The notes beneath the pieces were generated by a model. That model saw only the letters and a program-made list of their open reading frames with translations, did no database searches and was not told the origin of the DNA. A program made the translations under genes and the position numbers. A DNA stretch of 64,000 nucleotides, from contig CP054189.1 of the NCBI GenBank assembly GCA_015709495.1, forward strand, positions 558,001-622,000, written 5' to 3'. The first letter of the stretch is position 1, and each line of letters starts with the position of its first letter. The DNA is from Chthonomonadaceae bacterium. Lineage in GTDB: Bacteria; Armatimonadota; Fimbriimonadia; Fimbriimonadales; Fimbriimonadaceae. Of this stretch, positions 1 through 64,000 are shown piece by piece.

Positions 1-585
1 TCTGCCTACGAACTCGCGGCGATGGACCTGTGGGAGAGGTTTGCGCTGGGCGAGTGCCGAACCGTTTGGGGATCGTCCAGGGCGTTCGAGTTGGTCGTGA
101 AGGCGGCCTACGCCCTGCCGATTACGCCTGAGCGGCTACAAGAACTCCTCGCCATGAAGAAGCGAATCGAGACCGAGAGGGTCACGGTGAAGTACCGAAC
201 GAGGAACGTGAAGTTGGGCGTAGGGGGCCTGAGCGACATCGAGTGGTTCGTTCACCTGCACGAAATGCGCTACCCCACCGCCACCGAGGCGGGTACGCTC
301 CACAGGTTGGACGATCGGCTGCGTCAACTGGCGAGAGCGCGACTTATCAACGCGGTTGAACTCGATGCGCTGTCCGAAGGCCTGCGCCATCTGCTCACCC
401 TTCGAGAGCGTTTGGCCTTGCTGGGTTTGACGACCGACATCGTCCCGGAAAACCCGGATAGGCTGGACCGTTTGGCGTGGACGTTCGGATTCGAGAGAGG
501 AAATGAGTTCTTGGCGAAGCACGAGCACATCACGTCTGCAGTTCGGCTCATCTTTCTTGAAGGCATAGAACGTCTGAGGGCTTGA
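1..585 (+). CDS. glnE: Glutamine synthetase adenylyltransferase-like protein, C-terminal part (partial)
   Basis: The reading frame is open from the first base, so only the last 194 residues are present and the start lies outside the window. It carries the segment VGGLSDIEW followed by a helical region rich in Leu and Arg, which is the GGLxDIE signature of the domain linked to GlnE/GlnD nucleotidyltransferases. GlnE modifies glutamine synthetase by adenylylation and reverses it, in response to PII. The stop codon is followed 2 nt later by the plsY start, so the two are probably cotranscribed. Only one half of a typical two-domain GlnE can be seen, so a single-domain relative is possible. Confidence 0.65.
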   Translation, partial: SAYELAAMDLWERFALGECRTVWGSSRAFELVVKAAYALPITPERLQELLAMKKRIETERVTVKYRTRNVKLGVGGLSDIEWFVHLHEMRYPTATEAGTLHRLDDRLRQLARARLINAVELDALSEGLRHLLTLRERLALLGLTTDIVPENPDRLDRLAWTFGFERGNEFLAKHEHITSAVRLIFLEGIERLRA

Positions 586-587
586 GG

Positions 588-1277
588 ATGCAGTTTGCCG
601 CGCTATTGATTGGAAGCTACCTTTTGGGATCGATCCCCTTCGGCGTGCTGGTGGCTCGGGCCCAAAACGTCGATATCTTCCAGGTCGGCAGCGGCAACAT
701 CGGCGCGACGAACGTAAAAAGGGCGCTGGGATGGGGCTGGGCGCTCGTGGTGTTTGGGTTCGACGTCGCGAAAGGGGCGCTTCCGGTTTGGGCGGCCAAG
801 TCGCTCCTCGTCGACCACGTCCAAGAGTGGGGGATCGCGGTCGGCATCGCGGCGGTGTTGGGCCATTGCCTTTCGCCTTGGCTGAGGTTCAAAGGGGGTA
901 AGGGCGTCGCGACGACTCTGGGGATGCTCCTTGCGCTTCATCCTTGGACCGCGTTGACCGGGCTGGCCGTGTTCTTGGTGGCAGCGATCGCCACCCGGTA
1001 TGTGAGCCTTTCCTCGCTGCTGGCAGGGATTTCGCTGATTCCAGCGGCGTACTTCTGGGGCCAACCGACGATCGTAGTAGGATTCCTCGTGCTCCTCAAC
1101 GTATTCATTGCATATCGGCACAAGTCGAACATCGTGAGGCTTTTGGCGGGCACGGAACCTAAGTTCAACTCGAATTCGCCTAAGGGGGGTGAACCCGAGC
1201 AGCCCAACGAAGGCGACGCGCACACCGACGCGGGCAAGAACTGGATGGGGGAGAGCATTGCGGGTAAACCTCGCTGA
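588..1277 (+). CDS. plsY: Acyl-phosphate:glycerol-3-phosphate acyltransferase PlsY
   Basis: A polytopic membrane enzyme of 229 residues that transfers an acyl group from acyl phosphate to glycerol 3-phosphate, the first step of phospholipid synthesis. The N-terminus has the typical LLGSIPFG membrane segment, then GSGNIGATN near residue 35 and FKGGKGVATT near residue 103, the two conserved PlsY loops. I chose the ATG at 588 because it gives the standard N-terminus; a TTG at 582 in the same frame overlaps the upstream stop. About 35 hydrophilic residues at the C-terminus extend beyond the usual end of the family. Its substrate is made by GpsA, encoded at 16107. Confidence 0.95.
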   Translation: MQFAALLIGSYLLGSIPFGVLVARAQNVDIFQVGSGNIGATNVKRALGWGWALVVFGFDVAKGALPVWAAKSLLVDHVQEWGIAVGIAAVLGHCLSPWLRFKGGKGVATTLGMLLALHPWTALTGLAVFLVAAIATRYVSLSSLLAGISLIPAAYFWGQPTIVVGFLVLLNVFIAYRHKSNIVRLLAGTEPKFNSNSPKGGEPEQPNEGDAHTDAGKNWMGESIAGKPR

Positions 1278-1295
1278 GACAATGGGGAAGCGGCT

Positions 1296-2096
1296 ATGTG
1301 GCTGGTAGTGATCGAACGGCCGGACATCCTGGTGTTCGGGTGCGCCATCTGGGTTCCCCTTGCCGTCTGGATCATCTCCCTCGTTCACTGGATGGTCACA
1401 GCCGAAATCGACTTCGTGCAAGGCCTGGTCGGCATCGTCGTCGCCGGGGCGCTGGGCTTCTTGACCGTAAACCCTCCGCACCCTTCCCTCCCCCCTCTCT
1501 TCGTGATGGCGGCCGTGGCCACCATCGCGCTCGCGCCTGTGGTTCGGGTAGCGATCAACCGCTCGGAGATGGGCTCGATCGAGGTGGAAGCGATCGATCG
1601 CGCCTACGAACAACTCGCCCACAAGCCCGATAACCTGGGAGCGAAGTTCCGTCTGGCGAAGGCTCTCTACAACAAAGGTATCCGCGCTCACGCGATCGAG
1701 ATCGCCCGCGAGGCCTTGCAGGGCGCGCCGGAGCGACTGTTTACTGAAGAACTTCGGATGCTCGATAAGTGGCAGGACGCGGAGAAACGCGAGCCCACCG
1801 CGCGCCGAATTCGGTGCGTGGAATGCGGGATTCCGAACTTCCCGGGGTCCATGTACTGTACGACCTGTGGCGCGCCCTACCTTCTCGACTACGCCCAAGG
1901 GAGGTGGGTGAAGGCGGGTCTGGTGCGGCGGGTGACTTGGGCGTGGCTGGCAGCCATGTTCGCGGTTGTGGGCATCCCAACCGCCGCTCTCACGCTTCCG
2001 CTCGTCGCCGCCGCCATCACGATCGGTCTGCTCCTCGCCCTTGCCATTTGGACCTTCCTGAGCGCAATGAAGGAGCCAGTCGTCCGTCCCTCGTGA
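1296..2096 (+). CDS. Membrane protein with TPR-like helices and a zinc ribbon, unknown function
   Basis: A 266-residue protein I cannot assign to a named family. Hydrophobic segments occupy about residues 10-30, 42-58 and 68-86; residues 100-145 look like a tetratricopeptide-type helical pair; Cys174, Cys177, Cys188 and Cys191 form a CxxC-x10-CxxC zinc ribbon; residues 213-255 are again hydrophobic. The cytosolic middle therefore sits between two membrane parts. Its stop codon overlaps the GTG start of the LptF/G-type permease at 2093, so it is translationally coupled to the LPS-export genes and may belong to envelope assembly. That role is inferred from position only. Confidence 0.75.
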   Translation: MWLVVIERPDILVFGCAIWVPLAVWIISLVHWMVTAEIDFVQGLVGIVVAGALGFLTVNPPHPSLPPLFVMAAVATIALAPVVRVAINRSEMGSIEVEAIDRAYEQLAHKPDNLGAKFRLAKALYNKGIRAHAIEIAREALQGAPERLFTEELRMLDKWQDAEKREPTARRIRCVECGIPNFPGSMYCTTCGAPYLLDYAQGRWVKAGLVRRVTWAWLAAMFAVVGIPTAALTLPLVAAAITIGLLLALAIWTFLSAMKEPVVRPS

Positions 2097-3169
2097 AGAA
2101 GCTCGACCGATACGTCTTGCGGGAGTTGCTCGTGCCGTTTCTGATCGGCACCGTTGCCGTGGTACTCATGTTCCAGGCGAACCTGCTGATTTTCCAGTTC
2201 AAGAACGTTTCCGCAGCCGCGTTTCCACTCTCGGCGACGCTGAAGCTGGTCCTCTTGCGGACCCCCCAGTTCCTGAACCTCACCCTTCCTGTGGGAATCT
2301 CGCTTGCGGCTTCGCTGGCGATTTCGCGGCTCGCCCGCGACGCTGAGATCAACGCAGTCCGGAGCGCTGGCACGCCGATCCTCCGCCTCGTTCTGCCTGT
2401 CGTCGCGTTCGGAGTTCTGGTCGCCATCGGCAACTTCTACCTGGCGGAGCGGGTCATGCCGACCTCCGAGCGCGAGGCTCGCCGCCTGATGGTGGATATG
2501 ACGCTCACAGGCGGGGTGCCGGAGTTCAAGAACAACGTCCTGATCCGTCTTCGCAACTACTCAGCCAGCTTTGGGTCAGTCTCGCGCGCGGGCCCCGGCA
2601 CAATCCGCCTTCAAGACATCTTGCTCATCGAAAGGCCGCGCGTCGATGAGGTGTGGCTGTATACCGCTGAATCCGGCGAGTACACCAACGGGGTCTGGAC
2701 CATGCGAAAGCCCTACTTCCGCATGATTAAGGGCGACCTGCTCGTTTTGGCAAGGCCGGTCGAAGATCTGGTCATCAACGAGCGGATCAGCCTCGACGAA
2801 GTGTTCCTTGAACCCATTACCACCGAACAGACCCTCGAAGAACTCAGGGAGTCGATTCAGCAACGCAAGCAAGCCGGGTGGGACACCACGACCGCCGAGG
2901 TGGCGCTGCACACGAGGTACAGCGTCCCCGCTTCGTGCGTCGTGTTTGCCTTGGCCGCGCCCGTTTTTGCCATTTGGCTCGGCAGGCGTGGCGGATTCGT
3001 GGGGGTGCTCTTCAGCATTCTGCTGGTGTTCCTTTACTACAACGCGTTTGTGATCTCCACAGAAATCCTGGGCGGAAAAAGCAGCGTTCTGAGCCCGTTT
3101 TGGGCGGCGTGGCTCCCGAACGTCCTGTTTCTGGTCTTCGGTCTCGTTGGGATTCGGAGGCTGGAATGA
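2093..3169 (+). CDS. LptF/LptG family permease
   Basis: A 358-residue inner-membrane subunit of the LptB2FG-type exporter that extracts lipopolysaccharide from the inner membrane. The N-terminus has the family pattern LDRYVLRELLVPFL, a first membrane helix, two more before residue 120, a soluble jelly-roll-like middle, and three C-terminal membrane segments. The GTG at 2093 overlaps the previous stop and gives a start typical of the family; the frame stays open further upstream but that part is unlike LptF/G. The stop overlaps the ATG of the OstA/LptD-like gene. I cannot tell LptF from LptG, and only one such gene is here. Confidence 0.9.
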   Translation: MKKLDRYVLRELLVPFLIGTVAVVLMFQANLLIFQFKNVSAAAFPLSATLKLVLLRTPQFLNLTLPVGISLAASLAISRLARDAEINAVRSAGTPILRLVLPVVAFGVLVAIGNFYLAERVMPTSEREARRLMVDMTLTGGVPEFKNNVLIRLRNYSASFGSVSRAGPGTIRLQDILLIERPRVDEVWLYTAESGEYTNGVWTMRKPYFRMIKGDLLVLARPVEDLVINERISLDEVFLEPITTEQTLEELRESIQQRKQAGWDTTTAEVALHTRYSVPASCVVFALAAPVFAIWLGRRGGFVGVLFSILLVFLYYNAFVISTEILGGKSSVLSPFWAAWLPNVLFLVFGLVGIRRLE

Positions 3170-5451
3170 GGCGGCCCGCGGCGCTCCTCGTGCTTGCCCT
3201 CGCCGCAACTGTCAAGTCCCAAACCCACCTCGGATGGCTTCCGCAGTCGGTCGCAGTGGCCCTCGAAAGGTCCCGAACAGCCCCCACTCAGCCTGCGTCT
3301 CCCCCAGGCCAAGGCACGGGACAAGCCGAGCCTGAAAATCAAGACCAGATCCGCATCCTTCGGGCCGATAGCGTGACGAGAACGGGAACGAGGATCAAGC
3401 TGAGCGGAAGCGTTCAAGCGCAATTCAAAGGCTATGATCTCTTCGCGACCGAGATTGAAGGCGACACGGAGTCGAACCTATTCGTCCTCAAGGGCGGCGC
3501 GAGGCTCATCGGCCCCGACGCGGCTCTCGAAGGCGAGACAATCGAGATCAATTTCGACACCGAGAGCTTCCGGGTGACTCAAGGTTCGGCCGAGCTGCGC
3601 CCAAAGTTGCTGGGGGGCCGGACTCAAGACGACATCTACCTCAGGGGCAGTCAGGCCTACGGAACGGAGCGTGAGGTGTTTACCATCGACGGCGACTTCA
3701 CCACCTGCGACCGGAAGGATCCCCACTTCCATGTCCTGGGCTCCTCGATCGTCGTTCGTCCCGAGAAGCGAGTGATCTTGAGGGGAGTCGAGCTGACCGT
3801 CCTGAACCACCGCATCCTCAAACTCCCCTACCTGAGCATCCCCATCGACCGCCGAAACGAGCGCTACACGCCCGAGGTCGGGCAAAGCCGGGACGAGGGG
3901 TATTACGTCAAGACCCGATGGGGAGTCCCTGTAGCTGGGCCAAACGCGGCGGACGCCTACCTCGATTACTTCACCAAGCTTGGGACGGGCTTGGGGGGAC
4001 GCTACCAGTACGACTCCGAACGCTCGGCCGGTTTCCTGCGGGTCTACGGGCTCACAGGAGACCAGAGAAGCCTCGAAGGTACGGCTCAACACGCCCAGGT
4101 CTTTGGGCCGAACGACCTCACGATCGACCTCAACTATCAACGTCAGAACTACCTCAACGCCCCCGAGAACACCTACCTCACGACGCGCGCGCAGATGAAC
4201 TTCCCCCAAGGCCGCAACAACACTCGGCTCGCGTTTCATCGCAGCACCAATGACGGGGCGAGCTTTTCGTCGCTGCAGCAGACCCTCGGGCTTACGGACG
4301 TCCGGTCGCTGGGAGGCTCGATTCGGACCAATCTCGACATTCGGTGGGCGACCTCCGAGTCGAAGTTCGAATCCACTTCGAACGTCAAGCGCGAGCAAGT
4401 GGACGTGCGATTTCGGGGCCAGCAAGAGCTTCGCGCGGGATCGCTTGAACTCGAGTATCAGCGCAGCATCCCAGTCGGCGAGACCGTCAACTTCTTCAGC
4501 GCGTCCGACCGCACTCCCGTGCTCGCGTTTCGAACGAGCGCCCAGAAGCTCATGGGGCCAAAGGCCGCCGGAAGGACCCCTTTCCAACTCGACCTGTCGA
4601 TTGGCGAGTTCATGAACCCCAGCAACAAGCAGCGCGTCACAAGAAGCTTCCTCGACTTCTCGACACTGCAGCCGGATCGAATGCAACGAAGGTGGGGCCT
4701 CAGTTGGAGCACGCGATATCGCCAGGGGTTCTACAGCGACGACACCGCGCAGTACTCCATCCTCACCGGGGCGGCCTTACGGTATTCGTTCGATACGACC
4801 CATCAGTTCAACCTGAGATACAACCGACTTCAAAGTCGGGGCTTCACGCCGCTCAGCATCGATAGGGTCGGAGAGAGCAACTTTCTCAGCGGCGACCTGA
4901 GCGTCCGCGCGGCCCGCGACCTGACCCTCGGCCTGCAATCCTCCTATGACTTCACCCAAGAGGACCGGCCCAACGTATCGCCCTGGCAGCTCGTCGGGGC
5001 GAGGACGGAGTGGCGTCCGAGCGAGAACTTCGAGCTTCGATCCGTGGCCTCTTACGACCCCCAGCGCCAGATCTGGAGCAATCTCCGGTTCGACCTGCGG
5101 TGGCAATCGGACGAGGCTTTCGTCAGCCTTGGCGCTCGATACGACGGGTTTCGCCAGCAATGGGGCGCGGTCAACGCGTACTTCGAGGGCCTCAAGTTCG
5201 GGCGGCTGCGGGCTACGGGGGTCGTCAACTTCAATGGCTACCTCAAGAAGATCGAAGCCCAGCAATACCTCTTGACCTACGACCTTCACTGCGCCGAACT
5301 CGTGATGCAAGTCATCGACAACCGGGTCGGGTTTCGCCCCGGCCGCGAGATCTACGTGTTCTTGCGGCTCAAAGCGATCCCCTACCAACCCGACTTCGGA
5401 GTCGGCCGGAGGGGGCAACCCATCGGGACCGGGACCGGCAGCGGTTTTTGA
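3166..5451 (+). CDS. lptD: OstA/LptD-like outer-membrane LPS transport protein
   Basis: A 761-residue exported protein. After a short hydrophobic N-terminus and a Pro-rich linker, residues of about 60-190 form an OstA (LptA-like) beta domain, with the repeated pattern of acquiring, masking and storing strands (GSVQAQFKGYDLFATEIEG, LKGGARLIGPDAALEG). The rest, about residues 220-740, alternates polar and hydrophobic residues as in a large beta barrel and contains LKLPYLSIPID, a recognisable LptD segment. It would place lipopolysaccharide in the outer leaflet. Its ATG overlaps the stop of the LptF/G gene by 4 nt, so inner- and outer-membrane parts of the export path are in one operon. Confidence 0.85.
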   Translation: MRRPAALLVLALAATVKSQTHLGWLPQSVAVALERSRTAPTQPASPPGQGTGQAEPENQDQIRILRADSVTRTGTRIKLSGSVQAQFKGYDLFATEIEGDTESNLFVLKGGARLIGPDAALEGETIEINFDTESFRVTQGSAELRPKLLGGRTQDDIYLRGSQAYGTEREVFTIDGDFTTCDRKDPHFHVLGSSIVVRPEKRVILRGVELTVLNHRILKLPYLSIPIDRRNERYTPEVGQSRDEGYYVKTRWGVPVAGPNAADAYLDYFTKLGTGLGGRYQYDSERSAGFLRVYGLTGDQRSLEGTAQHAQVFGPNDLTIDLNYQRQNYLNAPENTYLTTRAQMNFPQGRNNTRLAFHRSTNDGASFSSLQQTLGLTDVRSLGGSIRTNLDIRWATSESKFESTSNVKREQVDVRFRGQQELRAGSLELEYQRSIPVGETVNFFSASDRTPVLAFRTSAQKLMGPKAAGRTPFQLDLSIGEFMNPSNKQRVTRSFLDFSTLQPDRMQRRWGLSWSTRYRQGFYSDDTAQYSILTGAALRYSFDTTHQFNLRYNRLQSRGFTPLSIDRVGESNFLSGDLSVRAARDLTLGLQSSYDFTQEDRPNVSPWQLVGARTEWRPSENFELRSVASYDPQRQIWSNLRFDLRWQSDEAFVSLGARYDGFRQQWGAVNAYFEGLKFGRLRATGVVNFNGYLKKIEAQQYLLTYDLHCAELVMQVIDNRVGFRPGREIYVFLRLKAIPYQPDFGVGRRGQPIGTGTGSGF

Positions 5452-5493
5452 CGAATGAACGTCCGCGGAGCAACCTTGCCCCCGCTAGCCGAG

Positions 5494-5499
5494 TAGTTT
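5494..5499 (+). promoter_or_regulatory. -10-like hexamer close to the pqaA-like start
   Basis: TAGTTT lies 9 nt before the ATG at 5509. It fits the window-wide pattern of a TANNNT hexamer placed just before a start codon; no clear -35 is visible. Confidence 0.35.
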
Positions 5500-5508
5500 C
5501 CAGTGCCG

Positions 5509-6765
5509 ATGACGATTCTCGCCGCACTCTGCTTACTCCTAAACCCTTCGCTTCCCTTGCAGGGCCCGCTGCATTCGTTTGTCTCCGCGCCCGAGCCCGA
5601 CCGCTCGTTTCGGCGGGTTTCCAGCGGAGAAGGGGTGGCGGAGTTCCGTCTCGTTAGCCAGAAATGGAAGGACCGGCTTTGGTCGCATAGCCTTGTCGTC
5701 GTCTCGCCCAAGAAGCTCGTCCACACCGATACCGTGCTGTTGGTGATCACGGGCGACCGTGTGGACCGCTCCGACCAGCCCTTAGCTCACGCGCTGGCAG
5801 AAGCCTCGGGAATGCGCGTCGCGATGCTGTTCGACGTGCCGAACCAGCCGCTCTGGGGTATGAGGGAGGACGAGATCATCGCGCATACGTTTGCGCAGTA
5901 CATGGGCACGGGCGATGCGTCTTGGCCCCTGCTGATGCCGATGGCCAAGTCCGCTGCCGCTGCGATGGACGCCCTTTCTGGGCGCATTTCGGGGGAAGCG
6001 AGCCTCGATCCTCAGCCCAAGAAGTTCGTAGTCACCGGCGCGAGCAAGAGGGGATGGACGACGTGGCTGGTGGGCGCGCTAGGCGATCCCAGAGTCATCG
6101 GCCTCGCCCCAGCGGTGTTCGACTTCCTCGATTTCCCGTCCCAACTTAAGCGGCAACTCGAACTCTGGGGCGGCTATAGCGAGATGATCGGCGACTACAC
6201 GGAGTTGGGGCTTCAACAGGCCTTAGAAACCGATCGGGGCAAGGAGCTTCAAAGGGCCGTCGATCCCGTTCACGCCCTTGCGTCGATCCGCGTTCCGATC
6301 TTGGCGCTGACCGGCGCAAACGACCGCTACTGGGCCACCGACGCTACGCGGCTCTATTGGGATCGGCTCCCTAGCCCGAAGGCCCTCTCGATCACTCCCA
6401 ACGCAGGCCACAGCCTTGGCGACGGGCAAAGGGCGATTGCGGCGATCGGCGCGTTTGCCGACGCGGCGGCGAGGAAGAGCGCGCTGCCTGAAGTGAGAGG
6501 GCGGTGGAACCCCGACACGAACACCTACGAAGCCCGTGCTGAGGGCGCGAAGCCGCGCGCTTGGACGGTATGGGTCGCCGAGGAAGATTCGCTCGACTTC
6601 CGCACCAGCGTGTGGCGCGCGCGCGAACTCGAGGACGGCCCCTCGGCTTCGTTCGTCGCCAAGCCGGGAGAAAGGTCCGTCGCGTTCTTCCTCGAAGCCC
6701 GGTTCGAAGGTGCCGGACGCGCTTTCACGCTCGCGACCCCGATCCGAATCGTCCCGAAAAAATGA
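5509..6765 (+). CDS. PhoPQ-activated pathogenicity-related (PqaA-type) alpha/beta hydrolase, secreted
   Basis: A 418-residue protein with a hydrophobic N-terminus (ILAALCLLLNPSLPL) that looks like a signal peptide. The body matches the PqaA family: GASKRGWTTWL around residue 180 (nucleophile-elbow-like GxSKRG), a VPILALTGANDRYW segment with the acidic residue near 270, and NAGHSL with the histidine near 295. These are consistent with an alpha/beta-hydrolase fold. The substrate is unknown for the family. The ATG at 5509 is preferred over an in-frame GTG at 5503 because of the hexamer at 5494. Its end overlaps the next gene by 4 nt. Confidence 0.85.
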   Translation: MTILAALCLLLNPSLPLQGPLHSFVSAPEPDRSFRRVSSGEGVAEFRLVSQKWKDRLWSHSLVVVSPKKLVHTDTVLLVITGDRVDRSDQPLAHALAEASGMRVAMLFDVPNQPLWGMREDEIIAHTFAQYMGTGDASWPLLMPMAKSAAAAMDALSGRISGEASLDPQPKKFVVTGASKRGWTTWLVGALGDPRVIGLAPAVFDFLDFPSQLKRQLELWGGYSEMIGDYTELGLQQALETDRGKELQRAVDPVHALASIRVPILALTGANDRYWATDATRLYWDRLPSPKALSITPNAGHSLGDGQRAIAAIGAFADAAARKSALPEVRGRWNPDTNTYEARAEGAKPRAWTVWVAEEDSLDFRTSVWRARELEDGPSASFVAKPGERSVAFFLEARFEGAGRAFTLATPIRIVPKK

Positions 6766-7610
6766 GCGACAAGACCGATCTCAGCCTCCTATGGGACTTC
6801 GGCGACCCGGTAACTTCCGAGTCGCGCTTCCGGGGCGTGTTGGACACGCCAGAAGCTCAGGCTGACCCCGCGTTTCGGGTGGAAGTCCTGACCCAAATCG
6901 CCCGAGCCCTCGGCCTTCAGAGCAAGCTTGAAGAAGCACGCTCCGTTCTCGACGAAGCCGCCGAACTTGTCCCACCTGAGTCTTCGGCGAGCGCGTGGGT
7001 CGAGATCGAGCGGGGGCGGATCGAGAACTCCAGCGGCAACCCCCAGGAGGCCCGGCAGCACTTCCTCGAAGCGTGGGCAGGCGCCCGCCGCAGGGGACAA
7101 GAAGCTCTCGCCATCGACGCCGCACACATGATCGCAATCGTCTCCGACGAGGCCGAATCCCTCGCTTGGAACCAGAAAGCGCTCGAATTGGCTTCGGAGT
7201 CGGCCGATCCCAAAGCCCGCCGCTGGACTGCCTCGCTTCTCAACAACATCGGATGGACCCACCATTCCGCCGGGCGGTTTTCAGAAGCCCTCGTGGCCTT
7301 TGAGCGAGCCCTCGAAGCAAGGCTTGCGCAGGGTCAGGCCGAACCCACCCGCATTGCGAAGTGGTGCGTCGCCCGGTGCCTGAGGTCGCTTGGGAGGGTC
7401 GAGGAAGCGCTCGCGCGGCTTCGGGACATCGAAGGTCAGGCGGACGACGGCTTCGTCGACGAAGAAATCGGCGAGTGCCTTTGGACTTGGGGCTGCAGGG
7501 ACGAGGCCCGGGCGCATTTTGCCCAAGCCCATGAAAAGCTTTCGAAGGTCCCTTGGCTGGTCCAGAATGAACCGGAGCGGCTCCAATCGCTCAGGGATCG
7601 CGCCGGGTGA
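6762..7610 (+). CDS. Tetratricopeptide-repeat protein, unknown function
   Basis: A 282-residue, alanine- and glutamate-rich helical protein with no signal peptide. Pairs of helices with the TPR pattern recur from about residue 35 to 270, for example NNIGWTHHSAGRFSEALVAF near 165, followed by LRSLGRVEEALARL near 210. TPR proteins bind other proteins; the partner cannot be read from the sequence. The ATG overlaps the stop of the hydrolase upstream, which suggests coupled translation. The last 20 bases are shared with the 3' end of the caspase-like gene on the opposite strand. Confidence 0.8.
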   Translation: MSDKTDLSLLWDFGDPVTSESRFRGVLDTPEAQADPAFRVEVLTQIARALGLQSKLEEARSVLDEAAELVPPESSASAWVEIERGRIENSSGNPQEARQHFLEAWAGARRRGQEALAIDAAHMIAIVSDEAESLAWNQKALELASESADPKARRWTASLLNNIGWTHHSAGRFSEALVAFERALEARLAQGQAEPTRIAKWCVARCLRSLGRVEEALARLRDIEGQADDGFVDEEIGECLWTWGCRDEARAHFAQAHEKLSKVPWLVQNEPERLQSLRDRAG

Positions 7611-9033
7611 CCCTTTGCTTCCGGCTCCTCGTCTTGAGCGTAGCCGCGACCAGTAAGGGAAGCATCGCAAAGCTCGCCGGGCTCGCTCCGCTCCGCGCAG
7701 GCTCCTCCTTCGGGATCACCTCAAACACGAAGTCGGCCGTATAGAACCCAGACGGCCCTGATTCGGAAGCCTTCACCGGGACTTGAGCGGCCTCGATCAC
7801 GTCGAACCCCTTCGAGGCTGCCCGGGGAAACGCCTCGATCAGCGCCGCTGCTTGCTCCCGGCTGGTAAAGAGGATGCCTTTGATCCGCTCGTGGCCCACC
7901 GCGTCCGGCGCGAACGACCGCCCGGCAGGAGGAATCCGTACGATGTCACCTTCATCGACTCGGCAATCCTCGACCGCTTCCCCCGCGAGGGGCCGCAAGA
8001 GTTGGATCTTTCCGCTTGTCCCCCGCTCAAGAAGCACGAGATAGCCCGGAGCCCCAACCCTTGCGTAGAACCTGAGTCGGTCTCCCACTCGGAGAGTTGT
8101 GACGTTCGGGTCCATGGTGAGACGAAGCTTTTCAGGGTCGAAATGGTCGATGGTGTACTGATCGAGGAGCGTTCCCCCCAGGGTGGGAGAGGCCGTCTCT
8201 TGCCTTTTCGGCTCGAAAGTAGGGGTCGATGAGAACCCGCGGGAAAGCGAAGGGTGTTGCAGGTCGTCGGTGTGCCGGGCGACTTGGGACGAGACCGTCG
8301 ACTGCACCGATCCCCAGCTTTTCGGGTCGGCTTTGAGCGAACTCAGGAGGTAGTAGGTGAATATCCCGCGAGTTCGCCCGTCGATTACGTCTTCGTGCGC
8401 TTGCTCGTTGTGTCTCGAAGCCGCGACGTAGCAAAGGTCCGAGTCGGCCGTGAGAGCCGTGCCGGCTGCCGCGCTCGATTCGACGGGCTGAACATCCAGA
8501 CCCTTTGCGCCGACCGGGTTGCGAACGTAGTAGCGTGAAGTCCACGTCCTCCCGATCGTCTTGCTCGAATACAGCATTCCGCCCGAAAAACAGGAGTCGA
8601 GAACGAGCGTCCGAGCCGAGGCCGGGATGGAGCGCACCGCTGCCGCAAGGTCCTTGCCCCGGATGTCGTGCCCCGGCGAGGAATCCTCCGCGTCATAGGG
8701 CAGGAGCGCCGAATCGCCTGAGAGCGAGCGCGTGCCGTGGCCCGCAAAGTAAAAGACGAACCTTCCAAGGGGCTCCTCGCTTTTGGAGAGTTCTTCCAGC
8801 TTGCCCAGTATCTCGCCGCGCGTAGCCAAGCTGTCGAGAAGCAAGGTCACCTCGAACCCCTTACTCTTGAGAAACGCCGCAAACTCCTCGGCGTCTTGCC
8901 GGGGACCCTTCAGTTCGCTCCGCTCCAACGAGGGATATTGGCCCACCCCAACCACGAGAGCGTGGTCCGCAGCGAGCGCGGCGCCGATCAGTCCCCCGAC
9001 CGTCAGCATCGAAACCATCAACTTCAAGCGCAT
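7591..9033 (-). CDS. Secreted caspase-fold (peptidase C14) protein with DUF4384-like domain
   Basis: A 480-residue protein starting with a signal peptide (MRLKLMVSMLTVGGLIGAALA). Residues 22-260 are a caspase-like p20 domain: HALVVGVGQYP, then FYFAGHG with the catalytic His99 and LVLDSCFSGG with the catalytic Cys148, so the dyad is intact. About residues 295-400 resemble the DUF4384 beta domain often found behind bacterial caspases (LRVGDRLRFYARV, GYLVLLERG). The C-terminus has a short hydrophobic stretch (SFAMLPLLVAATL) and a basic tail, which resembles a sorting or anchoring signal. Cleavage targets are unknown. It is transcribed alone and shares 20 bases with the TPR gene end. Confidence 0.9.
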   Translation of the reverse strand: MRLKLMVSMLTVGGLIGAALAADHALVVGVGQYPSLERSELKGPRQDAEEFAAFLKSKGFEVTLLLDSLATRGEILGKLEELSKSEEPLGRFVFYFAGHGTRSLSGDSALLPYDAEDSSPGHDIRGKDLAAAVRSIPASARTLVLDSCFSGGMLYSSKTIGRTWTSRYYVRNPVGAKGLDVQPVESSAAAGTALTADSDLCYVAASRHNEQAHEDVIDGRTRGIFTYYLLSSLKADPKSWGSVQSTVSSQVARHTDDLQHPSLSRGFSSTPTFEPKRQETASPTLGGTLLDQYTIDHFDPEKLRLTMDPNVTTLRVGDRLRFYARVGAPGYLVLLERGTSGKIQLLRPLAGEAVEDCRVDEGDIVRIPPAGRSFAPDAVGHERIKGILFTSREQAAALIEAFPRAASKGFDVIEAAQVPVKASESGPSGFYTADFVFEVIPKEEPARSGASPASFAMLPLLVAATLKTRSRKQRVTRRDP

Positions 9034-9154
9034 TTCGTGAGCGTTCCCGTATCAGTTTAGAAGATCGGATCGGGTCTGCGTTCCGCGAGCGAAACAGAAA
9101 ATCGTGGGTGAGGGAACCGAAACTAGCCCATAATCATTCTGAGAAACGCAACTG

Positions 9155-9583
9155 ATGGCCCCTTTCGCCCAAGTCTTATGGCAAGGCCTTGCTCTGGCGG
9201 CGCTCGTTTTTACGCCGCACCTGCCCTTACGGGGTAGCGCAGTCTCCGACGCACCGCCGTGCGACATGCCCTGTTGTAATGCGGTCGAAACGAAATCGCC
9301 CGACCCTTGCTGCGAGTCGAAGGAATCGTCCCTACCCCTCTTGCCTCCGGTTTCCGATGGCTGTGGGTGCTGGATGCCGGTCGACCCCGATCTGAACTTG
9401 CAAGCGGCTTCCGCGCTCAAGGTCGAGCTCCCCCAAGAGGTTTCAGCCGTCTTGGAGGAAGGCGTGAGCGGCGTCAGATTGTCCGGGCCTCCGAGCGTTC
9501 GACCTCGAACGTCTGGGATTTCGGGTCCCATCGAATCGCGCACGCACAGCCCCCCTTCGTTGCGCGCTCCCCCCTCTCGATAG
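9155..9583 (+). CDS. Small exported cysteine-rich protein, probable metal binder
   Basis: A 142-residue protein with a hydrophobic N-terminus resembling a signal peptide. Seven cysteines fall in one short stretch, residues 36-72, as CDMPCC, PCC and CGC. The C-terminal third is Pro-, Ser- and Arg-rich and probably unstructured. I do not recognise a family. It is the first gene of a run leading into an RND metal efflux set, with 112 bp between it and the adaptor gene, so a periplasmic role in catching or sensing a thiophilic metal is a reasonable inference. A CATAAT hexamer lies at 9129-9134, 20 nt before the ATG. Confidence 0.55.
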   Translation: MAPFAQVLWQGLALAALVFTPHLPLRGSAVSDAPPCDMPCCNAVETKSPDPCCESKESSLPLLPPVSDGCGCWMPVDPDLNLQAASALKVELPQEVSAVLEEGVSGVRLSGPPSVRPRTSGISGPIESRTHSPPSLRAPPSR

Positions 9584-9695
9584 CTCGATCGTCGTCCGCG
9601 GCGCCTCATAAAGTGCTGCCCCGACCTCGGGCTTTGCTGCGCTCCCCACGCAACCCGTGCGAGCGGCCTCAGCCCGAAAGCCATCGAGAGATCGC
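9584..9695 (+). other. Gap between the cysteine-rich gene and the adaptor gene
   Basis: These 112 bp hold no convincing gene and no clear promoter. The sequence ACCTCGGGCTTTGCTG is followed by GC-rich DNA; I see no hairpin with a T run. Confidence 0.3.
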
Positions 9696-11537
9696 ATGAA
9701 AACCGTAATCCGATTTGTTCGCCACCACTGGCTCACCCTTGGGCTGCTCTTGGGCAGTCTCTACCTCGTCATGTGGATCGTCGAAACCCAGCGTACGCCG
9801 GGCGCGATGACGATCATCGAAGCGCAAGCGATGGACATGACCGCTATGAAGGCGCCTCCAGGGGTTCACCCGGTCGCGGCCGAGCATCCGGTCACGATGT
9901 CCGTAAGCGCCGAATCCTCCTTCCCCGCTGAGGTCTTCGCCTTCAGCGACGAGTCGGTGGCGGTTCGGATTCCGGGCAGGATCAAACGAACGCTCGTGTA
10001 TCCCGGCGACCGCGTCGTTCCGGGGCAACTCCTTGCCGAGATCGAGGCCGATGAGTTCGCAGCGATGAGCGGGGAATCGACATGGATGGCCCGAGCCGGG
10101 TCCTCCATGGCCCTCGCGATGCAGCGCGAAGTCGAGAGCATGAGAGCTTCGCTTGCGCGCTCCCGCGCCGGTCTCTCTGCCTCGGGAGCGGCCGTCGAAC
10201 GGGCAAGGGCGGGCGCAAGGTCGGCTCAGACCCGTCATTCCCAAGCCAGGCGCGAACTTGAAGCCGCCGAGCAAGCGATTCTTGACGCGCGCGCCTCGCT
10301 CAAATACTCAGAGGCCGAAGTAGGCCGCGCGAGAAGGCTGCACGAGGCAGGAGCGATCTCCTTGGACGAGCGCCAGATGGCCGAGCGCGAGTTTGAATCG
10401 AGCGTGGCCAAGACGCGAGCCGCCCAAGCCGAACGTGAAGCGAGGTTCGAGGCCGCCCGAAGCATGGAGGCCGAGGTCGAAGCTGCCCAAGCCGCCGTTA
10501 AAGAAGCGAGCGAGACCCAACATATCGCGAAGGCCGAGGTCGACGAAGCCGCCGCTAGGCTGAAGAAGACCGAACAAGAGGCCAGAGCCAAGGAAGCCGA
10601 AAGGGAGGCGCTCAAAAGTACGGCAGCGTCGGCATCGACCCTTTCCCAGTATCGCTATCTCCGCGCCCTGTCGCATGGAGTCGTTTCGGAACGTGCCGCG
10701 AGCCCGGGGGCGGTCGTGATGCCCGGCGAGCCGGTGTTTCAGATTCGAGCCATCGACACCGTGCGGGTTCAATCGGAGCTTCCTCAAACCCTCGCGAGCC
10801 AGGTCAGCGCCGGAACGCGAGTTCTCATCACCACGGGCTCCACGACGCGGGAGGCTACCGTCACCAGCGTCTTTCCCGTCGTGTCCGCAGACTCCCGTAC
10901 GTTCCGCGTCGAAGCGCTCGTCCCCAACAAGGATCATTCGCTGCTTCCCGGCATGTACGCAACGCTCAGCCTTCTAGGCGGGCCGGAAGACGCGCTTTCA
11001 GTCCGCAACTCAGCGATTCAATACGACGCCGACGGCAACGCGTTCGTTTGGGTCATGGGCGAGGCCGAGAGTTCAGGCGAGGCTACCGATTGGACCTGTA
11101 CGATGCACCCTGAAGTCAGCGAGCCCGGGCCAGGGATTTGCCCGAAGTGCAAGATGGACCTCGTGCCGCGCAAAGGGACCGGAGACCATGTCGCCGAGGC
11201 TCGAAAGGTGCGGTTAGGGGCGCAAGGCAAGACGCATACGGCGATCGCCTCAGGCCTCGCCGAGACCGATCAAGTCATCTGGGCGGGGATTCCGGGCTTG
11301 TTCCCCGGCGCGCCCGTAAGAGCGATGGAGTGGGGGGAAAACGGCCCCAAGGAACTCCCCGCCGCTGCAGGGGTGCCCGAAGGCCACGACCATTCGGCAA
11401 GTGAGGCTTCCAAGGTGTCGGTCGACGACGTGCCTGAGGGCGTTTACTACTGCCCGATGCACCCCGAGGTTCAAAGCGCGGACCCCGGAACCTGCCCGAA
11501 ATGCAAGATGGACCTCGTTCAAAAGGGTGGGGAGTGA
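9696..11537 (+). CDS. RND efflux periplasmic adaptor (membrane fusion protein) with two heavy-metal-binding domains
   Basis: A 613-residue CusB/CzcB-like adaptor. A single membrane helix spans about residues 16-34, then EAQAMDMTAMK, a segment common in metal-type adaptors, a lipoyl half, a very long Ala/Glu/Arg-rich alpha hairpin (about 130-310), and the second lipoyl and beta-barrel parts (to about 450). Two copies of the short heavy-metal-binding domain CxMHPE...CPKCKMDL are present, at about residues 467-490 and 584-607. The first is inserted inside the membrane-proximal region and the second ends the protein. The gene begins a three-gene efflux operon; the pump starts 1 nt after its stop. 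Confidence 0.93.
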   Translation: MKTVIRFVRHHWLTLGLLLGSLYLVMWIVETQRTPGAMTIIEAQAMDMTAMKAPPGVHPVAAEHPVTMSVSAESSFPAEVFAFSDESVAVRIPGRIKRTLVYPGDRVVPGQLLAEIEADEFAAMSGESTWMARAGSSMALAMQREVESMRASLARSRAGLSASGAAVERARAGARSAQTRHSQARRELEAAEQAILDARASLKYSEAEVGRARRLHEAGAISLDERQMAEREFESSVAKTRAAQAEREARFEAARSMEAEVEAAQAAVKEASETQHIAKAEVDEAAARLKKTEQEARAKEAEREALKSTAASASTLSQYRYLRALSHGVVSERAASPGAVVMPGEPVFQIRAIDTVRVQSELPQTLASQVSAGTRVLITTGSTTREATVTSVFPVVSADSRTFRVEALVPNKDHSLLPGMYATLSLLGGPEDALSVRNSAIQYDADGNAFVWVMGEAESSGEATDWTCTMHPEVSEPGPGICPKCKMDLVPRKGTGDHVAEARKVRLGAQGKTHTAIASGLAETDQVIWAGIPGLFPGAPVRAMEWGENGPKELPAAAGVPEGHDHSASEASKVSVDDVPEGVYYCPMHPEVQSADPGTCPKCKMDLVQKGGE

Positions 11538-11538
11538 G

Positions 11539-14500
11539 ATGAGCCTCGAACCTCAACCCGAAGAAACGCGGGAGAGTCTGGGGTACAAGGTCGTTAGGTG
11601 GTCGGTCGAGCACCCGTACTCGGTGCTCGCGTTCTTCCTCTCGATGCTGTTGCTGGGCTCCTTGGCGATCTTCTCCTATATGCCTCGCCGGTTCATGCCC
11701 TATGTCGAGAGCCCACTTTTGGGCATCGTCACCGAAATGCCGGGGCTCTCGGCCGAGGAGATGGAAACCTACTTCTCCTCGCCGATCGAGCAGCGAATGG
11801 TGAACATCGCCAACGTCCGTTACATCCGCTCGATCAGCCAAGACGGGTTCAGCATGGTCGTTCTGGAGTTCCCCTATGGCGCGGATATGCAGCGAGCGCA
11901 GACCGAGGTGCAAAGCCTGCTCAACGTGGTGCAGGGCGACCTGCCGATGACCGACGCCAACCTCAAGCCAAGTTGGATCGTCAAAGTCGATCCCCTCAAT
12001 CTGCCCGTGCTTTCGCTGTCGTTGACGGGCGACGAATCCAAAGGTTGGACGCTGGCTCGGCTGCGCGAGCTCGCGGACAACGAGTTGATCAATCGGTTCA
12101 AGTCCGCCCACCGCAACGTCTACACCGTCTCGACCTTCGGCGGATACCGACGCCAGTTGCAGGTTCGCGTCGACCGGGACAAGCTCAAGCAGTTTGGGCT
12201 GTCGATCCTCGACGTGACTGAGGCGATCGACCGGCAGAACGTCGCCGCGCCAGCGGGCGTGCTGACCTCCAGCGACGAGGAGCCCATCCTCCGCGTGGAC
12301 TCCTTGGCCGATGGGGCCGAATCCGTCAAGAAGTACCCTCTCAAAGCCTCAGGCAACCGCGTCGTTCGTGTGGGCGACGTAGCGACCGTGCTCGATACCT
12401 ACATAGAACCGCGATCGGGCTACCGGCACATCCGCGGCGACAAGATGGAGACCGCGATCCTCGTCAACGTGCTGCAAAACCCCGACGCGAGTTCACCGAC
12501 GACGATCGAAGCCGTGCTGAAGACCAGCAAGCAGTTGGAAGAGGAGTTCCCCGGCATCAAGTTGGAGACTGCCTACAACAACGCCAGCTTCGTGGACGTG
12601 CTGTTCGGGAACATGGAGCACGAGTTGATCCTCGCGATCATCCTCACGGGGCTTGCCGTCCTTTTCTTCCTCGGAGAGATTCGGGGAACGCTGATCGCGC
12701 TCACAGCGATCCCGGTGTCCCTGGGGATGGCCCTGCTCGCGATGGCGCCGCTGGGGATGAGCCTTAACTCAAGCACACTCATCGGCCTCTTGATCGCGAT
12801 TGGAAGGCTCGTCGACGACGCGATCATCGACATTCACGCGGTCGAAAGACACCTCAGGATGGGCAAGGACCGCAAAACGGCAACGATCGACGGCATTTCC
12901 GAAGTCCGCAGATCCGTTCTTGCCGCAACGGTCGTGCTGATCGTCGCCCTGATCCCTCTCATGCTCAGCGGCGGCATCACCCAACTGATGTTCGAGGGCC
13001 TTTGCTGGCCGATCATCTTTGGCCTCGTCGCAAGCTACATCGTGTCGATGACCCTCACAGCGACCTTGTGTTCGCGATTCATGACCTTGCCCGAAACGAG
13101 GCCGAAAACGTGGTTCAGCAAACTGTTCCTCGCGCCGTTCGAAAATCGCCTCGTGCGACTCGAATCCGCCTACGAACGGCTGATCCGGTGGATGCTCCGG
13201 CACCGGTTCGCCAACTTCGTGCGGATCGGGATCACCGTCGTTCTCGGCTTTACCCTGTACTACTTCATCGGTTCTGAAATGATGCCGCTCGCCGACGTGG
13301 GTCAGGCAAGCGTTCAACTCGAAATGAAGCCGGGGACCTCCTACGCCAGAACTGAGCGAGCCGCCGAGCAACTCGGCCAAATCCTCATCGAAGAGGGCGG
13401 CAAGCAGGGCTGGATCAAGAACGTCAGCCTGGAGATCGGCATGGAGGGCGGTCCCGGCATGACCACCGGAGGGGCCTACTTCACCGGCTACCAAATGAAC
13501 CAGTTGAACTCCGCTTCCGGGATGATCACCCTCAGCGACAAGGATTCGGGTAGGCCGGATGTTTGGAAGATCGTCGACAAGGTCTACGACCGAGCGATGA
13601 AGGAGATCGACGGAATCCGGCGGGTTCAAATCAAGGAGATGGGAAGCGACGTAATGGCGACTTCGCTCGCGCCGGTCGCGCTTGTGATCGTGGGCAAGGA
13701 CTTCGAGCTCTTGGACCGAATGGGCAAGGAGGTGCTGCGGATCGCCCAGGAAGAGTCGTTGAACCCGAGAACGGGCAAGCCCGACATCGCCCAGCCGTTC
13801 CTCAACTGGGAGCTCTCGCGGCCCACGTACACGGTCGTCGTCGATAAGGACAAGGCCGCGCTGCACGGACTCGCACCGGCTTCGCTCGCCCAACAGGCGT
13901 ATTACGCCCTGCGAGGTGGATTTACGAAGGAGTATTTCCGCCTGGGCACCCACCGTCCTACGACGGTCCAGGTTCGATTCGACGAAGAGCAGCGCGACTC
14001 GGTCGCCGACCTCGAAGGGATGTTCGTGACCGGAATGGGCGGCTCACAGATCCCCCTTCTCGAACTCGTTCACCTGGAACAACGCACCGCTCCCAGCTTG
14101 ATCGAGCACGACCAGCTTCGGCGCGTGATCTCGTTCGGCGGCTACTATCGCAAGGACGGCCGCCCCAGCATGGACGCGACGATGGACGTGCAAATGCGCG
14201 CGATGTCGGCGCTCAACTGGCCCCCTGGGTACAGCATCGAAGCCCGCGGCGACATGACGCAGATGATGGACAGCTTCCGGGTCATGATCTACGGGCTCGT
14301 GTTGGCTCTGATCCTGATGTACTTCGTGCTCGTGGCGCAGTTCGGTGGCTTTCTCCAGCCACTCCAGATGGTCTTCAGCCTTCCGCTGGAGCTCAGCGGC
14401 GTGCTCTTCATGCTGTGGCTCATGCACCAGGCGTTCTCGACAGTGTCGCTGTTGGGCGTCATCGTTCTCAGCGGGATGGACATCGTAACGGCGATCCTGC

Positions 14501-14832
14501 TGATCGACCTCATCCTGCAATACCGCAACTCTGGAGTGCCGAGAAACGAAGCGGTCGCAAAGGCGTGCCCTCAGCGACTTCGGCCCATTCTCATGACTGC
14601 GATCATCACGATCTTCGTCATGGCCCAAATCGGGTTCGCGCCCAAATCGGGCCTCGACGCCTATCAGCCGCTTGGCACGGTCGTGGTGGGCGGACTGATC
14701 GTGGGAACCGTTCTCTCGCTGCTCGACATCCCGATCATGCACACGGTCGTGGACGACATCATCCGCTGGGTTCAGGTGAGAATCCTCAAACGTGACCCCT
14801 CGACCCTTCCCCCTGTGGAGGCTTCCGAATGA
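11539..14832 (+). CDS. RND efflux pump, inner-membrane transporter (AcrB/CusA superfamily)
   Basis: A 1097-residue pump with the duplicated RND layout: a membrane helix near residue 35, a large periplasmic loop, a block of helices from about 395 to 560, a second loop and a second helix block from about 915 to 1080. The TM4 region has GRLVDDAIIDIHAVERH, which keeps the paired Asp of the proton relay. The TM10 region reads LSGMDIVTAILLIDL and aligns without gaps to the CzcA-type LTGVAVLNGVVM segment rather than to the AcrB lysine motif. With the metal-domain adaptor this suggests metal export, though the substrate is not proven. The ATG follows GGGTGGGGAG. Confidence 0.93.
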   Translation: MSLEPQPEETRESLGYKVVRWSVEHPYSVLAFFLSMLLLGSLAIFSYMPRRFMPYVESPLLGIVTEMPGLSAEEMETYFSSPIEQRMVNIANVRYIRSISQDGFSMVVLEFPYGADMQRAQTEVQSLLNVVQGDLPMTDANLKPSWIVKVDPLNLPVLSLSLTGDESKGWTLARLRELADNELINRFKSAHRNVYTVSTFGGYRRQLQVRVDRDKLKQFGLSILDVTEAIDRQNVAAPAGVLTSSDEEPILRVDSLADGAESVKKYPLKASGNRVVRVGDVATVLDTYIEPRSGYRHIRGDKMETAILVNVLQNPDASSPTTIEAVLKTSKQLEEEFPGIKLETAYNNASFVDVLFGNMEHELILAIILTGLAVLFFLGEIRGTLIALTAIPVSLGMALLAMAPLGMSLNSSTLIGLLIAIGRLVDDAIIDIHAVERHLRMGKDRKTATIDGISEVRRSVLAATVVLIVALIPLMLSGGITQLMFEGLCWPIIFGLVASYIVSMTLTATLCSRFMTLPETRPKTWFSKLFLAPFENRLVRLESAYERLIRWMLRHRFANFVRIGITVVLGFTLYYFIGSEMMPLADVGQASVQLEMKPGTSYARTERAAEQLGQILIEEGGKQGWIKNVSLEIGMEGGPGMTTGGAYFTGYQMNQLNSASGMITLSDKDSGRPDVWKIVDKVYDRAMKEIDGIRRVQIKEMGSDVMATSLAPVALVIVGKDFELLDRMGKEVLRIAQEESLNPRTGKPDIAQPFLNWELSRPTYTVVVDKDKAALHGLAPASLAQQAYYALRGGFTKEYFRLGTHRPTTVQVRFDEEQRDSVADLEGMFVTGMGGSQIPLLELVHLEQRTAPSLIEHDQLRRVISFGGYYRKDGRPSMDATMDVQMRAMSALNWPPGYSIEARGDMTQMMDSFRVMIYGLVLALILMYFVLVAQFGGFLQPLQMVFSLPLELSGVLFMLWLMHQAFSTVSLLGVIVLSGMDIVTAILLIDLILQYRNSGVPRNEAVAKACPQRLRPILMTAIITIFVMAQIGFAPKSGLDAYQPLGTVVVGGLIVGTVLSLLDIPIMHTVVDDIIRWVQVRILKRDPSTLPPVEASE

Positions 14833-16079
14833 AACGACTGACGCTCCTCTTGTTCTTGCTGCCTTCGTGGTCCTTTGCCCAGCTTGCGCTGAGCGAGGCC
14901 GAACGCCTGGCGCGAGAGCTCAATCCGATCATGGCTGCGGCGAACGCCGACGTCGAAGCGGCAAAGGCGAGGGCGGCCAAGCTCACCTCGCCCTACCGCC
15001 CGATGGTCGATCTCATGCTGTATGGAGGCAGGACGGAAGGGATTGCGATGGACGTGGGTTCGGGGCTCGAGATGTTCCGAGGATCGGGCTCAGGCATGAA
15101 TGCCATGCTTTCGTGGAAGCTGTTCTCTGGCGGGCAAGACGCCACGGCGAGGCGGATCGGCCAGAGCGAGATCGCCCGGGCTCAAGCACGGTTTGGAATC
15201 GCCTGGCTCGACCTCCAACTCGAGGTGCGGACCGAATTCGCCGAGGCGCTACGGCTGCAAGACGAGGTCAAAGCTGTCGAAGCTTCGCTAGAGTCCGCAG
15301 AAGAGATTGAGCGGGTCACCCGCGCGCTCTTCGAGGCGGGCAAGCTGCCAGAGGCGTTTGTTTATGGCGCCGCTGCCGACCGCGCGAAGTTCGAAGGGCT
15401 TCTGGCGACTACGCGCGCCGAACTCGAAGGCGCTTACGCGCGGATCGTAGCCTGTTGCGGCGCGGAGTTGATCGGCGGAAGCGTGGGCGACTGGGATGTG
15501 CCGATGGAGGTTCCCGAGAGCTTGGAAGCGGCGGTCGAATGGGCCTACTCTCATTCGCCCGAGGTCGAAGTCTTGGAGCGAGAAGCAGAGGAACTTCGAG
15601 GCCGCGCCCGCCAAGTCGAGCAAAGCGGACTGCCCCAACTCACTGCCTTCGCCGTTCGCGACCAGATATTCTCCGGAACTTCGATGGACGCAAGGACCGG
15701 GAGCCAGGTCGGTTTGACCCTGAGTTTCCCGCTGATCGACGGTTCGATGCGAAGGAACGAATCCGCCGAGATGAAGCGAATGGGGATCGAGGCCGATGCG
15801 CGAGTCGCCGCGATGAAGAACACCCTTCGGGCCGAAGTCAGCGCCGAATGGGCGAAGTGGACGGCATCGGCGGCCTTGCTCGAATCAGCCAACGCGAGAG
15901 TGGCCGCGGCGGACGAGGCCTACCGGATTGCGAAGCTCCGATATGAAGAAGGCAAGACGATCCGCGCCGAGCTTTCTACGGCTCTGGCGGACCAACAAGA
16001 AGCTCGGGTCGACCTCGCCAAAGCGCACTCCTACCGCCACGTCTCCTGGGCGAGGCTTCGCTACGTGATGGGCGGCTAG
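14829..16079 (+). CDS. TolC-family outer-membrane efflux channel
   Basis: A 416-residue outer-membrane factor that completes the tripartite pump. It opens with a signal peptide (RLTLLLFLLPSWSFA) and then shows the duplicated helical TolC pattern: long Ala/Glu/Arg-rich helices at about residues 25-60, 105-190, 220-265 and 320-410, with short beta-strand segments between. The ATG overlaps the pump stop in the sequence ATGA, so the three efflux genes are translationally linked. No regulator of the MerR, ArsR or CusRS type is encoded next to the operon. Confidence 0.9.
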   Translation: MKRLTLLLFLLPSWSFAQLALSEAERLARELNPIMAAANADVEAAKARAAKLTSPYRPMVDLMLYGGRTEGIAMDVGSGLEMFRGSGSGMNAMLSWKLFSGGQDATARRIGQSEIARAQARFGIAWLDLQLEVRTEFAEALRLQDEVKAVEASLESAEEIERVTRALFEAGKLPEAFVYGAAADRAKFEGLLATTRAELEGAYARIVACCGAELIGGSVGDWDVPMEVPESLEAAVEWAYSHSPEVEVLEREAEELRGRARQVEQSGLPQLTAFAVRDQIFSGTSMDARTGSQVGLTLSFPLIDGSMRRNESAEMKRMGIEADARVAAMKNTLRAEVSAEWAKWTASAALLESANARVAAADEAYRIAKLRYEEGKTIRAELSTALADQQEARVDLAKAHSYRHVSWARLRYVMGG

Positions 16080-16093
16080 GGTCGCCCTTCCCG

Positions 16094-16099
16094 TATAAT
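16094..16099 (+). promoter_or_regulatory. Consensus -10 hexamer 7 nt before gpsA
   Basis: A perfect TATAAT ends 7 nt before the gpsA ATG at 16107. Transcription starting about 7 nt downstream of a -10 would begin at or next to the start codon, giving a leaderless mRNA. No -35 is recognisable at the usual distance. Confidence 0.65.
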
Positions 16100-16106
16100 T
16101 CGCGCC

Positions 16107-17096
16107 ATGCGTGTGGCGGTCATCGGGGCGGGTAGTTGGGGCACGGCCCTGGCGATCCTGCTTGCCCGAAAAGGCGCTAGCGTCGGGCTGTTCGGACGCA
16201 ACACCTCGGATTTGGCGACGATCCGGGACCTCCGCGAGAACCGGCACTACCTTCCCGGCTTTTCGGTTCCGGAAGGCGTCGAAGCGATCACCGGCCTCGG
16301 CGAGCTAGGCGAAGTCGATCTGTGGGTGATCGCCGTGCCGTCCCCGGGGATTCGCTGGGCGGCGTCGCTGATCCCAGAGAATCCCTCGAAAGTGGTCGTG
16401 GCTTCGAAGGGTCTCGACGGCGCGGGCAGGTTGCTTGGAGACGTTCTCTCCGAAGTGAGGCCCGCAGCAAAGCTCGCCGCTCTTTCGGGTCCCAACCTTG
16501 CGATCGAGATCGTTCGGGGGATACCCACGGCGGCGGTCTCGGCCTCGGAGGACGACGAGGTGGCGGAGTACGTTCGCGATGCCTTCATCGGGCCGAGTTA
16601 TCGCGTGTACCTCAGCAACGATAGGGTCGGCGTCGAGCTCGCGGGCGCGTTGAAAAACGTTCTCGCGATCGCAGCCGGAATCTCCGACGGGCTCGGTTTC
16701 GGCGACAACACCAAAGGCGCGCTCCTCGCTCGCGGCCTGCACGAGATGACCTCGCTGGGCCTCGCGATGGGTTCAAGGGTGGAGACGTTTATGGGGATCG
16801 CGGGGGTCGGAGACCTCTTCGCGACCGCCGCAAGCACGCTGAGCCGCAATTACCGGGTCGGAAGGGCCATCGGCGAGGGCGCGCCTCTCCTCGAGGCTCT
16901 CGACCGCGTGGGGCAAGTCGCAGAAGGCGTCGGAACCGCGGAGGCCGCCGGTAAACTGGCCTCTCGGCACGGCATCGCCATGCCCGTCTTTGAGGCCACA
17001 CGAGCGGTGATTCACGGGCAAGTCGGGGCCGCGGAGGCGGTGGAGCAACTCATGGAGCGACTGCCTAAGCGAGAGGGTTTCCTGCGCTGTCCCTGA
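16107..17096 (+). CDS. gpsA: NAD(P)-dependent glycerol-3-phosphate dehydrogenase
   Basis: A 329-residue enzyme that reduces dihydroxyacetone phosphate to sn-glycerol 3-phosphate, the precursor used by PlsY. The N-terminus has the Rossmann motif VIGAGSWGTALA, followed by SKGLDG near 98, the SGPNLAIEI segment near 130, the catalytic-lysine region LAGALKNVLAIAAGISDGLGFG near 185-205 and GVGDLFATA near 232. All are standard for GpsA. There is no Shine-Dalgarno sequence; the start sits behind a TATAAT at 16094. The gene is downstream of the efflux operon but has its own promoter. Confidence 0.96.
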   Translation: MRVAVIGAGSWGTALAILLARKGASVGLFGRNTSDLATIRDLRENRHYLPGFSVPEGVEAITGLGELGEVDLWVIAVPSPGIRWAASLIPENPSKVVVASKGLDGAGRLLGDVLSEVRPAAKLAALSGPNLAIEIVRGIPTAAVSASEDDEVAEYVRDAFIGPSYRVYLSNDRVGVELAGALKNVLAIAAGISDGLGFGDNTKGALLARGLHEMTSLGLAMGSRVETFMGIAGVGDLFATAASTLSRNYRVGRAIGEGAPLLEALDRVGQVAEGVGTAEAAGKLASRHGIAMPVFEATRAVIHGQVGAAEAVEQLMERLPKREGFLRCP

Positions 17097-17135
17097 GGTC
17101 CTGCGCGCTCCTGAGGTTCAAATTGAGCTTGTCCC

Positions 17136-18191
17136 ATGTCTAACGTCACTCCAAGAATCGGGATTCTCGGCGCTGCCGGATATGCTGCCGGAGAAATCTG
17201 CCGCCTCCTTGCGCCCTCGTCGTCGGTCGAGATCACCTACCTTGCTTCTGATTCCCACTCCGGCAAACCGGCTCACGCGGCTTTCCCCGGTCTGCGGGCG
17301 CGCCTGCCCGACTTCGAGTCTTTGAACGTCGGACGGGCCATCGAAGCGTGCGAATTCCTGTTCCTCGCACAGTCGAATGGCGTCGCAATGAGGCTGGCCC
17401 GCGAATTCGTTGCCGCTGGAAGGAAGCTCGTCGACGTTTCGGCGGACTTTCGTCTCAAGGACCCCGCGGCCTATCCCGAGTGGTACGGGCTGGAGCATTC
17501 GGCGCCGGACCTGCTCGCCGAAGCGGTCTACGGACTTACCGAACTGCGACGCGACGAGGTCCGATCTGCCCGGATCGTAGCGAACCCAGGCTGCTACCCA
17601 ACGGCGTCGATTCTTGGGCTTGCGCCCTTGGTGAGGCGAGGATGGATTGAGCTGGATTCGATCGTGATCGACGCCAAGTCGGGCGTTTCGGGGGCGGGGA
17701 GGTCGAAGATGGAAACCGGCTACCTCTTTTCCGAAGCCAATGAAAGCGTTCGGGCCTATGGGGTCGCGGGAAGTCACCGCCACACGCCTGAAATCGAGCA
17801 AGCGATTTCGGACCTCGCGGGAAGTGCAGTCCGGGTGACCTTCACGCCTCACCTTATCCCCATGACGCGCGGAATCCTGAGCACGATCGTGGTGACCCCC
17901 CGTAGCGGCGTCGACGAGCCCTCATTGCGAGCGGCCTTCGAAGACGACTACGATTCGGAACCTTTCGTGCGGTTCTACCCGCCCGGGGAGTTTCCTTCGA
18001 CCAAAGCGACGCTCGGCGCGAACGCCTGTCACATCGGCTTGGGCTGGGATCGCCGCACCGGGCGGGTGACTCTCATTTCCGCCCTCGACAACCTCGTGAA
18101 GGGCGCCGCAGGGCAGGCGATCCAGAACCTGAACTTGATGCTGGGGCTGCCGGAGACTCACGCGCTCGAAGGGCAGGGATTATGGCCGTGA
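17136..18191 (+). CDS. argC: N-acetyl-gamma-glutamyl-phosphate reductase
   Basis: A 351-residue arginine-pathway enzyme that reduces N-acetylglutamyl phosphate to the semialdehyde. It has IGILGAAGYAAGEICRLL at the N-terminus (NADP binding), the active-site motif ANPGCYPTA with the catalytic Cys near residue 150, SGVSGAGR near 185 and the His-containing HRHTPEIEQ near 212. The gene begins the cluster argC-argJ-argB and its last 10 bases overlap the argJ start. There is no recognisable ARG box in the 39 bp upstream. Confidence 0.97.
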   Translation: MSNVTPRIGILGAAGYAAGEICRLLAPSSSVEITYLASDSHSGKPAHAAFPGLRARLPDFESLNVGRAIEACEFLFLAQSNGVAMRLAREFVAAGRKLVDVSADFRLKDPAAYPEWYGLEHSAPDLLAEAVYGLTELRRDEVRSARIVANPGCYPTASILGLAPLVRRGWIELDSIVIDAKSGVSGAGRSKMETGYLFSEANESVRAYGVAGSHRHTPEIEQAISDLAGSAVRVTFTPHLIPMTRGILSTIVVTPRSGVDEPSLRAAFEDDYDSEPFVRFYPPGEFPSTKATLGANACHIGLGWDRRTGRVTLISALDNLVKGAAGQAIQNLNLMLGLPETHALEGQGLWP

Positions 18192-19387
18192 CGATTCTTC
18201 CCGTCGAAGGCGGAGTGTGCGCTCCGAGTGGCTTCCGAGCCGCGGCGGCGAGAGCGGGGATACGCGCTTCCGACAAGGACGACCTCGCGCTGATCGTCTC
18301 GGACCTGCCCTGTACCTTCGGCGCGATGGGGACTCAGAACCTAGTGCGGGCGTGGTGCGTCGATTGGTGCCTTGGCATACGCCCGGAGGCGGGACCCAGG
18401 GCCATCGTCTGCAACGCGGGCAACGCGAACGCATGCAACGGCCCGGAGGGCAAGGAAGCGAATTTGGCGATGGCCCGAAGGGTGGCGGAGGCTCTCGGAT
18501 TGGACTCCCCGAACGAGGTCTTCGTGGCGAGTACGGGTGTGATCGGCAAGCAGTTTCCTCTTGCGCTTGCGGAAACCGGCATCGAGATCGCGACACGAGC
18601 CCTCGAAGCCAGCCCAGAGGCGAGCGAACGCGCTGCCAACGCGATCCTGACGACGGACCTCGTCCCCAAATCCTTTGCCGTCGAGGTTGTGGGGCGCGGC
18701 GCGGGGTTTCGCGTCGGAGGGATCGCTAAAGGTAGCGGAATGATCGCCCCCAATATGGCCACGATGCTCGCGTTCGTCACCACCGACGTGCGAGTCGAAA
18801 CTCCCCGCCTGCAGGAAGTCTGGCGCAGGGTGGTCGATCGCACGTTCCACTGCGTAACCGTCGATGGCGACACCAGCACCAATGACCTCGCCCTCGTCCT
18901 CGCCAACGGAGCGTCAGGGGTGGCCCCCGACTCGGACGAGACCCTCGAACGGGCACTCGAAGTCGTTTGCTGCGAACTCGCCAAGAAGATCGCGGCTGAC
19001 GGCGAGGGCGCTACGAAGCTCGTGACGATCCGAGTTACCGGCGCGCAGGGCCCAGCGCGAACGATCGCCAAGACCATCGCCGAATCGCCTCTCGTCAAGA
19101 CGGCGCTCTTTGGCAACGACCCGAACTGGGGGCGAATCCTCGCCGCCGCGGGCCGTTCGGGGGAGCCGATCGACGCGAACAAGGCATCCGTTTGGATCGG
19201 CCCGCACCTCCTCTTTGCCCAAGGCGTGCCCGTTCCTTTCGACAAGGACGCGGTCAGCGAGTCGATGAAGGCTAAGGAAGTCGAAGTCTCATTGGACCTC
19301 GGAAACCCCGCAGGGCACGCAGCGACCGTTTGGACCTGCGACTTCTCCTACGACTACGTTCGAATCAACGCCGAGTACACGACATGA
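18182..19387 (+). CDS. argJ: Bifunctional glutamate N-acetyltransferase / ornithine acetyltransferase
   Basis: A 401-residue enzyme that moves acetyl groups from N-acetylornithine to glutamate and may also use acetyl-CoA. It is a self-cleaving N-terminal-nucleophile enzyme; the cleavage motif KGSGMIAPNMATMLAF near residue 184 is intact, with the nucleophilic Thr in MATML. GNAGNANACNG near 80 and the C-terminal GNDPNWGRI and INAEYTT are also family marks. It lies between argC and argB with overlaps at both ends, so the three are one operon and the acetyl-cycle form of arginine synthesis is used. Confidence 0.97.
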   Translation: MAVTILPVEGGVCAPSGFRAAAARAGIRASDKDDLALIVSDLPCTFGAMGTQNLVRAWCVDWCLGIRPEAGPRAIVCNAGNANACNGPEGKEANLAMARRVAEALGLDSPNEVFVASTGVIGKQFPLALAETGIEIATRALEASPEASERAANAILTTDLVPKSFAVEVVGRGAGFRVGGIAKGSGMIAPNMATMLAFVTTDVRVETPRLQEVWRRVVDRTFHCVTVDGDTSTNDLALVLANGASGVAPDSDETLERALEVVCCELAKKIAADGEGATKLVTIRVTGAQGPARTIAKTIAESPLVKTALFGNDPNWGRILAAAGRSGEPIDANKASVWIGPHLLFAQGVPVPFDKDAVSESMKAKEVEVSLDLGNPAGHAATVWTCDFSYDYVRINAEYTT

Positions 19388-20241
19388 CCGAATACGAAAC
19401 CCGCGCTGAAACGCTCATTCAGGCCTTGCCCTACATTCAGGCCTTCTCGGGAAAGACCGTCGTCGTCAAATACGGCGGCGCGGCGATGACGGACGAGGCG
19501 CTCAAGCGCGAGGTCATGCGCGACCTCGTTCTGATGCGCGCCGTCGGCATTCGTCCGGTCTTGGTTCATGGCGGAGGACCCGAGGTCGACAAGCTGATGC
19601 GGCGGGTCGGCAAGGAGCCCGAGAAGGTCCACGGCATGAGGGTGACCGATTCCGACACGATGGACCTCGTGGAGATGGTGCTTTCGGGGTCCGTGAACAA
19701 GGCGCTGGTGGCGGGGGTGCAACTCGCCGGAGGGAAAGCGGTCGGGCTCTCTGGCAAGGACGGAGGGCTCTTCTTGGCGCAACCCCTCCCCGTCGAGGGT
19801 GTGGACCTTGGATTCGTCGGGCAGATCATCGAAGTCCGGCCCGAACTGCTCTCGACTTTGACGGACTCGGGCTACATCCCCGTGCTTTGCTCGATCGCGG
19901 TCGATCGCGAGGGGCAAGGGTACAACGTCAACGCCGACCTTGCAGCGGGTGCCGTCGCCGGAGCGCTCCAAGCTGAAAAGCTCATCATCCTCACCGACGT
20001 CGAAGGGGTGCTGTCGCGCTACCCTGACCCCGCCTCGCTCCTCTCTCAAATGAGCCCTTCGGAGGCTGGCGATCTGCTGAGCGGTGGGACGGTCGATAAA
20101 GGGATGATCCCGAAAGTCCAAGCCTGTTTGACGGCACTCGAAGGCGGCGCGCACAGCGCCCATATCATCGACGGCCGACGCCGGCACTCACTCCTGATCG
20201 AAGTCTTCACCGACGCCGGGATCGGCACCATGATCTCATGA
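19384..20241 (+). CDS. argB: Acetylglutamate kinase
   Basis: A 285-residue kinase that phosphorylates N-acetylglutamate. The sequence has VVKYGGAAM near residue 24, PVLVHGGGPEVDKLM near 60, AVGLSGKDGG near 122, YNVNADLAAGAVAGAL near 180 and the C-terminal GGTVDKGMIPKVQAC, all standard. The ATG at 19384 overlaps the argJ stop (ATGA). The first residues (a short helix TRAETLIQALPYIQAF) resemble the N-terminal helix found in hexameric, arginine-inhibited forms. The final 6 bases overlap the end of the convergent EAL-HDOD gene. Confidence 0.97.
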   Translation: MTEYETRAETLIQALPYIQAFSGKTVVVKYGGAAMTDEALKREVMRDLVLMRAVGIRPVLVHGGGPEVDKLMRRVGKEPEKVHGMRVTDSDTMDLVEMVLSGSVNKALVAGVQLAGGKAVGLSGKDGGLFLAQPLPVEGVDLGFVGQIIEVRPELLSTLTDSGYIPVLCSIAVDREGQGYNVNADLAAGAVAGALQAEKLIILTDVEGVLSRYPDPASLLSQMSPSEAGDLLSGGTVDKGMIPKVQACLTALEGGAHSAHIIDGRRRHSLLIEVFTDAGIGTMIS

Positions 20242-21477
20242 GACTCCGTTCATCGTGGCGGCGATCTCATCGGACCACTGCAGCGACTCGACGTAGCACG
20301 AGCTGAGGTCGGCCGGATCGAATTCCGACCCTTCGATCGCTTCCCAATCCGCGCGTTCGTAGCGCGTCGCGGCCCGCAAGACGCGGGCGATCTCTGACTC
20401 ATCGTCTGACCCTAATAGAGCCGATTTGATCCCTTCGGAGAGTGGCAGTTGCTCGACGATCTCGCTCATCTCCATCCCAAGAAAGCAGTCGAGGAGCGAA
20501 AGAAGACCGGTCGTAAAGTGCTGGTCCAGGTTCCCCATGCGATGCGATTTGGCCAGAAGCTCGCACATCTTGGCTCGTTGGAGGGCATTGGCGATGAGCG
20601 CGGGCGCCTTGCCTGAGACGTTCGAAAGGCTGAGAAGGCTGACGATCGCGGCCGTCCGCTTGATCCCTAAGATCATCACGGCTTGGCGAATCGAGTTGAG
20701 GCTTGGGGGCGCGCCCACAGAAGCGCTGTGGACGAACCTGAGCAGGCCGACGCTGAGCGAAACGTCCGTCGAGATGATGTCTTCTAGGGTCGTCAGGCTC
20801 ACATCCGGGTCCTGAAGCCGGGACATGAGTTGCATGACCGCGCCTTGGTTGAACTGAGTGCGGCGCGAGTGGAGCAGCGTCGGCTTCGAGAGAAAGTAAC
20901 CCTGAAACAGGTCGAAGCCGATCTCTCGCCATCGCTCGAACTCGTCGAGGGTCTCCACCTTCTCGGCGAGGAGTTGGATCCCACGGTGCTTGAATCCGCC
21001 TGCGTGCCGCCGCGCCGAAGCCAGCGAGGCGTCTTGAATGTCGAACTTGAGGATGTCCGCCATCTGCACGAACGGCTGAAGCTCGGGCTGAAACGTGTAA
21101 TCGTCCACCGCGAACATGTAGCCTTCAGACTTCAGGTCTTGAACGGCTCGGATCGCTTCCGGCGTCGCTTGAGTCGTCTCCAGAATCTCGATCACCACCC
21201 TTTCGGGCGGCAACGCGACGAGAAGTTGGTCGCTGAGAAGTTCGAGCGGGACGTTGACAAACGCCTTGCGTTCGCCGACGAGGTTCTGAAGGCCCACCTC
21301 TAGGAGCGCGTTGATCAGGGTCTGCGCAGACTCCTCAGTTCCGACGACTCCGGCGGACCCGACTTGCCCTCGGCGAAAGAGGATTTCGAACGCGACGACT
21401 CGGTGGCGCGCATCAAAGATGGGCTGCCGCGCCAAATATGCGTCCGGAGACGAATCGTATTGGGGTGCGGCACTCAC
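20236..21477 (-). CDS. EAL-HDOD signalling protein
   Basis: A 413-residue cytosolic protein of the YuxH type. Residues of about 10-210 are an EAL-like domain: ARQPIFDARHRVVAFEILFR replaces the EAL core but keeps Glu, followed by FVNVP, VIEILE, AVDDYTFQ, LKFDI and LLAEKVE. Some cyclic-di-GMP phosphodiesterase residues remain and others differ (DDY for DDF, AEKVE for AEGVE), so enzymatic activity is uncertain. About 215-400 is an HDOD domain, a helical HD-like fold without metal ligands. Such proteins couple signalling to motility or surface behaviour in other bacteria. The GTG start at 21477 is the only one near the domain start. Confidence 0.88.
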   Translation of the reverse strand: MSAAPQYDSSPDAYLARQPIFDARHRVVAFEILFRRGQVGSAGVVGTEESAQTLINALLEVGLQNLVGERKAFVNVPLELLSDQLLVALPPERVVIEILETTQATPEAIRAVQDLKSEGYMFAVDDYTFQPELQPFVQMADILKFDIQDASLASARRHAGGFKHRGIQLLAEKVETLDEFERWREIGFDLFQGYFLSKPTLLHSRRTQFNQGAVMQLMSRLQDPDVSLTTLEDIISTDVSLSVGLLRFVHSASVGAPPSLNSIRQAVMILGIKRTAAIVSLLSLSNVSGKAPALIANALQRAKMCELLAKSHRMGNLDQHFTTGLLSLLDCFLGMEMSEIVEQLPLSEGIKSALLGSDDESEIARVLRAATRYERADWEAIEGSEFDPADLSSCYVESLQWSDEIAATMNGVS

Positions 21478-21543
21478 AAGAGAATGTTCGGTTCTCGGCA
21501 GGCGTACCGTTAGTCTCTTGGAAGCACCCTCCTTCAGCGCCCT

Positions 21544-21951
21544 TTATCGGAACTGGGGAGCGAGCAACAGAAGGCCCGCCAGCAACGCCGCAAAGTAGGC
21601 GGCGAGACTCGCCGCGCCCGCGTAGTCTTTGGCGAGCCGCTGCCCCGCAAAGAGCGCCACCAAAGTCGCTCCCGCCAAACACAGCGCAAGGAATGGCGCA
21701 TTGTTCGGGAGCCCAAACCAAACCCCGATCGCGCTACCTGCATTCGCTACCCCTGTGCCAAGCTCCAGCACGGTCAACCCCGAAAGCAAGATCGGCACCA
21801 TCCCCCGAAACGGCGACTTCTCGAAGTGCGGGATCATCCAAGCGAGGTTGCCTTTGCGATCGACGATCTTGTCCCAGCCCGATTGAAGGAAAAGCACCCC
21901 GAAGAAAGACCCTATGAGGGTGGCGGCCAGTTCGAATGCGTACTTGTCCAT
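21544..21951 (-). CDS. DoxX-family small membrane protein
   Basis: A 135-residue protein with four hydrophobic helices (about residues 8-26, 50-72, 80-98 and 112-130). The N-terminal part FFGVLFLQSGWDKI is typical of DoxX/DoxD relatives. The family includes membrane subunits of quinone oxidoreductases and proteins tied to thiol stress, but most members have no assigned job. It lies 31 bp downstream of the ABC transporter set on the same strand, so it may share its transcript. Confidence 0.7.
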   Translation of the reverse strand: MDKYAFELAATLIGSFFGVLFLQSGWDKIVDRKGNLAWMIPHFEKSPFRGMVPILLSGLTVLELGTGVANAGSAIGVWFGLPNNAPFLALCLAGATLVALFAGQRLAKDYAGAASLAAYFAALLAGLLLLAPQFR

Positions 21952-21982
21952 AGCCCTTGCCCCTAAGACGAAGCTCGCGCGC

Positions 21983-22648
21983 TTAGCGCGGCGGCAACTG
22001 CGAACTCGGGTTCTCGTGGAGCCGCCCGTCGACCAGGTGCAGGACTCGGTCGGCCTCGCCGAGCATCGACGGGTCGTGCGTGACCATCACCAGCGCGCCC
22101 TCTCCGCGCCGCTTGTTGAGAAGCCTGACGATCCGCTCACCCGTGACGTGGTCCAACGCCGCGGTCGGCTCGTCCGCGAACACCACTTTGGGCCGAGAAA
22201 AAAGCGCGCGGGCAACCGCCACTCGTTGACGCTCGCCGACACTCAGTTCGTGGGGACGCCGATGGGCATTCGACGACAGACCCACCTCCTCCAGCAACTC
22301 CACCCCATGCCTCCAGTTCGCCGGGGCGCTGAGGATGACGTTTTCGAGGGCGGTCAAGTAACCGATCAGGTAGGGCTGCTGAAACACGAACCCAAACTCG
22401 CGTAGCCGTAGGTGGCTTCGCTCGTCGTCGCTTCGCAGGTGGATCGGCGACCCTTCCCAATAAACGTTGCCGGAGGTCGGGCTCTTGAGGCCGCTCAAGA
22501 GATACAGCAGCGACGACTTCCCCGAACCGCTCGGACCGAGAATGCCCACGAATTCCCCCTGGCGAATCTCAAGGTCGATCTTGTCGCAGGCATGGACCTT
22601 GCGTCCGTGGTCCTCATAGATCAGCGAAGTGCGGTCTGCCCGGATCAT
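21983..22648 (-). CDS. ABC transporter ATP-binding protein (MacB/LolD type)
   Basis: A 221-residue ATPase. Walker A is GPSGSGKSS near residue 39, the Q-loop is in FGFVFQQPYL near 88, the signature is LSVGERQRVAVARAL near 136 and Walker B is VVFADEPTAALD near 156, followed by the His switch MVTHD. The pattern is that of LolD/MacB/FtsE-type ATPases that work with FtsX-fold permeases. The ATG at 22648 overlaps the stop of the permease gene (ATGA), and the permease has exactly that fold, so the two form one transporter. Confidence 0.93.
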   Translation of the reverse strand: MIRADRTSLIYEDHGRKVHACDKIDLEIRQGEFVGILGPSGSGKSSLLYLLSGLKSPTSGNVYWEGSPIHLRSDDERSHLRLREFGFVFQQPYLIGYLTALENVILSAPANWRHGVELLEEVGLSSNAHRRPHELSVGERQRVAVARALFSRPKVVFADEPTAALDHVTGERIVRLLNKRRGEGALVMVTHDPSMLGEADRVLHLVDGRLHENPSSQLPPR

Positions 22649-23793
22649 ACGATCCTCCGTTCGACGACCGCGACAGGGTCGAAGCCTCGGAACCGCAACA
22701 GCACGGTCGCAACGGCCGCGCTCAAGATCATTACGGGGATCGGCAAGGTGTAAAGAAGCGCCGCAAGATCGAAGGGCTCGAGCGCATACGCCTTCGGGTC
22801 GAAGATCAGGGCTTTGATGGCAAAGAGGAATCCGCCCGCCACAAGGAGCCCCAACACCCAGCCGCACGCCATCACCCACGCCGCCTCGGCGATCACCTTG
22901 CGGACGAGCCGCTTCTTCGTGAAACCGATCGCCTGGAGCAGACCGAACTCGACCATCCGCTGCGATTGGTAGATGTTCATCAGCATCGCCATCACCATCG
23001 CGATCACGATCACCAAGAGGCCGATCACCGTGTTGAGGATCATGTACAACGTGTCGAACATCTCGTCGGTGTCTTTTTCAAGCTCGAAGTAGGCGAAGGT
23101 CTGCGCTCGTTCCCCCTTCAATTGAGCCACCGCCCAGCGATCGAGCCGACCCTGCTCGGCCTCGCTCTTGGCAAAGAACAAGAGGTTGTCGATAGGCGGA
23201 AAGTGGTTCTCGCGCTGATACTCAATGTCGTTCAGCATGAGCCAATCGTCGGTGTCAGCGATCCCGACGACCCGAACGTCCTTGGGCGAATACCCTTCGT
23301 CGCGCTTGGGTCCAAGGAGCACGTCCCCGATGCGCAGGTTCAGGTTCTTTGCTACGGGCTGGCTGATGACGGCTTCCGGAGCTCCGACGTTGGGCAACCT
23401 GCCCTCAAGGGCCGTCGTTCCGGAGCGCTCCAAGAGGAATTCCATGTCGGGGCGGGAGAGGCCGATCACCACGAACGGCCACTTGCCGACGATGCTGCGA
23501 ACCGTCGAACCGCTCGCCCGACACAAAATCACGCGCTCGATGGGGACCGGCGAACCTTCCGTAACCCGATCTCGAATGACGTCGATCATCGAAGGATCGC
23601 CCCTCGGACTCACGGCGAGGTAATGCCTTGAGTAGCTGTAGGTGGTGCGAATCGACAGGGGAATCGAGTTCATGAGAGCCACGATCCCGCCGACGAGCAG
23701 AACCGACAGCACGATCACCCCCGCCATCGGGATCGTGCGGCCGCTGTTCCTCGAAAGGTAAACGAGCGGCGAGAGCGGGCGAGGTCGTCTCAT
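22645..23793 (-). CDS. ABC transporter permease, FtsX/MacB fold
   Basis: A 382-residue protein with one membrane helix at about 22-42, a large extracytoplasmic domain (45-235) and three C-terminal helices (about 240-268, 295-320 and 345-368). This is the four-helix layout of MacB/LolC/FtsX permeases, which use mechanotransmission rather than a substrate channel. RMVEFGLLQAIGFTKKRL after helix 2 is the typical coupling segment. The gene lies between the fusion protein gene and the ATPase with 4-nt overlaps on each side. The exported substrate is unknown. Confidence 0.9.
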   Translation of the reverse strand: MRRPRPLSPLVYLSRNSGRTIPMAGVIVLSVLLVGGIVALMNSIPLSIRTTYSYSRHYLAVSPRGDPSMIDVIRDRVTEGSPVPIERVILCRASGSTVRSIVGKWPFVVIGLSRPDMEFLLERSGTTALEGRLPNVGAPEAVISQPVAKNLNLRIGDVLLGPKRDEGYSPKDVRVVGIADTDDWLMLNDIEYQRENHFPPIDNLLFFAKSEAEQGRLDRWAVAQLKGERAQTFAYFELEKDTDEMFDTLYMILNTVIGLLVIVIAMVMAMLMNIYQSQRMVEFGLLQAIGFTKKRLVRKVIAEAAWVMACGWVLGLLVAGGFLFAIKALIFDPKAYALEPFDLAALLYTLPIPVMILSAAVATVLLRFRGFDPVAVVERRIV

Positions 23794-25052
23794 CGCCGTC
23801 GCCGGTACCTCAGAAAGACCTCGTCGTTCAGCGGGATCGCGCTGACCAGTTCAAAGCGCAAGATGTCGGCCCGAGAAAGCGGCGATCCTCCGGCGTAGGT
23901 GGGAAGGTCGCGGCCGAGCTTCACTTTGGGCGCGACCGTCAGAAACAGTTCGTCTGCCAAGTCCAACCTGAGGAACGAACTGTTAAGGTCGCTTCCACCC
24001 TCCACGATCACGGAGCGAACCCCATGCTCCTTCGCCAGGTAGGCCAAGAGCGCCGGCAGGTCCACGTCCTCGTTCCCGGCCTCGAAGGTGTGGATCGGCT
24101 CAGGGGGCCGAGGCGAACGGGAGGAGGCGGGCATCGCCACAACCGCCTTGGCAGGAGCGTCCGTGAAGAAACGGGTGGAGAAGTCCAACTCGCCGCTCCG
24201 AGTTACGGCCACCCGAACCAGGTGAGGCTCGAACCAAGCTTTGGGGGTGCTGCGGAGGGTCTGCGCGCCAACGATGACGGCGTCGGCAGCCACGTGGAGA
24301 TTCCGCAGAGCCGCGTGATCGAACTTGGAACCGAGGTCCATCACGGGGTCTGCTCGCGTCTCTGATACGGTCTTCCCATCGATGGTCGCCACCATGTTGA
24401 TTGCAACGGCGGGCTTTCCCCGCGCCCCCGAGGCGAAGACCAACGACCGATAGGGCGCAGCGAGTTCGGGCCCCTGGTTCTTGAGGGCTCGGTCGATGGC
24501 GCGAGCGAGGACGGCCTCGGTCTCTTCGAGATAAGCCTCCCCCTCGATGAACCACGTCGGAGTGCCGAAAACGCCCCTTTGATGCGCGGGGGCGTCGAAC
24601 GGAATGATCTCTTCCGCATACCGACGCTCTTGGATGGCCCGGACCATGTCCCCAACATCAGAAACGCACCCAGACGCCAACTCCGCCAGCGCCGCCACCT
24701 CGGAAATGTCCTTTCGGTCGTTCCAGTAAGCTCGGAAAATCCGCTCAATCAATTCAGGCGCATCGCCCTGCCTCTTTGCAAAAGCAACCGCCTCGTGGGC
24801 ATTGTGCGAATGGCACCTCGGGGTCCAGTCGTCGAAACGCTCCAATCCGGCAAGTTCGAGGGCGAGATGAAATCGCATCGGCTTGTTGGCTTTGTGGGGT
24901 CCCTCATTGCGGGGCAAGTCGTCGGGAAACAGTTCGTAGCTTTCCCACTCAACTTCAATCTCCCGAGTCCGGGCGAGTCGCTGGGCCTGATGCAGCGCGA
25001 TCCAACTCCATTCGCAAACGAAGTCGAACGCCAGCCGAACCTTGAGGGGCAT
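23790..25052 (-). CDS. Fusion of a DsbA/HCCA-isomerase-like domain with a RibD C-terminal reductase domain
   Basis: A 420-residue protein of two parts. Residues 1-195 resemble the DsbA-fold FrnE/2-hydroxychromene-2-carboxylate isomerase group: LAFDFVCEWSWIALHQAQRL has one Cys where thiol oxidases have CxxC, and GVFGTPTWFIEGEAYL is the usual cis-Pro segment. Residues of about 212-415 match the RibD_C/DHFR-like reductases: NMVATIDGKTV, DAVIVGAQTLRSTP and VIVEGGSDL. A single gene joining them is unusual. Its end overlaps the permease start by 4 nt, so it leads an operon with the ABC exporter and perhaps the DoxX protein. The chemistry is not evident; a reductive modification linked to export is speculation. 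Confidence 0.85.
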   Translation of the reverse strand: MPLKVRLAFDFVCEWSWIALHQAQRLARTREIEVEWESYELFPDDLPRNEGPHKANKPMRFHLALELAGLERFDDWTPRCHSHNAHEAVAFAKRQGDAPELIERIFRAYWNDRKDISEVAALAELASGCVSDVGDMVRAIQERRYAEEIIPFDAPAHQRGVFGTPTWFIEGEAYLEETEAVLARAIDRALKNQGPELAAPYRSLVFASGARGKPAVAINMVATIDGKTVSETRADPVMDLGSKFDHAALRNLHVAADAVIVGAQTLRSTPKAWFEPHLVRVAVTRSGELDFSTRFFTDAPAKAVVAMPASSRSPRPPEPIHTFEAGNEDVDLPALLAYLAKEHGVRSVIVEGGSDLNSSFLRLDLADELFLTVAPKVKLGRDLPTYAGGSPLSRADILRFELVSAIPLNDEVFLRYRRRR

Positions 25053-25111
25053 GGAAAGATTCTGACTCTACCGGGACGCTCCGCGCACCTTCGCCTGCAC
25101 CAAGCTTCGTG

Positions 25112-25117
25112 TATTCT
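25112..25117 (+). promoter_or_regulatory. -10-like hexamer 8 nt before the exported small protein
   Basis: TATTCT ends 8 nt before the ATG at 25126. No Shine-Dalgarno sequence is present between them, which suits a leaderless start. Confidence 0.5.
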
Positions 25118-25125
25118 CGTTCCTG

Positions 25126-25527
25126 ATGCGACGCCTTGCGGCCGCTTTCCTGACTCTCCTTCGCTTGGCGCTGCCTGGTGGCTGCCTCTTGGCGGCTTTC
25201 TTGGGGCTTGCGTGCTCCCGAAGAATGATCCAAGGCGAGTGGCAGGGAGGTCTGCCGCTGCCCGATGCCCGCGACTGCTCGATCCGGCTCGAATCGGGTG
25301 GAAGGCTCCGCTTCGCCTGTGAGGGGGACCCCAGGTGGTCGGGCTTCGGCCGCTTCCGATGGGAGGGGGATCGCTTGGAGTTGCAGGTTGAGACCCTTTT
25401 GCGGGGTCCGGCCCGATCGGACGAAGTGGCTCCTTCGTGGTCGGGCACGATTACCGGCCCAGGCAATCAGATCACGTGGCGGCTCGAATCGGGCGAACGC
25501 TATGTATGGGTCCGGAAGCCCCGCTAA
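25126..25527 (+). CDS. Small exported protein, possible lipoprotein
   Basis: A 133-residue protein of no recognised family. The N-terminus is basic then strongly hydrophobic and ends in LGLAC at Cys30, a weak lipobox because Gly rather than Leu is at -3. The mature part is Trp-, Arg- and Gly-rich with alternating strands (MIQGEWQGGLPLP, GRLRFACEG, WRLESGERYVWV), resembling a small beta-sandwich of lipocalin-like proteins, but that is only a visual impression. Its TAA overlaps the recN stop on the other strand in the shared tetramer CTAA. Confidence 0.65.
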   Translation: MRRLAAAFLTLLRLALPGGCLLAAFLGLACSRRMIQGEWQGGLPLPDARDCSIRLESGGRLRFACEGDPRWSGFGRFRWEGDRLELQVETLLRGPARSDEVAPSWSGTITGPGNQITWRLESGERYVWVRKPR

Positions 25528-27191
25528 ACCCTTCCCTTGAGAAGCTCCTTGGCCTGCGCGAGAGCCGCCTGGCCGACCTCTTCACCCGCGATCATCCGCG
25601 CGACCTCTTCGATCCTCTCGTCGGACGAAAGGGCTCGAACCTCGGTCACCATGCGGCCGCCAGATAGGACCTTGCGGATATGAAAATGCGACGTGGCTTG
25701 GGCCGCAATCTGAGCGAGGTGGCTGATGGCGATCACCTGTGCGTTGGCCGCGAGTTGAGCCAACTTGCGGCCCACGACGCTCGCCGCTTGTCCCCCCAAT
25801 CCTGAATCCACCTCGTCGAAGACCAGGGTCGGAACGCCCTCCCTACCCGCCAAGACCGATTTGAGCGCCAGCATGACCCGCGAAACCTCGCCGCCGCTCG
25901 CGATCTTGCTGAGGGGGCGCGCAGGCTCGCCCTTGTTCGCCGAAAACAAGAATTGCACGTCGTCCGCTCCCGAACCGTCGGGCTCCCTCGGCTCGATCGC
26001 CGTCGCAAACACCGCCGCCTCCATCGCCAACTCTCGTAGCTCCGCCTCGACCCGAGCGTCGAACTCCCGCGCGCCATCCCGGCGGATCGCCCGCAACTCC
26101 TCGCACAGGCCCCGCAGTTGAGCGAGAGACTCCGCAAGGGCCGCCTCGACTGCCGGCTCGTCGGCTTCATCGGATTCGAGCTGGCTCAGGCGCTCCCGAA
26201 CCCGCTCCAAGTGCGCGAGAACCTCCGATTCTTCGTCGCCGTATTTCGACCGCAATCGGCGCAGCAAGTCGAGCCGAGCCGCCACGTGTTCGACCGCGGC
26301 GGGATCGAGGTCTCCTTCTTCGGCCGCTCCTCGAATCGCCCTCGACGCTTCTTGCACGGATGCCATCGCCGACTGCAGCATCTCGGCTGCCTCCTTGAGT
26401 TGGGGGTCGGTGTCGGCGATCGTTTCGACCAATGCGAGCGCCTTCGCAAGCTGGTCGTGGGCCGACTCGTCCGCCTCGATCAGCCTCGCCAAAGCCGCTT
26501 CGGAGTTCTCCTTGACGCTCGCTATGCTTTGCAGCTTTCGCAGGCGCGCTTGAAGCTCCTCGAACTCACCCGTGCGCGGGGCGGCGGATTCGATCTCCTG
26601 TCGCTGATAGCGAAGGAGGTCCAACTGCTGCTCGCGCTCCCGGCGATTCATCCGAATCCCCTCCAGCCTCGTGCGCAGCGATTGGCAGTTCGAGTGACTT
26701 TCGGCGACCTTCCGAAGAGTCAATTCGGCAGGGGCGCCGATCCAGGCGTCGAGATAGCGAACGTGGTTTTCCGGGTGGATGAGGCCCTGGTGCTCGTGCT
26801 GCCCGTGAAGGTCGATCCACTGCCTCCCGACCTCGCGCATGACGCTCAAGGGCGCGGGGCGGCCGTTGATTCGGGCCTGCGACTTGCCTTCCGCAAACAC
26901 CTCCCGCTGAAGGTACAGCAAGCCCTCTTCGGCAACGATGCCCAGCTTCTCGAGTGCGGATACGACCGACGGAACATCGCTCAGATCGAGGGTCATCGCA
27001 ATAAGGGCTCGGCTTGCTCCCGCGCGCACCATGTCCGAATCGGCCCTCGCGCCCAAGGCCAACTCGATCGCGTCGGCGATCAGCGACTTTCCCGCCCCCG
27101 TTTCCCCGGTCAGCACCGTAAACCCCGGACCCAGCGACAGGCCCGCGGATTCGATGATCGCGATGTTCTCGACGTGCAGTTCGACAATCAA
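25524..27191 (-). CDS. recN: DNA repair protein RecN
   Basis: A 555-residue SMC-like ATPase of double-strand break repair. The N-terminus is VELHVENIAIIESAGLSL and Walker A GETGAGKS follows near residue 33; a long Glu/Arg/Leu coiled coil spans about 165-365; the C-terminal half has SGGEVSRVMLALK (signature), LVFDEVDSGLGGQA (Walker B) and VIAISHLAQIA. I take the TTG at 27191 as start because it gives the exact family N-terminus; the frame is open 69 bases further, into the divergent CDF promoter region. The gene is transcribed alone. Confidence 0.95.
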   Translation of the reverse strand: MIVELHVENIAIIESAGLSLGPGFTVLTGETGAGKSLIADAIELALGARADSDMVRAGASRALIAMTLDLSDVPSVVSALEKLGIVAEEGLLYLQREVFAEGKSQARINGRPAPLSVMREVGRQWIDLHGQHEHQGLIHPENHVRYLDAWIGAPAELTLRKVAESHSNCQSLRTRLEGIRMNRREREQQLDLLRYQRQEIESAAPRTGEFEELQARLRKLQSIASVKENSEAALARLIEADESAHDQLAKALALVETIADTDPQLKEAAEMLQSAMASVQEASRAIRGAAEEGDLDPAAVEHVAARLDLLRRLRSKYGDEESEVLAHLERVRERLSQLESDEADEPAVEAALAESLAQLRGLCEELRAIRRDGAREFDARVEAELRELAMEAAVFATAIEPREPDGSGADDVQFLFSANKGEPARPLSKIASGGEVSRVMLALKSVLAGREGVPTLVFDEVDSGLGGQAASVVGRKLAQLAANAQVIAISHLAQIAAQATSHFHIRKVLSGGRMVTEVRALSSDERIEEVARMIAGEEVGQAALAQAKELLKGRV

Positions 27192-27238
27192 CTTCTTTCG
27201 CTCGAACGATCCGATAATGCAGGTGCCAGAATACTCCG

Positions 27239-28144
27239 TTGGTACGCTCACGCACGACAACGGGTTCGCAGAGACTTGCGGCGGTCGCGCTATTGTCGAC
27301 GGTCGTCGTCGTGGGCGTCAAGGTCGTCACGGCTTGGGTGAGCGGGAGCGTGAGCGCGCTCGGCGAAGCGCTGCAATCGTCTGCCGACGTACTGATGTCG
27401 GTTCTGACTCTAGTGGTTCTCCGAGTTTCGGCGCTCCCCCCAGATCGGGAGCACCCTTATGGGCACGGCAAGGCCGAGATTCTCTCCAGCGCATTCCAAA
27501 TGCTGTTGATCCTCCTGACCAGCGTGTTTATCATCTGGGCGGCCTATCGAAGACTGTTATCCCCGGAGTCGATCCGGTGGGACTGGGCGGCTCTTGGAAT
27601 GGGATATGCGGTGATCTCCAACCTGATTGTCGCGAGGCACCTCACCCAGCGGAACCGCGAACTCGAGTCGCCTTCGCTCGCCGCTGAGAGCCTTCACCTA
27701 AGAACGGATGCCCTGATGTCGGGCGGGGTCCTGGTGGGACTCCTGCTCGTCGGAATGACCGGGATCGAGGCGATCGACTCCGGAGTGGCGATCCTCTTCG
27801 CGCTTGTCGCCATGTCGCTGGCCTTTCGGCAGCTCTACGCAAGCCTTCATCCCCTGATGGACGGAGCGCTCCCGGAGGACGAGATTCGGCGGCTCGAAAC
27901 AGCCCTGAACCTGCACCCCGAAGTGCGAGGGTTCCATAACCTCCGCGCCCGAAAGGTAGGGTCGCGCAGGTTCATCGAGCTCCACGTCATGCTCGACGAC
28001 GACCTCAGCTTTATCGAGGCGCATGACCTCGCCGAAGAGATCGAACGGGAGCTATCGCAGGAGTTTCCGGGGAGCCAAGTCAGCATCCACTACGAACCGC
28101 ACGAAGCGGAACTGGAACACCGCAAGAAGGAGCACGGCGAGTGA
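27239..28144 (+). CDS. Cation diffusion facilitator family transporter
   Basis: A 301-residue metal/proton antiporter. Six hydrophobic helices lie within residues 12-210, with a cytosolic C-terminal domain (about 215-295) containing HNLRARKVGSRRFIELHVMLD as in CDF proteins. The transport site in YiiP is Asp45-Asp49-His153-Asp157. Here the second pair is kept as His153 and Asp157, and Asp50 is present, but the first ligand position is Gln46 (ALQSSAD) rather than His or Asp. Metal choice therefore cannot be predicted. The start is a TTG at 27239; no better codon is available before the first helix. Confidence 0.92.
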   Translation: MVRSRTTTGSQRLAAVALLSTVVVVGVKVVTAWVSGSVSALGEALQSSADVLMSVLTLVVLRVSALPPDREHPYGHGKAEILSSAFQMLLILLTSVFIIWAAYRRLLSPESIRWDWAALGMGYAVISNLIVARHLTQRNRELESPSLAAESLHLRTDALMSGGVLVGLLLVGMTGIEAIDSGVAILFALVAMSLAFRQLYASLHPLMDGALPEDEIRRLETALNLHPEVRGFHNLRARKVGSRRFIELHVMLDDDLSFIEAHDLAEEIERELSQEFPGSQVSIHYEPHEAELEHRKKEHGE

Positions 28145-28145
28145 C

Positions 28146-28352
28146 TTATTCGGCTGCGGGCTTCGGCCGCTTGTCCCGGAAGCCGGGCAGGCGTCGACCC
28201 TTGTAATAGCCGTCGTTCGTCGCGTTGTGGTTCAAGTGGAACGACTCGCCGCCGACCTTACGCTCTTCCGTCACTTCGGGAAGCTCGGTCGTGTAGTGCG
28301 TCCTGCGCAAAGCGGTGCGCTGGTGGCTGTGGCGTCTTTTGGGCAGCGGCAT
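28146..28352 (-). CDS. rpmF: Ribosomal protein L32, cysteine-free form
   Basis: A 68-residue protein with the L32 start PLPKRRHSHQRTALRRTHY and the end GYYKGRRLPGF. In the zinc form four cysteines bind metal in two CxxC pairs; here those positions read EERKVGGES and NATNDG, so no zinc can be held. The C-terminus carries about 12 extra Lys/Pro-rich residues. It lies 26 bp after rpmG on the same strand, and its stop is 1 bp from the stop of the convergent CDF gene. Confidence 0.93.
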   Translation of the reverse strand: MPLPKRRHSHQRTALRRTHYTTELPEVTEERKVGGESFHLNHNATNDGYYKGRRLPGFRDKRPKPAAE

Positions 28353-28378
28353 GGTTTCGGTCCTCGTTCAAAAATTCG

Positions 28379-28546
28379 TTACTTCTTCTCGCGGTGCAGC
28401 GTCATTTTGCGAAGGTTCGGGTTGAATTTCATCAACTCCAAGCGGTCCTTCGTGTTGTTCTTGTTCTTCGTCGTCGTGTAATAGTTCTTACCGTCCTCGG
28501 TACACACGATTCGAATGATCTCTCGGGCTTCGCCTTTTTTCGCCAT
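28379..28546 (-). CDS. rpmG: Ribosomal protein L33, cysteine-poor form
   Basis: A 55-residue protein: [20 protein letters not shown], then [21 protein letters not shown], the standard L33 pattern. Only one Cys remains and the CxxC pairs of the zinc form are missing, as in the L32 gene next door. The ATG at 28546 follows AGAGGTG at a good distance. An in-frame ATG further upstream at 28579 would add 11 residues that cover the leader hairpin and do not look like L33. Confidence 0.95.
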
Positions 28547-28558
28547 GTCGCACCTCTC

Positions 28559-28577
28559 GCTGGGCGAAACACCCAGC
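28559..28577 (-). promoter_or_regulatory. Leader hairpin of rpmG
   Basis: Read on the minus strand, GCTGGG and CCCAGC form a perfect 6-bp stem around a 7-nt loop, ending 12 nt before the rpmG ATG. From the promoter position it would lie almost at the 5' end of the mRNA. It could stabilise the transcript or be a binding site for feedback control; neither is shown. Confidence 0.5.
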
Positions 28578-28587
28578 AAGGCTTTAG

Positions 28588-28617
28588 ATTATGCCCTCTT
28601 GGCCGCATGGATTTCAA
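28588..28617 (-). promoter_or_regulatory. Sigma-70-type promoter of rpmG-rpmF
   Basis: On the minus strand TTGAAA (28617-28612) and CATAAT (28593-28588) are separated by 18 bp. Each matches the consensus at four or five of six positions. The start point would be near 28581, leaving a leader of about 35 nt that holds the hairpin. Confidence 0.6.
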
Positions 28618-28645
28618 TGTCGCGTCGGGACCGGGGCGAGGCCGG

Positions 28646-28651
28646 TACAAT
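28646..28651 (+). promoter_or_regulatory. -10 hexamer of the tRNA-Leu gene
   Basis: TACAAT ends 10 nt before the first base of the mature tRNA, so the primary transcript would have only a few extra 5' nucleotides. No -35 match is clear. Confidence 0.5.
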
Positions 28652-28661
28652 TCGGTCCCGG

Positions 28662-28747
28662 GCCCGGGTGGCGGAACGGTAGACGCTGCGGACTTAAAAT
28701 CCGCTGGCCGCAAGGTCGTGTGGGTTCGAATCCCACCCCGGGCACCA
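28662..28747 (+). tRNA. tRNA-Leu (anticodon TAA)
   Basis: An 86-nt class II tRNA including an encoded CCA. The acceptor stem is GCCCGGG with CCCGGGC, the discriminator base is A, the D-loop region is TGGCGGAACGGTAGACGC, the anticodon loop is ACTTAAAAT with anticodon TAA, the variable arm is TGGCCGCAAGGTCGT and the T-loop is GGTTCGAATC. The long variable arm and the discriminator A suit leucine. It reads UUA codons and, by wobble, UUG. The pcp gene starts 7 bp downstream, so the 3' end is probably made by processing. Confidence 0.97.
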
Positions 28748-28754
28748 TAGCGCG

Positions 28755-29297
28755 ATGCATGATTCCCTCGATTCGGTATTTGTGACGGGCTTCGGTCCCT
28801 TTCGCTCCGTCGTCCATAACTCCTCCGAAGCGGTCGCGCCGCTCTTGGGGTTCGAGCACCGCATCTTGGACGTGACTTTCGAAGCCATCGAGGAGTTCTT
28901 GGCGACCTTTCCGAGAGATCGGAGACGGGTTCTCATGCTTCTGGGCCATTCGAGCTTCTGCGTGCTGCCCCAGTTGGAGTGCTTGGCAAAGAACTTCATG
29001 GGCGAGCTTTGCGACAATCAGGGGGTGCAGTTCGGGCCCGGCCCCATCGACCTGGCGGGTCCAAGTCAACGGGCCGGGACCTTGTGGAGAAAGGCTCTTT
29101 CGGCGGCGCCCCACGATGAGTTCGAGGTCAGCACGGACGCGGGCAAGTACCTCTGCAATTACCTGTATTACCGCGCGCTCGCTGAGTTCCCCGATTGGCG
29201 AGTCGGGTTCTTGCACCTCCCCCCGCTCGACGTTCTCGGCGTCGGAGAACAGGCGCGGCGGGCGCAATCGGCGCTGGAATGGGAGTTTCCAAGTTAG
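28755..29297 (+). CDS. pcp: Pyroglutamyl-peptidase I-like protein (peptidase C15)
   Basis: A 180-residue cysteine peptidase that removes N-terminal pyroglutamate. It begins VFVTGFGPF, a strong C15 mark. The catalytic triad can be placed: Glu75 in ECLAKN (compare ERVAIN), Cys134 in [14 protein letters not shown] and His154 in GFLHLPPLD. The protein is about 30 residues shorter than the usual 200-215 and diverges in the central substrate loop, so specificity may differ. It follows the tRNA gene by 7 bp with no ribosome-binding sequence, and may be transcribed with it. Confidence 0.85.
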
Positions 29298-29338
29298 GCA
29301 TCGATTCTGAGCCGTTCGCGGAGACTCGGCTCAAACGG

Positions 29339-29344
29339 TACACT
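29339..29344 (+). promoter_or_regulatory. -10-like hexamer 10 nt before tyrS
   Basis: TACACT ends 10 nt before the tyrS ATG at 29355. With a start point about 7 nt downstream the leader would be only a few nucleotides, so no T-box or attenuator can precede the gene. Confidence 0.5.
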
Positions 29345-29354
29345 TCCCGCTTCG

Positions 29355-30563
29355 ATGACCATTGACGAGCAACTCGCATTCCTCAGGCGCGGAACGACCG
29401 AAATTATCAGCGAAGAGGACCTCGCAAACAAGCTGCGAGCCGGAAAGAGCCTTCGCGTCAAGCTTGGAGTCGATCCGACCGTGGCTCATGTAACTCTGGG
29501 ATGGGCCGTCGTACTCAGGAAGCTGAGGGACTTCCAACGCCTCGGCCATACGGCGTGCCTCGTCATCGGAGACTTCACCGCGCGAATCGGCGACCCCAGC
29601 GGAAAGAGCAAGACCCGTCCCCAACTCAGCCGTGAAGAAGTCGTCGCCAACGTCCGCGAGATCGAAAAGCAACTCTACAAGATCCTTGACCCCGACCGCA
29701 CCGAGATCAGCTACAACGCCGACTGGCTCGGTTCGATGAGCTTCGAAGACGTAATTCGACTGGCGTCGCAAGTGACCGTCGCTCGAATCCTTGAGCGAGA
29801 CGACTTCGAAAAGCGCTTGAGTGAACAGCGGCCCATCGCCCTTCACGAAATCCTCTACCCCCTCTGCCAAGCCTACGATTCGGTCGCGTTGAAAGCCGAC
29901 ATCGAACTGGGAGGCACCGACCAGAAGTTCAACAACCTCCTCGGCCGGCACCTTCAACCCCACTTCGATCAAGAGGGCCAGGTCGTCATGCTGTGCCCGT
30001 TGCTTGTGGGCACCGACGGCAAGGAGAAGATGTCCCAGTCGCTCGGCAACTACATCGGCATCACCGAGGAACCCAACGAAATCTTTGGCAAGGCAATGTC
30101 GATCCCGGACGAGGTCATGGCGAACTGGTTCGAGCTCTGCACCGACGTGCCTTTGCCTGAAGTCGAGCGGATGATGGCGGAGTGCAAGGCGGGTCAACTC
30201 AACCCCCGCGACGCCAAACGCCGATTGGCCAGGGAGATCGTCGCCCTGTACCACTCCGAACAAGCCGCTGAGGAAGCGGACCGGTACTTCATCGAAGTCT
30301 TCAGTAAGCGCGAGCAGCCTGTCGAAGCCGCTGAAACCCTTCTGCCGCCCGACCTGATTCAGGACGGTGCAGTTTCCCTCCCCCACTTGATCCACGGGCT
30401 TGGCATGGCGAAGTCCGTGAGCGCGGCCCGCGATCTGATCAAGCAAGGCGGGGTTTCGTTGGATGGAGAGAAATTCACCGACCCGTTTGGAAAAGTCGAG
30501 GCCGAGGCTCTCCGAGGAAGGGTGCTTCGCGTGGGCAAGCACAGGTTCGCCCAGATCAAGTAG
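29355..30563 (+). CDS. tyrS: Tyrosyl-tRNA synthetase with altered HIGH motif
   Basis: A 402-residue class I synthetase of the DPTxxxxLGH type. LGVDPTVAHVTLGWAVVLRKL (residues 37-57) covers the HIGH motif; the usual HLGH reads TLGW (47-50), so both histidines are replaced, by Thr and Trp. The rest is normal: IGDFTARIGDPSGKSKTRP, LYPLCQAYDSVALKADIELGGTDQKFN and KMSQS near 225 for KMSKS. An S4 RNA-binding domain ends the protein (about 335-400). It is the only tyrS in the window. The changed signature deserves attention because those histidines stabilise the adenylation transition state. Confidence 0.95.
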   Translation: MTIDEQLAFLRRGTTEIISEEDLANKLRAGKSLRVKLGVDPTVAHVTLGWAVVLRKLRDFQRLGHTACLVIGDFTARIGDPSGKSKTRPQLSREEVVANVREIEKQLYKILDPDRTEISYNADWLGSMSFEDVIRLASQVTVARILERDDFEKRLSEQRPIALHEILYPLCQAYDSVALKADIELGGTDQKFNNLLGRHLQPHFDQEGQVVMLCPLLVGTDGKEKMSQSLGNYIGITEEPNEIFGKAMSIPDEVMANWFELCTDVPLPEVERMMAECKAGQLNPRDAKRRLAREIVALYHSEQAAEEADRYFIEVFSKREQPVEAAETLLPPDLIQDGAVSLPHLIHGLGMAKSVSAARDLIKQGGVSLDGEKFTDPFGKVEAEALRGRVLRVGKHRFAQIK

Positions 30564-30582
30564 ACCGAGGTACGCAAAAGCG

Positions 30583-31344
30583 TTAGAGCCTTCGAATCTC
30601 AATCTTGCGGAATTCGCAGGGCGAACTCTCCGATTGGAGCGCGATCCAGCCCGACCGCAACGCCGATTCGCCCTTCGCGGAGTCGAGAAGACGCTTGGCG
30701 TCGGCGTCAGAGGGATCAAGCTGCGCGCCGCTGTATTCCAGAACCGTCTGCCCTTCGATGCGATGCAGGATGGTCCCGTCCGCCCGCACTTCGATCTCCG
30801 CTTTCACCCATCGATCGCCGTGGTACGTGCTCGAAGAAGAATCGGTGCAATGCTGGGTCCACAGCTTGCCCTGATAGAAGATGTGCGTTCCCGGTGTGCA
30901 GATGTTCCCGGTGGATCGCGGGTCCTTACCGTTGCCGCCCAGTAGCTGCATTTCGAGCGAAACGGGAAAGTCCTGATCCTTGCGAAGGGTTTTCGGGTCC
31001 TGGCAGTGAAACATGATCCCGCTGTTGCGAAAAGCCCAACCGGGCCCGTCGGGAAGCTGGTCTCCGAAGAACCTGTACTCCAACCTAAGGACGTAGCTCG
31101 AATACGGGGTCCTGCAAAAGAGATGCCCGAAGCGGCCCTTGAACTGCCCTCCGTATCCGTCATAACTGACCTGAATCGCCCCGCCGGAGACTCGAAACGT
31201 GTCGGCGAAGTTCTCGCCGAACTCGTATCCGGTGATTTTGGCGGTCCACCCGTCCAAGTTTCGACCGTTGAAGATCGGCGTCCAAGCCGCCTCCTGCGGG
31301 GGAACCTGCGCGAGCGCGAGACAGGCCAAGAGCGTGGGGATCAA
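30583..31344 (-). CDS. DUF1080 family protein (secreted, glycoside-related), first copy
   Basis: A 253-residue protein with a short hydrophobic N-terminus (IPTLLACLALAQVPP). The sequence shows the DUF1080/3-keto-disaccharide hydrolase pattern: WTPIFNGRNLDGWTAKI, FGHLFCRTPYSSYVLRLEYRF, SGIMFHCQDP, LEMQLLGGNG and the C-terminal GWIALQSESSPCEFRKIEIR. Such proteins have a concanavalin-like beta sandwich and act on sugar glycosides in several phyla. Its ATG is at 31344. A second copy follows upstream with 34 bp between, so they are neighbours on one transcript. Confidence 0.85.
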   Translation of the reverse strand: MIPTLLACLALAQVPPQEAAWTPIFNGRNLDGWTAKITGYEFGENFADTFRVSGGAIQVSYDGYGGQFKGRFGHLFCRTPYSSYVLRLEYRFFGDQLPDGPGWAFRNSGIMFHCQDPKTLRKDQDFPVSLEMQLLGGNGKDPRSTGNICTPGTHIFYQGKLWTQHCTDSSSSTYHGDRWVKAEIEVRADGTILHRIEGQTVLEYSGAQLDPSDADAKRLLDSAKGESALRSGWIALQSESSPCEFRKIEIRRL

Positions 31345-31378
31345 GTCGAGAGCTCCCTCCTACTCCAGCCGCCCCCCC

Positions 31379-32038
31379 TCACTGGATCGGCCTGATCTTG
31401 ACGTTTCGGAAGGAAACGACGCCATGATCCCCCTGAATGCCGATGCTGCCGACCTTGGACTTGGCGAACATCGGATAGCGCACGAACTTACTCTCTTCGA
31501 CCCGTTTCCAGAACTCTGGGCTGTCGATCACGAACTCGTAATAGAGGGTCCCGTTCAGGTGCGTCCGGCATTTCTCGGGACTCACGAGGAGTCTCAGGTG
31601 GTTCCAATCTCCGGGCGGGCGAGCGGCATCGACCGGGGACGAATAGAGTTGGTAGAGCCAACCCGTCTTTTCCGCGGGCGCGTCGCCCACATGGTCGTAG
31701 ATTTGAATCTCCGGTCCGGAGTGCCAAGTCTGCTCGCCCTCGTCGGTGACCCGAAACAGCACACCGCTGTTACCGCGCTTGGTCAGGCGGAACTCAAGCG
31801 ACAATTCGAACCACTGAAACTTCTCGTCGGTCACGATGTCGCCCGCAGTAGCGGGATCAACGCTCGTCAAGATGCCGTCTTCGACCTTCCAGCCGGGGCC
31901 GACGGTCTTCGATTTGAAGTTGTGCCAGCCTTGCGTGGTCTTCCCGTCGAACAGCAGCTTCCACCCCTGCTGCGCCTCGTCCGGCGTGAGAGTGTTGGGG
32001 CCCTGCAGGAGGGCGATGGCTAGCAATAACGCGCTCAT
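31379..32038 (-). CDS. DUF1080 family protein (secreted, glycoside-related), second copy
   Basis: A 219-residue relative of the protein encoded at 30583. It has a signal-like N-terminus (ALLLAIALLQG), then GWKLLFDGKTTQGWHNF, FQWFELSLEFRLTKRGNSGVLFRV, a GPEIQIYDH segment, RPPGDWNHLRLLV and the end IGIQGDHGVVSFRNVKIRP. The latter motifs (gnsGvlfR, EiQiyD, GdW N) are the usual DUF1080 landmarks and are better kept here than in the first copy. The two copies are far from identical, so the duplication is old or they were acquired separately. Confidence 0.88.
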   Translation of the reverse strand: MSALLLAIALLQGPNTLTPDEAQQGWKLLFDGKTTQGWHNFKSKTVGPGWKVEDGILTSVDPATAGDIVTDEKFQWFELSLEFRLTKRGNSGVLFRVTDEGEQTWHSGPEIQIYDHVGDAPAEKTGWLYQLYSSPVDAARPPGDWNHLRLLVSPEKCRTHLNGTLYYEFVIDSPEFWKRVEESKFVRYPMFAKSKVGSIGIQGDHGVVSFRNVKIRPIQ

Positions 32039-32074
32039 GCCGCCATTTTGCCAGAATCCCCCTCCAAGAGCAAC

Positions 32075-32542
32075 CTATCCTGAGTAGAACGCGGCGTAGT
32101 AATCCCATGCTGGGTCGACGCCCTGCCGTACAAGGCTCACCTGGCCGATGTGGTACCAATCTTCCGTCGCGATGTCGATGAGCTGGGACGCCAGCGACTG
32201 CTCGCCGGAATAGACGGTCCGTATCGTGTCGTCGGGCGACTTCCCCTCGGTGAACTCCTTCAGCCACAGCATCCGTTCGGCGTGCGTCGAGCGGAGGAGG
32301 TTGAGAAGCTGCTCGGGCGAGAGATTCGCCTCGGGTCGGTACGATTCGTAGTCAGGCTCGGTTCCTTGAAGCAAGACCGGGCAGACGCGGTCCGAGATCA
32401 CGAGGTGCTCCAGCGTCTCGCGGGGAGACTTGACGTTGGGATAGGGCTTGGCGTCCCATTGCTCCGGGGTCAGCCCGTCCACAAGTTTGAAAAACCAAGT
32501 CCGGGAGTGGTCGATAGATTGAAGAAATGGATCAAGATTCAT
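32075..32542 (-). CDS. DinB-family four-helix metalloprotein
   Basis: A 155-residue protein of the DinB/YfiT-like fold. The pattern is HSRTWFFKLVDGLTPEQWDAKP, then LEHLVISDRV with the first metal histidine, and LIDIATEDWYHIGQVSLVRQ with the second motif HIGQ near residue 132. These four-helix bundles bind one metal ion; many are thiol-dependent transferases (bacillithiol, mycothiol) but function is not predictable here. It precedes the DUF1080 genes on the same strand with a 36-bp gap. Confidence 0.85.
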   Translation of the reverse strand: MNLDPFLQSIDHSRTWFFKLVDGLTPEQWDAKPYPNVKSPRETLEHLVISDRVCPVLLQGTEPDYESYRPEANLSPEQLLNLLRSTHAERMLWLKEFTEGKSPDDTIRTVYSGEQSLASQLIDIATEDWYHIGQVSLVRQGVDPAWDYYAAFYSG

Positions 32543-32551
32543 GTAGACATG

Positions 32552-32557
32552 ATACTA
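32552..32557 (-). promoter_or_regulatory. -10-like hexamer 9 nt before the DinB gene
   Basis: On the minus strand TAGTAT ends 9 nt before the ATG at 32542; the overlapping TATCAT would be 6 nt away. The AT-rich stretch behind it (AATTTTATG) stands out in this GC-rich DNA. Confidence 0.5.
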
Positions 32558-32675
32558 CATAAAATTGCTCTGCTTCGCGCAATTGACGCGAAAAAAATGT
32601 GCAGGATGGCGAATGAGGCCATCGCCGCGCCGGGGTTCGATCTTGGCGCTCCTCGTACAGGCAGGGGCCACGGAA

Positions 32676-34469
32676 TTACGTAATCGATCGGGGCGGCGCC
32701 TGCGATCCCTGGAGAATCACGTCGGCTACGGCGTAAGAGCGCCGGATATCCTGCAAACACACCTTGGCTCTCTGCCCCACGTGCCCGACGCCGTCCAACA
32801 GCTCGACGTAATATCCGTTGTCGGTCCAACCGACGATCTTCCCCGTGTGCTCGAAAGCGGAGCGTCGCACGTTGGCCTCAACCACCTGCGCGCGGCGATA
32901 GCCCATGAACTCCCGGTCGAACTCGTCGGTCGCGCCTGAACGGATCTCGTACTCCTCGTATTCCAAGTCGAAGTTGGCGCGAATGTAGATTCCGCGCTGC
33001 ATCTCGTGCTCGAGGAGTTCGACGTTTTCGCCGTCGATTCCGATGAGGGCCTCCACGACCGCGGGGTGGCATTCGACAAGGAACGCGTTTCCGGGCTCGT
33101 TGACCTTCCGCCACATGTCGTGTTCGATCCAAATCGATACCGTGTCCTTCGAATGGATGCGTCCACGCCCCAAACACATCGGGCAGATTTCGGTGATCGC
33201 TTCGGTGACCGATTCGCCGGTTCGCTTGCGAGTGATTTCGACGAGCCCCAGCGAGGACACACGGCCCACGCGAGTGCGCGCCCGGTCTTGCGCCAACCTT
33301 GCCTTGAAGTGTTCGAGCAACACCTTCCGGTCGGATTCGGCCTCCATGTCGATAAAGTCGATCACGATGATGCCGCCCATATCGCGAAGGCGCAATTGCC
33401 GGCAGACTTCGTCCGCAGCCTCCAGATTGGCCTTGAGAATCGTGTCGCTTAGCGAGGTCGAGCCGATCTGCTTGCCCGTATTGATGTCGATCGCCGTGAG
33501 GGCCTCCATTTCATCGACCACCAAGTACCCGCCGGACTTCAGCCAGACCTTGTGCTGCAAAAGCCGCTCCAAGTCGCGCTCGATCCCGTAGGCGTCGAAC
33601 ACGGGAACGTCCTTGTCGTAAAGCTGAATCTTTTCCTTCATGCTCGGAGCGATCAGCTTGGCGATCAGGTGGACCTTCTCATACTCGTCCGGATCGTCGA
33701 TCACCATGCGGTCGATCTCCTCGGCGAACATGTCGCGGACCGTTCGATACAGCAGAGTTTGGTCCCGATGGACACAGGCGGGGGCTCGCACCCGCTTTGC
33801 GTTCTCGAGGGTTTGCGCCCACACCTGTCGCAAGAAAGCGATGTCGGCCTTCAGTTCGGCTTCGGTGCGGCCCTCGCACTCGGTCCGCATAATGAGCCCA
33901 AAGCCGTCCGGGACGATCTTCTCTCCGATCTTGCGGAGACGCTCGCGTTCGGCTCGCTCCTCGATCTTGCGGCTGACGCCGACATGAGCCGCTTCCGGCA
34001 TCACGACCACGTACCTGCCGGGAAGCGAGATCCGAGTCGTCACCCTCGCGCCCTTCGTCCCACGCGGCCCCTTGGTGACCTGCACCATGAGCTGCTGGCC
34101 GGGGCGAAGGAGGTCGGCGATTTTTCTTCGGCGAAGTTCGCTTCGCTTCAACGAAGCCGGCGAATTGTCGTTCGAGTCATCGGGGATGATGTCGGCCACA
34201 TAAAGGAAGGCGTTCCGCTCCAAGCCGATGTCCACGAAGGCGGCGTCCATGCCGGGGAGGACGTTCTGGACAATGCCCTTGAAGATCGAGCCCACGACTC
34301 TCTCGTCGCGTTCGACTCGGTATTCCATGAGGTCGCGGCCTTCGAGAACGGCGATGCGCGTCTCGCGGTTGGAGACGTTGACGATGATCTCAACATTCGG
34401 CGTCTTGAGGTGCCGCTTGGAGGTTGCCTTTGATTCAGTTTTCGTTCGGGTTGCGCGTGTCTTGCGCAT
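32676..34469 (-). CDS. rng: Ribonuclease E/G family endoribonuclease
   Basis: A 597-residue RNase. After a basic N-terminal 25 residues it has the S1 domain (VVGSIFKGIVQNVLPGMDAAFVDIG), the 5' sensor and DNase I-like catalytic domain with AIDINTG near 315 and IVIDFIDME near 360 providing the two magnesium aspartates, and a CPMC zinc-link near 430. A C-terminal piece of about 75 residues (YRRAQVVEANVRRSAFEHTGKI onward) resembles a TRAM/OB fold and is an addition to plain RNase G. It has no long acidic degradosome tail. RplU and RpmA, common neighbours, are not here. Confidence 0.95.
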   Translation of the reverse strand: MRKTRATRTKTESKATSKRHLKTPNVEIIVNVSNRETRIAVLEGRDLMEYRVERDERVVGSIFKGIVQNVLPGMDAAFVDIGLERNAFLYVADIIPDDSNDNSPASLKRSELRRRKIADLLRPGQQLMVQVTKGPRGTKGARVTTRISLPGRYVVVMPEAAHVGVSRKIEERAERERLRKIGEKIVPDGFGLIMRTECEGRTEAELKADIAFLRQVWAQTLENAKRVRAPACVHRDQTLLYRTVRDMFAEEIDRMVIDDPDEYEKVHLIAKLIAPSMKEKIQLYDKDVPVFDAYGIERDLERLLQHKVWLKSGGYLVVDEMEALTAIDINTGKQIGSTSLSDTILKANLEAADEVCRQLRLRDMGGIIVIDFIDMEAESDRKVLLEHFKARLAQDRARTRVGRVSSLGLVEITRKRTGESVTEAITEICPMCLGRGRIHSKDTVSIWIEHDMWRKVNEPGNAFLVECHPAVVEALIGIDGENVELLEHEMQRGIYIRANFDLEYEEYEIRSGATDEFDREFMGYRRAQVVEANVRRSAFEHTGKIVGWTDNGYYVELLDGVGHVGQRAKVCLQDIRRSYAVADVILQGSQAPPRSIT

Positions 34470-34539
34470 AGGTCAAAAATCGGTCCTTAGTTGCTCGCGA
34501 GAGTCGGTCGGTCGGAGGGCGCTCGCTGCGTAGTGTCGT

Positions 34540-34545
34540 AGTGTA
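34540..34545 (-). promoter_or_regulatory. -10-like hexamer of the RNase E/G gene
   Basis: TACACT on the minus strand lies 70 nt before the ATG at 34469, leaving a real leader of about 65 nt. The leader includes a tandem CCGACCGACCGAC. A second similar block follows immediately upstream. Confidence 0.35.
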
Positions 34546-34564
34546 CCGCTTAGCGCCGGTTTGG

Positions 34565-34570
34565 TATCTT
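34565..34570 (+). promoter_or_regulatory. -10-like hexamer 10 nt before the fmdB-like gene
   Basis: TATCTT ends 10 nt before the ATG at 34581. An in-frame ATT/ATG-like earlier start at 34569 would overlap it and is less likely. Confidence 0.4.
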
Positions 34571-34580
34571 GAACTCGACG

Positions 34581-34910
34581 ATGCCGATCTACGAGTGGCT
34601 CTGCGCGAGTTGCGGCAGAAGGTTCAGTACGTTCTCTTCTGTTTCGGAAGCCAGCGTCAATCCCCCGTGCCCCGCGTGCGGTCTCGACGAAACTTCCCGT
34701 GTCGTCAGCCGCTTCGCAGTCGGGAGGACCGAGGACCAAAGGCTCGGCCAGTTGTCCGATCGGCTGGAAACCTTCGGTGAGCCGGACTCGCTTCAAGGGA
34801 TGCGGGAGCTAGTTCGGGAGGCTGGCCAAGCTCTGGACGAGGGACTGGGAGACGACATGGTGTCCCTTTTCGACCACGATTCGGAGGAAGAAACATCTTC
34901 GGCGGAGTGA
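34581..34910 (+). CDS. FmdB-family zinc-ribbon protein
   Basis: A 109-residue protein whose first 45 residues are the FmdB zinc ribbon: MPIYEWLCASCGRRF, then PPCPACG, giving two CxxC pairs for one zinc ion. The rest is acidic and helical with no known domain. FmdB proteins were named for a presumed regulator in methylotrophs, but they are widespread and mostly unstudied. The last 4 bases overlap the GTG start of the YihY-like gene, and the gene is divergent from the RNase E/G gene across 111 bp. Confidence 0.88.
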   Translation: MPIYEWLCASCGRRFSTFSSVSEASVNPPCPACGLDETSRVVSRFAVGRTEDQRLGQLSDRLETFGEPDSLQGMRELVREAGQALDEGLGDDMVSLFDHDSEEETSSAE

Positions 34911-35749
34911 AGGCAGCCCTGCGGCTTGTGGGAAAGGCCGTTCTCCTAGCGTTTGCGAGTTCGGTCAACCGCCACGCTGGAGCGCTCGCGTACTTTGCCT
35001 CGCTCTCGCTCGCTCCCTGGATCGTTGTGGCGAGCGCGGTTTCGACGAACCTACTTGGCGCAAGCGCGACTGACGAGGGGATTCGCAGGGCCATCGAGGC
35101 GATCGCAGGGCCCGAAGCGACACCGGTCATCCAAGAACTGCTCCTTGCCTCAGCATCGCGACCCGAAGGACCGGCCGCCACCCTGATCGCTCTCGCGCTC
35201 GCCGTGTTTGGCGCTTCGCTCCTATTGCGCCATGCGAGGGAGTCGATGGATGAGCTGATGGCCTATAAGGGAACCGGTTCTCCGGTCCGCCACTACCTTC
35301 GCAACCAAGGGGCGGCGGTGCTGCTCGTTGCGCTCTTTTGTGGCCTGTTCACTGGCTGGCTTATGCTGGACTCTTGGCTGGCGCTGAGCCTCTCGACCGC
35401 TCTTTCTGGGCCGATCCGCTTCGGGATCACCTGGCTGGGCGTGCTGCTCGCCTTTGCGATCCTCTACGTGAACGGCACGCGGGCGCCCATGCGATACCGC
35501 TACGCGTGGGCCGGAGCTGCGATCGCCGCGCTGCTGATGGCGGTCGCCAAGTCGGCCGTGACGATGTACGTCCAGTTATCGGGCATCAGGTCGGTGTACG
35601 GCGCGGTGGGAACGCTGGTCGTATTCCTCTTGTGGGCCTACGTCGGCGCGCACGCGTTCTTGTTCGGAGCGATTCTCTCCCGGCTTCTGCGCGATCGGGA
35701 CGCGGAGTCGCGCCAAGCCCCCTCAGGTCCCTCGCGTGTTGCCGAATAG
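34907..35749 (+). CDS. YihY/BrkB-family inner-membrane protein
   Basis: A 280-residue protein with six hydrophobic segments. HAGALAYFASLSLAPWIVVASAV near residue 22 is the family start, and SVYGAVGTLVVFLLWAYVGAHAFLFGAIL near 225-250 is its strongest signature. Despite older names (ribonuclease BN, virulence factor BrkB) the function is unknown. The GTG at 34907 overlaps the fmdB-like stop. Its last 27 bases overlap the end of the convergent queE gene. Confidence 0.92.
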   Translation: MKAALRLVGKAVLLAFASSVNRHAGALAYFASLSLAPWIVVASAVSTNLLGASATDEGIRRAIEAIAGPEATPVIQELLLASASRPEGPAATLIALALAVFGASLLLRHARESMDELMAYKGTGSPVRHYLRNQGAAVLLVALFCGLFTGWLMLDSWLALSLSTALSGPIRFGITWLGVLLAFAILYVNGTRAPMRYRYAWAGAAIAALLMAVAKSAVTMYVQLSGIRSVYGAVGTLVVFLLWAYVGAHAFLFGAILSRLLRDRDAESRQAPSGPSRVAE

Positions 35750-36427
35750 CTCGATGTGAAGACGAGGCGACACGCCCCATCCACGACTCCGCGCGGCAGG
35801 TTCGATCAGCGCCATCCGTCTGCGGAGTGTTGACGTGTCGGTGCCCTCAGGCATCAGCAGCACCCGCGCGGGCTCGACCGGCCCTATCTGGCGGAGCAGA
35901 GCCTCGATCTCTCCCAGGTCGTCGGCCTCGCCTTCGGGGTCAACCACGAACTTCAATTGATAGGGGTAACGAGCGAGTAGGCGCCTCAAAGTGTCGGGTT
36001 GTAGGCGAGTCGATTCGTGCCTCTTCTTCCAGGTTGCCGAGGCGCGTTCGCCCGGAGCTGAGTTGCTCAGTTTGGGGCTGACGGACAACAGATCGCAGGG
36101 GAGGTCTCGGTATACCGTCCCGGCGGTTTCGATGGTCAGGACATGGCCCCAAGAAGCGAGTCGGTTCGCGAGTTCGATGATCGGCTCAAAGAGCATCGGC
36201 TCTCCGCCGGTCAGGACGACGTGTTCGTTGCTTGCTTGCCGGACCTCTTCGACGAGCGATTCCACGGTGCGGACGGGCCCTTCGGGACGCCAACTGGCGT
36301 AGGGCGTGTCGCACCAGCCGCACCGGAGGTTGCATCCGCTGACCCGCACGAAGGTCGAAGGGGTTCCCGCCCAAAGACCTTCGCCTTGGACACTCGAAAA
36401 CACCTCCGCGACGCGCAGGCTACCCAT
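35723..36427 (-). CDS. queE: 7-carboxy-7-deazaguanine synthase
   Basis: A 234-residue radical SAM enzyme that contracts 6-carboxytetrahydropterin to 7-carboxy-7-deazaguanine, the third step toward queuosine. [16 protein letters not shown] precedes the cluster motif Cys32-x3-Cys36-x2-Cys39 ([11 protein letters not shown]); VLTGGEPM near 94 is the SAM-binding GGEP. The ATG at 36427 gives the family N-terminus. It overlaps queC by 8 bases, and queD, which makes its substrate, is at 58645. Confidence 0.96.
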
Positions 36428-37112
36428 GGCCGGTGTGGGCCAAAGCGGGGTCGGCGAGTCCCAGTTCCGCGAACGCTTCTGCTCGGATGAGGCAAGAATC
36501 ACAGGCTCCGCAGGCTCGTCCTCCCGGCAGAGGGTCGTAGCAGGAGTGCGTCAGCGAGTAATCGACTCCCAGCGAAAGGCCGAGCCGAACGATCTCGGCC
36601 TTTGACAATTCGATCAGCGGGGCGTGAATTCGAAATCTCTTGCCCTCGATCCCCGCCTTTGTCGCGACGGCCGCCAACTCCTCGAAAGCCGCGACAAACT
36701 CCGGGCGACAGTCGGGATACCCGCTGTAATCGACGGCATTGACTCCCAGAAAGATATCGAAAGCGCCGATCGACTCCGCAAACCCCAGCGCAAGCGCGAG
36801 AAGAATCGTGTTGCGAGCCGGGACGTAGGTGATGGGAATGTCGGCGGAGCGTTCCTCGGAGGCCCTATGCTTGGGAACCTCAATCTTTGAGGTCAGCGCC
36901 GAACCCCCGAAGGCGTCCAGCGGCACCTTGACGACCTGATGGGAAGCCGCGCCATAGACCTGAGCGACGCGTTGAGCTGCGTCCAGTTCGGCTCCATGCC
37001 GCTGGCCATAAGCAACGGTGAGGGCGTGTACTTCAAATCCCTGATCTCGCGCGAGGGCGAAAGTCGTCGTAGAATCCAGCCCGCCACTCAACAAAACGAC
37101 GGCGCGCTTCAT
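36420..37112 (-). CDS. queC: 7-cyano-7-deazaguanine synthase
   Basis: A 230-residue ATP-dependent enzyme turning 7-carboxy-7-deazaguanine into preQ0. The N-terminus has the PP-loop [11 protein letters not shown], followed by [16 protein letters not shown]. The C-terminal zinc site is complete: [25 protein letters not shown], with four cysteines. The ATG at 37112 was chosen since it sits just before the PP-loop strand; the frame is open further upstream. It is the first gene of a queC-queE pair. Confidence 0.97.
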
Positions 37113-37131
37113 GGCATAGGTGTACCTAATC

Positions 37132-37995
37132 CTACGCGCCTTTGGCGTTGGTCGTTCGTGCGTAGTCGCCTGCGAGAATCCGGTCATACGCCCCCGAAAG
37201 GACCCACCGTTCGAGTTCTTGGGCGCGGTGGACGGGCATTGGGTGCGTGTACGTCGAACTCATCAGCACGAAGATCAGCACCTTGCCGACGGCGTCGAGC
37301 CCGGTCGCGTCGTGATAAGCGCGCGCTTGGTCCATGAAAGCGTCGCGGTTGAGTTCGTGCTTCAGCCGGCTTGGGCCCGCGGTCAGAGAGAGGTTCGCGT
37401 CGATGGAGGTATCGAGGGACTGAGAAACGAGAAGCCCGGCGCGGTCGGCGGTGACTTCGGCCTGCCGAGACCACTCGTAGAACGCGAGCATCAACCCTAT
37501 GCTTGCCACGTCCCCCAGGCCAAAGGTGCGCCTTCCCACAAGTTCCAGCAGCGGGATCAGGATCGAAGCTACGGACTTGTACAGAACATGCCCGGCCTTG
37601 ACGTGGCCCAGTTCGTGACCGATGAGGTGATACAGTTGTTCGTCCGAAAGCGTGTCGATCAGCGAGGAGCGCAGCGTGATGTAAGGGCGCTCGACTCCCC
37701 CTGCGAAGGCGTTCGGGAAAGGGTTGCTGGTGACATAAAGCTCGGGCTCGGGCATATCGAGCACTTCGCACGACTCGCGCAGGATGTCATAGAGCGTCTT
37801 GAACTGTCGGGGCCCACAACGCACAGACTGCGCCATATTCCAGCAGTACATCCAGCGGTCGATCCCCAACTCATAGAACTTCTGGACCACCTTCGGAAGA
37901 AGCGGGACCTTTTGCAAAGCTCGCAGGGCGACCCGGTCCGTTTCGGCGATGAACGCCTCGGCGCTGAGTCCGGTCAAAACCTTTCGTTCGGCCAT
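37132..37995 (-). CDS. M48-family zinc metalloprotease
   Basis: A 287-residue protein with HELGH at 127-131 (zinc histidines and catalytic Glu) and a further glutamate in [11 protein letters not shown] near 190 as the third ligand. It has [22 protein letters not shown] before the motif, typical of M48. No clear signal peptide is seen; a moderately hydrophobic segment around 142-175 may touch the membrane. Members process or clear envelope proteins. It is followed by queC 19 bp downstream; a shared transcript is possible but no functional link is evident. Confidence 0.92.
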
Positions 37996-38055
37996 CGTTG
38001 GCTATACGATGGCAGATGTCGGGGGTTGCGGCGTAGGGCAAAGGCCTCTGCCGCT

Positions 38056-38937
38056 TCAGGCGGCCGCGGTCGACCGCTCGAACAACCGCTGGTGTTCCTC
38101 GAAGCGCGATGCGAACTCCGACCCGATGTCCTCGATCTGATCGCCCGTAAGGTTGAGGCGCTCAACCGAATCCCCATCGAACGGCCGAGGGTAGCCAAGA
38201 ATGCCCATATCGAGACCCTGGCGGTAGGCGATCGCGTCGGCGACCCGAATGACATCAGAGAACGTGTCGGGAACGGCCTCCGAGTCCGAATCGGGGTGCG
38301 GGTGGTGATGCCCAATCGCGTCGACGAGGACCCCGGGGAGGTTCCATGCCTTGGCGAGAGCCGCTCCCACATCGGCGTGGTTGAATCCAAAGAGCTTGCT
38401 TTCCACCTGGTCGAAGGTCAGCAGTTCCGAGACGGCGATCCGCTCCAAATCGATGGAATGCCGGTCGAGCCACATGCCCATTACGACCTTACCGATATCG
38501 TGCAGCAGCCCCCCTGCGAACGCCGTGTCGGGCTGGGCGACGTCGGCGCGCTGAGAGACGAGCTTGGAGCAGATTCCGACGCCGAAGGAGTGCCGCCAAA
38601 GCGTGTTCGCCGCGACGCCATAGCTTCCCAGCGACTTCGAAAGCCACGGATACGTCGAGGCAACAAGCGCCAGGCTGCGAATCGCTCTCGTCCCCAAGAC
38701 CACCACGGCTTCGGGGATTTCAGATACAGTACGCGGAAGTCCATAAAAGGCGCTGTTGGAGAGGCGCAAAACCCTCACGGCAAGGGCTTGGTCCTGGCTC
38801 AGTTGGTCGGCGAGTCTTCGGGCGGACCCGTCTTCCGAGTCGGCCTCCCGAAGCACGGCCATAGTCACATGGGGCATCGCCGGCAACTCGGTGACGCTCT
38901 CAACGATCTCAGCTAGTGTGGGCTGCTTGACGCTCAT
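38056..38937 (-). CDS. HDOD-domain signalling protein
   Basis: A 293-residue protein made mostly of one HDOD domain (about residues 12-210): AEIVESVTELPAMPH at the start, LRLSNSAFYGLPRTVSEIPEAVVVLG, then GGLLHDIGKVVMGMW and HADVGAALAKAWNLP, where HDIG and H resemble a true HD motif. The latter suggests that metal may still be bound, unlike in many HDOD proteins. ATG at 38937 follows AGAGGAGATCG, a strong ribosome-binding sequence. No partner domain (EAL, REC) is attached. Confidence 0.88.
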   Translation of the reverse strand: MSVKQPTLAEIVESVTELPAMPHVTMAVLREADSEDGSARRLADQLSQDQALAVRVLRLSNSAFYGLPRTVSEIPEAVVVLGTRAIRSLALVASTYPWLSKSLGSYGVAANTLWRHSFGVGICSKLVSQRADVAQPDTAFAGGLLHDIGKVVMGMWLDRHSIDLERIAVSELLTFDQVESKLFGFNHADVGAALAKAWNLPGVLVDAIGHHHPHPDSDSEAVPDTFSDVIRVADAIAYRQGLDMGILGYPRPFDGDSVERLNLTGDQIEDIGSEFASRFEEHQRLFERSTAAA

Positions 38938-39296
38938 CGATCTCCTCTGTCGCGACTAACAGCGCGGAGTGGCTTCGCCAGCACTCCATCGCAAGACTCC
39001 ACATCGATGACTTCGTCGGCTCGCCTCGCCTCGGCGCAAACCCGAGGCTTCCGTCTTTCCGCGATGCCCCGTACCCGTCAGTCGAAGAGGAGCGATCGAG
39101 TTTCTCTCGCGTCGTGTGCTCCGCTGCTGTCTTCACTTTTGCTCCCCCAAGCCGCCCGCAGCCTTCTGCCGCCCCTTGGAACGACCTCCCGCTGCGCTCG
39201 CCTAAACGACGGATTCCATATCGAATCTCGGCGCAGACCAAGCAATCCTGCTATAGCTCTCGAATCCGAACCGGGGGGCTGGTAGAATCTAGGGGA
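38938..39296. other. Intergenic region between the HDOD gene and the accB-like gene
   Basis: A divergent region of 359 bp, the longest gap in the window. I find no gene-like frame, no tRNA or known RNA motif, and no repeat. It holds the strong Shine-Dalgarno of the HDOD gene at its left end and the TAGAAT hexamer of the accB-like gene at its right end. The centre is pyrimidine-rich on the + strand (TCTTCACTTTTGCTCCCCC) and could belong to a leader or a small RNA, without support. Confidence 0.5.
39283..39288 (+). promoter_or_regulatory. -10-like hexamer 8 nt before the accB-like gene
   Basis: TAGAAT ends 8 nt before the ATG at 39297. AGGGGA between them could alternatively serve as a close ribosome-binding sequence. 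Confidence 0.5.
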
Positions 39297-39710
39297 ATGG
39301 ATACCGAAGGGTTGGACCCAGTCCGCCGCGTTCTGCGGATAGCCCGGAGTCGCGGAATTACGGAGGTCGAGTTGGAATTCGGCGATGTCGAGTTCGAGGC
39401 TCGATTGGGTCCTTCCCGCCCTTCGAACCATCACCCGAAGAAGCAGGCGCAGTTTCAGGCTCCCGAAGCGGAACCGTCGGATGGCCGAGTGCCCCTCACG
39501 GCTCCCTGCGTCGGATTTTTCCGAGACACGAACGAAACGTTCCGCGTGGGGCTCGAAGTCGAAGAGGGGGAGATTGTCGCAGCGGTCGCGGCTCTTGGCA
39601 TCGCGAACGACGTGCCCAGCCCCTGCGGGGGAGTCCTGGAGACCGTCGCCGTCTCCCACGGAGACGCCGTGCAGTTTGGCCAGGTGCTGGCCTACATCCG
39701 TTGTGAATGA
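39297..39710 (+). CDS. AccB-like (biotin carboxyl carrier) protein without the biotin lysine
   Basis: A 137-residue AccB homologue. Residues 1-38 match the AccB N-terminal region, a charged linker follows (39-65), and 66-137 align without gaps to the biotinyl domain of E. coli AccB. In that alignment the biotinylation motif EAMKM reads AALGI (98-102), so the lysine that carries biotin is Gly101 and both flanking methionines are lost. The surrounding fold residues (VEEGE, CGGVLETVAVSHGDAVQFGQVLAYI) are kept. It heads a run with a pilin-like gene and accC. Plant BADC proteins are AccB relatives with the same loss and lower acetyl-CoA carboxylase activity; a similar role is an inference. A normal AccB must be encoded elsewhere. 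Confidence 0.88.
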   Translation: MDTEGLDPVRRVLRIARSRGITEVELEFGDVEFEARLGPSRPSNHHPKKQAQFQAPEAEPSDGRVPLTAPCVGFFRDTNETFRVGLEVEEGEIVAAVAALGIANDVPSPCGGVLETVAVSHGDAVQFGQVLAYIRCE

Positions 39711-39719
39711 GGAAGTGAA

Positions 39720-40088
39720 ATGAGGCGACAGCGCGGACAGACTTTGGTGGCGACGATGATCGTGCTCGTGATCATCTCGATCTTGGCGGTGGTGTACTTC
39801 GTCGGCTCGGGAACTGGCTCGACTTCCGCTCGCCCCGACGGCAAGGGACAAACGACGGTCGGGGCAGCGCTCATGAAAGCTCGCGACACCGAATGCAAGC
39901 AACAATTGATGCAGATTCGGCAGGCTGTCCAACTCGGTGAGACCGTCGACGGGACCTTTCCCTCGAGCATCGAAGCCATGAGACTCGGCCGCGACTTCGA
40001 AACGTGCCCCATCGGAAGCGAGCCCTACGAATATAGCTCCGAAACCGGAAAGGTCAAGTGCCCTCACCCAGGACACGGAAAGTACTGA
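39720..40088 (+). CDS. Type IV pilin-like / pseudopilin protein
   Basis: A 122-residue protein with a class III-like prepilin start: a basic tip, then G-QTLVATMIVLVIISILAVVYFV, a hydrophobic helix directly after the cleavage Gly6. The glutamate usual at position +5 is Ala, as in some minor pseudopilins. The C-terminal half (RDTECKQQLMQIRQAV, TCPIGSEPYEYSSETGKVKCPHPGHG) resembles pseudopilin tails with two or more cysteines. It is preceded by GAGGAAG and ends overlapping the accC ATG by 1 base, so a pilin-like gene is fixed inside a lipid-synthesis run. No assembly genes are nearby. Confidence 0.75.
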   Translation: MRRQRGQTLVATMIVLVIISILAVVYFVGSGTGSTSARPDGKGQTTVGAALMKARDTECKQQLMQIRQAVQLGETVDGTFPSSIEAMRLGRDFETCPIGSEPYEYSSETGKVKCPHPGHGKY

Positions 40089-41449
40089 TGTTTCAAAAGG
40101 TCTTGATCGCGAATCGGGGCGAGATCGCCTGCCGAGTCATCCGCGCATGTCGTGAGATGGGGATTCGGTCGGTCGCCATTTATTCCCAAGCGGACCAAGA
40201 CAGTCTGCATGTCCAGATCGCCGATGAGGCTATCTGCGTCGGCGCGGGAGCCAACTCCGATTCGTATCTCAACCTCGCGAACGTGCTGATGGCCGCCCAG
40301 ATATCAGGGGCCGAAGCCGTGCACCCAGGCTACGGCTACTTCAGCGAGAGGGCCTCGTTCGCCGAAGCGCTCGAGTCTCTGGGGATTACCTTCATCGGCC
40401 CCCCAGCGTCGGCGATCAACGCGATGGGAGACAAAGCGCGAGCCAAGAAGGCCGCGATCGAGTCCAACTGCCCGGTGGTTCCCGGCTCTGAAGGGCCTGT
40501 GAGCGGTGAGGGTGAGGCACTGAAGGTCGCCGATCAGATCGGATACCCGGTCCTCCTGAAGGCGGTGGCCGGCGGTGGAGGCAGGGGGATTCGAAAGGTG
40601 GGCTCGCCGGACGAATTGACCAGCGCATGGCCGACGGCCGTCGCAGAGGCGCAAGCCAGTTTCGGTTCGGGCGAAATGCTCGTCGAGAAGTTCGTCTCTT
40701 CGCCGAGGCACGTTGAGTTCCAAGTCATCGGAGACTCCCACGGCAACCTCGTGTACCTCGGCGAAAGGGAATGCTCCGTGCAGAACCTGCGCCATCAAAA
40801 GATCGTCGAGGAGGCTCCTTTTGCGGCGATGCCCCACGATCTTAGGCGAACGATGGGTGAGGCCGCAGTGCGGGTGGCGTGGTCCGTGGGCTACCAAAAC
40901 GCGGGAACGGTCGAGTTCCTCGTGGACCCAGAAGGGCAGTTCTACTTCCTCGAAATGAACACCAGGCTCCAGGTCGAGCACCCGGTCACGGAAGAGGTCA
41001 CGGGCATCGACCTGGTTCGGACGATGCTGCTTGTGGCCAGCGGTGAGCCGCTCCCTTTCCGGCAGGAGGACATTCAACTCAAAGGACATTCGATCGAGGC
41101 CCGCATCACCGCGCAGGACCCCTCGCGAGATTTCCATCCCAGCACGGGTCGCATCACCAAGTGGCTCGCGCCGGGAGGAAGGGGGGTCCGACTCGATACG
41201 CACGCCTACGCAGGGTTTACGATCTCGCCCTATTACGACCCGATGATCGCCAAGTTGATCGTCACCGACCGCGATCGTCCGGCAGCGGTCGCCAAGCTGC
41301 TCTCCGCCCTGCACGAATTCGAAGTCGAGGGCATTCGCACCAACATTCCGTTCCTTAGGGAACTCTGCGCCGACTCAAGATTCCAGTCAGGCGAGATCGA
41401 CACGGGGTTCGTCCCGGCGTTTCTCTCTGAGGTGCCTGTTGAGTCATAA
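40088..41449 (+). CDS. accC: Biotin carboxylase subunit of acetyl-CoA carboxylase
   Basis: A 453-residue ATP-grasp enzyme that carboxylates biotin on AccB. VLIANRGEIACRVIRACREMG, HPGYGYFSE, the glycine loop AVAGGGGRGIRKV, FLEMNTRLQVEHPVTE and EARITAQDP are all present. In the loop with catalytic Lys238, E. coli reads CSMQRRHQK; here it is CSVQNLRHQK, one residue longer, with the first Arg replaced. The gene has its ATG overlapping the pilin-like stop and its end overlapping nusB. AccA and AccD are not in the window. Confidence 0.95.
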   Translation: MFQKVLIANRGEIACRVIRACREMGIRSVAIYSQADQDSLHVQIADEAICVGAGANSDSYLNLANVLMAAQISGAEAVHPGYGYFSERASFAEALESLGITFIGPPASAINAMGDKARAKKAAIESNCPVVPGSEGPVSGEGEALKVADQIGYPVLLKAVAGGGGRGIRKVGSPDELTSAWPTAVAEAQASFGSGEMLVEKFVSSPRHVEFQVIGDSHGNLVYLGERECSVQNLRHQKIVEEAPFAAMPHDLRRTMGEAAVRVAWSVGYQNAGTVEFLVDPEGQFYFLEMNTRLQVEHPVTEEVTGIDLVRTMLLVASGEPLPFRQEDIQLKGHSIEARITAQDPSRDFHPSTGRITKWLAPGGRGVRLDTHAYAGFTISPYYDPMIAKLIVTDRDRPAAVAKLLSALHEFEVEGIRTNIPFLRELCADSRFQSGEIDTGFVPAFLSEVPVES

Positions 41450-42011
41450 GAGCCGCAGACAAGCTCGTCAGGCGGTGATCCAAGCGCTGTATTCGATGGA
41501 CGTGGGGCGGTGTACTTTGGACGAAGCCGCGGAGGGCGTCCGGGAGCTTCCCCAACTCGACTCCGATCTCAAGGTGTACGCGGACGATTGCTTGCGAGGC
41601 ATTTTGGCTCGGCGCGAAGAGATCGACGCCACTCTATCGAGGTTCTTGGTCGATTGGGAGTTGGGACGGCTGTCGATGACGGATCGCGCAGTCTTGGAAC
41701 TCTCCACCTATGAGCTTTTCCACCGACCTGACGTTCCTGCGATTGTGAGCGTTTCCGAGGCCGTCGAGATTGCGAAGAAGTTCGGCTCGGGGGAAAGCGG
41801 CAAGTTCGTGAACGGCGTTCTTGCGGCGGTGCTGCGCGGGCCCGCGAGATACCGGCTGGACTCCCCCGACCCCGAAGAAACCCCGGAAGAGTCGACTCCT
41901 CCAGACCCAACGGAACCCGAAGCGGAGGAGATCATGGTGGAAGAGGGCTCCGAACAGGTAAGAGATCTCGAACGAGTCTCCAAGTGGCTCATTCGCACCG
42001 AGGAATCTTGA
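41439..42011 (+). CDS. nusB: Transcription antitermination factor NusB
   Basis: A 190-residue RNA-binding helical protein of the rRNA antitermination complex. SRRQARQAVIQALYSMDVG at the N-terminus, RLSMTDRAVLELSTYELFHRPDVP and VSEAVEIAKKFGSGESGKFVNGVLAAVLR are the standard NusB blocks. After residue 140 there is an acidic Pro/Glu-rich tail of about 45 residues that is not part of the family core. The start is a TTG at 41439 overlapping accC by 11 bases. FolD follows with a 1-base overlap. Confidence 0.93.
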   Translation: MSHKSRRQARQAVIQALYSMDVGRCTLDEAAEGVRELPQLDSDLKVYADDCLRGILARREEIDATLSRFLVDWELGRLSMTDRAVLELSTYELFHRPDVPAIVSVSEAVEIAKKFGSGESGKFVNGVLAAVLRGPARYRLDSPDPEETPEESTPPDPTEPEAEEIMVEEGSEQVRDLERVSKWLIRTEES

Positions 42012-42898
42012 TGTCTGCAACTCTCATCGACGGGAAATCACTTTCCACCCAACTGCGCGCCCAGCTCGCCGAAAGGGTCAGCGCGCTGTCCGCCGCCGGA
42101 TTCCGGCCTCGACTCGAGGTCCTTGTGGCCTCTCAGGACCCGGCGAGCTTGGCCTACGTTCGCATGAAGACGAAGTGGGCGGAAGCGATGGGGATCGAGA
42201 GCGGCACGTACTCCGTCGGCGAGGCCACCCAACAGTCGGAGCTTCTGGAAAAGATCAGGGAGTGGAACGCCGACGAATCCGTCCACGGAATCCTGATTCA
42301 ACATCCATTGCCCTCCCAACTCGACGAGTCGGAGGCGCTACTCGAACTCGGGGCCGAGAAGGACGTCGACGGGATCACCCCGGAGTCGCTGGGTCGGCTG
42401 GTGGCGGGTGCGCCCGGCTTCCGTTGCGCGACCCCCCTCGGGATGATGAGGATGCTCGATGCCTATGACATCGACTGCACGGGCAGGACTGCGGTCGTGA
42501 TCGGGCGCAGCGTCATCTTGGGAAAGCCCGCCGCGCTCATGCTGCTCGAAAGGAATGCGACCGTCACCATCGCCCATAGCCGGACCCGCGACCTTCCGGA
42601 CCTCTGCCGAACTGCCGACATCCTCGTCGCTGCAGTCGGCAGACCTGAATTCGTCAAGGGCGACTGGCTGAAGCCGGGGGTCGTGGTGTTGGACGCAGGC
42701 TACAACAAGGTCGAGGGCCGCGCGACGGACGTGGGCGATGTGGAGTTCGAAACGGCGGCCGAAAGGGCTTCCTTCCTCACGCCGGTACCCGGTGGAGTGG
42801 GCCCGATGACTGTGGCGAGCCTCCTCGCCAACGTCGTCGATGCCGCCGAGGCCCGCCTCCGATCCGAGCAAGCGCGCGCAACGGCTTCGCGCTCCTAA
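42011..42898 (+). CDS. folD: Methylenetetrahydrofolate dehydrogenase / cyclohydrolase
   Basis: A 295-residue bifunctional folate enzyme interconverting methylene-, methenyl- and formyl-tetrahydrofolate. It has LEVLVASQDPASLAYVRMKTKWAEAMGI with the catalytic Lys, VHGILIQHPLPSQLD, KDVDGITPESLGRL, then the NADP site VIGRSVILGKPAALMLLERNATVTIAHS, and near the C-terminus TPVPGGVGPMTVASLL. All blocks are complete. Its ATG overlaps the nusB stop in TGATG. The gene ends 82 bp before mdh. Confidence 0.96.
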   Translation: MSATLIDGKSLSTQLRAQLAERVSALSAAGFRPRLEVLVASQDPASLAYVRMKTKWAEAMGIESGTYSVGEATQQSELLEKIREWNADESVHGILIQHPLPSQLDESEALLELGAEKDVDGITPESLGRLVAGAPGFRCATPLGMMRMLDAYDIDCTGRTAVVIGRSVILGKPAALMLLERNATVTIAHSRTRDLPDLCRTADILVAAVGRPEFVKGDWLKPGVVVLDAGYNKVEGRATDVGDVEFETAAERASFLTPVPGGVGPMTVASLLANVVDAAEARLRSEQARATASRS

Positions 42899-42980
42899 GG
42901 CACCCCTGCCAAGAAGGCCCCCACGATGCAATAATGAAGCTATTCCGGGGTTGCGCGGAATTGCTAGGAGGAATTGGACC

Positions 42981-43904
42981 ATGAAGGTCAGCATCATCGG
43001 CGGTGGAGGGCGGGTAGGTTCGGACGCCGCGTTTTGTCTTCAACTGGGCGGCATCGTCAGCGAAATCGTCCTCGTCGACATGAACGAGGAGCTCGCGGCG
43101 GGAGAAGCCCTCGACCTCAGGCACGGCTCGGCGCTTACTGCGAGCCAGAAGATCGATTCCGGAGGCTACGACAAAATCGCCGGAAGCGATTGCGTGGTGA
43201 TCACGGCGGGGCTCCGAAGGAAGCCGGACGAATCGAGGCTCGAACTCATCAACCGAAACGTGGGGCTGTTTCAGTCCATTCTCGGCAGCCTGAAGGGCGT
43301 TGAACTCCCTACGGATGCCACGGTCCTCGTGGTCTCGAACCCGGTCGACATCCTCACGCAACTCGCAGTTGAGAGTGGAATCCTGCCTGAGAAACAGGTG
43401 ATCGGGCTCGGAACCGTGCTCGACACCTCGCGCTTCCGCTCGCTGCTCGCCGATCACTTCGGAGTCGGCGCAAAGGACGTTCATGCTCTGATACTCGGAG
43501 AGCACGGCGACTCGATGGTTCCGATGTGGTCGTCCGCGACCCTCAACGGCGTGCCGTTGCGGAGCCTTCCCGGCTTTACAGACGAACTCGCGGAGGGCCT
43601 CTTTGATACGACCAAGAAGTCGGGAGCGGAGGTCATCCGGCTGAAGGGCGGGGCGGGCCGCGCGGTCGGCGTCTCGATCATGGAAGTGGTTCACGCGCTC
43701 GCGCTCGACCAGGGCGCAGCGTTGCCGGTCAGCTCGATGCAAAGGGGCGCGATGGGGATTTCCGGCGTGTGCCTTTCTCTGCCGTCCTTCCTGGGGAGGT
43801 CAGGCGTAAGGTCGGTGTTGGAGCCCGCTTGTTCAGAATCCGAGCGTGAAGCGTTGTTGGCTTCGGCCGAATCCCTCAAGAGCGTCCGGGCGCAGATCCA
43901 ATAA
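42981..43904 (+). CDS. mdh: Malate dehydrogenase (LDH-like type)
   Basis: A 307-residue NAD-dependent 2-hydroxyacid dehydrogenase. The Rossmann motif is IIGGGGRVGSDAA. The substrate-defining loop reads ITAGLRRKPDESRLELINRN, with Arg at the position that is Gln in lactate dehydrogenases, so malate/oxaloacetate is the likely pair. The catalytic His is in ILGEHGDSMVPMWS near 176. The ATG follows TAGGAGG by 10 nt, one of the best ribosome-binding sequences in the window. The stop is 3 bp from the stop of the convergent ECF gene. Confidence 0.92.
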   Translation: MKVSIIGGGGRVGSDAAFCLQLGGIVSEIVLVDMNEELAAGEALDLRHGSALTASQKIDSGGYDKIAGSDCVVITAGLRRKPDESRLELINRNVGLFQSILGSLKGVELPTDATVLVVSNPVDILTQLAVESGILPEKQVIGLGTVLDTSRFRSLLADHFGVGAKDVHALILGEHGDSMVPMWSSATLNGVPLRSLPGFTDELAEGLFDTTKKSGAEVIRLKGGAGRAVGVSIMEVVHALALDQGAALPVSSMQRGAMGISGVCLSLPSFLGRSGVRSVLEPACSESEREALLASAESLKSVRAQIQ

Positions 43905-43907
43905 CCC

Positions 43908-44516
43908 TTACTTCGGGATCAGCGAAGGCCTGCGCGAAATGACCCAGTCGCGCAGGATCTTCCGCCCTCGATGAATCCGCGAGCGGACGGTCCCTATCGT
44001 CGTGCCCTGCCTTTCGGCGATCTCGGCGTAGCTGAGGCCCTCGATGTCGCACATCTCGATCGCCTCGCGGTAGAGATGGGGAAGCTCGTTGATCAGGGCT
44101 CGAACCTCCGAAGCGTATTCACTTTCAAACAGTTCGTCGTCGGGGGCCAGTCGAGAGTCGGGGATCGCGAGTTCCTGCACCTCGCCGTCTGAGGGGCTGA
44201 CCATCTGGTTCAGCGATTCCGCCTTGCGGATCGGGTTGTCGCGGCGGCGCGTGTCGAGATAAGCGCGCTGCATGATGCGCAGGAGCCAATTCAAGAAGGG
44301 CCGCTCCGGCGAATACGACTCGAACCCTCGCCATGCCTTGTAATAGGTGTCCTGCAAAAGGTCCTCTGCATCCGACTTGTTTCTCGTTAGTTGCAGCGCC
44401 ATGCTGTAGGCGCGCCGACGGGTGTCGTTCATCATCCGTTCGAACCGGCCGTAGTCCTCGGCGGCAGGCGGCGTCAAGACGCCAGGTGCAGAACCGGCAA
44501 TTGTTGACATTTTCAT
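43908..44516 (-). CDS. ECF-type RNA polymerase sigma factor
   Basis: A 202-residue sigma-70 family factor with regions 2 and 4 only. Region 2 is MALQLTRNKSDAEDLLQDTYYKAWRGF with the -10 binding helix after it (FLNWLLRIMQRAYLDTRRR); region 4 is LPHLYREAIEMCDIEGLSYAEIAERQGTTIGTVRSRIHRGRKIL, the helix-turn-helix for -35 binding. I start at the ATG at 44516; another ATG at 44510 is equally possible. No anti-sigma gene follows. A receiver-like protein is divergently encoded 130 bp away. Confidence 0.92.
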   Translation of the reverse strand: MKMSTIAGSAPGVLTPPAAEDYGRFERMMNDTRRRAYSMALQLTRNKSDAEDLLQDTYYKAWRGFESYSPERPFLNWLLRIMQRAYLDTRRRDNPIRKAESLNQMVSPSDGEVQELAIPDSRLAPDDELFESEYASEVRALINELPHLYREAIEMCDIEGLSYAEIAERQGTTIGTVRSRIHRGRKILRDWVISRRPSLIPK

Positions 44517-44586
44517 ATACTGAAATGCCGAACCCGGCGAGTTCGTTCCCAACTCGTTGCAAAACGCTTTGAACTTGGTCCAAAGG

Positions 44587-44592
44587 TACAAT
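44587..44592 (+). promoter_or_regulatory. -10 hexamer of the receiver-like gene
   Basis: TACAAT lies 54 nt before the ATG at 44647, leaving a conventional leader. CCAAGGA before the start serves as ribosome-binding sequence, unlike in the leaderless-type genes. Confidence 0.4.
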
Positions 44593-44646
44593 CCTGTCCG
44601 TTGGACCGCAACAAATGCGGCCTTGCGATCGGATAAGCCAAGGAAC

Positions 44647-45012
44647 ATGAAGTTCGTTCTACTCACGGATGACGCGGAGTTGGTGACGGCAGCCAAGGAG
44701 GGGTTTCACCCTTCCGATTCCTTCGAGCACTTCACGTCGTGGCCCGAGGCGCTCGATTCTTGCGATGGCGCCGACCTGCTGTTCGTCGACCTGCTGACGA
44801 CGCTCGACGAACCTCATAAGATTGCGGGCTACGAGCGCTTCGCCGAAGCGAAGATGAGCCATCCGGTCGCGGCGGGCATCCCGCTGGTTCTCGTCGCGCC
44901 TCCCGACGGCTACGAACTCGACTTCATGGCGGGCTGGCCGGACTTCGTGTTCGCGCACATTCGGCGGCCCGTGACCGCGAAGATTTTCCGGCGGGCCAGC
45001 ACCTGGGTCTGA
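44647..45012 (+). CDS. Receiver-like (CheY-fold) protein, possibly inactive
   Basis: A 121-residue single-domain protein with the beta-alpha pattern of response-regulator receivers. FVLLTDDAELV gives the acidic pair near residues 8-9, LLFVDLL provides Asp48 at the phosphate-acceptor place, PLVLVAPPDG is the Thr/Ser strand, and FAHIRRPVTAKIF is where KP is normal; the conserved Lys is Arg. So phosphorylation may be lost or altered. I do not recognise a named subfamily. It is divergent from the ECF sigma gene and may be an unlinked neighbour or a partner. Confidence 0.6.
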   Translation: MKFVLLTDDAELVTAAKEGFHPSDSFEHFTSWPEALDSCDGADLLFVDLLTTLDEPHKIAGYERFAEAKMSHPVAAGIPLVLVAPPDGYELDFMAGWPDFVFAHIRRPVTAKIFRRASTWV

Positions 45013-45102
45013 AGAGGTCGCTCGCGGGTGTTATGGGGGGCCGCTGCGCCGGACCTCATTAACCCCCCGCTCAACGGGAGCTCAAACTAAGCCCTAACCC
45101 GC
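45013..45102. terminator. Structured convergent gap, probable two-way terminator
   Basis: This 90-bp stretch lies between the ends of the receiver-like gene and the recombinase gene. GAGGTC at 45014 pairs with GACCTC about 35 bases later, and GGGGGG pairs with CCCCCC further on, with GGC/GCC inside. There is no T run on either strand. It is the only convergent junction in the window with room for a terminator. Confidence 0.4.
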
Positions 45103-45972
45103 TCAACCGCCCTTCGACTTGGGGTGCGCGCGCTCGACAGCCTCTTTGAGCCGCTCGATGCTCACATGTGTGTAGATCTGCGTGGTGGCAAGGCTCTCAT
45201 GCCCGAGGAGTTGTTGCACGGTCTTGAGATCTGCGCCCCCATCGAGCAGGTGCGTCGCGAAGCTGTGCCGAAGCGAGTGCGGACTGATGTCCCATGGGAG
45301 CCCCACCGCGCGGCACCAACGCTTGACCACGTTCTGCACCGTCCGTGAGGTTAGCCGCTTACCCCGTCCATTGACGAAGAGCGCAGCCTCCTCTGTCAAT
45401 GCGCGCCGTTCTTCCCGAATGTACGCTTCTAAGGCCCGGCGGCAGGGATCGCCGAAAAGCGCCACCCTCTCCTTAGCGCCCTTGCCTTTCACGCGGACGG
45501 TGCCCTCCCTCACAGAAAGGTCGGACAGATCGATGCCCACTACCTCTGATACCCGAAGGCCCGCCGAGTACATCAATTCCAGAAGCGCTTGGTCCCGAAG
45601 GGGCGTTAGGGTCGGCGACGGCTGATCGAGAAGCAGTTCGGTGTCGGCACGGGCCACGGCCCGCGGAAGCCGCTTTCGCTGAACCGGGGCTTCAAGGGTT
45701 TCAGAGGGATCGTCCTCGAGCCATCCCCTGTCCCGGCAGAATCGAAGGAACGTTCGGAGCGTCGAGAGCTTGCGGGACCTCGTTCGCGCGGTCAGGCCGA
45801 ACCGGCGAAGATAGGCCAAGAGCGATAGGGGCGTGGGGGTCTCCGAATCCCCCAAGACCGCGCGAAGCTGCTCAAGATCGCAGCGATAGGCCCGAACCGT
45901 GTGCGGGGAGCGCTTGGCGGCGAGGTCCTCGCAAAACTCCTCGATCGCTCGGCCCAAAGCGAACTTCGACAT
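45103..45972 (-). CDS. XerC/XerD-type tyrosine recombinase
   Basis: A 289-residue site-specific recombinase. An N-terminal SAM-like domain (about 5-85) is followed by the catalytic domain: YSAGLRVSEVVGIDLSDL with the first Arg, SPHSLRHSFATHLLDGGADL (HxxR), LGHESLATTQIYTHVS with the second His and the nucleophilic Tyr near 270. The size and the full R-K-H-R-H-Y set fit chromosome-dimer resolution rather than a phage integrase. XerC and XerD cannot be told apart here. It lies 9 bp downstream of fabF and is the last gene of that run. Confidence 0.93.
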   Translation of the reverse strand: MSKFALGRAIEEFCEDLAAKRSPHTVRAYRCDLEQLRAVLGDSETPTPLSLLAYLRRFGLTARTRSRKLSTLRTFLRFCRDRGWLEDDPSETLEAPVQRKRLPRAVARADTELLLDQPSPTLTPLRDQALLELMYSAGLRVSEVVGIDLSDLSVREGTVRVKGKGAKERVALFGDPCRRALEAYIREERRALTEEAALFVNGRGKRLTSRTVQNVVKRWCRAVGLPWDISPHSLRHSFATHLLDGGADLKTVQQLLGHESLATTQIYTHVSIERLKEAVERAHPKSKGG

Positions 45973-45981
45973 CGAAGCCCC

Positions 45982-47238
45982 TCACTCCGGCTTGGCGAGC
46001 GCCAGCGTCACGTTGTGCCCTCCGAACCCAAACGAGTTCGAGAGCGCGAAGTCCACCTTAGCTTGCCGAGCCTGATTCGGCACGTAATCGAGATCGCAAT
46101 CGGGGTCTGGGGTCTCCAAATTGATCGTCGGAGGGAGGACGCTGTCCCTCATGGCCAAGATGCAGATCAGGGCCTCAACTGCCCCCGCAGCGCCCAGCGT
46201 ATGGCCGATCATCGACTTCGTGCTGCTGATGGGCGTGCTGTAGGCGTGATCGCCGAGCAGGCGCTTGATGGCGAGCGTCTCCAATCGGTCGTTGTAGGGC
46301 GTCGACGTTCCGTGGGCGTTGATGTAGCCCACCTGATCCTCGGTTCGGCCCGACTGCTTGAGCGCGATCTTCATCGAACGGTAGGCGCCGTCCCCGTTGC
46401 TGTCGGGCTGCGTCACATGAAAGGCGTCTCCGCTCATCCCGTAGCCCACAATTTCGGCGTAGATCCGGGCGTTCCGCGAGCTTGCGAACTCGAAGTCTTC
46501 GAGAATCAGCGCCGCCGCGCACTCTCCCATGACGAACCCATCGCGGTCGTTGTCGAACGGACGTGAGGCCCGTTCCGGCTCGTCGTTTCGGCAACTCATG
46601 GCGCGGGCAGCGCAAAACGCCGCCATACCCGTAGCGTTGATCGGGGCCTCCGACCCGCCGGCAACCATAGCGACCGCATCCCCTCGCTTGACGATATGAT
46701 AGGCGTCGCCGAGGGAGTTGGCGCCGGTCGAGCAAGCCGTCACCGCGCAGGAGTTGGGGCCTTTGAGGCCGTGCCGAATCGAAATCATGCCCGAAGCCAT
46801 GTCGGGGATCATGTAGGGGACCGTAAACGGAGAAACCTTCGAAGGACCCCCTTCTTTGAGGCGCTGAATCTGCTCTTCGAGGAAGGTCAGTCCCCCGATT
46901 CCTGAACCCACCAGCACCCCGATGTGCTCGGCGATCTCGCCTTCGGTCGGCAGAGCGGAGTCTTGCAGCGCCATTGTGGCAGCGCCGACGGCCAGCGAAA
47001 TGAACCGGTCGACTCGCCGAGCTTCCTTCCGATCCAGCCAATCTTCAGGATTGAAGTCGTCGATCTCGGCGGCGATTTGAGTGGGGAAGTCCGAGACGTC
47101 GAACCGGGCCACGCGGCGAACACCGCTCTCGCCCTTGAGCATTCGCGGCCAAAAGCGATCCGTTCCCGACCCGAGGGGAGTAATGGCCCCTAGGCCAGTG
47201 ACGACGACCCGCCCTGAGGGCCTAAAGGCCTCGGTCAT
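45982..47238 (-). CDS. fabF: Beta-ketoacyl-ACP synthase II
   Basis: A 418-residue condensing enzyme of fatty acid elongation. [15 protein letters not shown] at the N-terminus, the nucleophile Cys in [18 protein letters not shown] near 170, the first His in [12 protein letters not shown] near 310 and the second in [15 protein letters not shown] near 345 form the Cys-His-His triad, and [10 protein letters not shown] ends the protein. The start overlaps the acpP stop by 4 bases, as expected for acyl carrier and synthase made together. Confidence 0.97.
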
Positions 47239-47492
47239 TTGAGCTTCGAAGCGATGTATTCGACTGCGTCGCCTACCGTTCGCATCGAGTTCACATCATC
47301 GTCTGGGATCTCGATATCGAACTCGGTTTCGAGTCCCATGACCAACTCCACGGTATCGAGCGAATCCGCGCCGAGGTCTTCCTGGAACGACGACGTCTCT
47401 TTGACCTCGTCTTCGTTCACACCCAGCTTTTCGACGACGACTTTCTTCACGCGATCGAGAATCTCTTGCTTGCTCATAACTTCTGATGACAT
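47235..47492 (-). CDS. acpP: Acyl carrier protein
   Basis: An 85-residue acidic helical protein; the phosphopantetheine serine is in [16 protein letters not shown]. The ATG at 47492 gives [15 protein letters not shown]; the second ATG at 47477 would give the more common [18 protein letters not shown] lies 11 nt before the first, and AGAAG just before the second, so the choice is open. A CATAAT hexamer 41 nt upstream (47539-47534, minus strand) may be the -10. It leads fabF in the operon. Confidence 0.95.
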
Positions 47493-47533
47493 TCCTTATG
47501 ACACCTTTCCTAGCGCTCGAAGGCTATGCCTCC

Positions 47534-47539
47534 ATTATG
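47534..47539 (-). promoter_or_regulatory. Possible -10 hexamer of acpP-fabF
   Basis: On the minus strand CATAAT (complement of ATTATG) lies 41 nt before the acpP ATG at 47492. A -35 is not clear, so this is a weak call. Confidence 0.3.
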
Positions 47540-47580
47540 CACCGAATCGTCGTTGCCATTGAGACGAGCGCGGAAGGGCG

Positions 47581-48522
47581 CTAAGGAGCGGCGTGCTTCT
47601 CGACTCGCACTTGACGGATCAGTTCGTCGACCATGGGCTTGCGTGCGATCTCGGAACCGCTCGTCGTGGCCGTCGCTGCGCCCGCTGCGATTCCCCAAGC
47701 GAAAGCCTCTACGGTTGACTTCCCCGCTTCGAGCGCCCACAGCATCGCGCCGATCATCGAGTCCCCGCTGCCGATCGTGCTGTTCGCCTCGACCCTCGGA
47801 GGGAACCCGTGAAACAGCCCTTCTGAGCACGCCAGAGCCGCGCCGGCGGCCCCTCGGCTGACGATGGCGATCCCGATGCCGGAGTCATGCAGCATTTGCG
47901 CGCCTTTGAGAGCTTCCCGCAGGGTGCTCATCCGCTCGCCGAGAAGGCTTTGTGCTTCGGATGCGTTCGGCTTGACGAGGTCCGGACAAAACTTCACAGA
48001 GCGCCGCAACACCGTACTATCGGCGTCGATGACGACCTTACACCCTGCCGCGCGCATCGCCTCCAGAACCTCGACGTAGGACTCCTCGTTCAGACCCGGA
48101 GGAACCGAGCCCCCAAGCGTCGCCCAGCCCGCACCTGCGGCCAGTTCGCGAACCTTACTAAGGAGAGACTGCCAGGCCTCGGACGCAACCTCAGGACCCT
48201 CCTCGTTAAACGAGGTAGGCGGCCCGCTTCCGAGCCTCTGCTCGACGAAGATGTTCACGCGAGTCTCGCCGGGAATCTCGACGAACTGATGCCGTACGCC
48301 TTCCCGGTCGAGCACGTTGCGCACGAATTGCCCCGGTGACCCGGCGAGAAACCCTGTTGCGACCACATTTGCCCCCATCTCCTTGGCGACCCGGGCGACG
48401 TTAACTCCCTTACCGCCCGCATCGGTTTCCGTCGCAAGCACACGATTCACTTCGCGCTGTCGGATCGTGTCGACAAACACCGTCCGGTCGATGCTGGGAT
48501 TCGGCGTAACTGTGACGATCAT
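47581..48522 (-). CDS. PfkB-family sugar kinase, 1-phosphofructokinase type
   Basis: A 313-residue ribokinase-fold kinase. TVTPNPSIDRTVFVD, GGKGVNVARVAKEMGANV near 37 and the active-site loop STIGSGDSMIGAMLWAL near 250 (GxGD base) fit the 1-phosphofructokinase/tagatose-6-phosphate kinase branch. No fruA or other PTS gene is next to it, so its natural substrate may be something other than PTS-made fructose 1-phosphate. It follows pfkA by 37 bp on the same strand. Confidence 0.9.
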   Translation of the reverse strand: MIVTVTPNPSIDRTVFVDTIRQREVNRVLATETDAGGKGVNVARVAKEMGANVVATGFLAGSPGQFVRNVLDREGVRHQFVEIPGETRVNIFVEQRLGSGPPTSFNEEGPEVASEAWQSLLSKVRELAAGAGWATLGGSVPPGLNEESYVEVLEAMRAAGCKVVIDADSTVLRRSVKFCPDLVKPNASEAQSLLGERMSTLREALKGAQMLHDSGIGIAIVSRGAAGAALACSEGLFHGFPPRVEANSTIGSGDSMIGAMLWALEAGKSTVEAFAWGIAAGAATATTSGSEIARKPMVDELIRQVRVEKHAAP

Positions 48523-48559
48523 TCGGTTCTTCCCCCTTGGCGCGAACGAGCCCTCCTCG

Positions 48560-49522
48560 TTACTGCGCCATTGTACTGGCTAAGAGGAGCCTCTCGGGGT
48601 CGATGGTTCGCGACGAACTGAAGACATAGGACAAAGGGTGGGAAACGAGCCGTCCACCATCCACGCCCGCCATTTCGCCCGAGAACCCGCCGATCAGGCG
48701 GTGGGCGGCGAACGATCCCAGCCGCAAGGCCAGAACCCGATCGAGCGCCGTAGGGCTCCCGCCGCGCTGCATGTGTCCCAACACGAGGTATCGAGCCTCC
48801 GCGCCGGTGTGTCGCTCAATAAAGTCTCGAACGTCCACGGCCCGAGCGGCCCCTTCCGCCACGACGACGATGCAGCTTCTCTTGCCCCGTTCGGCCGCCT
48901 TTTGAAGCTCTCCGCAGACCTCCGCAAGCGAGTAAGGGACTTCGGGAATCAAGATCGCCTCCGCTCCGCCCGCCAGGCCCGCTTCAAGAGCGATGAAGCC
49001 GTTTTTTCGCCCCATCACCTCGATCACGAACACCCTCTCATGCGAATAGGCGGTATCGCGGACGCGGTCGATCGCTTCGATCGCGGTGTTGACGGCTGTG
49101 ATAAACCCGATCGAGTAGTCGGTTCCGGGAATGTCGTTGTCGATGGACGCGGGAACCCCCATCACGGGCAGGTCGAACTCCTCTTTCAAGCGCAGAGCCC
49201 CCGCGAGAGACCCGTCGCCTCCGATCACTACCAACCCATCTACGTCCGCGGCCCGGAGGTTCGCCATGGCCTTCTTGCGGCCCTCGATCTCGCGAAACTC
49301 CTTGCTGCGAGCCGAGCGCAGAATCGTGCCGCCGCGAGAGATGATCCCTCCCACCGATTGCGAGTCGAGCGCGATCGGCTCGTTGTTGACCATCCCCTCA
49401 TAGCCCCGCAAGAAACCGGTCACTTGCACACCACGACGCAAGGCGGTCCGAACGACCGCTCGCAATGCGGCATTCATCCCCGGGGCGTCGCCCCCGCTCG
49501 TAATGACTCCGATCCGTTTCAC
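48560..49522 (-). CDS. pfkA: 6-phosphofructokinase
   Basis: A 320-residue ATP-type enzyme of glycolysis. IGVITSGGDAPGMNAALRAVV, GGTILRSARSKEF, the GGDGS loop (VVIGGDGSLAGA) with Gly-Asp-Gly at the phosphate donor site, the catalytic stretch PASIDNDIPGTDYSIGF, VIEVMGRKNGFIALEAGLAGG and LGHMQRGGSPTALDRVLA are all complete. Gly in GGDGS at the donor site indicates ATP rather than pyrophosphate use. The start is a GTG at 49522. It heads a run with a second phosphofructokinase-like gene behind it. Confidence 0.96.
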   Translation of the reverse strand: MKRIGVITSGGDAPGMNAALRAVVRTALRRGVQVTGFLRGYEGMVNNEPIALDSQSVGGIISRGGTILRSARSKEFREIEGRKKAMANLRAADVDGLVVIGGDGSLAGALRLKEEFDLPVMGVPASIDNDIPGTDYSIGFITAVNTAIEAIDRVRDTAYSHERVFVIEVMGRKNGFIALEAGLAGGAEAILIPEVPYSLAEVCGELQKAAERGKRSCIVVVAEGAARAVDVRDFIERHTGAEARYLVLGHMQRGGSPTALDRVLALRLGSFAAHRLIGGFSGEMAGVDGGRLVSHPLSYVFSSSRTIDPERLLLASTMAQ

Positions 49523-49599
49523 AGGTACTTGAGGTTCCGATACTAAGACGCAGGTAAACGGGCGTTCGATGGCAGGCCGCTTCTGGTTGTCGAAAGAAG

Positions 49600-49605
49600 T
49601 ACAAT
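49600..49605 (+). promoter_or_regulatory. -10-like hexamer 11 nt before the CBS-DUF1385 gene
   Basis: TACAAT ends 11 nt before the ATG at 49617. It supports that start over the in-frame ATG at 49569, which would lie upstream of the promoter. Confidence 0.5.
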
Positions 49606-49616
49606 GCGCAAGTTCG

Positions 49617-50729
49617 ATGCCCCCGGACCCCTTTCAGCTACCTCTCACGGCAATTGCCCGCGCCTGTCCGATCTTGCTCCCCAACGACTCGCTGGCCCGG
49701 GCCACCGCTCTCTTGCGCGAGACGCCGTTTGGCGTTGTGCCCGTCGTCGATGAGTCGGTTCTCATAGGCTCGATTTCCCGAGGCGACGTGCTTCGAGCCC
49801 TTGAACGCGGGATCGCTTTCACCGGCTCCGTGCGTGAGGCGCTCGAACCCTCTCCCAGGACCCTTCAGGGGCACCTCACGGGAGCGGAGGCCCTGCGCCT
49901 GATGTCCTCCAGCCGGCAAACCGAGTGGCTGGTCGTCGACGCTGACGGGCGCGTGATCGGCATCGTGTCCGTCACTGATTTCGGACCGAAACCGGCGACC
50001 CACGCGCGCCCCCCCGTGGTGGGAGGGATGGCGACGCCATTCGGGATTTATCTGACGACGGGTTCGATTCGAGCCGGAGCGAACGACCTTGCGCTCGTGG
50101 CGACGGGTGCGTTGCTCTTCGGGTTGTTCCTCGTCGCCGTGCTCGCGACGGAGTCGCTGGGGTCCTGGGTGAAAGCGTATCACCTGCCCCTTTTCTGGCG
50201 GGACGCTTTTTATCAGGGCTTGCCCGTGGCTCTGTTTCTCTTGGGCCTTCGGTCCCTTCCGCTTGCGGGCACTCACGCCGCCGAGCACAAGGTCGTTCAC
50301 GCCCTCGAACGCTCCGAGCCCTTAGAGCCTGAAGTCGTCGCAAGAATGCCGCGCGTCCACCCGCGATGTGGGACCAACCTGGCGGCAGGGCTCAGTCTCC
50401 TCGTCGGAATCGCTGGCGCGCCTTGGGTTCAGAACTTCGAAATCCGGCTCGTAACGGCCGCAATCGTCACGCTGTTCTTTTGGAAACCTCTGGGGAATCT
50501 CGCCCAGTTCTTTGTGACGACCAAGCCCCCAAACCGAGGACAAATCGCCAACGGGATCGCCGTCGCTCAGGCGCTCCTCAAGACCTACCGCGAGACCGGA
50601 TATGAGCCTACGAGCGCCTTTCGGAGGCTGCTCATGAGCGGGCTGCTCCAAGTTTCGGCGGGCGCAACCTTGGCGTTCGTTCTAGGACGGTTGATCTTGG
50701 CTCAGTTCGGGATTGCGATCGAGCTATAG
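49617..50729 (+). CDS. Fusion of a CBS-domain pair with a DUF1385 membrane protein
   Basis: A 370-residue protein joining two parts. Residues of about 5-120 form a CBS pair (PLTAIARACPILLPNDSLARA to WLVVDADGRVIGIVSVTDFG), which senses nucleotides in many transporters and enzymes. From about residue 135 it matches DUF1385: VVGGMATPFGIYLTTGS, two or three membrane helices, then the family core GTHAAEHKVVHALERSEPLE and HPRCGTN near 255, and more helices to the end. DUF1385 proteins normally lack the CBS part. Function is unknown. It is divergent from pfkA, so a tie with energy status is possible. Confidence 0.85.
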   Translation: MPPDPFQLPLTAIARACPILLPNDSLARATALLRETPFGVVPVVDESVLIGSISRGDVLRALERGIAFTGSVREALEPSPRTLQGHLTGAEALRLMSSSRQTEWLVVDADGRVIGIVSVTDFGPKPATHARPPVVGGMATPFGIYLTTGSIRAGANDLALVATGALLFGLFLVAVLATESLGSWVKAYHLPLFWRDAFYQGLPVALFLLGLRSLPLAGTHAAEHKVVHALERSEPLEPEVVARMPRVHPRCGTNLAAGLSLLVGIAGAPWVQNFEIRLVTAAIVTLFFWKPLGNLAQFFVTTKPPNRGQIANGIAVAQALLKTYRETGYEPTSAFRRLLMSGLLQVSAGATLAFVLGRLILAQFGIAIEL

Positions 50730-50730
50730 G

Positions 50731-50736
50731 TATACT
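50731..50736 (+). promoter_or_regulatory. -10-like hexamer of secG
   Basis: TATACT lies 35 nt before the secG GTG at 50772. GGAAATTGGAACT in between could provide ribosome contacts. Confidence 0.4.
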
Positions 50737-50771
50737 GCGACCTCCGAACTACGGAAATTGGAACTCAAACG

Positions 50772-51011
50772 GTGGACGTCGTTTATCGAATCGGAATCGC
50801 AATCGCAATCATCGTTGCGGCGCTGTTCGCAGTGCTCGTGTTCGTTACGGGCAAGGGGGACGCGATGTCCGGCGGGAGCGGGATCCGCACAACCTTCCGA
50901 GGGAAGGCCAACTTCGAAGACCTCATGTCCCGCATCATCTTGGGCCTGGGCATCTCGTTCATGGCGCTGATGCTCTTGTTGGACTTCATTAGCGGCCGCA
51001 TCCACAACTAG
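50772..51011 (+). CDS. secG: Preprotein translocase subunit SecG
   Basis: A 79-residue protein with two membrane helices (about 5-26 and 55-74) and the connecting segment GKGDAMSGGSGIRTTFRGK, which is the SecG GKG...sG...frG motif. It assists SecYE and SecA in protein export. The start is GTG at 50772. The metallophosphatase gene follows 17 bp later. Confidence 0.88.
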   Translation: MDVVYRIGIAIAIIVAALFAVLVFVTGKGDAMSGGSGIRTTFRGKANFEDLMSRIILGLGISFMALMLLLDFISGRIHN

Positions 51012-51028
51012 CGGTTCGCCCCGGCCCC

Positions 51029-51751
51029 GTGAAGCTGCACATCTTCCACACGAGCGACTTCCACGGCAAGCTCAACCTGGCGAAAGCCCAGTTCCTCGCG
51101 GAACTGCGCCGCGCTCACTCGCCCAGCCTGTACTTCGACACGGGAGATTTGGTTCGCTCGGGCAACCTCGGCTTCTCTGCGACGGCCGACCCGGGATGGG
51201 AGCTTCTCCACCAAGCAGACTGCGACGCGAGCGTCCCCGGCAACAGGGAGTCCCACCCGATCCCGGCCGCCTTCCAATCCAAGCTCCGGGGCGCAAAGCA
51301 CCCGGTTTTGTGCGCGAACGTAAGGTACAAAGACGGGCGCCCCTTCTTGCCCGCAAGCACGGCCTTCGAGGTCGGAGGGCTGCGGGTCGCGGTCTTGGGG
51401 GTGATGGTTCCTATGGTGACGCGCTCGATGGCCTCTTCGGTAGCAAGCGGCTTGTTGTGGGACGCGCCGTTACCGGCCGCTCAGGCTCAGGTCGAGATCC
51501 TCCGGGGCGAATCGGATCTGCTGATCACGCTCACCCATATTGGGCTCGCCGCCGACCGCGAGCTTGCCGCCGCTGAACCCCTAATCGACCTCATTCTCGG
51601 AGGCCACACGCACGCCCTCCTCGAAACCCCCGAGCGGATAGGCCAGGTCCCAATCTCCCATGTGGGAAGCCACGGACGCCACGTGAGGCGGCTCGTTTGG
51701 GAGCCTGGGCAGGGCGTCACTTCAAGCGAGGTCTTGAGTCTGCCCGATTAG
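51029..51751 (+). CDS. 5'-nucleotidase-like metallophosphatase with altered GNHE motif
   Basis: A 240-residue protein equal to the N-terminal catalytic domain of 5'-nucleotidases, without the C-terminal substrate domain or a signal peptide. The metal motifs are HTSDFHG (residues 7-13), DTGDLV near 37, GNRES where GNHE/GNHD is normal, LTHIG near 170 and GGHTHA near 192. The missing histidine is the general acid/transition-state residue in the family, so activity may be lower or different. The start is GTG at 51029. Confidence 0.85.
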   Translation: MKLHIFHTSDFHGKLNLAKAQFLAELRRAHSPSLYFDTGDLVRSGNLGFSATADPGWELLHQADCDASVPGNRESHPIPAAFQSKLRGAKHPVLCANVRYKDGRPFLPASTAFEVGGLRVAVLGVMVPMVTRSMASSVASGLLWDAPLPAAQAQVEILRGESDLLITLTHIGLAADRELAAAEPLIDLILGGHTHALLETPERIGQVPISHVGSHGRHVRRLVWEPGQGVTSSEVLSLPD

Positions 51752-51782
51752 GGCGATCCTGCGGTCCCCAATCCCCAAAGCG

Positions 51783-51788
51783 TACAAT
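51783..51788 (+). promoter_or_regulatory. -10-like hexamer 5 nt before mqnA
   Basis: TACAAT ends 5 nt before the mqnA ATG at 51794, too close for a ribosome-binding site to be transcribed. Transcription would begin at or just inside the start codon. Confidence 0.6.
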
Positions 51789-51793
51789 GGGCC

Positions 51794-52612
51794 ATGCGCT
51801 TTCGCGTCGGTTCGGTTCCTTTCGTGAACGCGAAGCCGCTCGTGGCTTGGTTCGAAAGCCTGGGCGAAGTCAGCCCGGTTGCGGTGGAGTATGACCTTCC
51901 GAGCAGGCTTCCTCGGCGACTGGACGACGGGGCGGTAGATGCGATCTTGGTGTCCAGCATCGACCTGCTGACGCAGCCCGATCGGAGGGCCGCCGCTGGA
52001 GTTTGCATCGGCAGCTACGGACCCGCGGCGAGCGTTCGGTTGTTCTCGAAGACCCCGATCGCTGAAATCGCGAGCCTAGCCCTCGACGCCAGTTCGATGA
52101 CGAGCAACGCCTTGGCTCGTCTGTTGCTCCAGCGCGAATATGGGGTCACTCCGCGCACGGAACTCTGCCAACCGGACCTCCCCGCGATGCTCTCGACGCA
52201 CGACGCTGCCGTCCTGATCGGCAACAAAGGGCTTGCTGAGAACGCGGAAGGCGCCGTGGAACTCGATCTCGGCGACGAGTGGACGCGCGCGACCGGGCTC
52301 CCCTTCGTATGGGCGCTGTGGGTCGGCGACGAGGACCTGGCGCCCGAACTTGCGGCGTACCTCGAAGAAGCGTTTCGGTGGTCGCAAGCGAACTTCTCTC
52401 AAGTCTGCCTCCAAGCGGCTGAATCCTCGGGTTGGGACCTCGAAACCTGCGAGCGGTATCTCGGAGAAACGATGCGCTACGAATTGGGCGAGAGAGAGGT
52501 TGAGGGGCTGCAGCTCTACGGGTCCTTGCTCAAGGAATTCGGCATCGCAGAAAGCGTTTACGAGCCGACGTTCGTTCATCCCGCTGCTGCCGGCGCGGCG
52601 TCCTCCCCCTAA
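51794..52612 (+). CDS. mqnA: Chorismate dehydratase MqnA (futalosine pathway)
   Basis: A 272-residue periplasmic-binding-protein-like enzyme that starts menaquinone synthesis by the futalosine route. FRVGSVPFVNAKPLVAWF at the N-terminus, LDDGAVDAILVSSIDLL, the SYGPAASVRLFSKTPI strand and DLGDEWTRATGLPFVWALWVG near 165 are characteristic. MqnD is a relative; the N-terminal VPFxNAKPL favours MqnA. The other mqn genes are not in the window. Its start codon sits 5 nt after a TACAAT hexamer. Confidence 0.92.
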   Translation: MRFRVGSVPFVNAKPLVAWFESLGEVSPVAVEYDLPSRLPRRLDDGAVDAILVSSIDLLTQPDRRAAAGVCIGSYGPAASVRLFSKTPIAEIASLALDASSMTSNALARLLLQREYGVTPRTELCQPDLPAMLSTHDAAVLIGNKGLAENAEGAVELDLGDEWTRATGLPFVWALWVGDEDLAPELAAYLEEAFRWSQANFSQVCLQAAESSGWDLETCERYLGETMRYELGEREVEGLQLYGSLLKEFGIAESVYEPTFVHPAAAGAASSP

Positions 52613-52641
52613 GCGCCCTAGGCTCGAGATGGAAAACCGGC

Positions 52642-52647
52642 TATAAC
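52642..52647 (+). promoter_or_regulatory. -10-like hexamer 6 nt before deoB
   Basis: TATAAC ends 6 nt before the deoB GTG at 52654. CCTCCT between is the complement of a Shine-Dalgarno rather than one. Confidence 0.45.
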
Positions 52648-52653
52648 CCTCCT

Positions 52654-53799
52654 GTGAAGCGCGCGATCGTGGTGGTTTTGGATGGGTGCGGCGCAGGCGT
52701 CGCTCCCGATGCGAAGGAGTTTGGCGATCCGGGCGAGCCTTCGACCCTGCTCCATACCTTTGAGGCGGTCGGAGGATTTCAGACGCCCGCCCTTGCTTCG
52801 TGCGGTTTCCTTGCGGCGGCGGGCATCGCATCGCCCGACCCGGGCGCGGGCTTGCGGCAAGGATGGGGCGTCGAGTATGGAAGGCTCCAGCCCCTCAGCA
52901 AGGGCGGCAAGGACTCCGTAGTGGGCCATTGGGAGATGATGGGAATCGTACTCCCCCATCCCTTTCCTACCTATCCAAACGGCTTCCCGATTTCACTGAT
53001 CAAGGCCTTTGAACGCCGGATCGAAACTCAAACTCTCGGCAACCGGCCCGCAAGCGGAACGAAGATCATCGACGATTTAGGAAGTACCCACATGGACACG
53101 GGATTTCCTATCGTCTATACGAGCGCCGACAGCGTGTTCCAAATCGCCTGCCACGAGGCCGTCGTGCCGTTCGAGCGGCTTTATGAGTATTGCCACGCCG
53201 CCCGCGAGCTTTGCGTCGAACCGAACAACGTGCAAAGGGTGATCGCCAGGCCGTTCGTCGGAGACCCGGAGGCCGGATTTCAGCGCACGGAGCGCCGCAA
53301 GGACTTCCCCGTTCCACCGCCCGAGAACCTCGCGGACCTCCTCGGGGACGTTTACGGGATTGGCGTCGTCCCCGAGTTGTTCACCGGGAGGGGTTTCCGC
53401 GCCGTCGAACGCACTCAATCAAATCACGAGCACCGGCGCGCGCTCTTCGAAGCCCTGCGCACCGATGCGAGGTTTCTCTTTGCGAATTTCGAAGATTTCG
53501 ACATGCTCTATGGCCATCGAAACGATCCCGTAGGGTTCGCTCGCTGCATTGAGGAATTCGACTGCGATGTGCTCGCTCCCCTTCTCGAAGAGCTGGGGCC
53601 CGACGACCTTCTCATCCTCACAGCCGACCACGGCAACGACCCGACCGACGAGTCCACCGATCATACTAGGGAGTACGTTCCCGGCTGCTTTGTCTCGAAG
53701 GGGCGCTCCTCCCACGACTACGGCGACTTGCCCGGGTTCTCGGAGGTTGGCCGGAGGGTGGCTGAGTGGCTCGGCGTTGAACTCCAAACGGCCGGTTAG
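52654..53799 (+). CDS. deoB: Phosphopentomutase
   Basis: A 381-residue alkaline-phosphatase-fold enzyme moving phosphate between C1 and C5 of (deoxy)ribose. IVVVLDGCGAGVAPDAKEFGD with the metal Asp at the start, GKDSVVGHWEMMGI near 85, PIVYTSADSVFQIACHE near 152 with the phosphoacceptor Thr in YTSADS, and DDLLILTADHGNDPTDESTDHTREYVP near 322 with the other metal residues are complete. It salvages nucleosides. Start is GTG at 52654. Nfo follows 18 bp after its stop with its own hexamer. Confidence 0.96.
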   Translation: MKRAIVVVLDGCGAGVAPDAKEFGDPGEPSTLLHTFEAVGGFQTPALASCGFLAAAGIASPDPGAGLRQGWGVEYGRLQPLSKGGKDSVVGHWEMMGIVLPHPFPTYPNGFPISLIKAFERRIETQTLGNRPASGTKIIDDLGSTHMDTGFPIVYTSADSVFQIACHEAVVPFERLYEYCHAARELCVEPNNVQRVIARPFVGDPEAGFQRTERRKDFPVPPPENLADLLGDVYGIGVVPELFTGRGFRAVERTQSNHEHRRALFEALRTDARFLFANFEDFDMLYGHRNDPVGFARCIEEFDCDVLAPLLEELGPDDLLILTADHGNDPTDESTDHTREYVPGCFVSKGRSSHDYGDLPGFSEVGRRVAEWLGVELQTAG

Positions 53800-53804
53800 C
53801 GCGG

Positions 53805-53810
53805 TAACCT
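53805..53810 (+). promoter_or_regulatory. -10-like hexamer 7 nt before nfo
   Basis: TAACCT ends 7 nt before the nfo ATG at 53818. The match to TANNNT is complete but to TATAAT is poor, so this is weaker than others. Confidence 0.35.
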
Positions 53811-53817
53811 GGGGCCT

Positions 53818-54672
53818 ATGTCAGCGCGATGGATCGGGGCGCACATGCCGACTTCAGGGGGGCTTCATCTGGCTCTCCAGCGAGGCCGGGAGATCGGTTG
53901 CACGGCGGTGCAGGTGTTCACCTCGAGCCCACAGCAGTGGAAGGCCAAGCCGATGGCCGACGAGGCCGTCGAACGGTTTCAGCAGGCTCAAGCCGCAACG
54001 GGCATCGATTGCGTGGTGAGCCATGACTCGTACCTGGTGAACCTCTGCGCGACGAACGACGAGATTCGGGCGAAGAGCATTGAGGGGCTCAAGGCGGAGG
54101 TCGAGCGATGCGCGAGGTTGGGGATCCGGTGGGTGGTCTCGCACATGGGAAGCCATCTCGGCGCAGGGGAAGAGGCCGGACTGCAAGCGGTTGCCGAAGG
54201 TGCGCGGCGCGTGTTCGAGGAAACTTCCGACTCTGTGACGCTCCTCATGGAAACCACCGCCGGACAAGGCAGCGCCCTCAACTACCGGTTTGAGCATCTC
54301 GCCACGCTCCTCGAATCGCTCCAGGGCCATCCCCGATTGGGCGTGTGCCTGGATACGTGCCACCTGTTCGCCGCGGGTTACGACCTTCGGGACCGAGAAT
54401 CGTACGAAGCGACGTTCTCCGAGTTGGGGCGATGGGTCGGCCTCGACCGCGTGAAGGCGGTTCATGCGAACGACTCGAAGAAGGGTCTGGGGAGCCGAGT
54501 CGACCGCCACGCCCACATCGGCGAAGGGGAAATCGGGATGGAGGCGTTTCGGCTGCTCGTCAACGACCCCCGCTGGATCGAGGTTCCGATCCTTCTCGAA
54601 ACGCCCGACGCCGAAACGATGCATAAGGTCAACTTGGAGCGCCTGAAGTCGCTCCTCGATCCCGCCCCGTAG
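53818..54672 (+). CDS. nfo: Endonuclease IV
   Basis: A 284-residue AP endonuclease of base excision repair with a TIM-barrel fold and a three-metal site. IGAHMPTSGGLHLALQRG with the first His, VQVFTSSPQQWK, DCVVSHDSYLVNL, METTAGQGSALNYRFEHL near 145, GVCLDTCHLFAAGYDL near 175 and VKAVHANDSKKGLGSRVDRHAHIGEGEIG near 215 are all family signatures and include the metal Glu, Asp and His residues. Confidence 0.97.
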   Translation: MSARWIGAHMPTSGGLHLALQRGREIGCTAVQVFTSSPQQWKAKPMADEAVERFQQAQAATGIDCVVSHDSYLVNLCATNDEIRAKSIEGLKAEVERCARLGIRWVVSHMGSHLGAGEEAGLQAVAEGARRVFEETSDSVTLLMETTAGQGSALNYRFEHLATLLESLQGHPRLGVCLDTCHLFAAGYDLRDRESYEATFSELGRWVGLDRVKAVHANDSKKGLGSRVDRHAHIGEGEIGMEAFRLLVNDPRWIEVPILLETPDAETMHKVNLERLKSLLDPAP

Positions 54673-54681
54673 GAACGATTC

Positions 54682-55920
54682 ATGACCGTTGAGATCGTAT
54701 CGATTGGCACCGAGCTCCTTTTGGGGCAAACCGTGGACACCCACGCGGCGACCCTCGGGCGGCTGTTCCCCGAGTTCGGCATCGTCCATCGCCATCGCCA
54801 AACCGTCGGGGACAACAAAGGCCGAATCCTCGACGCCCTTCAGTTAGCGCTCTCGAGGTCTGACTGGGTGATCACCATCGGGGGACTCGGCCCCACCGAG
54901 GATGACCTCACGAGGGAGTGCGTCGCCGAAGCGCTGGACCTGCCGCTCCACCTTCATCCCGACGTCGAAGCCGCTCTGCGGCAGAGGTTTGCCCAGAGAA
55001 AGGCGCCTTGGACCGACTCTCAAGCGCGTCAAGCCCTCTTCCCTCAAGACGCCGCGCTTCTGGAGAACCCCAACGGCACCGCGCCAGGGTTCACCGTTCG
55101 GAAGGGCGAGCAGGGCATCATCAGCTTGCCGGGACCTCGCAACGAGTTCGTCCCGATGGTGGAGGGGCCTCTGCGGGAGTTCTTGGCCGGGTTGAGGACG
55201 GGCGAAGTGTTCGTATCCCGCACCTTGCGCGTCGCCGGAATGGGGGAGAGCCTTGCAGAAGAGCGAATCCGCGACTTGCTGCATCTTGCGAACCCTACGG
55301 TCGCGCCCTATGCCCAGCCCGGCGAGGTGCAGCTTCGGATCACGGCTCGCGCAGAATCCGCTGAGGAGGCGCGCGCGTTGATCGCGCCCGTCGAATCCGA
55401 GGTTCGGAGTCGGCTGGGCGAAGCGGTGTTCGGCGCAGACTCCGACACCCTCGAACAGACGGTGTTGGAACTTCTTCGTCGCCGCGGGCTCACTCTGGCG
55501 GTTGCCGAAAGCTGTACGGGCGGGGGCCTCGCCCATCGCCTCACCTCGGTCCCAGGCTCGTCCGATGTGTTTCTGGGAGGGGTTGTGTCCTACGCCAATG
55601 AGGTCAAAGTGGGAGTCCTTGGAGTCGAGGCGGACGTTCTGAAGAGGGAGGGCGCAGTCTCAGAACTCGTCGCCCGACAGATGGCGCAAGGCGTCCGGCG
55701 ACTCACCGGCGCAGACATCGGGGTCGGGATCACCGGGATCGCAGGACCGGGCGGCGGGAGCCCTGAAAAGCCCGTCGGCCTGGTTTTTGTGGGCTTCTCA
55801 GGCCCTCTCAAGGAGTCCGTCGAAGAACTGCGACTTTCAGGCTCGCGCGAGACGATCCGCCTTCGAAGCATCTCCGCCGCTCTCGATCAGATTCGCCGAA
55901 ACGTCGGAGGGGCGGTTTGA
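54682..55920 (+). CDS. cinA: CinA-like competence/damage protein with nicotinamide-nucleotide deamidase domain
   Basis: A 412-residue protein with the MoaB/Mog-like N-terminal domain (VEIVSIGTELLLGQTVDTHA, ITIGGLGPTEDDLTRE near 57) and the C-terminal deamidase domain (LAVAESCTGGGLAHRLTSVPGSSDVFLGGVVSYANEVK near 270, GITGIAGPGGGSPEKPVGLVFVG near 350). The pair salvages NMN and ADP-ribose-type damage. It is 9 bp downstream of nfo, so both may be one transcript, and its stop overlaps the TTG of the GT39 gene by 4 bases. Confidence 0.95.
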   Translation: MTVEIVSIGTELLLGQTVDTHAATLGRLFPEFGIVHRHRQTVGDNKGRILDALQLALSRSDWVITIGGLGPTEDDLTRECVAEALDLPLHLHPDVEAALRQRFAQRKAPWTDSQARQALFPQDAALLENPNGTAPGFTVRKGEQGIISLPGPRNEFVPMVEGPLREFLAGLRTGEVFVSRTLRVAGMGESLAEERIRDLLHLANPTVAPYAQPGEVQLRITARAESAEEARALIAPVESEVRSRLGEAVFGADSDTLEQTVLELLRRRGLTLAVAESCTGGGLAHRLTSVPGSSDVFLGGVVSYANEVKVGVLGVEADVLKREGAVSELVARQMAQGVRRLTGADIGVGITGIAGPGGGSPEKPVGLVFVGFSGPLKESVEELRLSGSRETIRLRSISAALDQIRRNVGGAV

Positions 55921-57437
55921 CTTCGCCTTCTTCCGAGGAGCGGGCGGTCTCGGCCGAGAACTACCGGCATCGGCTGTGGCTGTTCGCCTACCTGATCGCG
56001 ATCCTTCCGCTTTCGGGATTCTGGCTCTATGGGCTGATGGACATCGACGAGGGCCTCTATGCCTCTGTAATCCGAACGATGCTGGCAACGGGCGATTGGA
56101 TGATCCCCCGCATCGAAGGCGAAGTGTGGATGGAGAAGCCGGTGCTTGTGTACTGGCTGAACGCGCCGTTCATCGCTCTGCTCGGGGACACGTTTGGCCC
56201 CCGGTTGGGAAGCGTGCTTTGCTCAATTGGAACGCTCGTCCTTTGCGCCGAGTATGTTGCGAAGCGCTTTTCCGATGCCGCTGGCAGATGGACCCTCGTG
56301 GTGTTAGGAACGTCTCTCCTCTTTGTGGCCGTGAGCCGGATGCTCTTAGCCGATCCGCCGCTCACTCTCCTCATGGCCAGCGCATTCCTCAGCTTCTGGG
56401 AATCGCTGATCGGCAACCGAAGGTGGCGGCTGGTGACCGCGGTTTGCCTTGGCCTTGGCGTGCTGGCGAAAGGGCCCTACCTCGTGGCCGTCTTTGCCGC
56501 GCTTGCGGGCGTCACGTACTTTCGAGAACCCAGTCTCCGACCCTCATTTCGCGGCTACTGGCCCTCCGGCGCGCTTCTCTTTTCGCTGGTCGTCGCTGCT
56601 TGGTACTTCCCTGTGTACCTTTCGCAAGGCGGCGCGCTGGTGGGCGAGTTCATCCTCGATCAAAACGTGGGTCGCCTGATGGGGACGGACGAAGCTCACA
56701 GGACCGACGGCATCCAGCAACTTCTGTTCTTCCCCGTGGTGATCTTGGTTGGGGCAGCGCCTTGGTCGTTCCACCTCTTCCGCGCTTGGCCCCGAGGGCC
56801 TCGCCGTTCCGCCGGAGGTCCAGCGATCCTGCCTCAGGAGGCCGCATTCTGCCGCTATATCGCTCACGCCTTCCTGATCCTCCTGATCCTGTTCACCCTG
56901 AGTTCGAGCCAGCTTCCGCACTACATCGTCCCTGCCGTTCCTTTCTTGGCGATCCTAGTGGGGATCCGAATGAGCCTCGACGGACCCGTCGAATCGTCGA
57001 AGCTGCGGCGGTGGGGAACGGGAGCGCTCAGTGTGGGGTTGTTGGTCCTCGTCAATTCCTTGTCGATCTTTTATTACCACTACAGCGGCCAAGCGGAGGC
57101 CCACCGATTCGCCGAGTTCGTCCGCAACCGGCCCGAACCCGTCGTCAACTTCCAGCTTCCCCGGCGGAGCGACCTGCCGCCCGCCGACCTGCGAGTCAAC
57201 GAGACCTCGCTGCCCTCGTTCGCGTTTTACGCCCGCAAGGATGTTCGGGGAGTCGAAAGCCTGTTGCGCCCCGCCCTCAAACGCGAGCCTCTCCTGGTCT
57301 TCACCCGCGCAGGCCGGATCACCGACAAAGTCAAAGGCCAAGTCGAACGTCAAGGCGCGCGGCTCGTTCGAGTCGACGTAGGGTTCCCAACTCGCTACTT
57401 CGAGTTGCACCGAATCGAGCCCGAGGGCCCCCGTTAG
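55917..57437 (+). CDS. ArnT/PMT-family (GT39-type) lipid-sugar glycosyltransferase
   Basis: A 506-residue polytopic membrane protein with about 11 hydrophobic segments from residue 20 to 390. The first loop after helix 1, GLMDIDEGLYASVIRTMLATGDWMIP, contains the acidic catalytic pair of the family, and VWMEKPVLVYWLNA follows, both as in ArnT. It would move a sugar from a polyprenyl carrier to lipid A or to protein. About 115 soluble residues form the C-terminus. The TTG at 55917 follows GGAGGGG and overlaps the cinA stop. Its own TAG overlaps the GH172 stop in the shared tetramer TTAG. Confidence 0.88.
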   Translation: MTSPSSEERAVSAENYRHRLWLFAYLIAILPLSGFWLYGLMDIDEGLYASVIRTMLATGDWMIPRIEGEVWMEKPVLVYWLNAPFIALLGDTFGPRLGSVLCSIGTLVLCAEYVAKRFSDAAGRWTLVVLGTSLLFVAVSRMLLADPPLTLLMASAFLSFWESLIGNRRWRLVTAVCLGLGVLAKGPYLVAVFAALAGVTYFREPSLRPSFRGYWPSGALLFSLVVAAWYFPVYLSQGGALVGEFILDQNVGRLMGTDEAHRTDGIQQLLFFPVVILVGAAPWSFHLFRAWPRGPRRSAGGPAILPQEAAFCRYIAHAFLILLILFTLSSSQLPHYIVPAVPFLAILVGIRMSLDGPVESSKLRRWGTGALSVGLLVLVNSLSIFYYHYSGQAEAHRFAEFVRNRPEPVVNFQLPRRSDLPPADLRVNETSLPSFAFYARKDVRGVESLLRPALKREPLLVFTRAGRITDKVKGQVERQGARLVRVDVGFPTRYFELHRIEPEGPR

Positions 57438-58576
57438 TCCTTTTCGTTCCCCCACAAGAAGCCGCCGCCGCGCGACTTGCGCCAGGCGTCCCGCCACCGA
57501 TGCACGTCTACCGTTCCGATCTCTGGCAACGGCGCGCGCTTCGCCACGGGAGCGAGTTCGGGGAATCGCCGGGAGGGCAGCGTCTGATACCAGTAAGCGA
57601 CGCTGGCGAGTTCGAGCGTCAGGACGTTCGCGTGCCCGTGCTCGATTGTGGCGCGGAGCGACTTCTGGAACCGGATCGGGTCTTCCAGGTGGAAGCGATA
57701 CACATGAGTCCGCCCTAACCAGCCGAAGAGCGGGCTCTCGTTGAGCCTTCCTGGCGCGCGCGCAGTCCCAAAGTAGGGATGAAGGAAGTGCTCGTCCGGG
57801 CTCCAGCTTTGGTTGAAATAGTCCTCCGTCCCCGTTCCATGCGCCGATCCGGGCCAGGGCTCGCCGTCGACGAGGAACATATCGTCGCCTTCGCCGTACC
57901 AAATGGGCGTGGGGCAGTGGATGTAGTAATGGACGCCCACGAAGTGCCCCGCCCCTTCGCACTCGCAAAACAGATAGTTGAACTTGTCGGATGGGTTCTT
58001 GGGGCTGCGCTGAAAGATGCCCCATTCGTTCTCGATGTCGCCCTGTTCCGACTCGGGCGCGGTGAGTTCTTGGTTGTACCAAGCGTGAAATCTCCCTTCG
58101 TCTTCGGGCAGTTCTGGCAGTCGCTCAAAGTCGATGTAGTAATAGAACGCGCCGACCTCATCGGGTCCTTGGTTCTCCACCTCGACCCTTGCGCCATGGG
58201 CAAACGGCATCGGGAAGTAGCACACCAGCGCGTTGCCGTCTTTGGGGGCCGCTGCGAGCGGCAGCGAGACGAAATTGTACTTCAGGCACCATCCCTGCCC
58301 GAAAAACTCGCCTAGGGGGGATTCGACGCTGGGATGCTCTTGGCCGTCCCAGTACATTCGCAAAACCAGGTTTCGCCGGTGGAGAGGGTCGCCCGAGCTG
58401 ACCGTAATCCAAATATGCCGGATGATTCCAGCGCCCTCAATCTCGGCGAGGGTCGCCGTCTCCCCGGAGGCGATCTTGATGTAGTCGGCGTTGCCTCCAG
58501 ACCGGTCATAACTGGAAATCCTGCAACTCTGGGCCGAGGAGATTCGGGAGATTCGCGAAAGCGGTCCTTGTGACAT
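57434..58576 (-). CDS. GH172 (DUF2961) family protein
   Basis: A 380-residue protein of the family once called DUF2961, in which some members are difructose dianhydride or D-fructan/arabinan-acting enzymes (GH172). GGNADYIKIASGETATLAEIEGAGIIRHIWIT near residue 30, LRMYWDGQEHPSVESPLGEFFG near 75, GEGDDMFLVDGE near 230 and GTGTEDYFNQSW near 255 with the acidic catalytic-type residues are the family landmarks. There is no signal peptide. The ATG at 58576 is preferred; the frame is open 51 bases further. Confidence 0.88.
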   Translation of the reverse strand: MSQGPLSRISRISSAQSCRISSYDRSGGNADYIKIASGETATLAEIEGAGIIRHIWITVSSGDPLHRRNLVLRMYWDGQEHPSVESPLGEFFGQGWCLKYNFVSLPLAAAPKDGNALVCYFPMPFAHGARVEVENQGPDEVGAFYYYIDFERLPELPEDEGRFHAWYNQELTAPESEQGDIENEWGIFQRSPKNPSDKFNYLFCECEGAGHFVGVHYYIHCPTPIWYGEGDDMFLVDGEPWPGSAHGTGTEDYFNQSWSPDEHFLHPYFGTARAPGRLNESPLFGWLGRTHVYRFHLEDPIRFQKSLRATIEHGHANVLTLELASVAYWYQTLPSRRFPELAPVAKRAPLPEIGTVDVHRWRDAWRKSRGGGFLWGNEKD

Positions 58577-58632
58577 GGGCGTTGTGTCTTGAGGTTCTCC
58601 GACTCCCCTTGGGTTCCTTCTTGGCAAAGTTG

Positions 58633-58638
58633 TAAACT
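58633..58638 (+). promoter_or_regulatory. -10-like hexamer 6 nt before queD
   Basis: TAAACT ends 6 nt before the queD GTG at 58645, with TTGGCAAAG just upstream. No ribosome-binding sequence would be in the transcript. Confidence 0.5.
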
Positions 58639-58644
58639 GGTTCC

Positions 58645-59115
58645 GTGCCGAGTTATCGAGTGTGCCGCCGATTTACGGTCGAAAGCGGCCACATGTTGAG
58701 CCAACATCCTGAAAGATGCCGGTTCCCGCACGGCCACACCCGCACTATCGAAGTCGTCGTGACCTCCGACCGCCTCGATGCCAAAGGCATGGTAGTCGAT
58801 TTCAAGGCTCTCAAACTCGCGCTCGAAAGCGTGATCGACAAGTTGGACCACTCGCTCGCCGTCAATTCAAGCGACCCTCGAATCGGCCCGCTGCTCAGCC
58901 AATTCGGAGAGGGCCTGCTCCTTTTTGAAAACGAAGAACCCACGACGGAGGCGATGGCACGGAGGCTGTTCGAGCAGATCGCCTGCATTCTCATGGAGGG
59001 CTACGCCAGCCCCGAAGAAGGAGGGCCGCAGTACCGAATCCCGCCAGGCGGCGTGAGGCTTGAACGAGTTCGCGTTTGGGAAACCCCTTCCTGCTGGGCG
59101 GAGTACGGGATATGA
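58645..59115 (+). CDS. queD: 6-carboxy-5,6,7,8-tetrahydropterin synthase
   Basis: A 156-residue enzyme making 6-carboxytetrahydropterin, substrate of QueE. It has RRFTVESGHMLSQHPERCRFPHGHTRTIEV with three zinc histidines and the catalytic Cys in CRFPHGH, then GMVVDFKALKLALESVIDKLDHSLAV with the second catalytic Asp-His pair, and FENEEPTTEAMARRLFEQI near 93. The usual HGHNY is HGHTR here. The start is GTG at 58645. It is 21 kb away from queC-queE but completes the preQ0 route, and its stop overlaps the next gene (ATGA). Confidence 0.93.
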   Translation: MPSYRVCRRFTVESGHMLSQHPERCRFPHGHTRTIEVVVTSDRLDAKGMVVDFKALKLALESVIDKLDHSLAVNSSDPRIGPLLSQFGEGLLLFENEEPTTEAMARRLFEQIACILMEGYASPEEGGPQYRIPPGGVRLERVRVWETPSCWAEYGI

Positions 59116-59876
59116 GCGCCACTCCGCCTGTCCCGACCCCAGGCGACGAACCCGATTGCTGGGTGTCTTTGACCTACGATGGGCTACTTCACTCCCACGT
59201 AGAGGTGGCCGTCCCGGAGCTTAAATCCCGGAGCCTTCCCGCCACGTTTTTCGGCGCTCCAGAGGACCTTGTGGAGCGGGCGACCGCCTGGCGAGCCGTC
59301 GCCGACGAGGGTATCAACCTCGGCTGTCACCCGCTGTTCAAGTCGACCGACCCCTTCGGGAACCTCCCGAATTGGACTCTGGACATGGTCGAATACGAGT
59401 TGAGGTCGTGTCGAAAGCTGTTTACCGAGCTGATCTACCGCCAAAGCGACTTTCCGTTTGCTTATCCAGGCCCCGAGCGCGGCTGCCTCAAGGCCCCCCA
59501 TGACCACGGCGCAACTTCCTACGAACCCATCGTTCGAAGGCTCTTCGGCGTAGCGCGAGGGGCGATTGAGGGGATCAACGACCGGTCCCGCCCCGATTTG
59601 GGAATGCTGTTTCGGTACGAGACCCACTCCCATACCGCAGAGGAGATCATCCGAGCGGTGCAGGAGGCCGAACGAACCCGAGGCTGGATCGTGCTGGTCT
59701 TCGGGGGCATCGGCGAAGGGGATTTCGGGATCGACGCAACCGCCCATTCGAAGTTCCTCGATTGGCTGTCTCAGCGTACCGCCGACGTGAGAGTGGGTTC
59801 CTTGGTGGGTTTGGCGTCGCGGGTTCGGGGTTGGGCCGAGGCGCAGGGCGCAGCCTCCCAGGGGGACGCCGAATAG
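59112..59876 (+). CDS. Polysaccharide-deacetylase-like (NodB fold) protein with altered active site
   Basis: A 254-residue protein. SLTYDGLLHSHVEVAVPELKSRSLPATFF resembles the NodB start LTFDDG...PxL...ATFF, but one Asp of the metal pair is missing (TYDG). GINLGCHPLFKSTDPF near 75 has a His in the place of the HSxxH motif. YPGPERG near 130 and the end VLVFGGIGEG also fit loosely. So the fold is likely, while deacetylase activity is doubtful. It overlaps queD by 4 bases, which places it in that transcript without an obvious link. Confidence 0.65.
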   Translation: MSATPPVPTPGDEPDCWVSLTYDGLLHSHVEVAVPELKSRSLPATFFGAPEDLVERATAWRAVADEGINLGCHPLFKSTDPFGNLPNWTLDMVEYELRSCRKLFTELIYRQSDFPFAYPGPERGCLKAPHDHGATSYEPIVRRLFGVARGAIEGINDRSRPDLGMLFRYETHSHTAEEIIRAVQEAERTRGWIVLVFGGIGEGDFGIDATAHSKFLDWLSQRTADVRVGSLVGLASRVRGWAEAQGAASQGDAE

Positions 59877-59909
59877 GAAAGACGCAAGGGGCGTCGAAAA
59901 GGGGAGAAC

Positions 59910-61925
59910 GTGGAGCCGACGCGCAGCGAATTCTTGCACCTGACCGACTTCGAGAAGACGCTCTTCTACGTGCTCGTGTTCGCCTCCCTATTCCTGATGG
60001 TCCTTCCTCTCGCACGTCGTGCCAGGGCTTGGATGCAGGGCAAGCGCGATGCGCGTCCTCGGGCGGGGCTTGCGGGTTGGTGGGATCTGATTCTTATGCA
60101 GCGGAAGGTTCGCAGCGCCCGAAGGCGGTCGGGCGCGCCGATGCATCTTCTCCTGTTCTATGGGTTCGTGTCGCTCTTCGTCGCGACCTCGCTGCTGGCG
60201 CTGAACACGTATTCGCCGATCAAGTTCCACCGGGGCGTGTACTTCCTCGTTTATGAGTTCGTATTCGACGCGCTGGGGCTGCTGTTCGTAGCTGGCGTGC
60301 TATGGGCGCTCGGCAGGCGCATTTTCGCCAAGCCATCCTCAGCGGCCCACTCGTGGATCGATCTCTTCGCCCTGCTGCTCCTCCTGGCCTTGGGTCTGAC
60401 CGGATACATCCTCGAAGCCGCTCGACTCAGCAACGGCTTGGCCCACCTGGGGGTCTACACCTATTTCGATCGATTCTCCTTCGTCGGCTTGGGCATCTCG
60501 CAACTCATGGGACCGGTAACGGACGGCGCTTACAAGGGGATTTGGTGGTTCCATGCGGGGCTGGTCTTTGTATTCCTTGCCACGCTGCCCCACATGAGGA
60601 TTCGGCACTTGCTCCTGGCGATGGCCGGGGCATGGGCTCGAAGGGAGTCGCCGATGGGCTGGTTGGAGCCGATCTCCCTCGAAGAGGTCGAGCAGACCGG
60701 CAAGATCGGCGCTTCGTCCCCCTCTGACTTCGCGAGCTGGCGGCTCCTTACGCTCGACGCATGTATGGAGTGCGGGCGATGTACGGACGTGTGCCCCGCG
60801 TATGGCGTCGGCAAGTCCCTCAATCCCAAGAAGGTGGTGCAGGACATCAGGGCTTGCATAGGCGCCGAGCGGAACGTAGTCGAAGCCGTCACGGAAGAGG
60901 CGATTTGGGACTGCACCACTTGCAACGCCTGCGTCGAGGTTTGTCCCGTGGGGATCGGACACGTACCCCCAATCGTCGATATGCGGAGGTACCTCGCGGC
61001 GGAGGGCCGGCTTTCGGGCACGGGAGCGACGATGCTTCGCCAACTGGGCAGCGCGGGCCACGCTTGGGGACAACCCGCCGATTCCCGCGAGGAGTGGATG
61101 AAGGGGCTCGACATCCCTTTGGTCCGCGAGGGAGCCGAGTTCGATGTCCTGTTGTGGGTCGGCTGCGCGGGCGCTACGGACCCCGGCGCGATCAAGACCA
61201 CTCGCGCTGTGGCCCAACTCCTCAAGAAAGCGGGCGTCAAGTTTGCGTGCCTTGGCAACGAGGAGCGTTGCACCGGCGACCCAGCGCGTAGGATTGGCGA
61301 TGAGTTCCTGTTTCAGGAGCAAGCCGCCCAGAACTCCGCGACTTTCGAACGGAGATCCATCCGGCGCATCGTCACCCCTTGCCCCCACTGCTTCAACGCC
61401 TTCAAGAACGAGTACGGTGACTTTGGCGCGAAGGTCGAAGTGGTTCACCACACCCAGTTGTTGAGCGAACTCATCGCCCAAGGCAAACTCAGCCCCGCAA
61501 GCCCCAGGTCGGGAAGCGTAACCCTTCACGACCCATGCTATTTGGGGAGGATCAACAACGAAAGCGACGCGCCTAGGGCCTTGCTCGGCGAATCGACCCA
61601 CCTGAACGAATCGCTCCACCCCACTCCCGGACCACGTAAGAGCCTCGTCGAGCCGCAGAACCTCGCTCGCCGGACGCTGTGTTGTGGGGCGGGAGGCGGT
61701 CGAATGTGGATGGAGGACGAGCCCGGGAAGCGCCCAGCCGAGCGGAGATTGAAGGAGCTTTCGGCGACGGGCGCGGACAAGATCGCGGTCGCCTGCCCCT
61801 TCTGCCGGATCATGCTCGACGCCTCGGCTCCCCAGGTGATCGAGCGGCCCATCGAGATCGTGGACTTGGCCGAGCTGCTGGCTCAGGCAAACCCCTCCGA
61901 AAAAGCGCCTCCATTGACTTCTTAA
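59910..61925 (+). CDS. Heterodisulfide-reductase-like Fe-S oxidoreductase with nitrate-reductase-gamma-type membrane domain
   Basis: A 671-residue membrane iron-sulfur protein. The first 235 residues have five or six helices like NarI/DsrM cytochrome b subunits. Two ferredoxin motifs follow, CMECGRCTDVCP near 284 and CTTCNACVEVCP near 334, then two CCG domains: GCAGATD...CLGNEERCTGDPARR...TPCPHCFNAF near 412-495, and DPCYLG...LCCGAGGGRMWME...CPFC near 535-635. This layout is that of proteins passing electrons from electron-transfer flavoprotein or dehydrogenases to menaquinone. Start is GTG at 59910 after GGGGAGA. No flavoprotein gene is next to it. Confidence 0.92.
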   Translation: MEPTRSEFLHLTDFEKTLFYVLVFASLFLMVLPLARRARAWMQGKRDARPRAGLAGWWDLILMQRKVRSARRRSGAPMHLLLFYGFVSLFVATSLLALNTYSPIKFHRGVYFLVYEFVFDALGLLFVAGVLWALGRRIFAKPSSAAHSWIDLFALLLLLALGLTGYILEAARLSNGLAHLGVYTYFDRFSFVGLGISQLMGPVTDGAYKGIWWFHAGLVFVFLATLPHMRIRHLLLAMAGAWARRESPMGWLEPISLEEVEQTGKIGASSPSDFASWRLLTLDACMECGRCTDVCPAYGVGKSLNPKKVVQDIRACIGAERNVVEAVTEEAIWDCTTCNACVEVCPVGIGHVPPIVDMRRYLAAEGRLSGTGATMLRQLGSAGHAWGQPADSREEWMKGLDIPLVREGAEFDVLLWVGCAGATDPGAIKTTRAVAQLLKKAGVKFACLGNEERCTGDPARRIGDEFLFQEQAAQNSATFERRSIRRIVTPCPHCFNAFKNEYGDFGAKVEVVHHTQLLSELIAQGKLSPASPRSGSVTLHDPCYLGRINNESDAPRALLGESTHLNESLHPTPGPRKSLVEPQNLARRTLCCGAGGGRMWMEDEPGKRPAERRLKELSATGADKIAVACPFCRIMLDASAPQVIERPIEIVDLAELLAQANPSEKAPPLTS

Positions 61926-61938
61926 CCTTTCAATAACC
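61922..61938 (+). promoter_or_regulatory. Possible Pho box before pstS
   Basis: TTAACC (61922) and ATAACC (61933) start 11 bp apart, forming a direct repeat with one helical turn spacing, as in PhoB/PhoP sites. It lies 54 nt before the pstS start and overlaps the preceding stop codon. The match is visual only. Confidence 0.35.
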
Positions 61939-61991
61939 TAGGCCCGGTAGCCTCAATTCTGAGACGTTGACGGTCCAAGGAGACAGCAAGA

Positions 61992-63008
61992 ATGAGGAGT
62001 CGTACGAAAGCGTTGGGGGTGACTTTGCCAGCCCTCGTTGCCGCGGGGTTGGTTTGGGGAGGTTGCCAGGGCGGTGGCCCCTCGCCGGAGGGCGGCGCTT
62101 CCCTTCAAGGCAAGGTTCAGATCGACGGGTCGAGCACGGTTTTTCCGATTTCTCAGGCCGTGGCTGAGGAGTTCATGAACGGCCAGCCTGGGGTCAACGT
62201 GACCGTCGCCGAAAGCGGCACGACAGGAGGGTTCAAGAAGTTTCTTAACGGAGAAATCGAGATCGCCGACGCCTCGCGGCCGATCGACGTGTCCGAGGTT
62301 CAAAAGGCCGAGGAAGTGGGCATCGAGTTCTTCGAACTGCCCGTGGCTTACGATGGCCTAACCGTCGTCGTCAACCCCGCCAACGACTGGTGCGATAGCC
62401 TCACCGTCGCGGAACTGAAGCGAATCTGGGAGCCGGGTTCCGGCGTCAAGACCTGGCGCGACCTTCGGCCGGAGTGGCCCAATGAGCCCATCAAGCTGTT
62501 CGGGCCTGGTTCGGATTCAGGCACGTTCGACTACTTCACCGAAGCCATCGTCCAAGAGAAGCGCGCCAGCCGCGCCGATTACACCCAAAGCGAGGACGAC
62601 AACATCCTGGTGATGGGCGTTGCGGGCGAAAAGTACGGGCTTGGATACTTCGGGCTCGCCTACTACGAAGAGAACAAGTCCAAGGTGAAAGCAGTTGCGA
62701 TTGACGGCGGATCGGGGCCAGTGTCACCTTCTGCCGAGACAGTGGCGAACGGAACCTATAGCCCGCTGTCGCGGCCGATTCTAATCTACGTCAACAAGAA
62801 GGCGCTCGAAAGAAGCGAAGTGAAGGCGTTCGTGGCCTACTATCTCGAACACGCGGGCCAACTCGCGAGCGAAGTGGGGTACGTGCCGCTGTCCGATGCC
62901 GCTTACGCCGCCGCGAAAGCCATCATCGAAGAAGGCAAGTCGGGTACCCGGTTTGGGGGCTCTTCGGTGATCGGCAAGCCGATGGAGGAAGTGCTCTCAG
63001 GATCGTAG
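61992..63008 (+). CDS. pstS: Phosphate ABC transporter substrate-binding lipoprotein
   Basis: A 338-residue phosphate-binding protein. The signal peptide ends in GLVWGGC with the lipidated Cys25. IDGSSTVFPISQAVAEEF near 43 is the phosphate loop, followed by ESGTTGGFKKFLNGEIEIADASRPI and the hinge segment GSDSGTFDYFTEAIV near 175. The set matches PstS of the DGSST type. AAGGAGA before the ATG is a good ribosome-binding sequence. PstC follows after 1 base. Confidence 0.95.
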   Translation: MRSRTKALGVTLPALVAAGLVWGGCQGGGPSPEGGASLQGKVQIDGSSTVFPISQAVAEEFMNGQPGVNVTVAESGTTGGFKKFLNGEIEIADASRPIDVSEVQKAEEVGIEFFELPVAYDGLTVVVNPANDWCDSLTVAELKRIWEPGSGVKTWRDLRPEWPNEPIKLFGPGSDSGTFDYFTEAIVQEKRASRADYTQSEDDNILVMGVAGEKYGLGYFGLAYYEENKSKVKAVAIDGGSGPVSPSAETVANGTYSPLSRPILIYVNKKALERSEVKAFVAYYLEHAGQLASEVGYVPLSDAAYAAAKAIIEEGKSGTRFGGSSVIGKPMEEVLSGS

Positions 63009-63009
63009 A

Positions 63010-63939
63010 ATGGGCGTCGTACCCGCATCGAAAACTCAATCCGGGTGGAAGAAGCGACGTAGCGTTCGCTCGATACAAGAGAGCTTCGTTCGGTTGGTTT
63101 GCTTTCTGTGTGCCGCGGCGTCGGTCGTCGTGACGTTCGGCATCATCTTCGTGCTGTCGAAGGAAACGTGGATCTTTTTCCAGCGGGTTTCGCCGGTCGA
63201 GTACTTCACGGGAACCGAGTGGTCGCCGACGATTCGCCCGGAAAAATACGGCGTTCTCCCTCTGATCAGTGGCACCTTGCTGATCACCGTCGGCGCGGGC
63301 TTCATCGCCGTGCCTCTGGGCCTGATGGCGGGCGTGTATTTGAGCGAATACGCGTCGCCCCGGATTCGAAACTTCCTCAAGCCTGGACTCGAACTGCTCG
63401 CCGGAATCCCGACGGTCGTGTACGGCTACTTCGCGGTTTTTTTCGTAACGCCCCTCTTGCGGAAGTTCTTCGATGTCGAGGTGTTCAATGCCGCTTCCGG
63501 CGCGATCGTCGTGGGGATCATGATCCTCCCACTGGTGAGTTCGCTCTGTGAAGAGGCGCTGAGGGCGGTCCCAAAGTCGCTCCGCGAGGCCGCTTATGGC
63601 ATGGGCTCGACGAAGCTCGAGGTGACTCTGAAGGTGGTGCTCCCGGCCGCTCTCTCCGGAGTGATGGCCTCGTTCATTCTCGCTCTCTCGCGCGCGATCG
63701 GCGAGACGATGGCCGTTACGCTCGCGGCAGGTTCGACCCCTCGGATGACCCTCAACCCAGCGGAAAGCATTCAAACCATGACCGCCTTCATCGTCCAGAT
63801 TAGCCGTGGGGACACCCCCGCAGGCACGACGCCCTACTACACCCTGTTTGCGGTCGCCCTCACGCTCTTCGTGATGACGCTCGCGATGAACATGGCCGCC
63901 TCGATGCTCGTCAAGCGGTTTCGGCAGGTGTACCATTGA
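63010..63939 (+). CDS. pstC: Phosphate ABC transporter permease PstC
   Basis: A 309-residue inner-membrane permease with six helices. FGIIFVLSKETWIFFQRVSPVEYFTGTEWSP near 40, GVLPLISGTLLITVGAGFIAVPLGLMAGVYLSEYASP near 80, LELLAGIPTVVYGYFAVFFVTP and the ABC coupling motif LREAAYGMGSTKLEVTLKVVLPAALSGV near 200 are characteristic. AIGETMAVTLAAG near 235 is typical of PstC. It starts 1 base after pstS and its stop overlaps the pstA start. Confidence 0.96.
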   Translation: MGVVPASKTQSGWKKRRSVRSIQESFVRLVCFLCAAASVVVTFGIIFVLSKETWIFFQRVSPVEYFTGTEWSPTIRPEKYGVLPLISGTLLITVGAGFIAVPLGLMAGVYLSEYASPRIRNFLKPGLELLAGIPTVVYGYFAVFFVTPLLRKFFDVEVFNAASGAIVVGIMILPLVSSLCEEALRAVPKSLREAAYGMGSTKLEVTLKVVLPAALSGVMASFILALSRAIGETMAVTLAAGSTPRMTLNPAESIQTMTAFIVQISRGDTPAGTTPYYTLFAVALTLFVMTLAMNMAASMLVKRFRQVYH

Positions 63940-64000
63940 CCCGCCGACGCTACGCCAAGAAACTCACGATGAGGAGCGCGGCCAACTCGGTCTTCACCGT
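63936..64000 (+). CDS. pstA: Phosphate ABC transporter permease PstA (5' end only)
   Basis: A frame opens with TTG at 63936, overlapping the pstC stop by 4 bases (TTGA), and runs out of the window after 21 codons. The basic start TRRRYAKKLTMRSAANSVFT is the kind of cytosolic tip seen before the first helix of PstA. The call rests on gene order pstS-pstC-pstA and is limited by the window end. Confidence 0.6.
   Translation, partial: MTRRRYAKKLTMRSAANSVFT

Follow-up and report, generated by a model that had tools for sequence, protein, structure and literature searches.

A recurrently lysine-less AccB paralogue upstream of accC in Armatimonadota, probably a non-catalytic part of acetyl-CoA carboxylase

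In a 64,000-nucleotide stretch of a Chthonomonadaceae bacterium genome (hereafter the window), the AccB-like protein encoded upstream of accC is, judging from its sequence, unable to carry biotin at the normal site, as a glycine stands in the place of the biotin-bearing lysine. The gene is neither an error, a pseudogene nor a one-off. In the phylum Armatimonadota the same paralogue, here called type B, has lost its lysine on many independent occasions, to seven different residues, a larger pattern unseen in an earlier reading of the window made from its letters alone (the sequence-only reading). We consider the protein probably a non-catalytic part that helps to build or control acetyl-CoA carboxylase (ACC), of a kind so far known from plants. 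Its gene opens a run in the order accB-prepilin-accC-nusB-folD, with ends touching or overlapping, and the features discussed below are as follows.

39297..39710, + strand: type B AccB paralogue, 137 aa (open reading frame, translation, Biotin_lipoyl match, start conserved in homologues)
39297..39407, + strand: helix-strand N-terminal module, residues 1-37, resembling the AccB N-terminus, candidate AccC-binding part (profile alignment, model)
39483..39707, + strand: biotinyl-like carrier domain, residues 63-137, with a short thumb and no lysine (Pfam, profile, model, fold match)
39597..39599, + strand: GGC codon of Gly101 at the biotin-lysine position (sequence, invariant in alignment A1, second genome of the species)
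39720..40088, + strand: prepilin-like gene with N_methyl motif (PF07963, E 4.5e-7; relatives occupy the slot phylum-wide)
40088..41449, + strand: accC, biotin carboxylase with catalytic residues present (PRK08591, E 1.2e-194)
41439..42011, + strand: nusB, overlapping the end of accC (from the open reading frame list, named by inspection; same order in relatives)
42011..42898, + strand: folD (from the open reading frame list, named by inspection; same order in relatives)

The 137-residue protein (MDTEGLDPVRRVL...VAALGIANDVPSPCGGVLE...GQVLAYIRCE) is an AccB by fold and descent, having both the biotinyl-domain fold and the AccB N-terminal module. Residues 77-134 match Pfam Biotin_lipoyl above the cut-off (E 4e-8), and the match to the NCBIfam BCCP equivalog TIGR00531 is weak, at 27.2 bits against a cut-off of 115.2. 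The AlphaFold model has a mean pLDDT of 76, with block means of 85-93 across residues 61-137, and places a helix at residues 7-18 and strands at 23-36; it matches structures of E. coli BCCP, with an rmsd of 2.1 A and a target TM of 0.79 for 1bdo and a further match to 4hr7, and that of Arabidopsis BCCP1 (9a87). Moreover, positions 3-132 of the profile built from alignment A1 align with residues 20-175 of E. coli BCCP (4hr7_B), the BCCP N-terminus included. The lysine of the EAMKM-like motif that marks a catalytic AccB is Gly101 here, the motif reading VAALGIAND where E. coli AccB has VEAMKMMNQ. As read from the sequence, residues 63-137 are free of lysine, which rules out biotin attachment elsewhere in the domain. 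The sequence-only reading had placed the frame, the codon and the AALGI substitution correctly, together with the loss of the normal biotin site. Its statement that the domain aligns to that of AccB without gaps was wrong, since the alignment is gapped at the thumb, which is about 5 residues shorter than in E. coli AccB. As to position, the gene does lie upstream of accC, as had been said, and is separated from it by the prepilin-like gene.

The downstream carboxylase is intact in its catalytic residues. Among 84 AccCs compared, the window's included, equivalents of K116, K159, E201, H209, K238, E276, E288, N290, R292 and E296 (E. coli numbering) occur in all, and that of R338 in 83, with a gap in the remaining one. 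The genome (2.9 Mb, one contig, 99.6% complete) also encodes, at about 148.4 kb, a separate AccB-type protein with the motif EAMKVFNE and a thumb, which we call type A. This rules out the window gene as the genome's only AccB and supplies the second biotinylatable copy whose presence had been raised as a check. Two Carboxyl_trans matches lie side by side at about 1535 kb and are taken to be accD and accA, and the search for biotin-ligase domains gave one. Besides these, the genome has an EAMKT carrier at 1345 kb and lipoyl E2-type proteins. Of its two biotin carboxylases, one is the window's AccC, and the other (L040:11397-13717, minus strand) adjoins an enoyl-CoA hydratase gene and by its size has no carrier domain of its own. 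An HMG-CoA lyase near the EAMKT carrier (locus L041) leads us to read this second set as one for leucine catabolism, and carboxylase, carrier and lyase together look like a split methylcrotonyl-CoA carboxylase set. Given this, and the presence of accA, accD and a biotin ligase, the EAMKVFNE protein is likely the catalytic AccB of fatty acid synthesis and would thus belong to the same enzyme as the window's AccC.

That the glycine is a sequencing or assembly error, or the gene a decaying copy, is a very improbable account, for which only the loss of the catalytic residue speaks. Another genome of the species, with 4 base differences across the gene (3 of them synonymous), has the same glycine, which excludes a sequencing error. 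In close pairs, with saturated pairs left out, Nei-Gojobori dN/dS was 0.04-0.31 in glycine lineages, 0.06 in an aspartate pair and 0.28-0.34 in an arginine family, compared with 0.08-0.28 in lysine lineages; values well below 1 rule out a pseudogene. Purifying selection thus maintains lysine-less type B much as it does lysine-bearing type B. In-gene stops are rare among relatives, and the frames are almost always open. Together with retention across the phylum, these results bear out the earlier argument against decay. Fixation of Gly101 in relatives, also proposed as a check, was found in 45/45 members read of the window's own family and almost throughout the order, and the residue is among four invariant columns of alignment A1 (21 sequences).

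Relatives were searched in 61 close genomes and in 291 genomes of the phylum, the latter set mostly metagenome-assembled, with families given as codes (f1, f2, ...) in place of names. Relatives occur in nearly all genomes of both sets, and both paralogues, type A and type B, in nearly every Armatimonadota genome searched. Type A has the lysine in all 27 proteins read and a thumb (FYRxPSPxxPPFV-like) in all rows listed. VG(I/Y)F and VEYGQPL typify type B, whose gene precedes accC in 141 of the 158 genomes read, usually in the accB-prepilin-accC-nusB-folD setting. At the biotin position, 43 of these genomes have lysine and 115 another residue (74 glycine, 25 arginine, 4 aspartate, and 3 each of threonine, asparagine, serine and histidine). 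The window's own family supplies 45 of the glycines, and leaving it out the count is 43 with lysine against 70 without. Some families have lysine only (f31-f34), others lack it throughout (f1, f2, f5, f19, f43), and a third group holds both states (f11, f12, f13, f21, f35). Of 84 type B rows, lysine-bearing or not, 56 have a short thumb spacer (at most 11 residues). Counting lysine-bearing type B separately, 20/25 have a shortened thumb, so that thumb shortening is independent of lysine loss. Not every genome depends on type B, as genome G051 of family f2 shows only a type A copy. Two small genomes of the same family and genus as each other (G029 and G158, 1.5 Mb) have no match to type A or type B AccB and may do without this route of fatty acid synthesis.

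Type A, type B and the AccBs of other phyla are each set off by a branch (support 91, 85 and 85, none starred), and type B proteins with lysine group with those that lack it, away from type A and from the other phyla (support 85). As these three groups are separated by branches, the A/B split probably predates the sampled families. The number of changes at the biotin position was then counted on trees made by a quick method, holding 84 of the 158 loci, many loci being too short for a full accC. With motif columns excluded, the accB+accC tree requires 12 changes between lysine and non-lysine and 24 in residue identity, and the accC-only tree at least 11 changes between lysine and non-lysine, of which at least 8 are unavoidable given the strongly supported branches. 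For all glycine forms together, one common origin was rejected by the AU test (p-AU 4.6e-7). Parsimony is blind to whether these changes are gains or losses of lysine. Lysine-bearing type B has a full biotinylation-type motif (IESMKLMND) and AccBs of other phyla have EAMK, which makes loss, not gain, the natural reading: type B lost its lysine repeatedly, at least 8-11 times, to seven different residues, and both paralogues were probably lysine-bearing in the common ancestor.

We think it fairly probable that the window's protein is a non-catalytic AccC-binding subunit that helps to assemble or tune the complex, with type A carrying the biotin. The AccB-like N-terminal module and the carrier-domain fold would bind AccC, letting the protein occupy some of the carrier seats of the AccC-AccB core and thereby aid core assembly and set the stoichiometry, and type A (EAMKVFNE, with a thumb) would perform carboxyl transfer. 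With catalysis secured by type A, type B would have kept its structural job and its lysine could be lost again and again. We infer AccC binding, the assembly role and the A/B division of labour from sequence comparison, drawing on the presence, in one genome, of type A, accA/accD and a biotin-ligase domain together with an intact AccC, on the place of type B by accC, on the whole-length profile alignment to E. coli BCCP, and on the contrast between type A, which keeps lysine and thumb, and type B, which loses the lysine yet stays under purifying selection. A tested precedent is plant BADC, a lysine-less BCCP relative that aids BC-BCCP assembly (PMC11926652). Consistent thumbs in type A and mostly short ones in type B fit a BADC-like arrangement, as far as the analogy reaches. 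Against an assembly role, type B is still lysine-bearing in about a quarter of the genomes read and may be catalytic there, and in several f2 genomes it stands apart from accC. Four genomes of that family (L050, L052, L284, L293) have a type B reading VLGIPNE away from accC, unlike most of the phylum.

The BADC comparison made in the sequence-only reading was a fair one, as both proteins lack the biotin motif and coexist with a BCCP that can be biotinylated; its further term, dominant-negative regulator, rests on analogy and is one of two live options, of which assembly is favoured. As an inhibitor, type B would compete with biotinylated type A for seats on AccC and lower ACC flux, perhaps in response to a signal, which we hold to be rather unlikely. 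A missing biotin site, shared AccC-side modules, co-expression with accC as expected from gene order and the reported inhibition of ACC by BADC (PMC7712654) are all compatible with such a brake, but near-universal retention regardless of lysine is more readily explained by a structural role than by a dedicated brake, and the differing site residues of many lineages share no regulatory motif there. Less probable still is a job outside ACC, in which type B might for instance act together with the adjacent prepilin-like protein, or serve the biotin ligase as decoy or sensor. The kept carrier fold and the phylum-wide presence of a prepilin-like gene between accB and accC lend it some appeal; that gene accompanies lysine-bearing type B too, its product is expected in the envelope, apart from cytosolic AccB, and the spread of residues at the site (G, R, T, D, N, S, H) speaks against a conserved contact with the ligase there.

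Assembly thus remains the favoured role, and several known systems bear on it. Plant BADC, of the plastid heteromeric ACC, has 25-30% identity to BCCP and lacks the AMKL motif (PMC11926652, PMC7712654). It was first described as an inhibitor of ACC (PMC7712654) and later as the assembly glue of the BC-BCCP subcomplex, touching the BCCP thumb and likened to 'glue' subunits of actinobacterial acyl-CoA carboxylases (PMC11926652). BADC and lysine-less type B are both BCCP relatives without the biotin lysine motif that occur beside a biotinylatable BCCP, in the case of type B presumably in the same enzyme; BADC is proposed to act through BC-BCCP binding (PMC11926652, PMC7712654), and type B would do the equivalent. 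The window's protein differs in being bacterial and encoded in an accC operon, and in having orthologues in its own phylum that still carry the lysine. These orthologues imply repeated loss inside the phylum, and an origin separate from BADC is likely, on a sequence comparison made among bacterial AccBs. The best reading, by analogy, is of a bacterial protein that would work like BADC and arose repeatedly within Armatimonadota.

With the canonical AccB (BCCP) of accBC-nusB-folD, the window's protein has the fold, the N-terminal module and the place upstream of accC in common, whereas most type B members are short-thumbed and the window's own copy lacks the biotin lysine and scores far below the BCCP equivalog cut-off. 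The small subunits of actinobacterial carboxylases are, to our knowledge, not BCCP paralogues and are part of another enzyme type. They resemble the window's protein in being non-catalytic parts of bacterial carboxylases (e.g. Thermobifida AcCCase, PMC7835884).

Beyond the phylum, a cross-species contig scan with the window protein as sole query returned no relatives. In the scan with alignment A2, among the best 80 of 183 matches, [IV]xALGLAND, the sole motif sought, matched Fimbriimonadia in every case, and the readable rows from other phyla had EAMK in every one. The literature search yielded nothing on ACC paralogues of Armatimonadota, nor on a BADC from bacteria or cyanobacteria.

A wider proposition, on which we are evenly divided, is that the whole phylum runs ACC with a catalytic and a structural carrier, the latter having lost its lysine in at least 8 lineages, and that plants separately arrived at BADC. 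If so, a carrier seat in a bacterial AccC complex can serve architecture alone, and non-catalytic BCCP paralogues are no plant peculiarity. Armatimonadota would then provide a natural series of orthologues sharing gene order (Lys, Arg, Gly, Thr, Asp, Asn, Ser, His), in which the question of whether BADC is glue or brake could be addressed in simple bacterial enzymes. For annotation, caution would be due, as 'accB beside accC' can label a protein unable to carry biotin.

A gene for an envelope-type protein is a surprising find between those of two cytosolic ACC subunits. Its relatives fill the accB-accC gap across Armatimonadota whether or not the AccB has its lysine, and the gene product follows the pattern C..NL.QIR...CP.G.EPY.Y...TG.V.CPHPGH.
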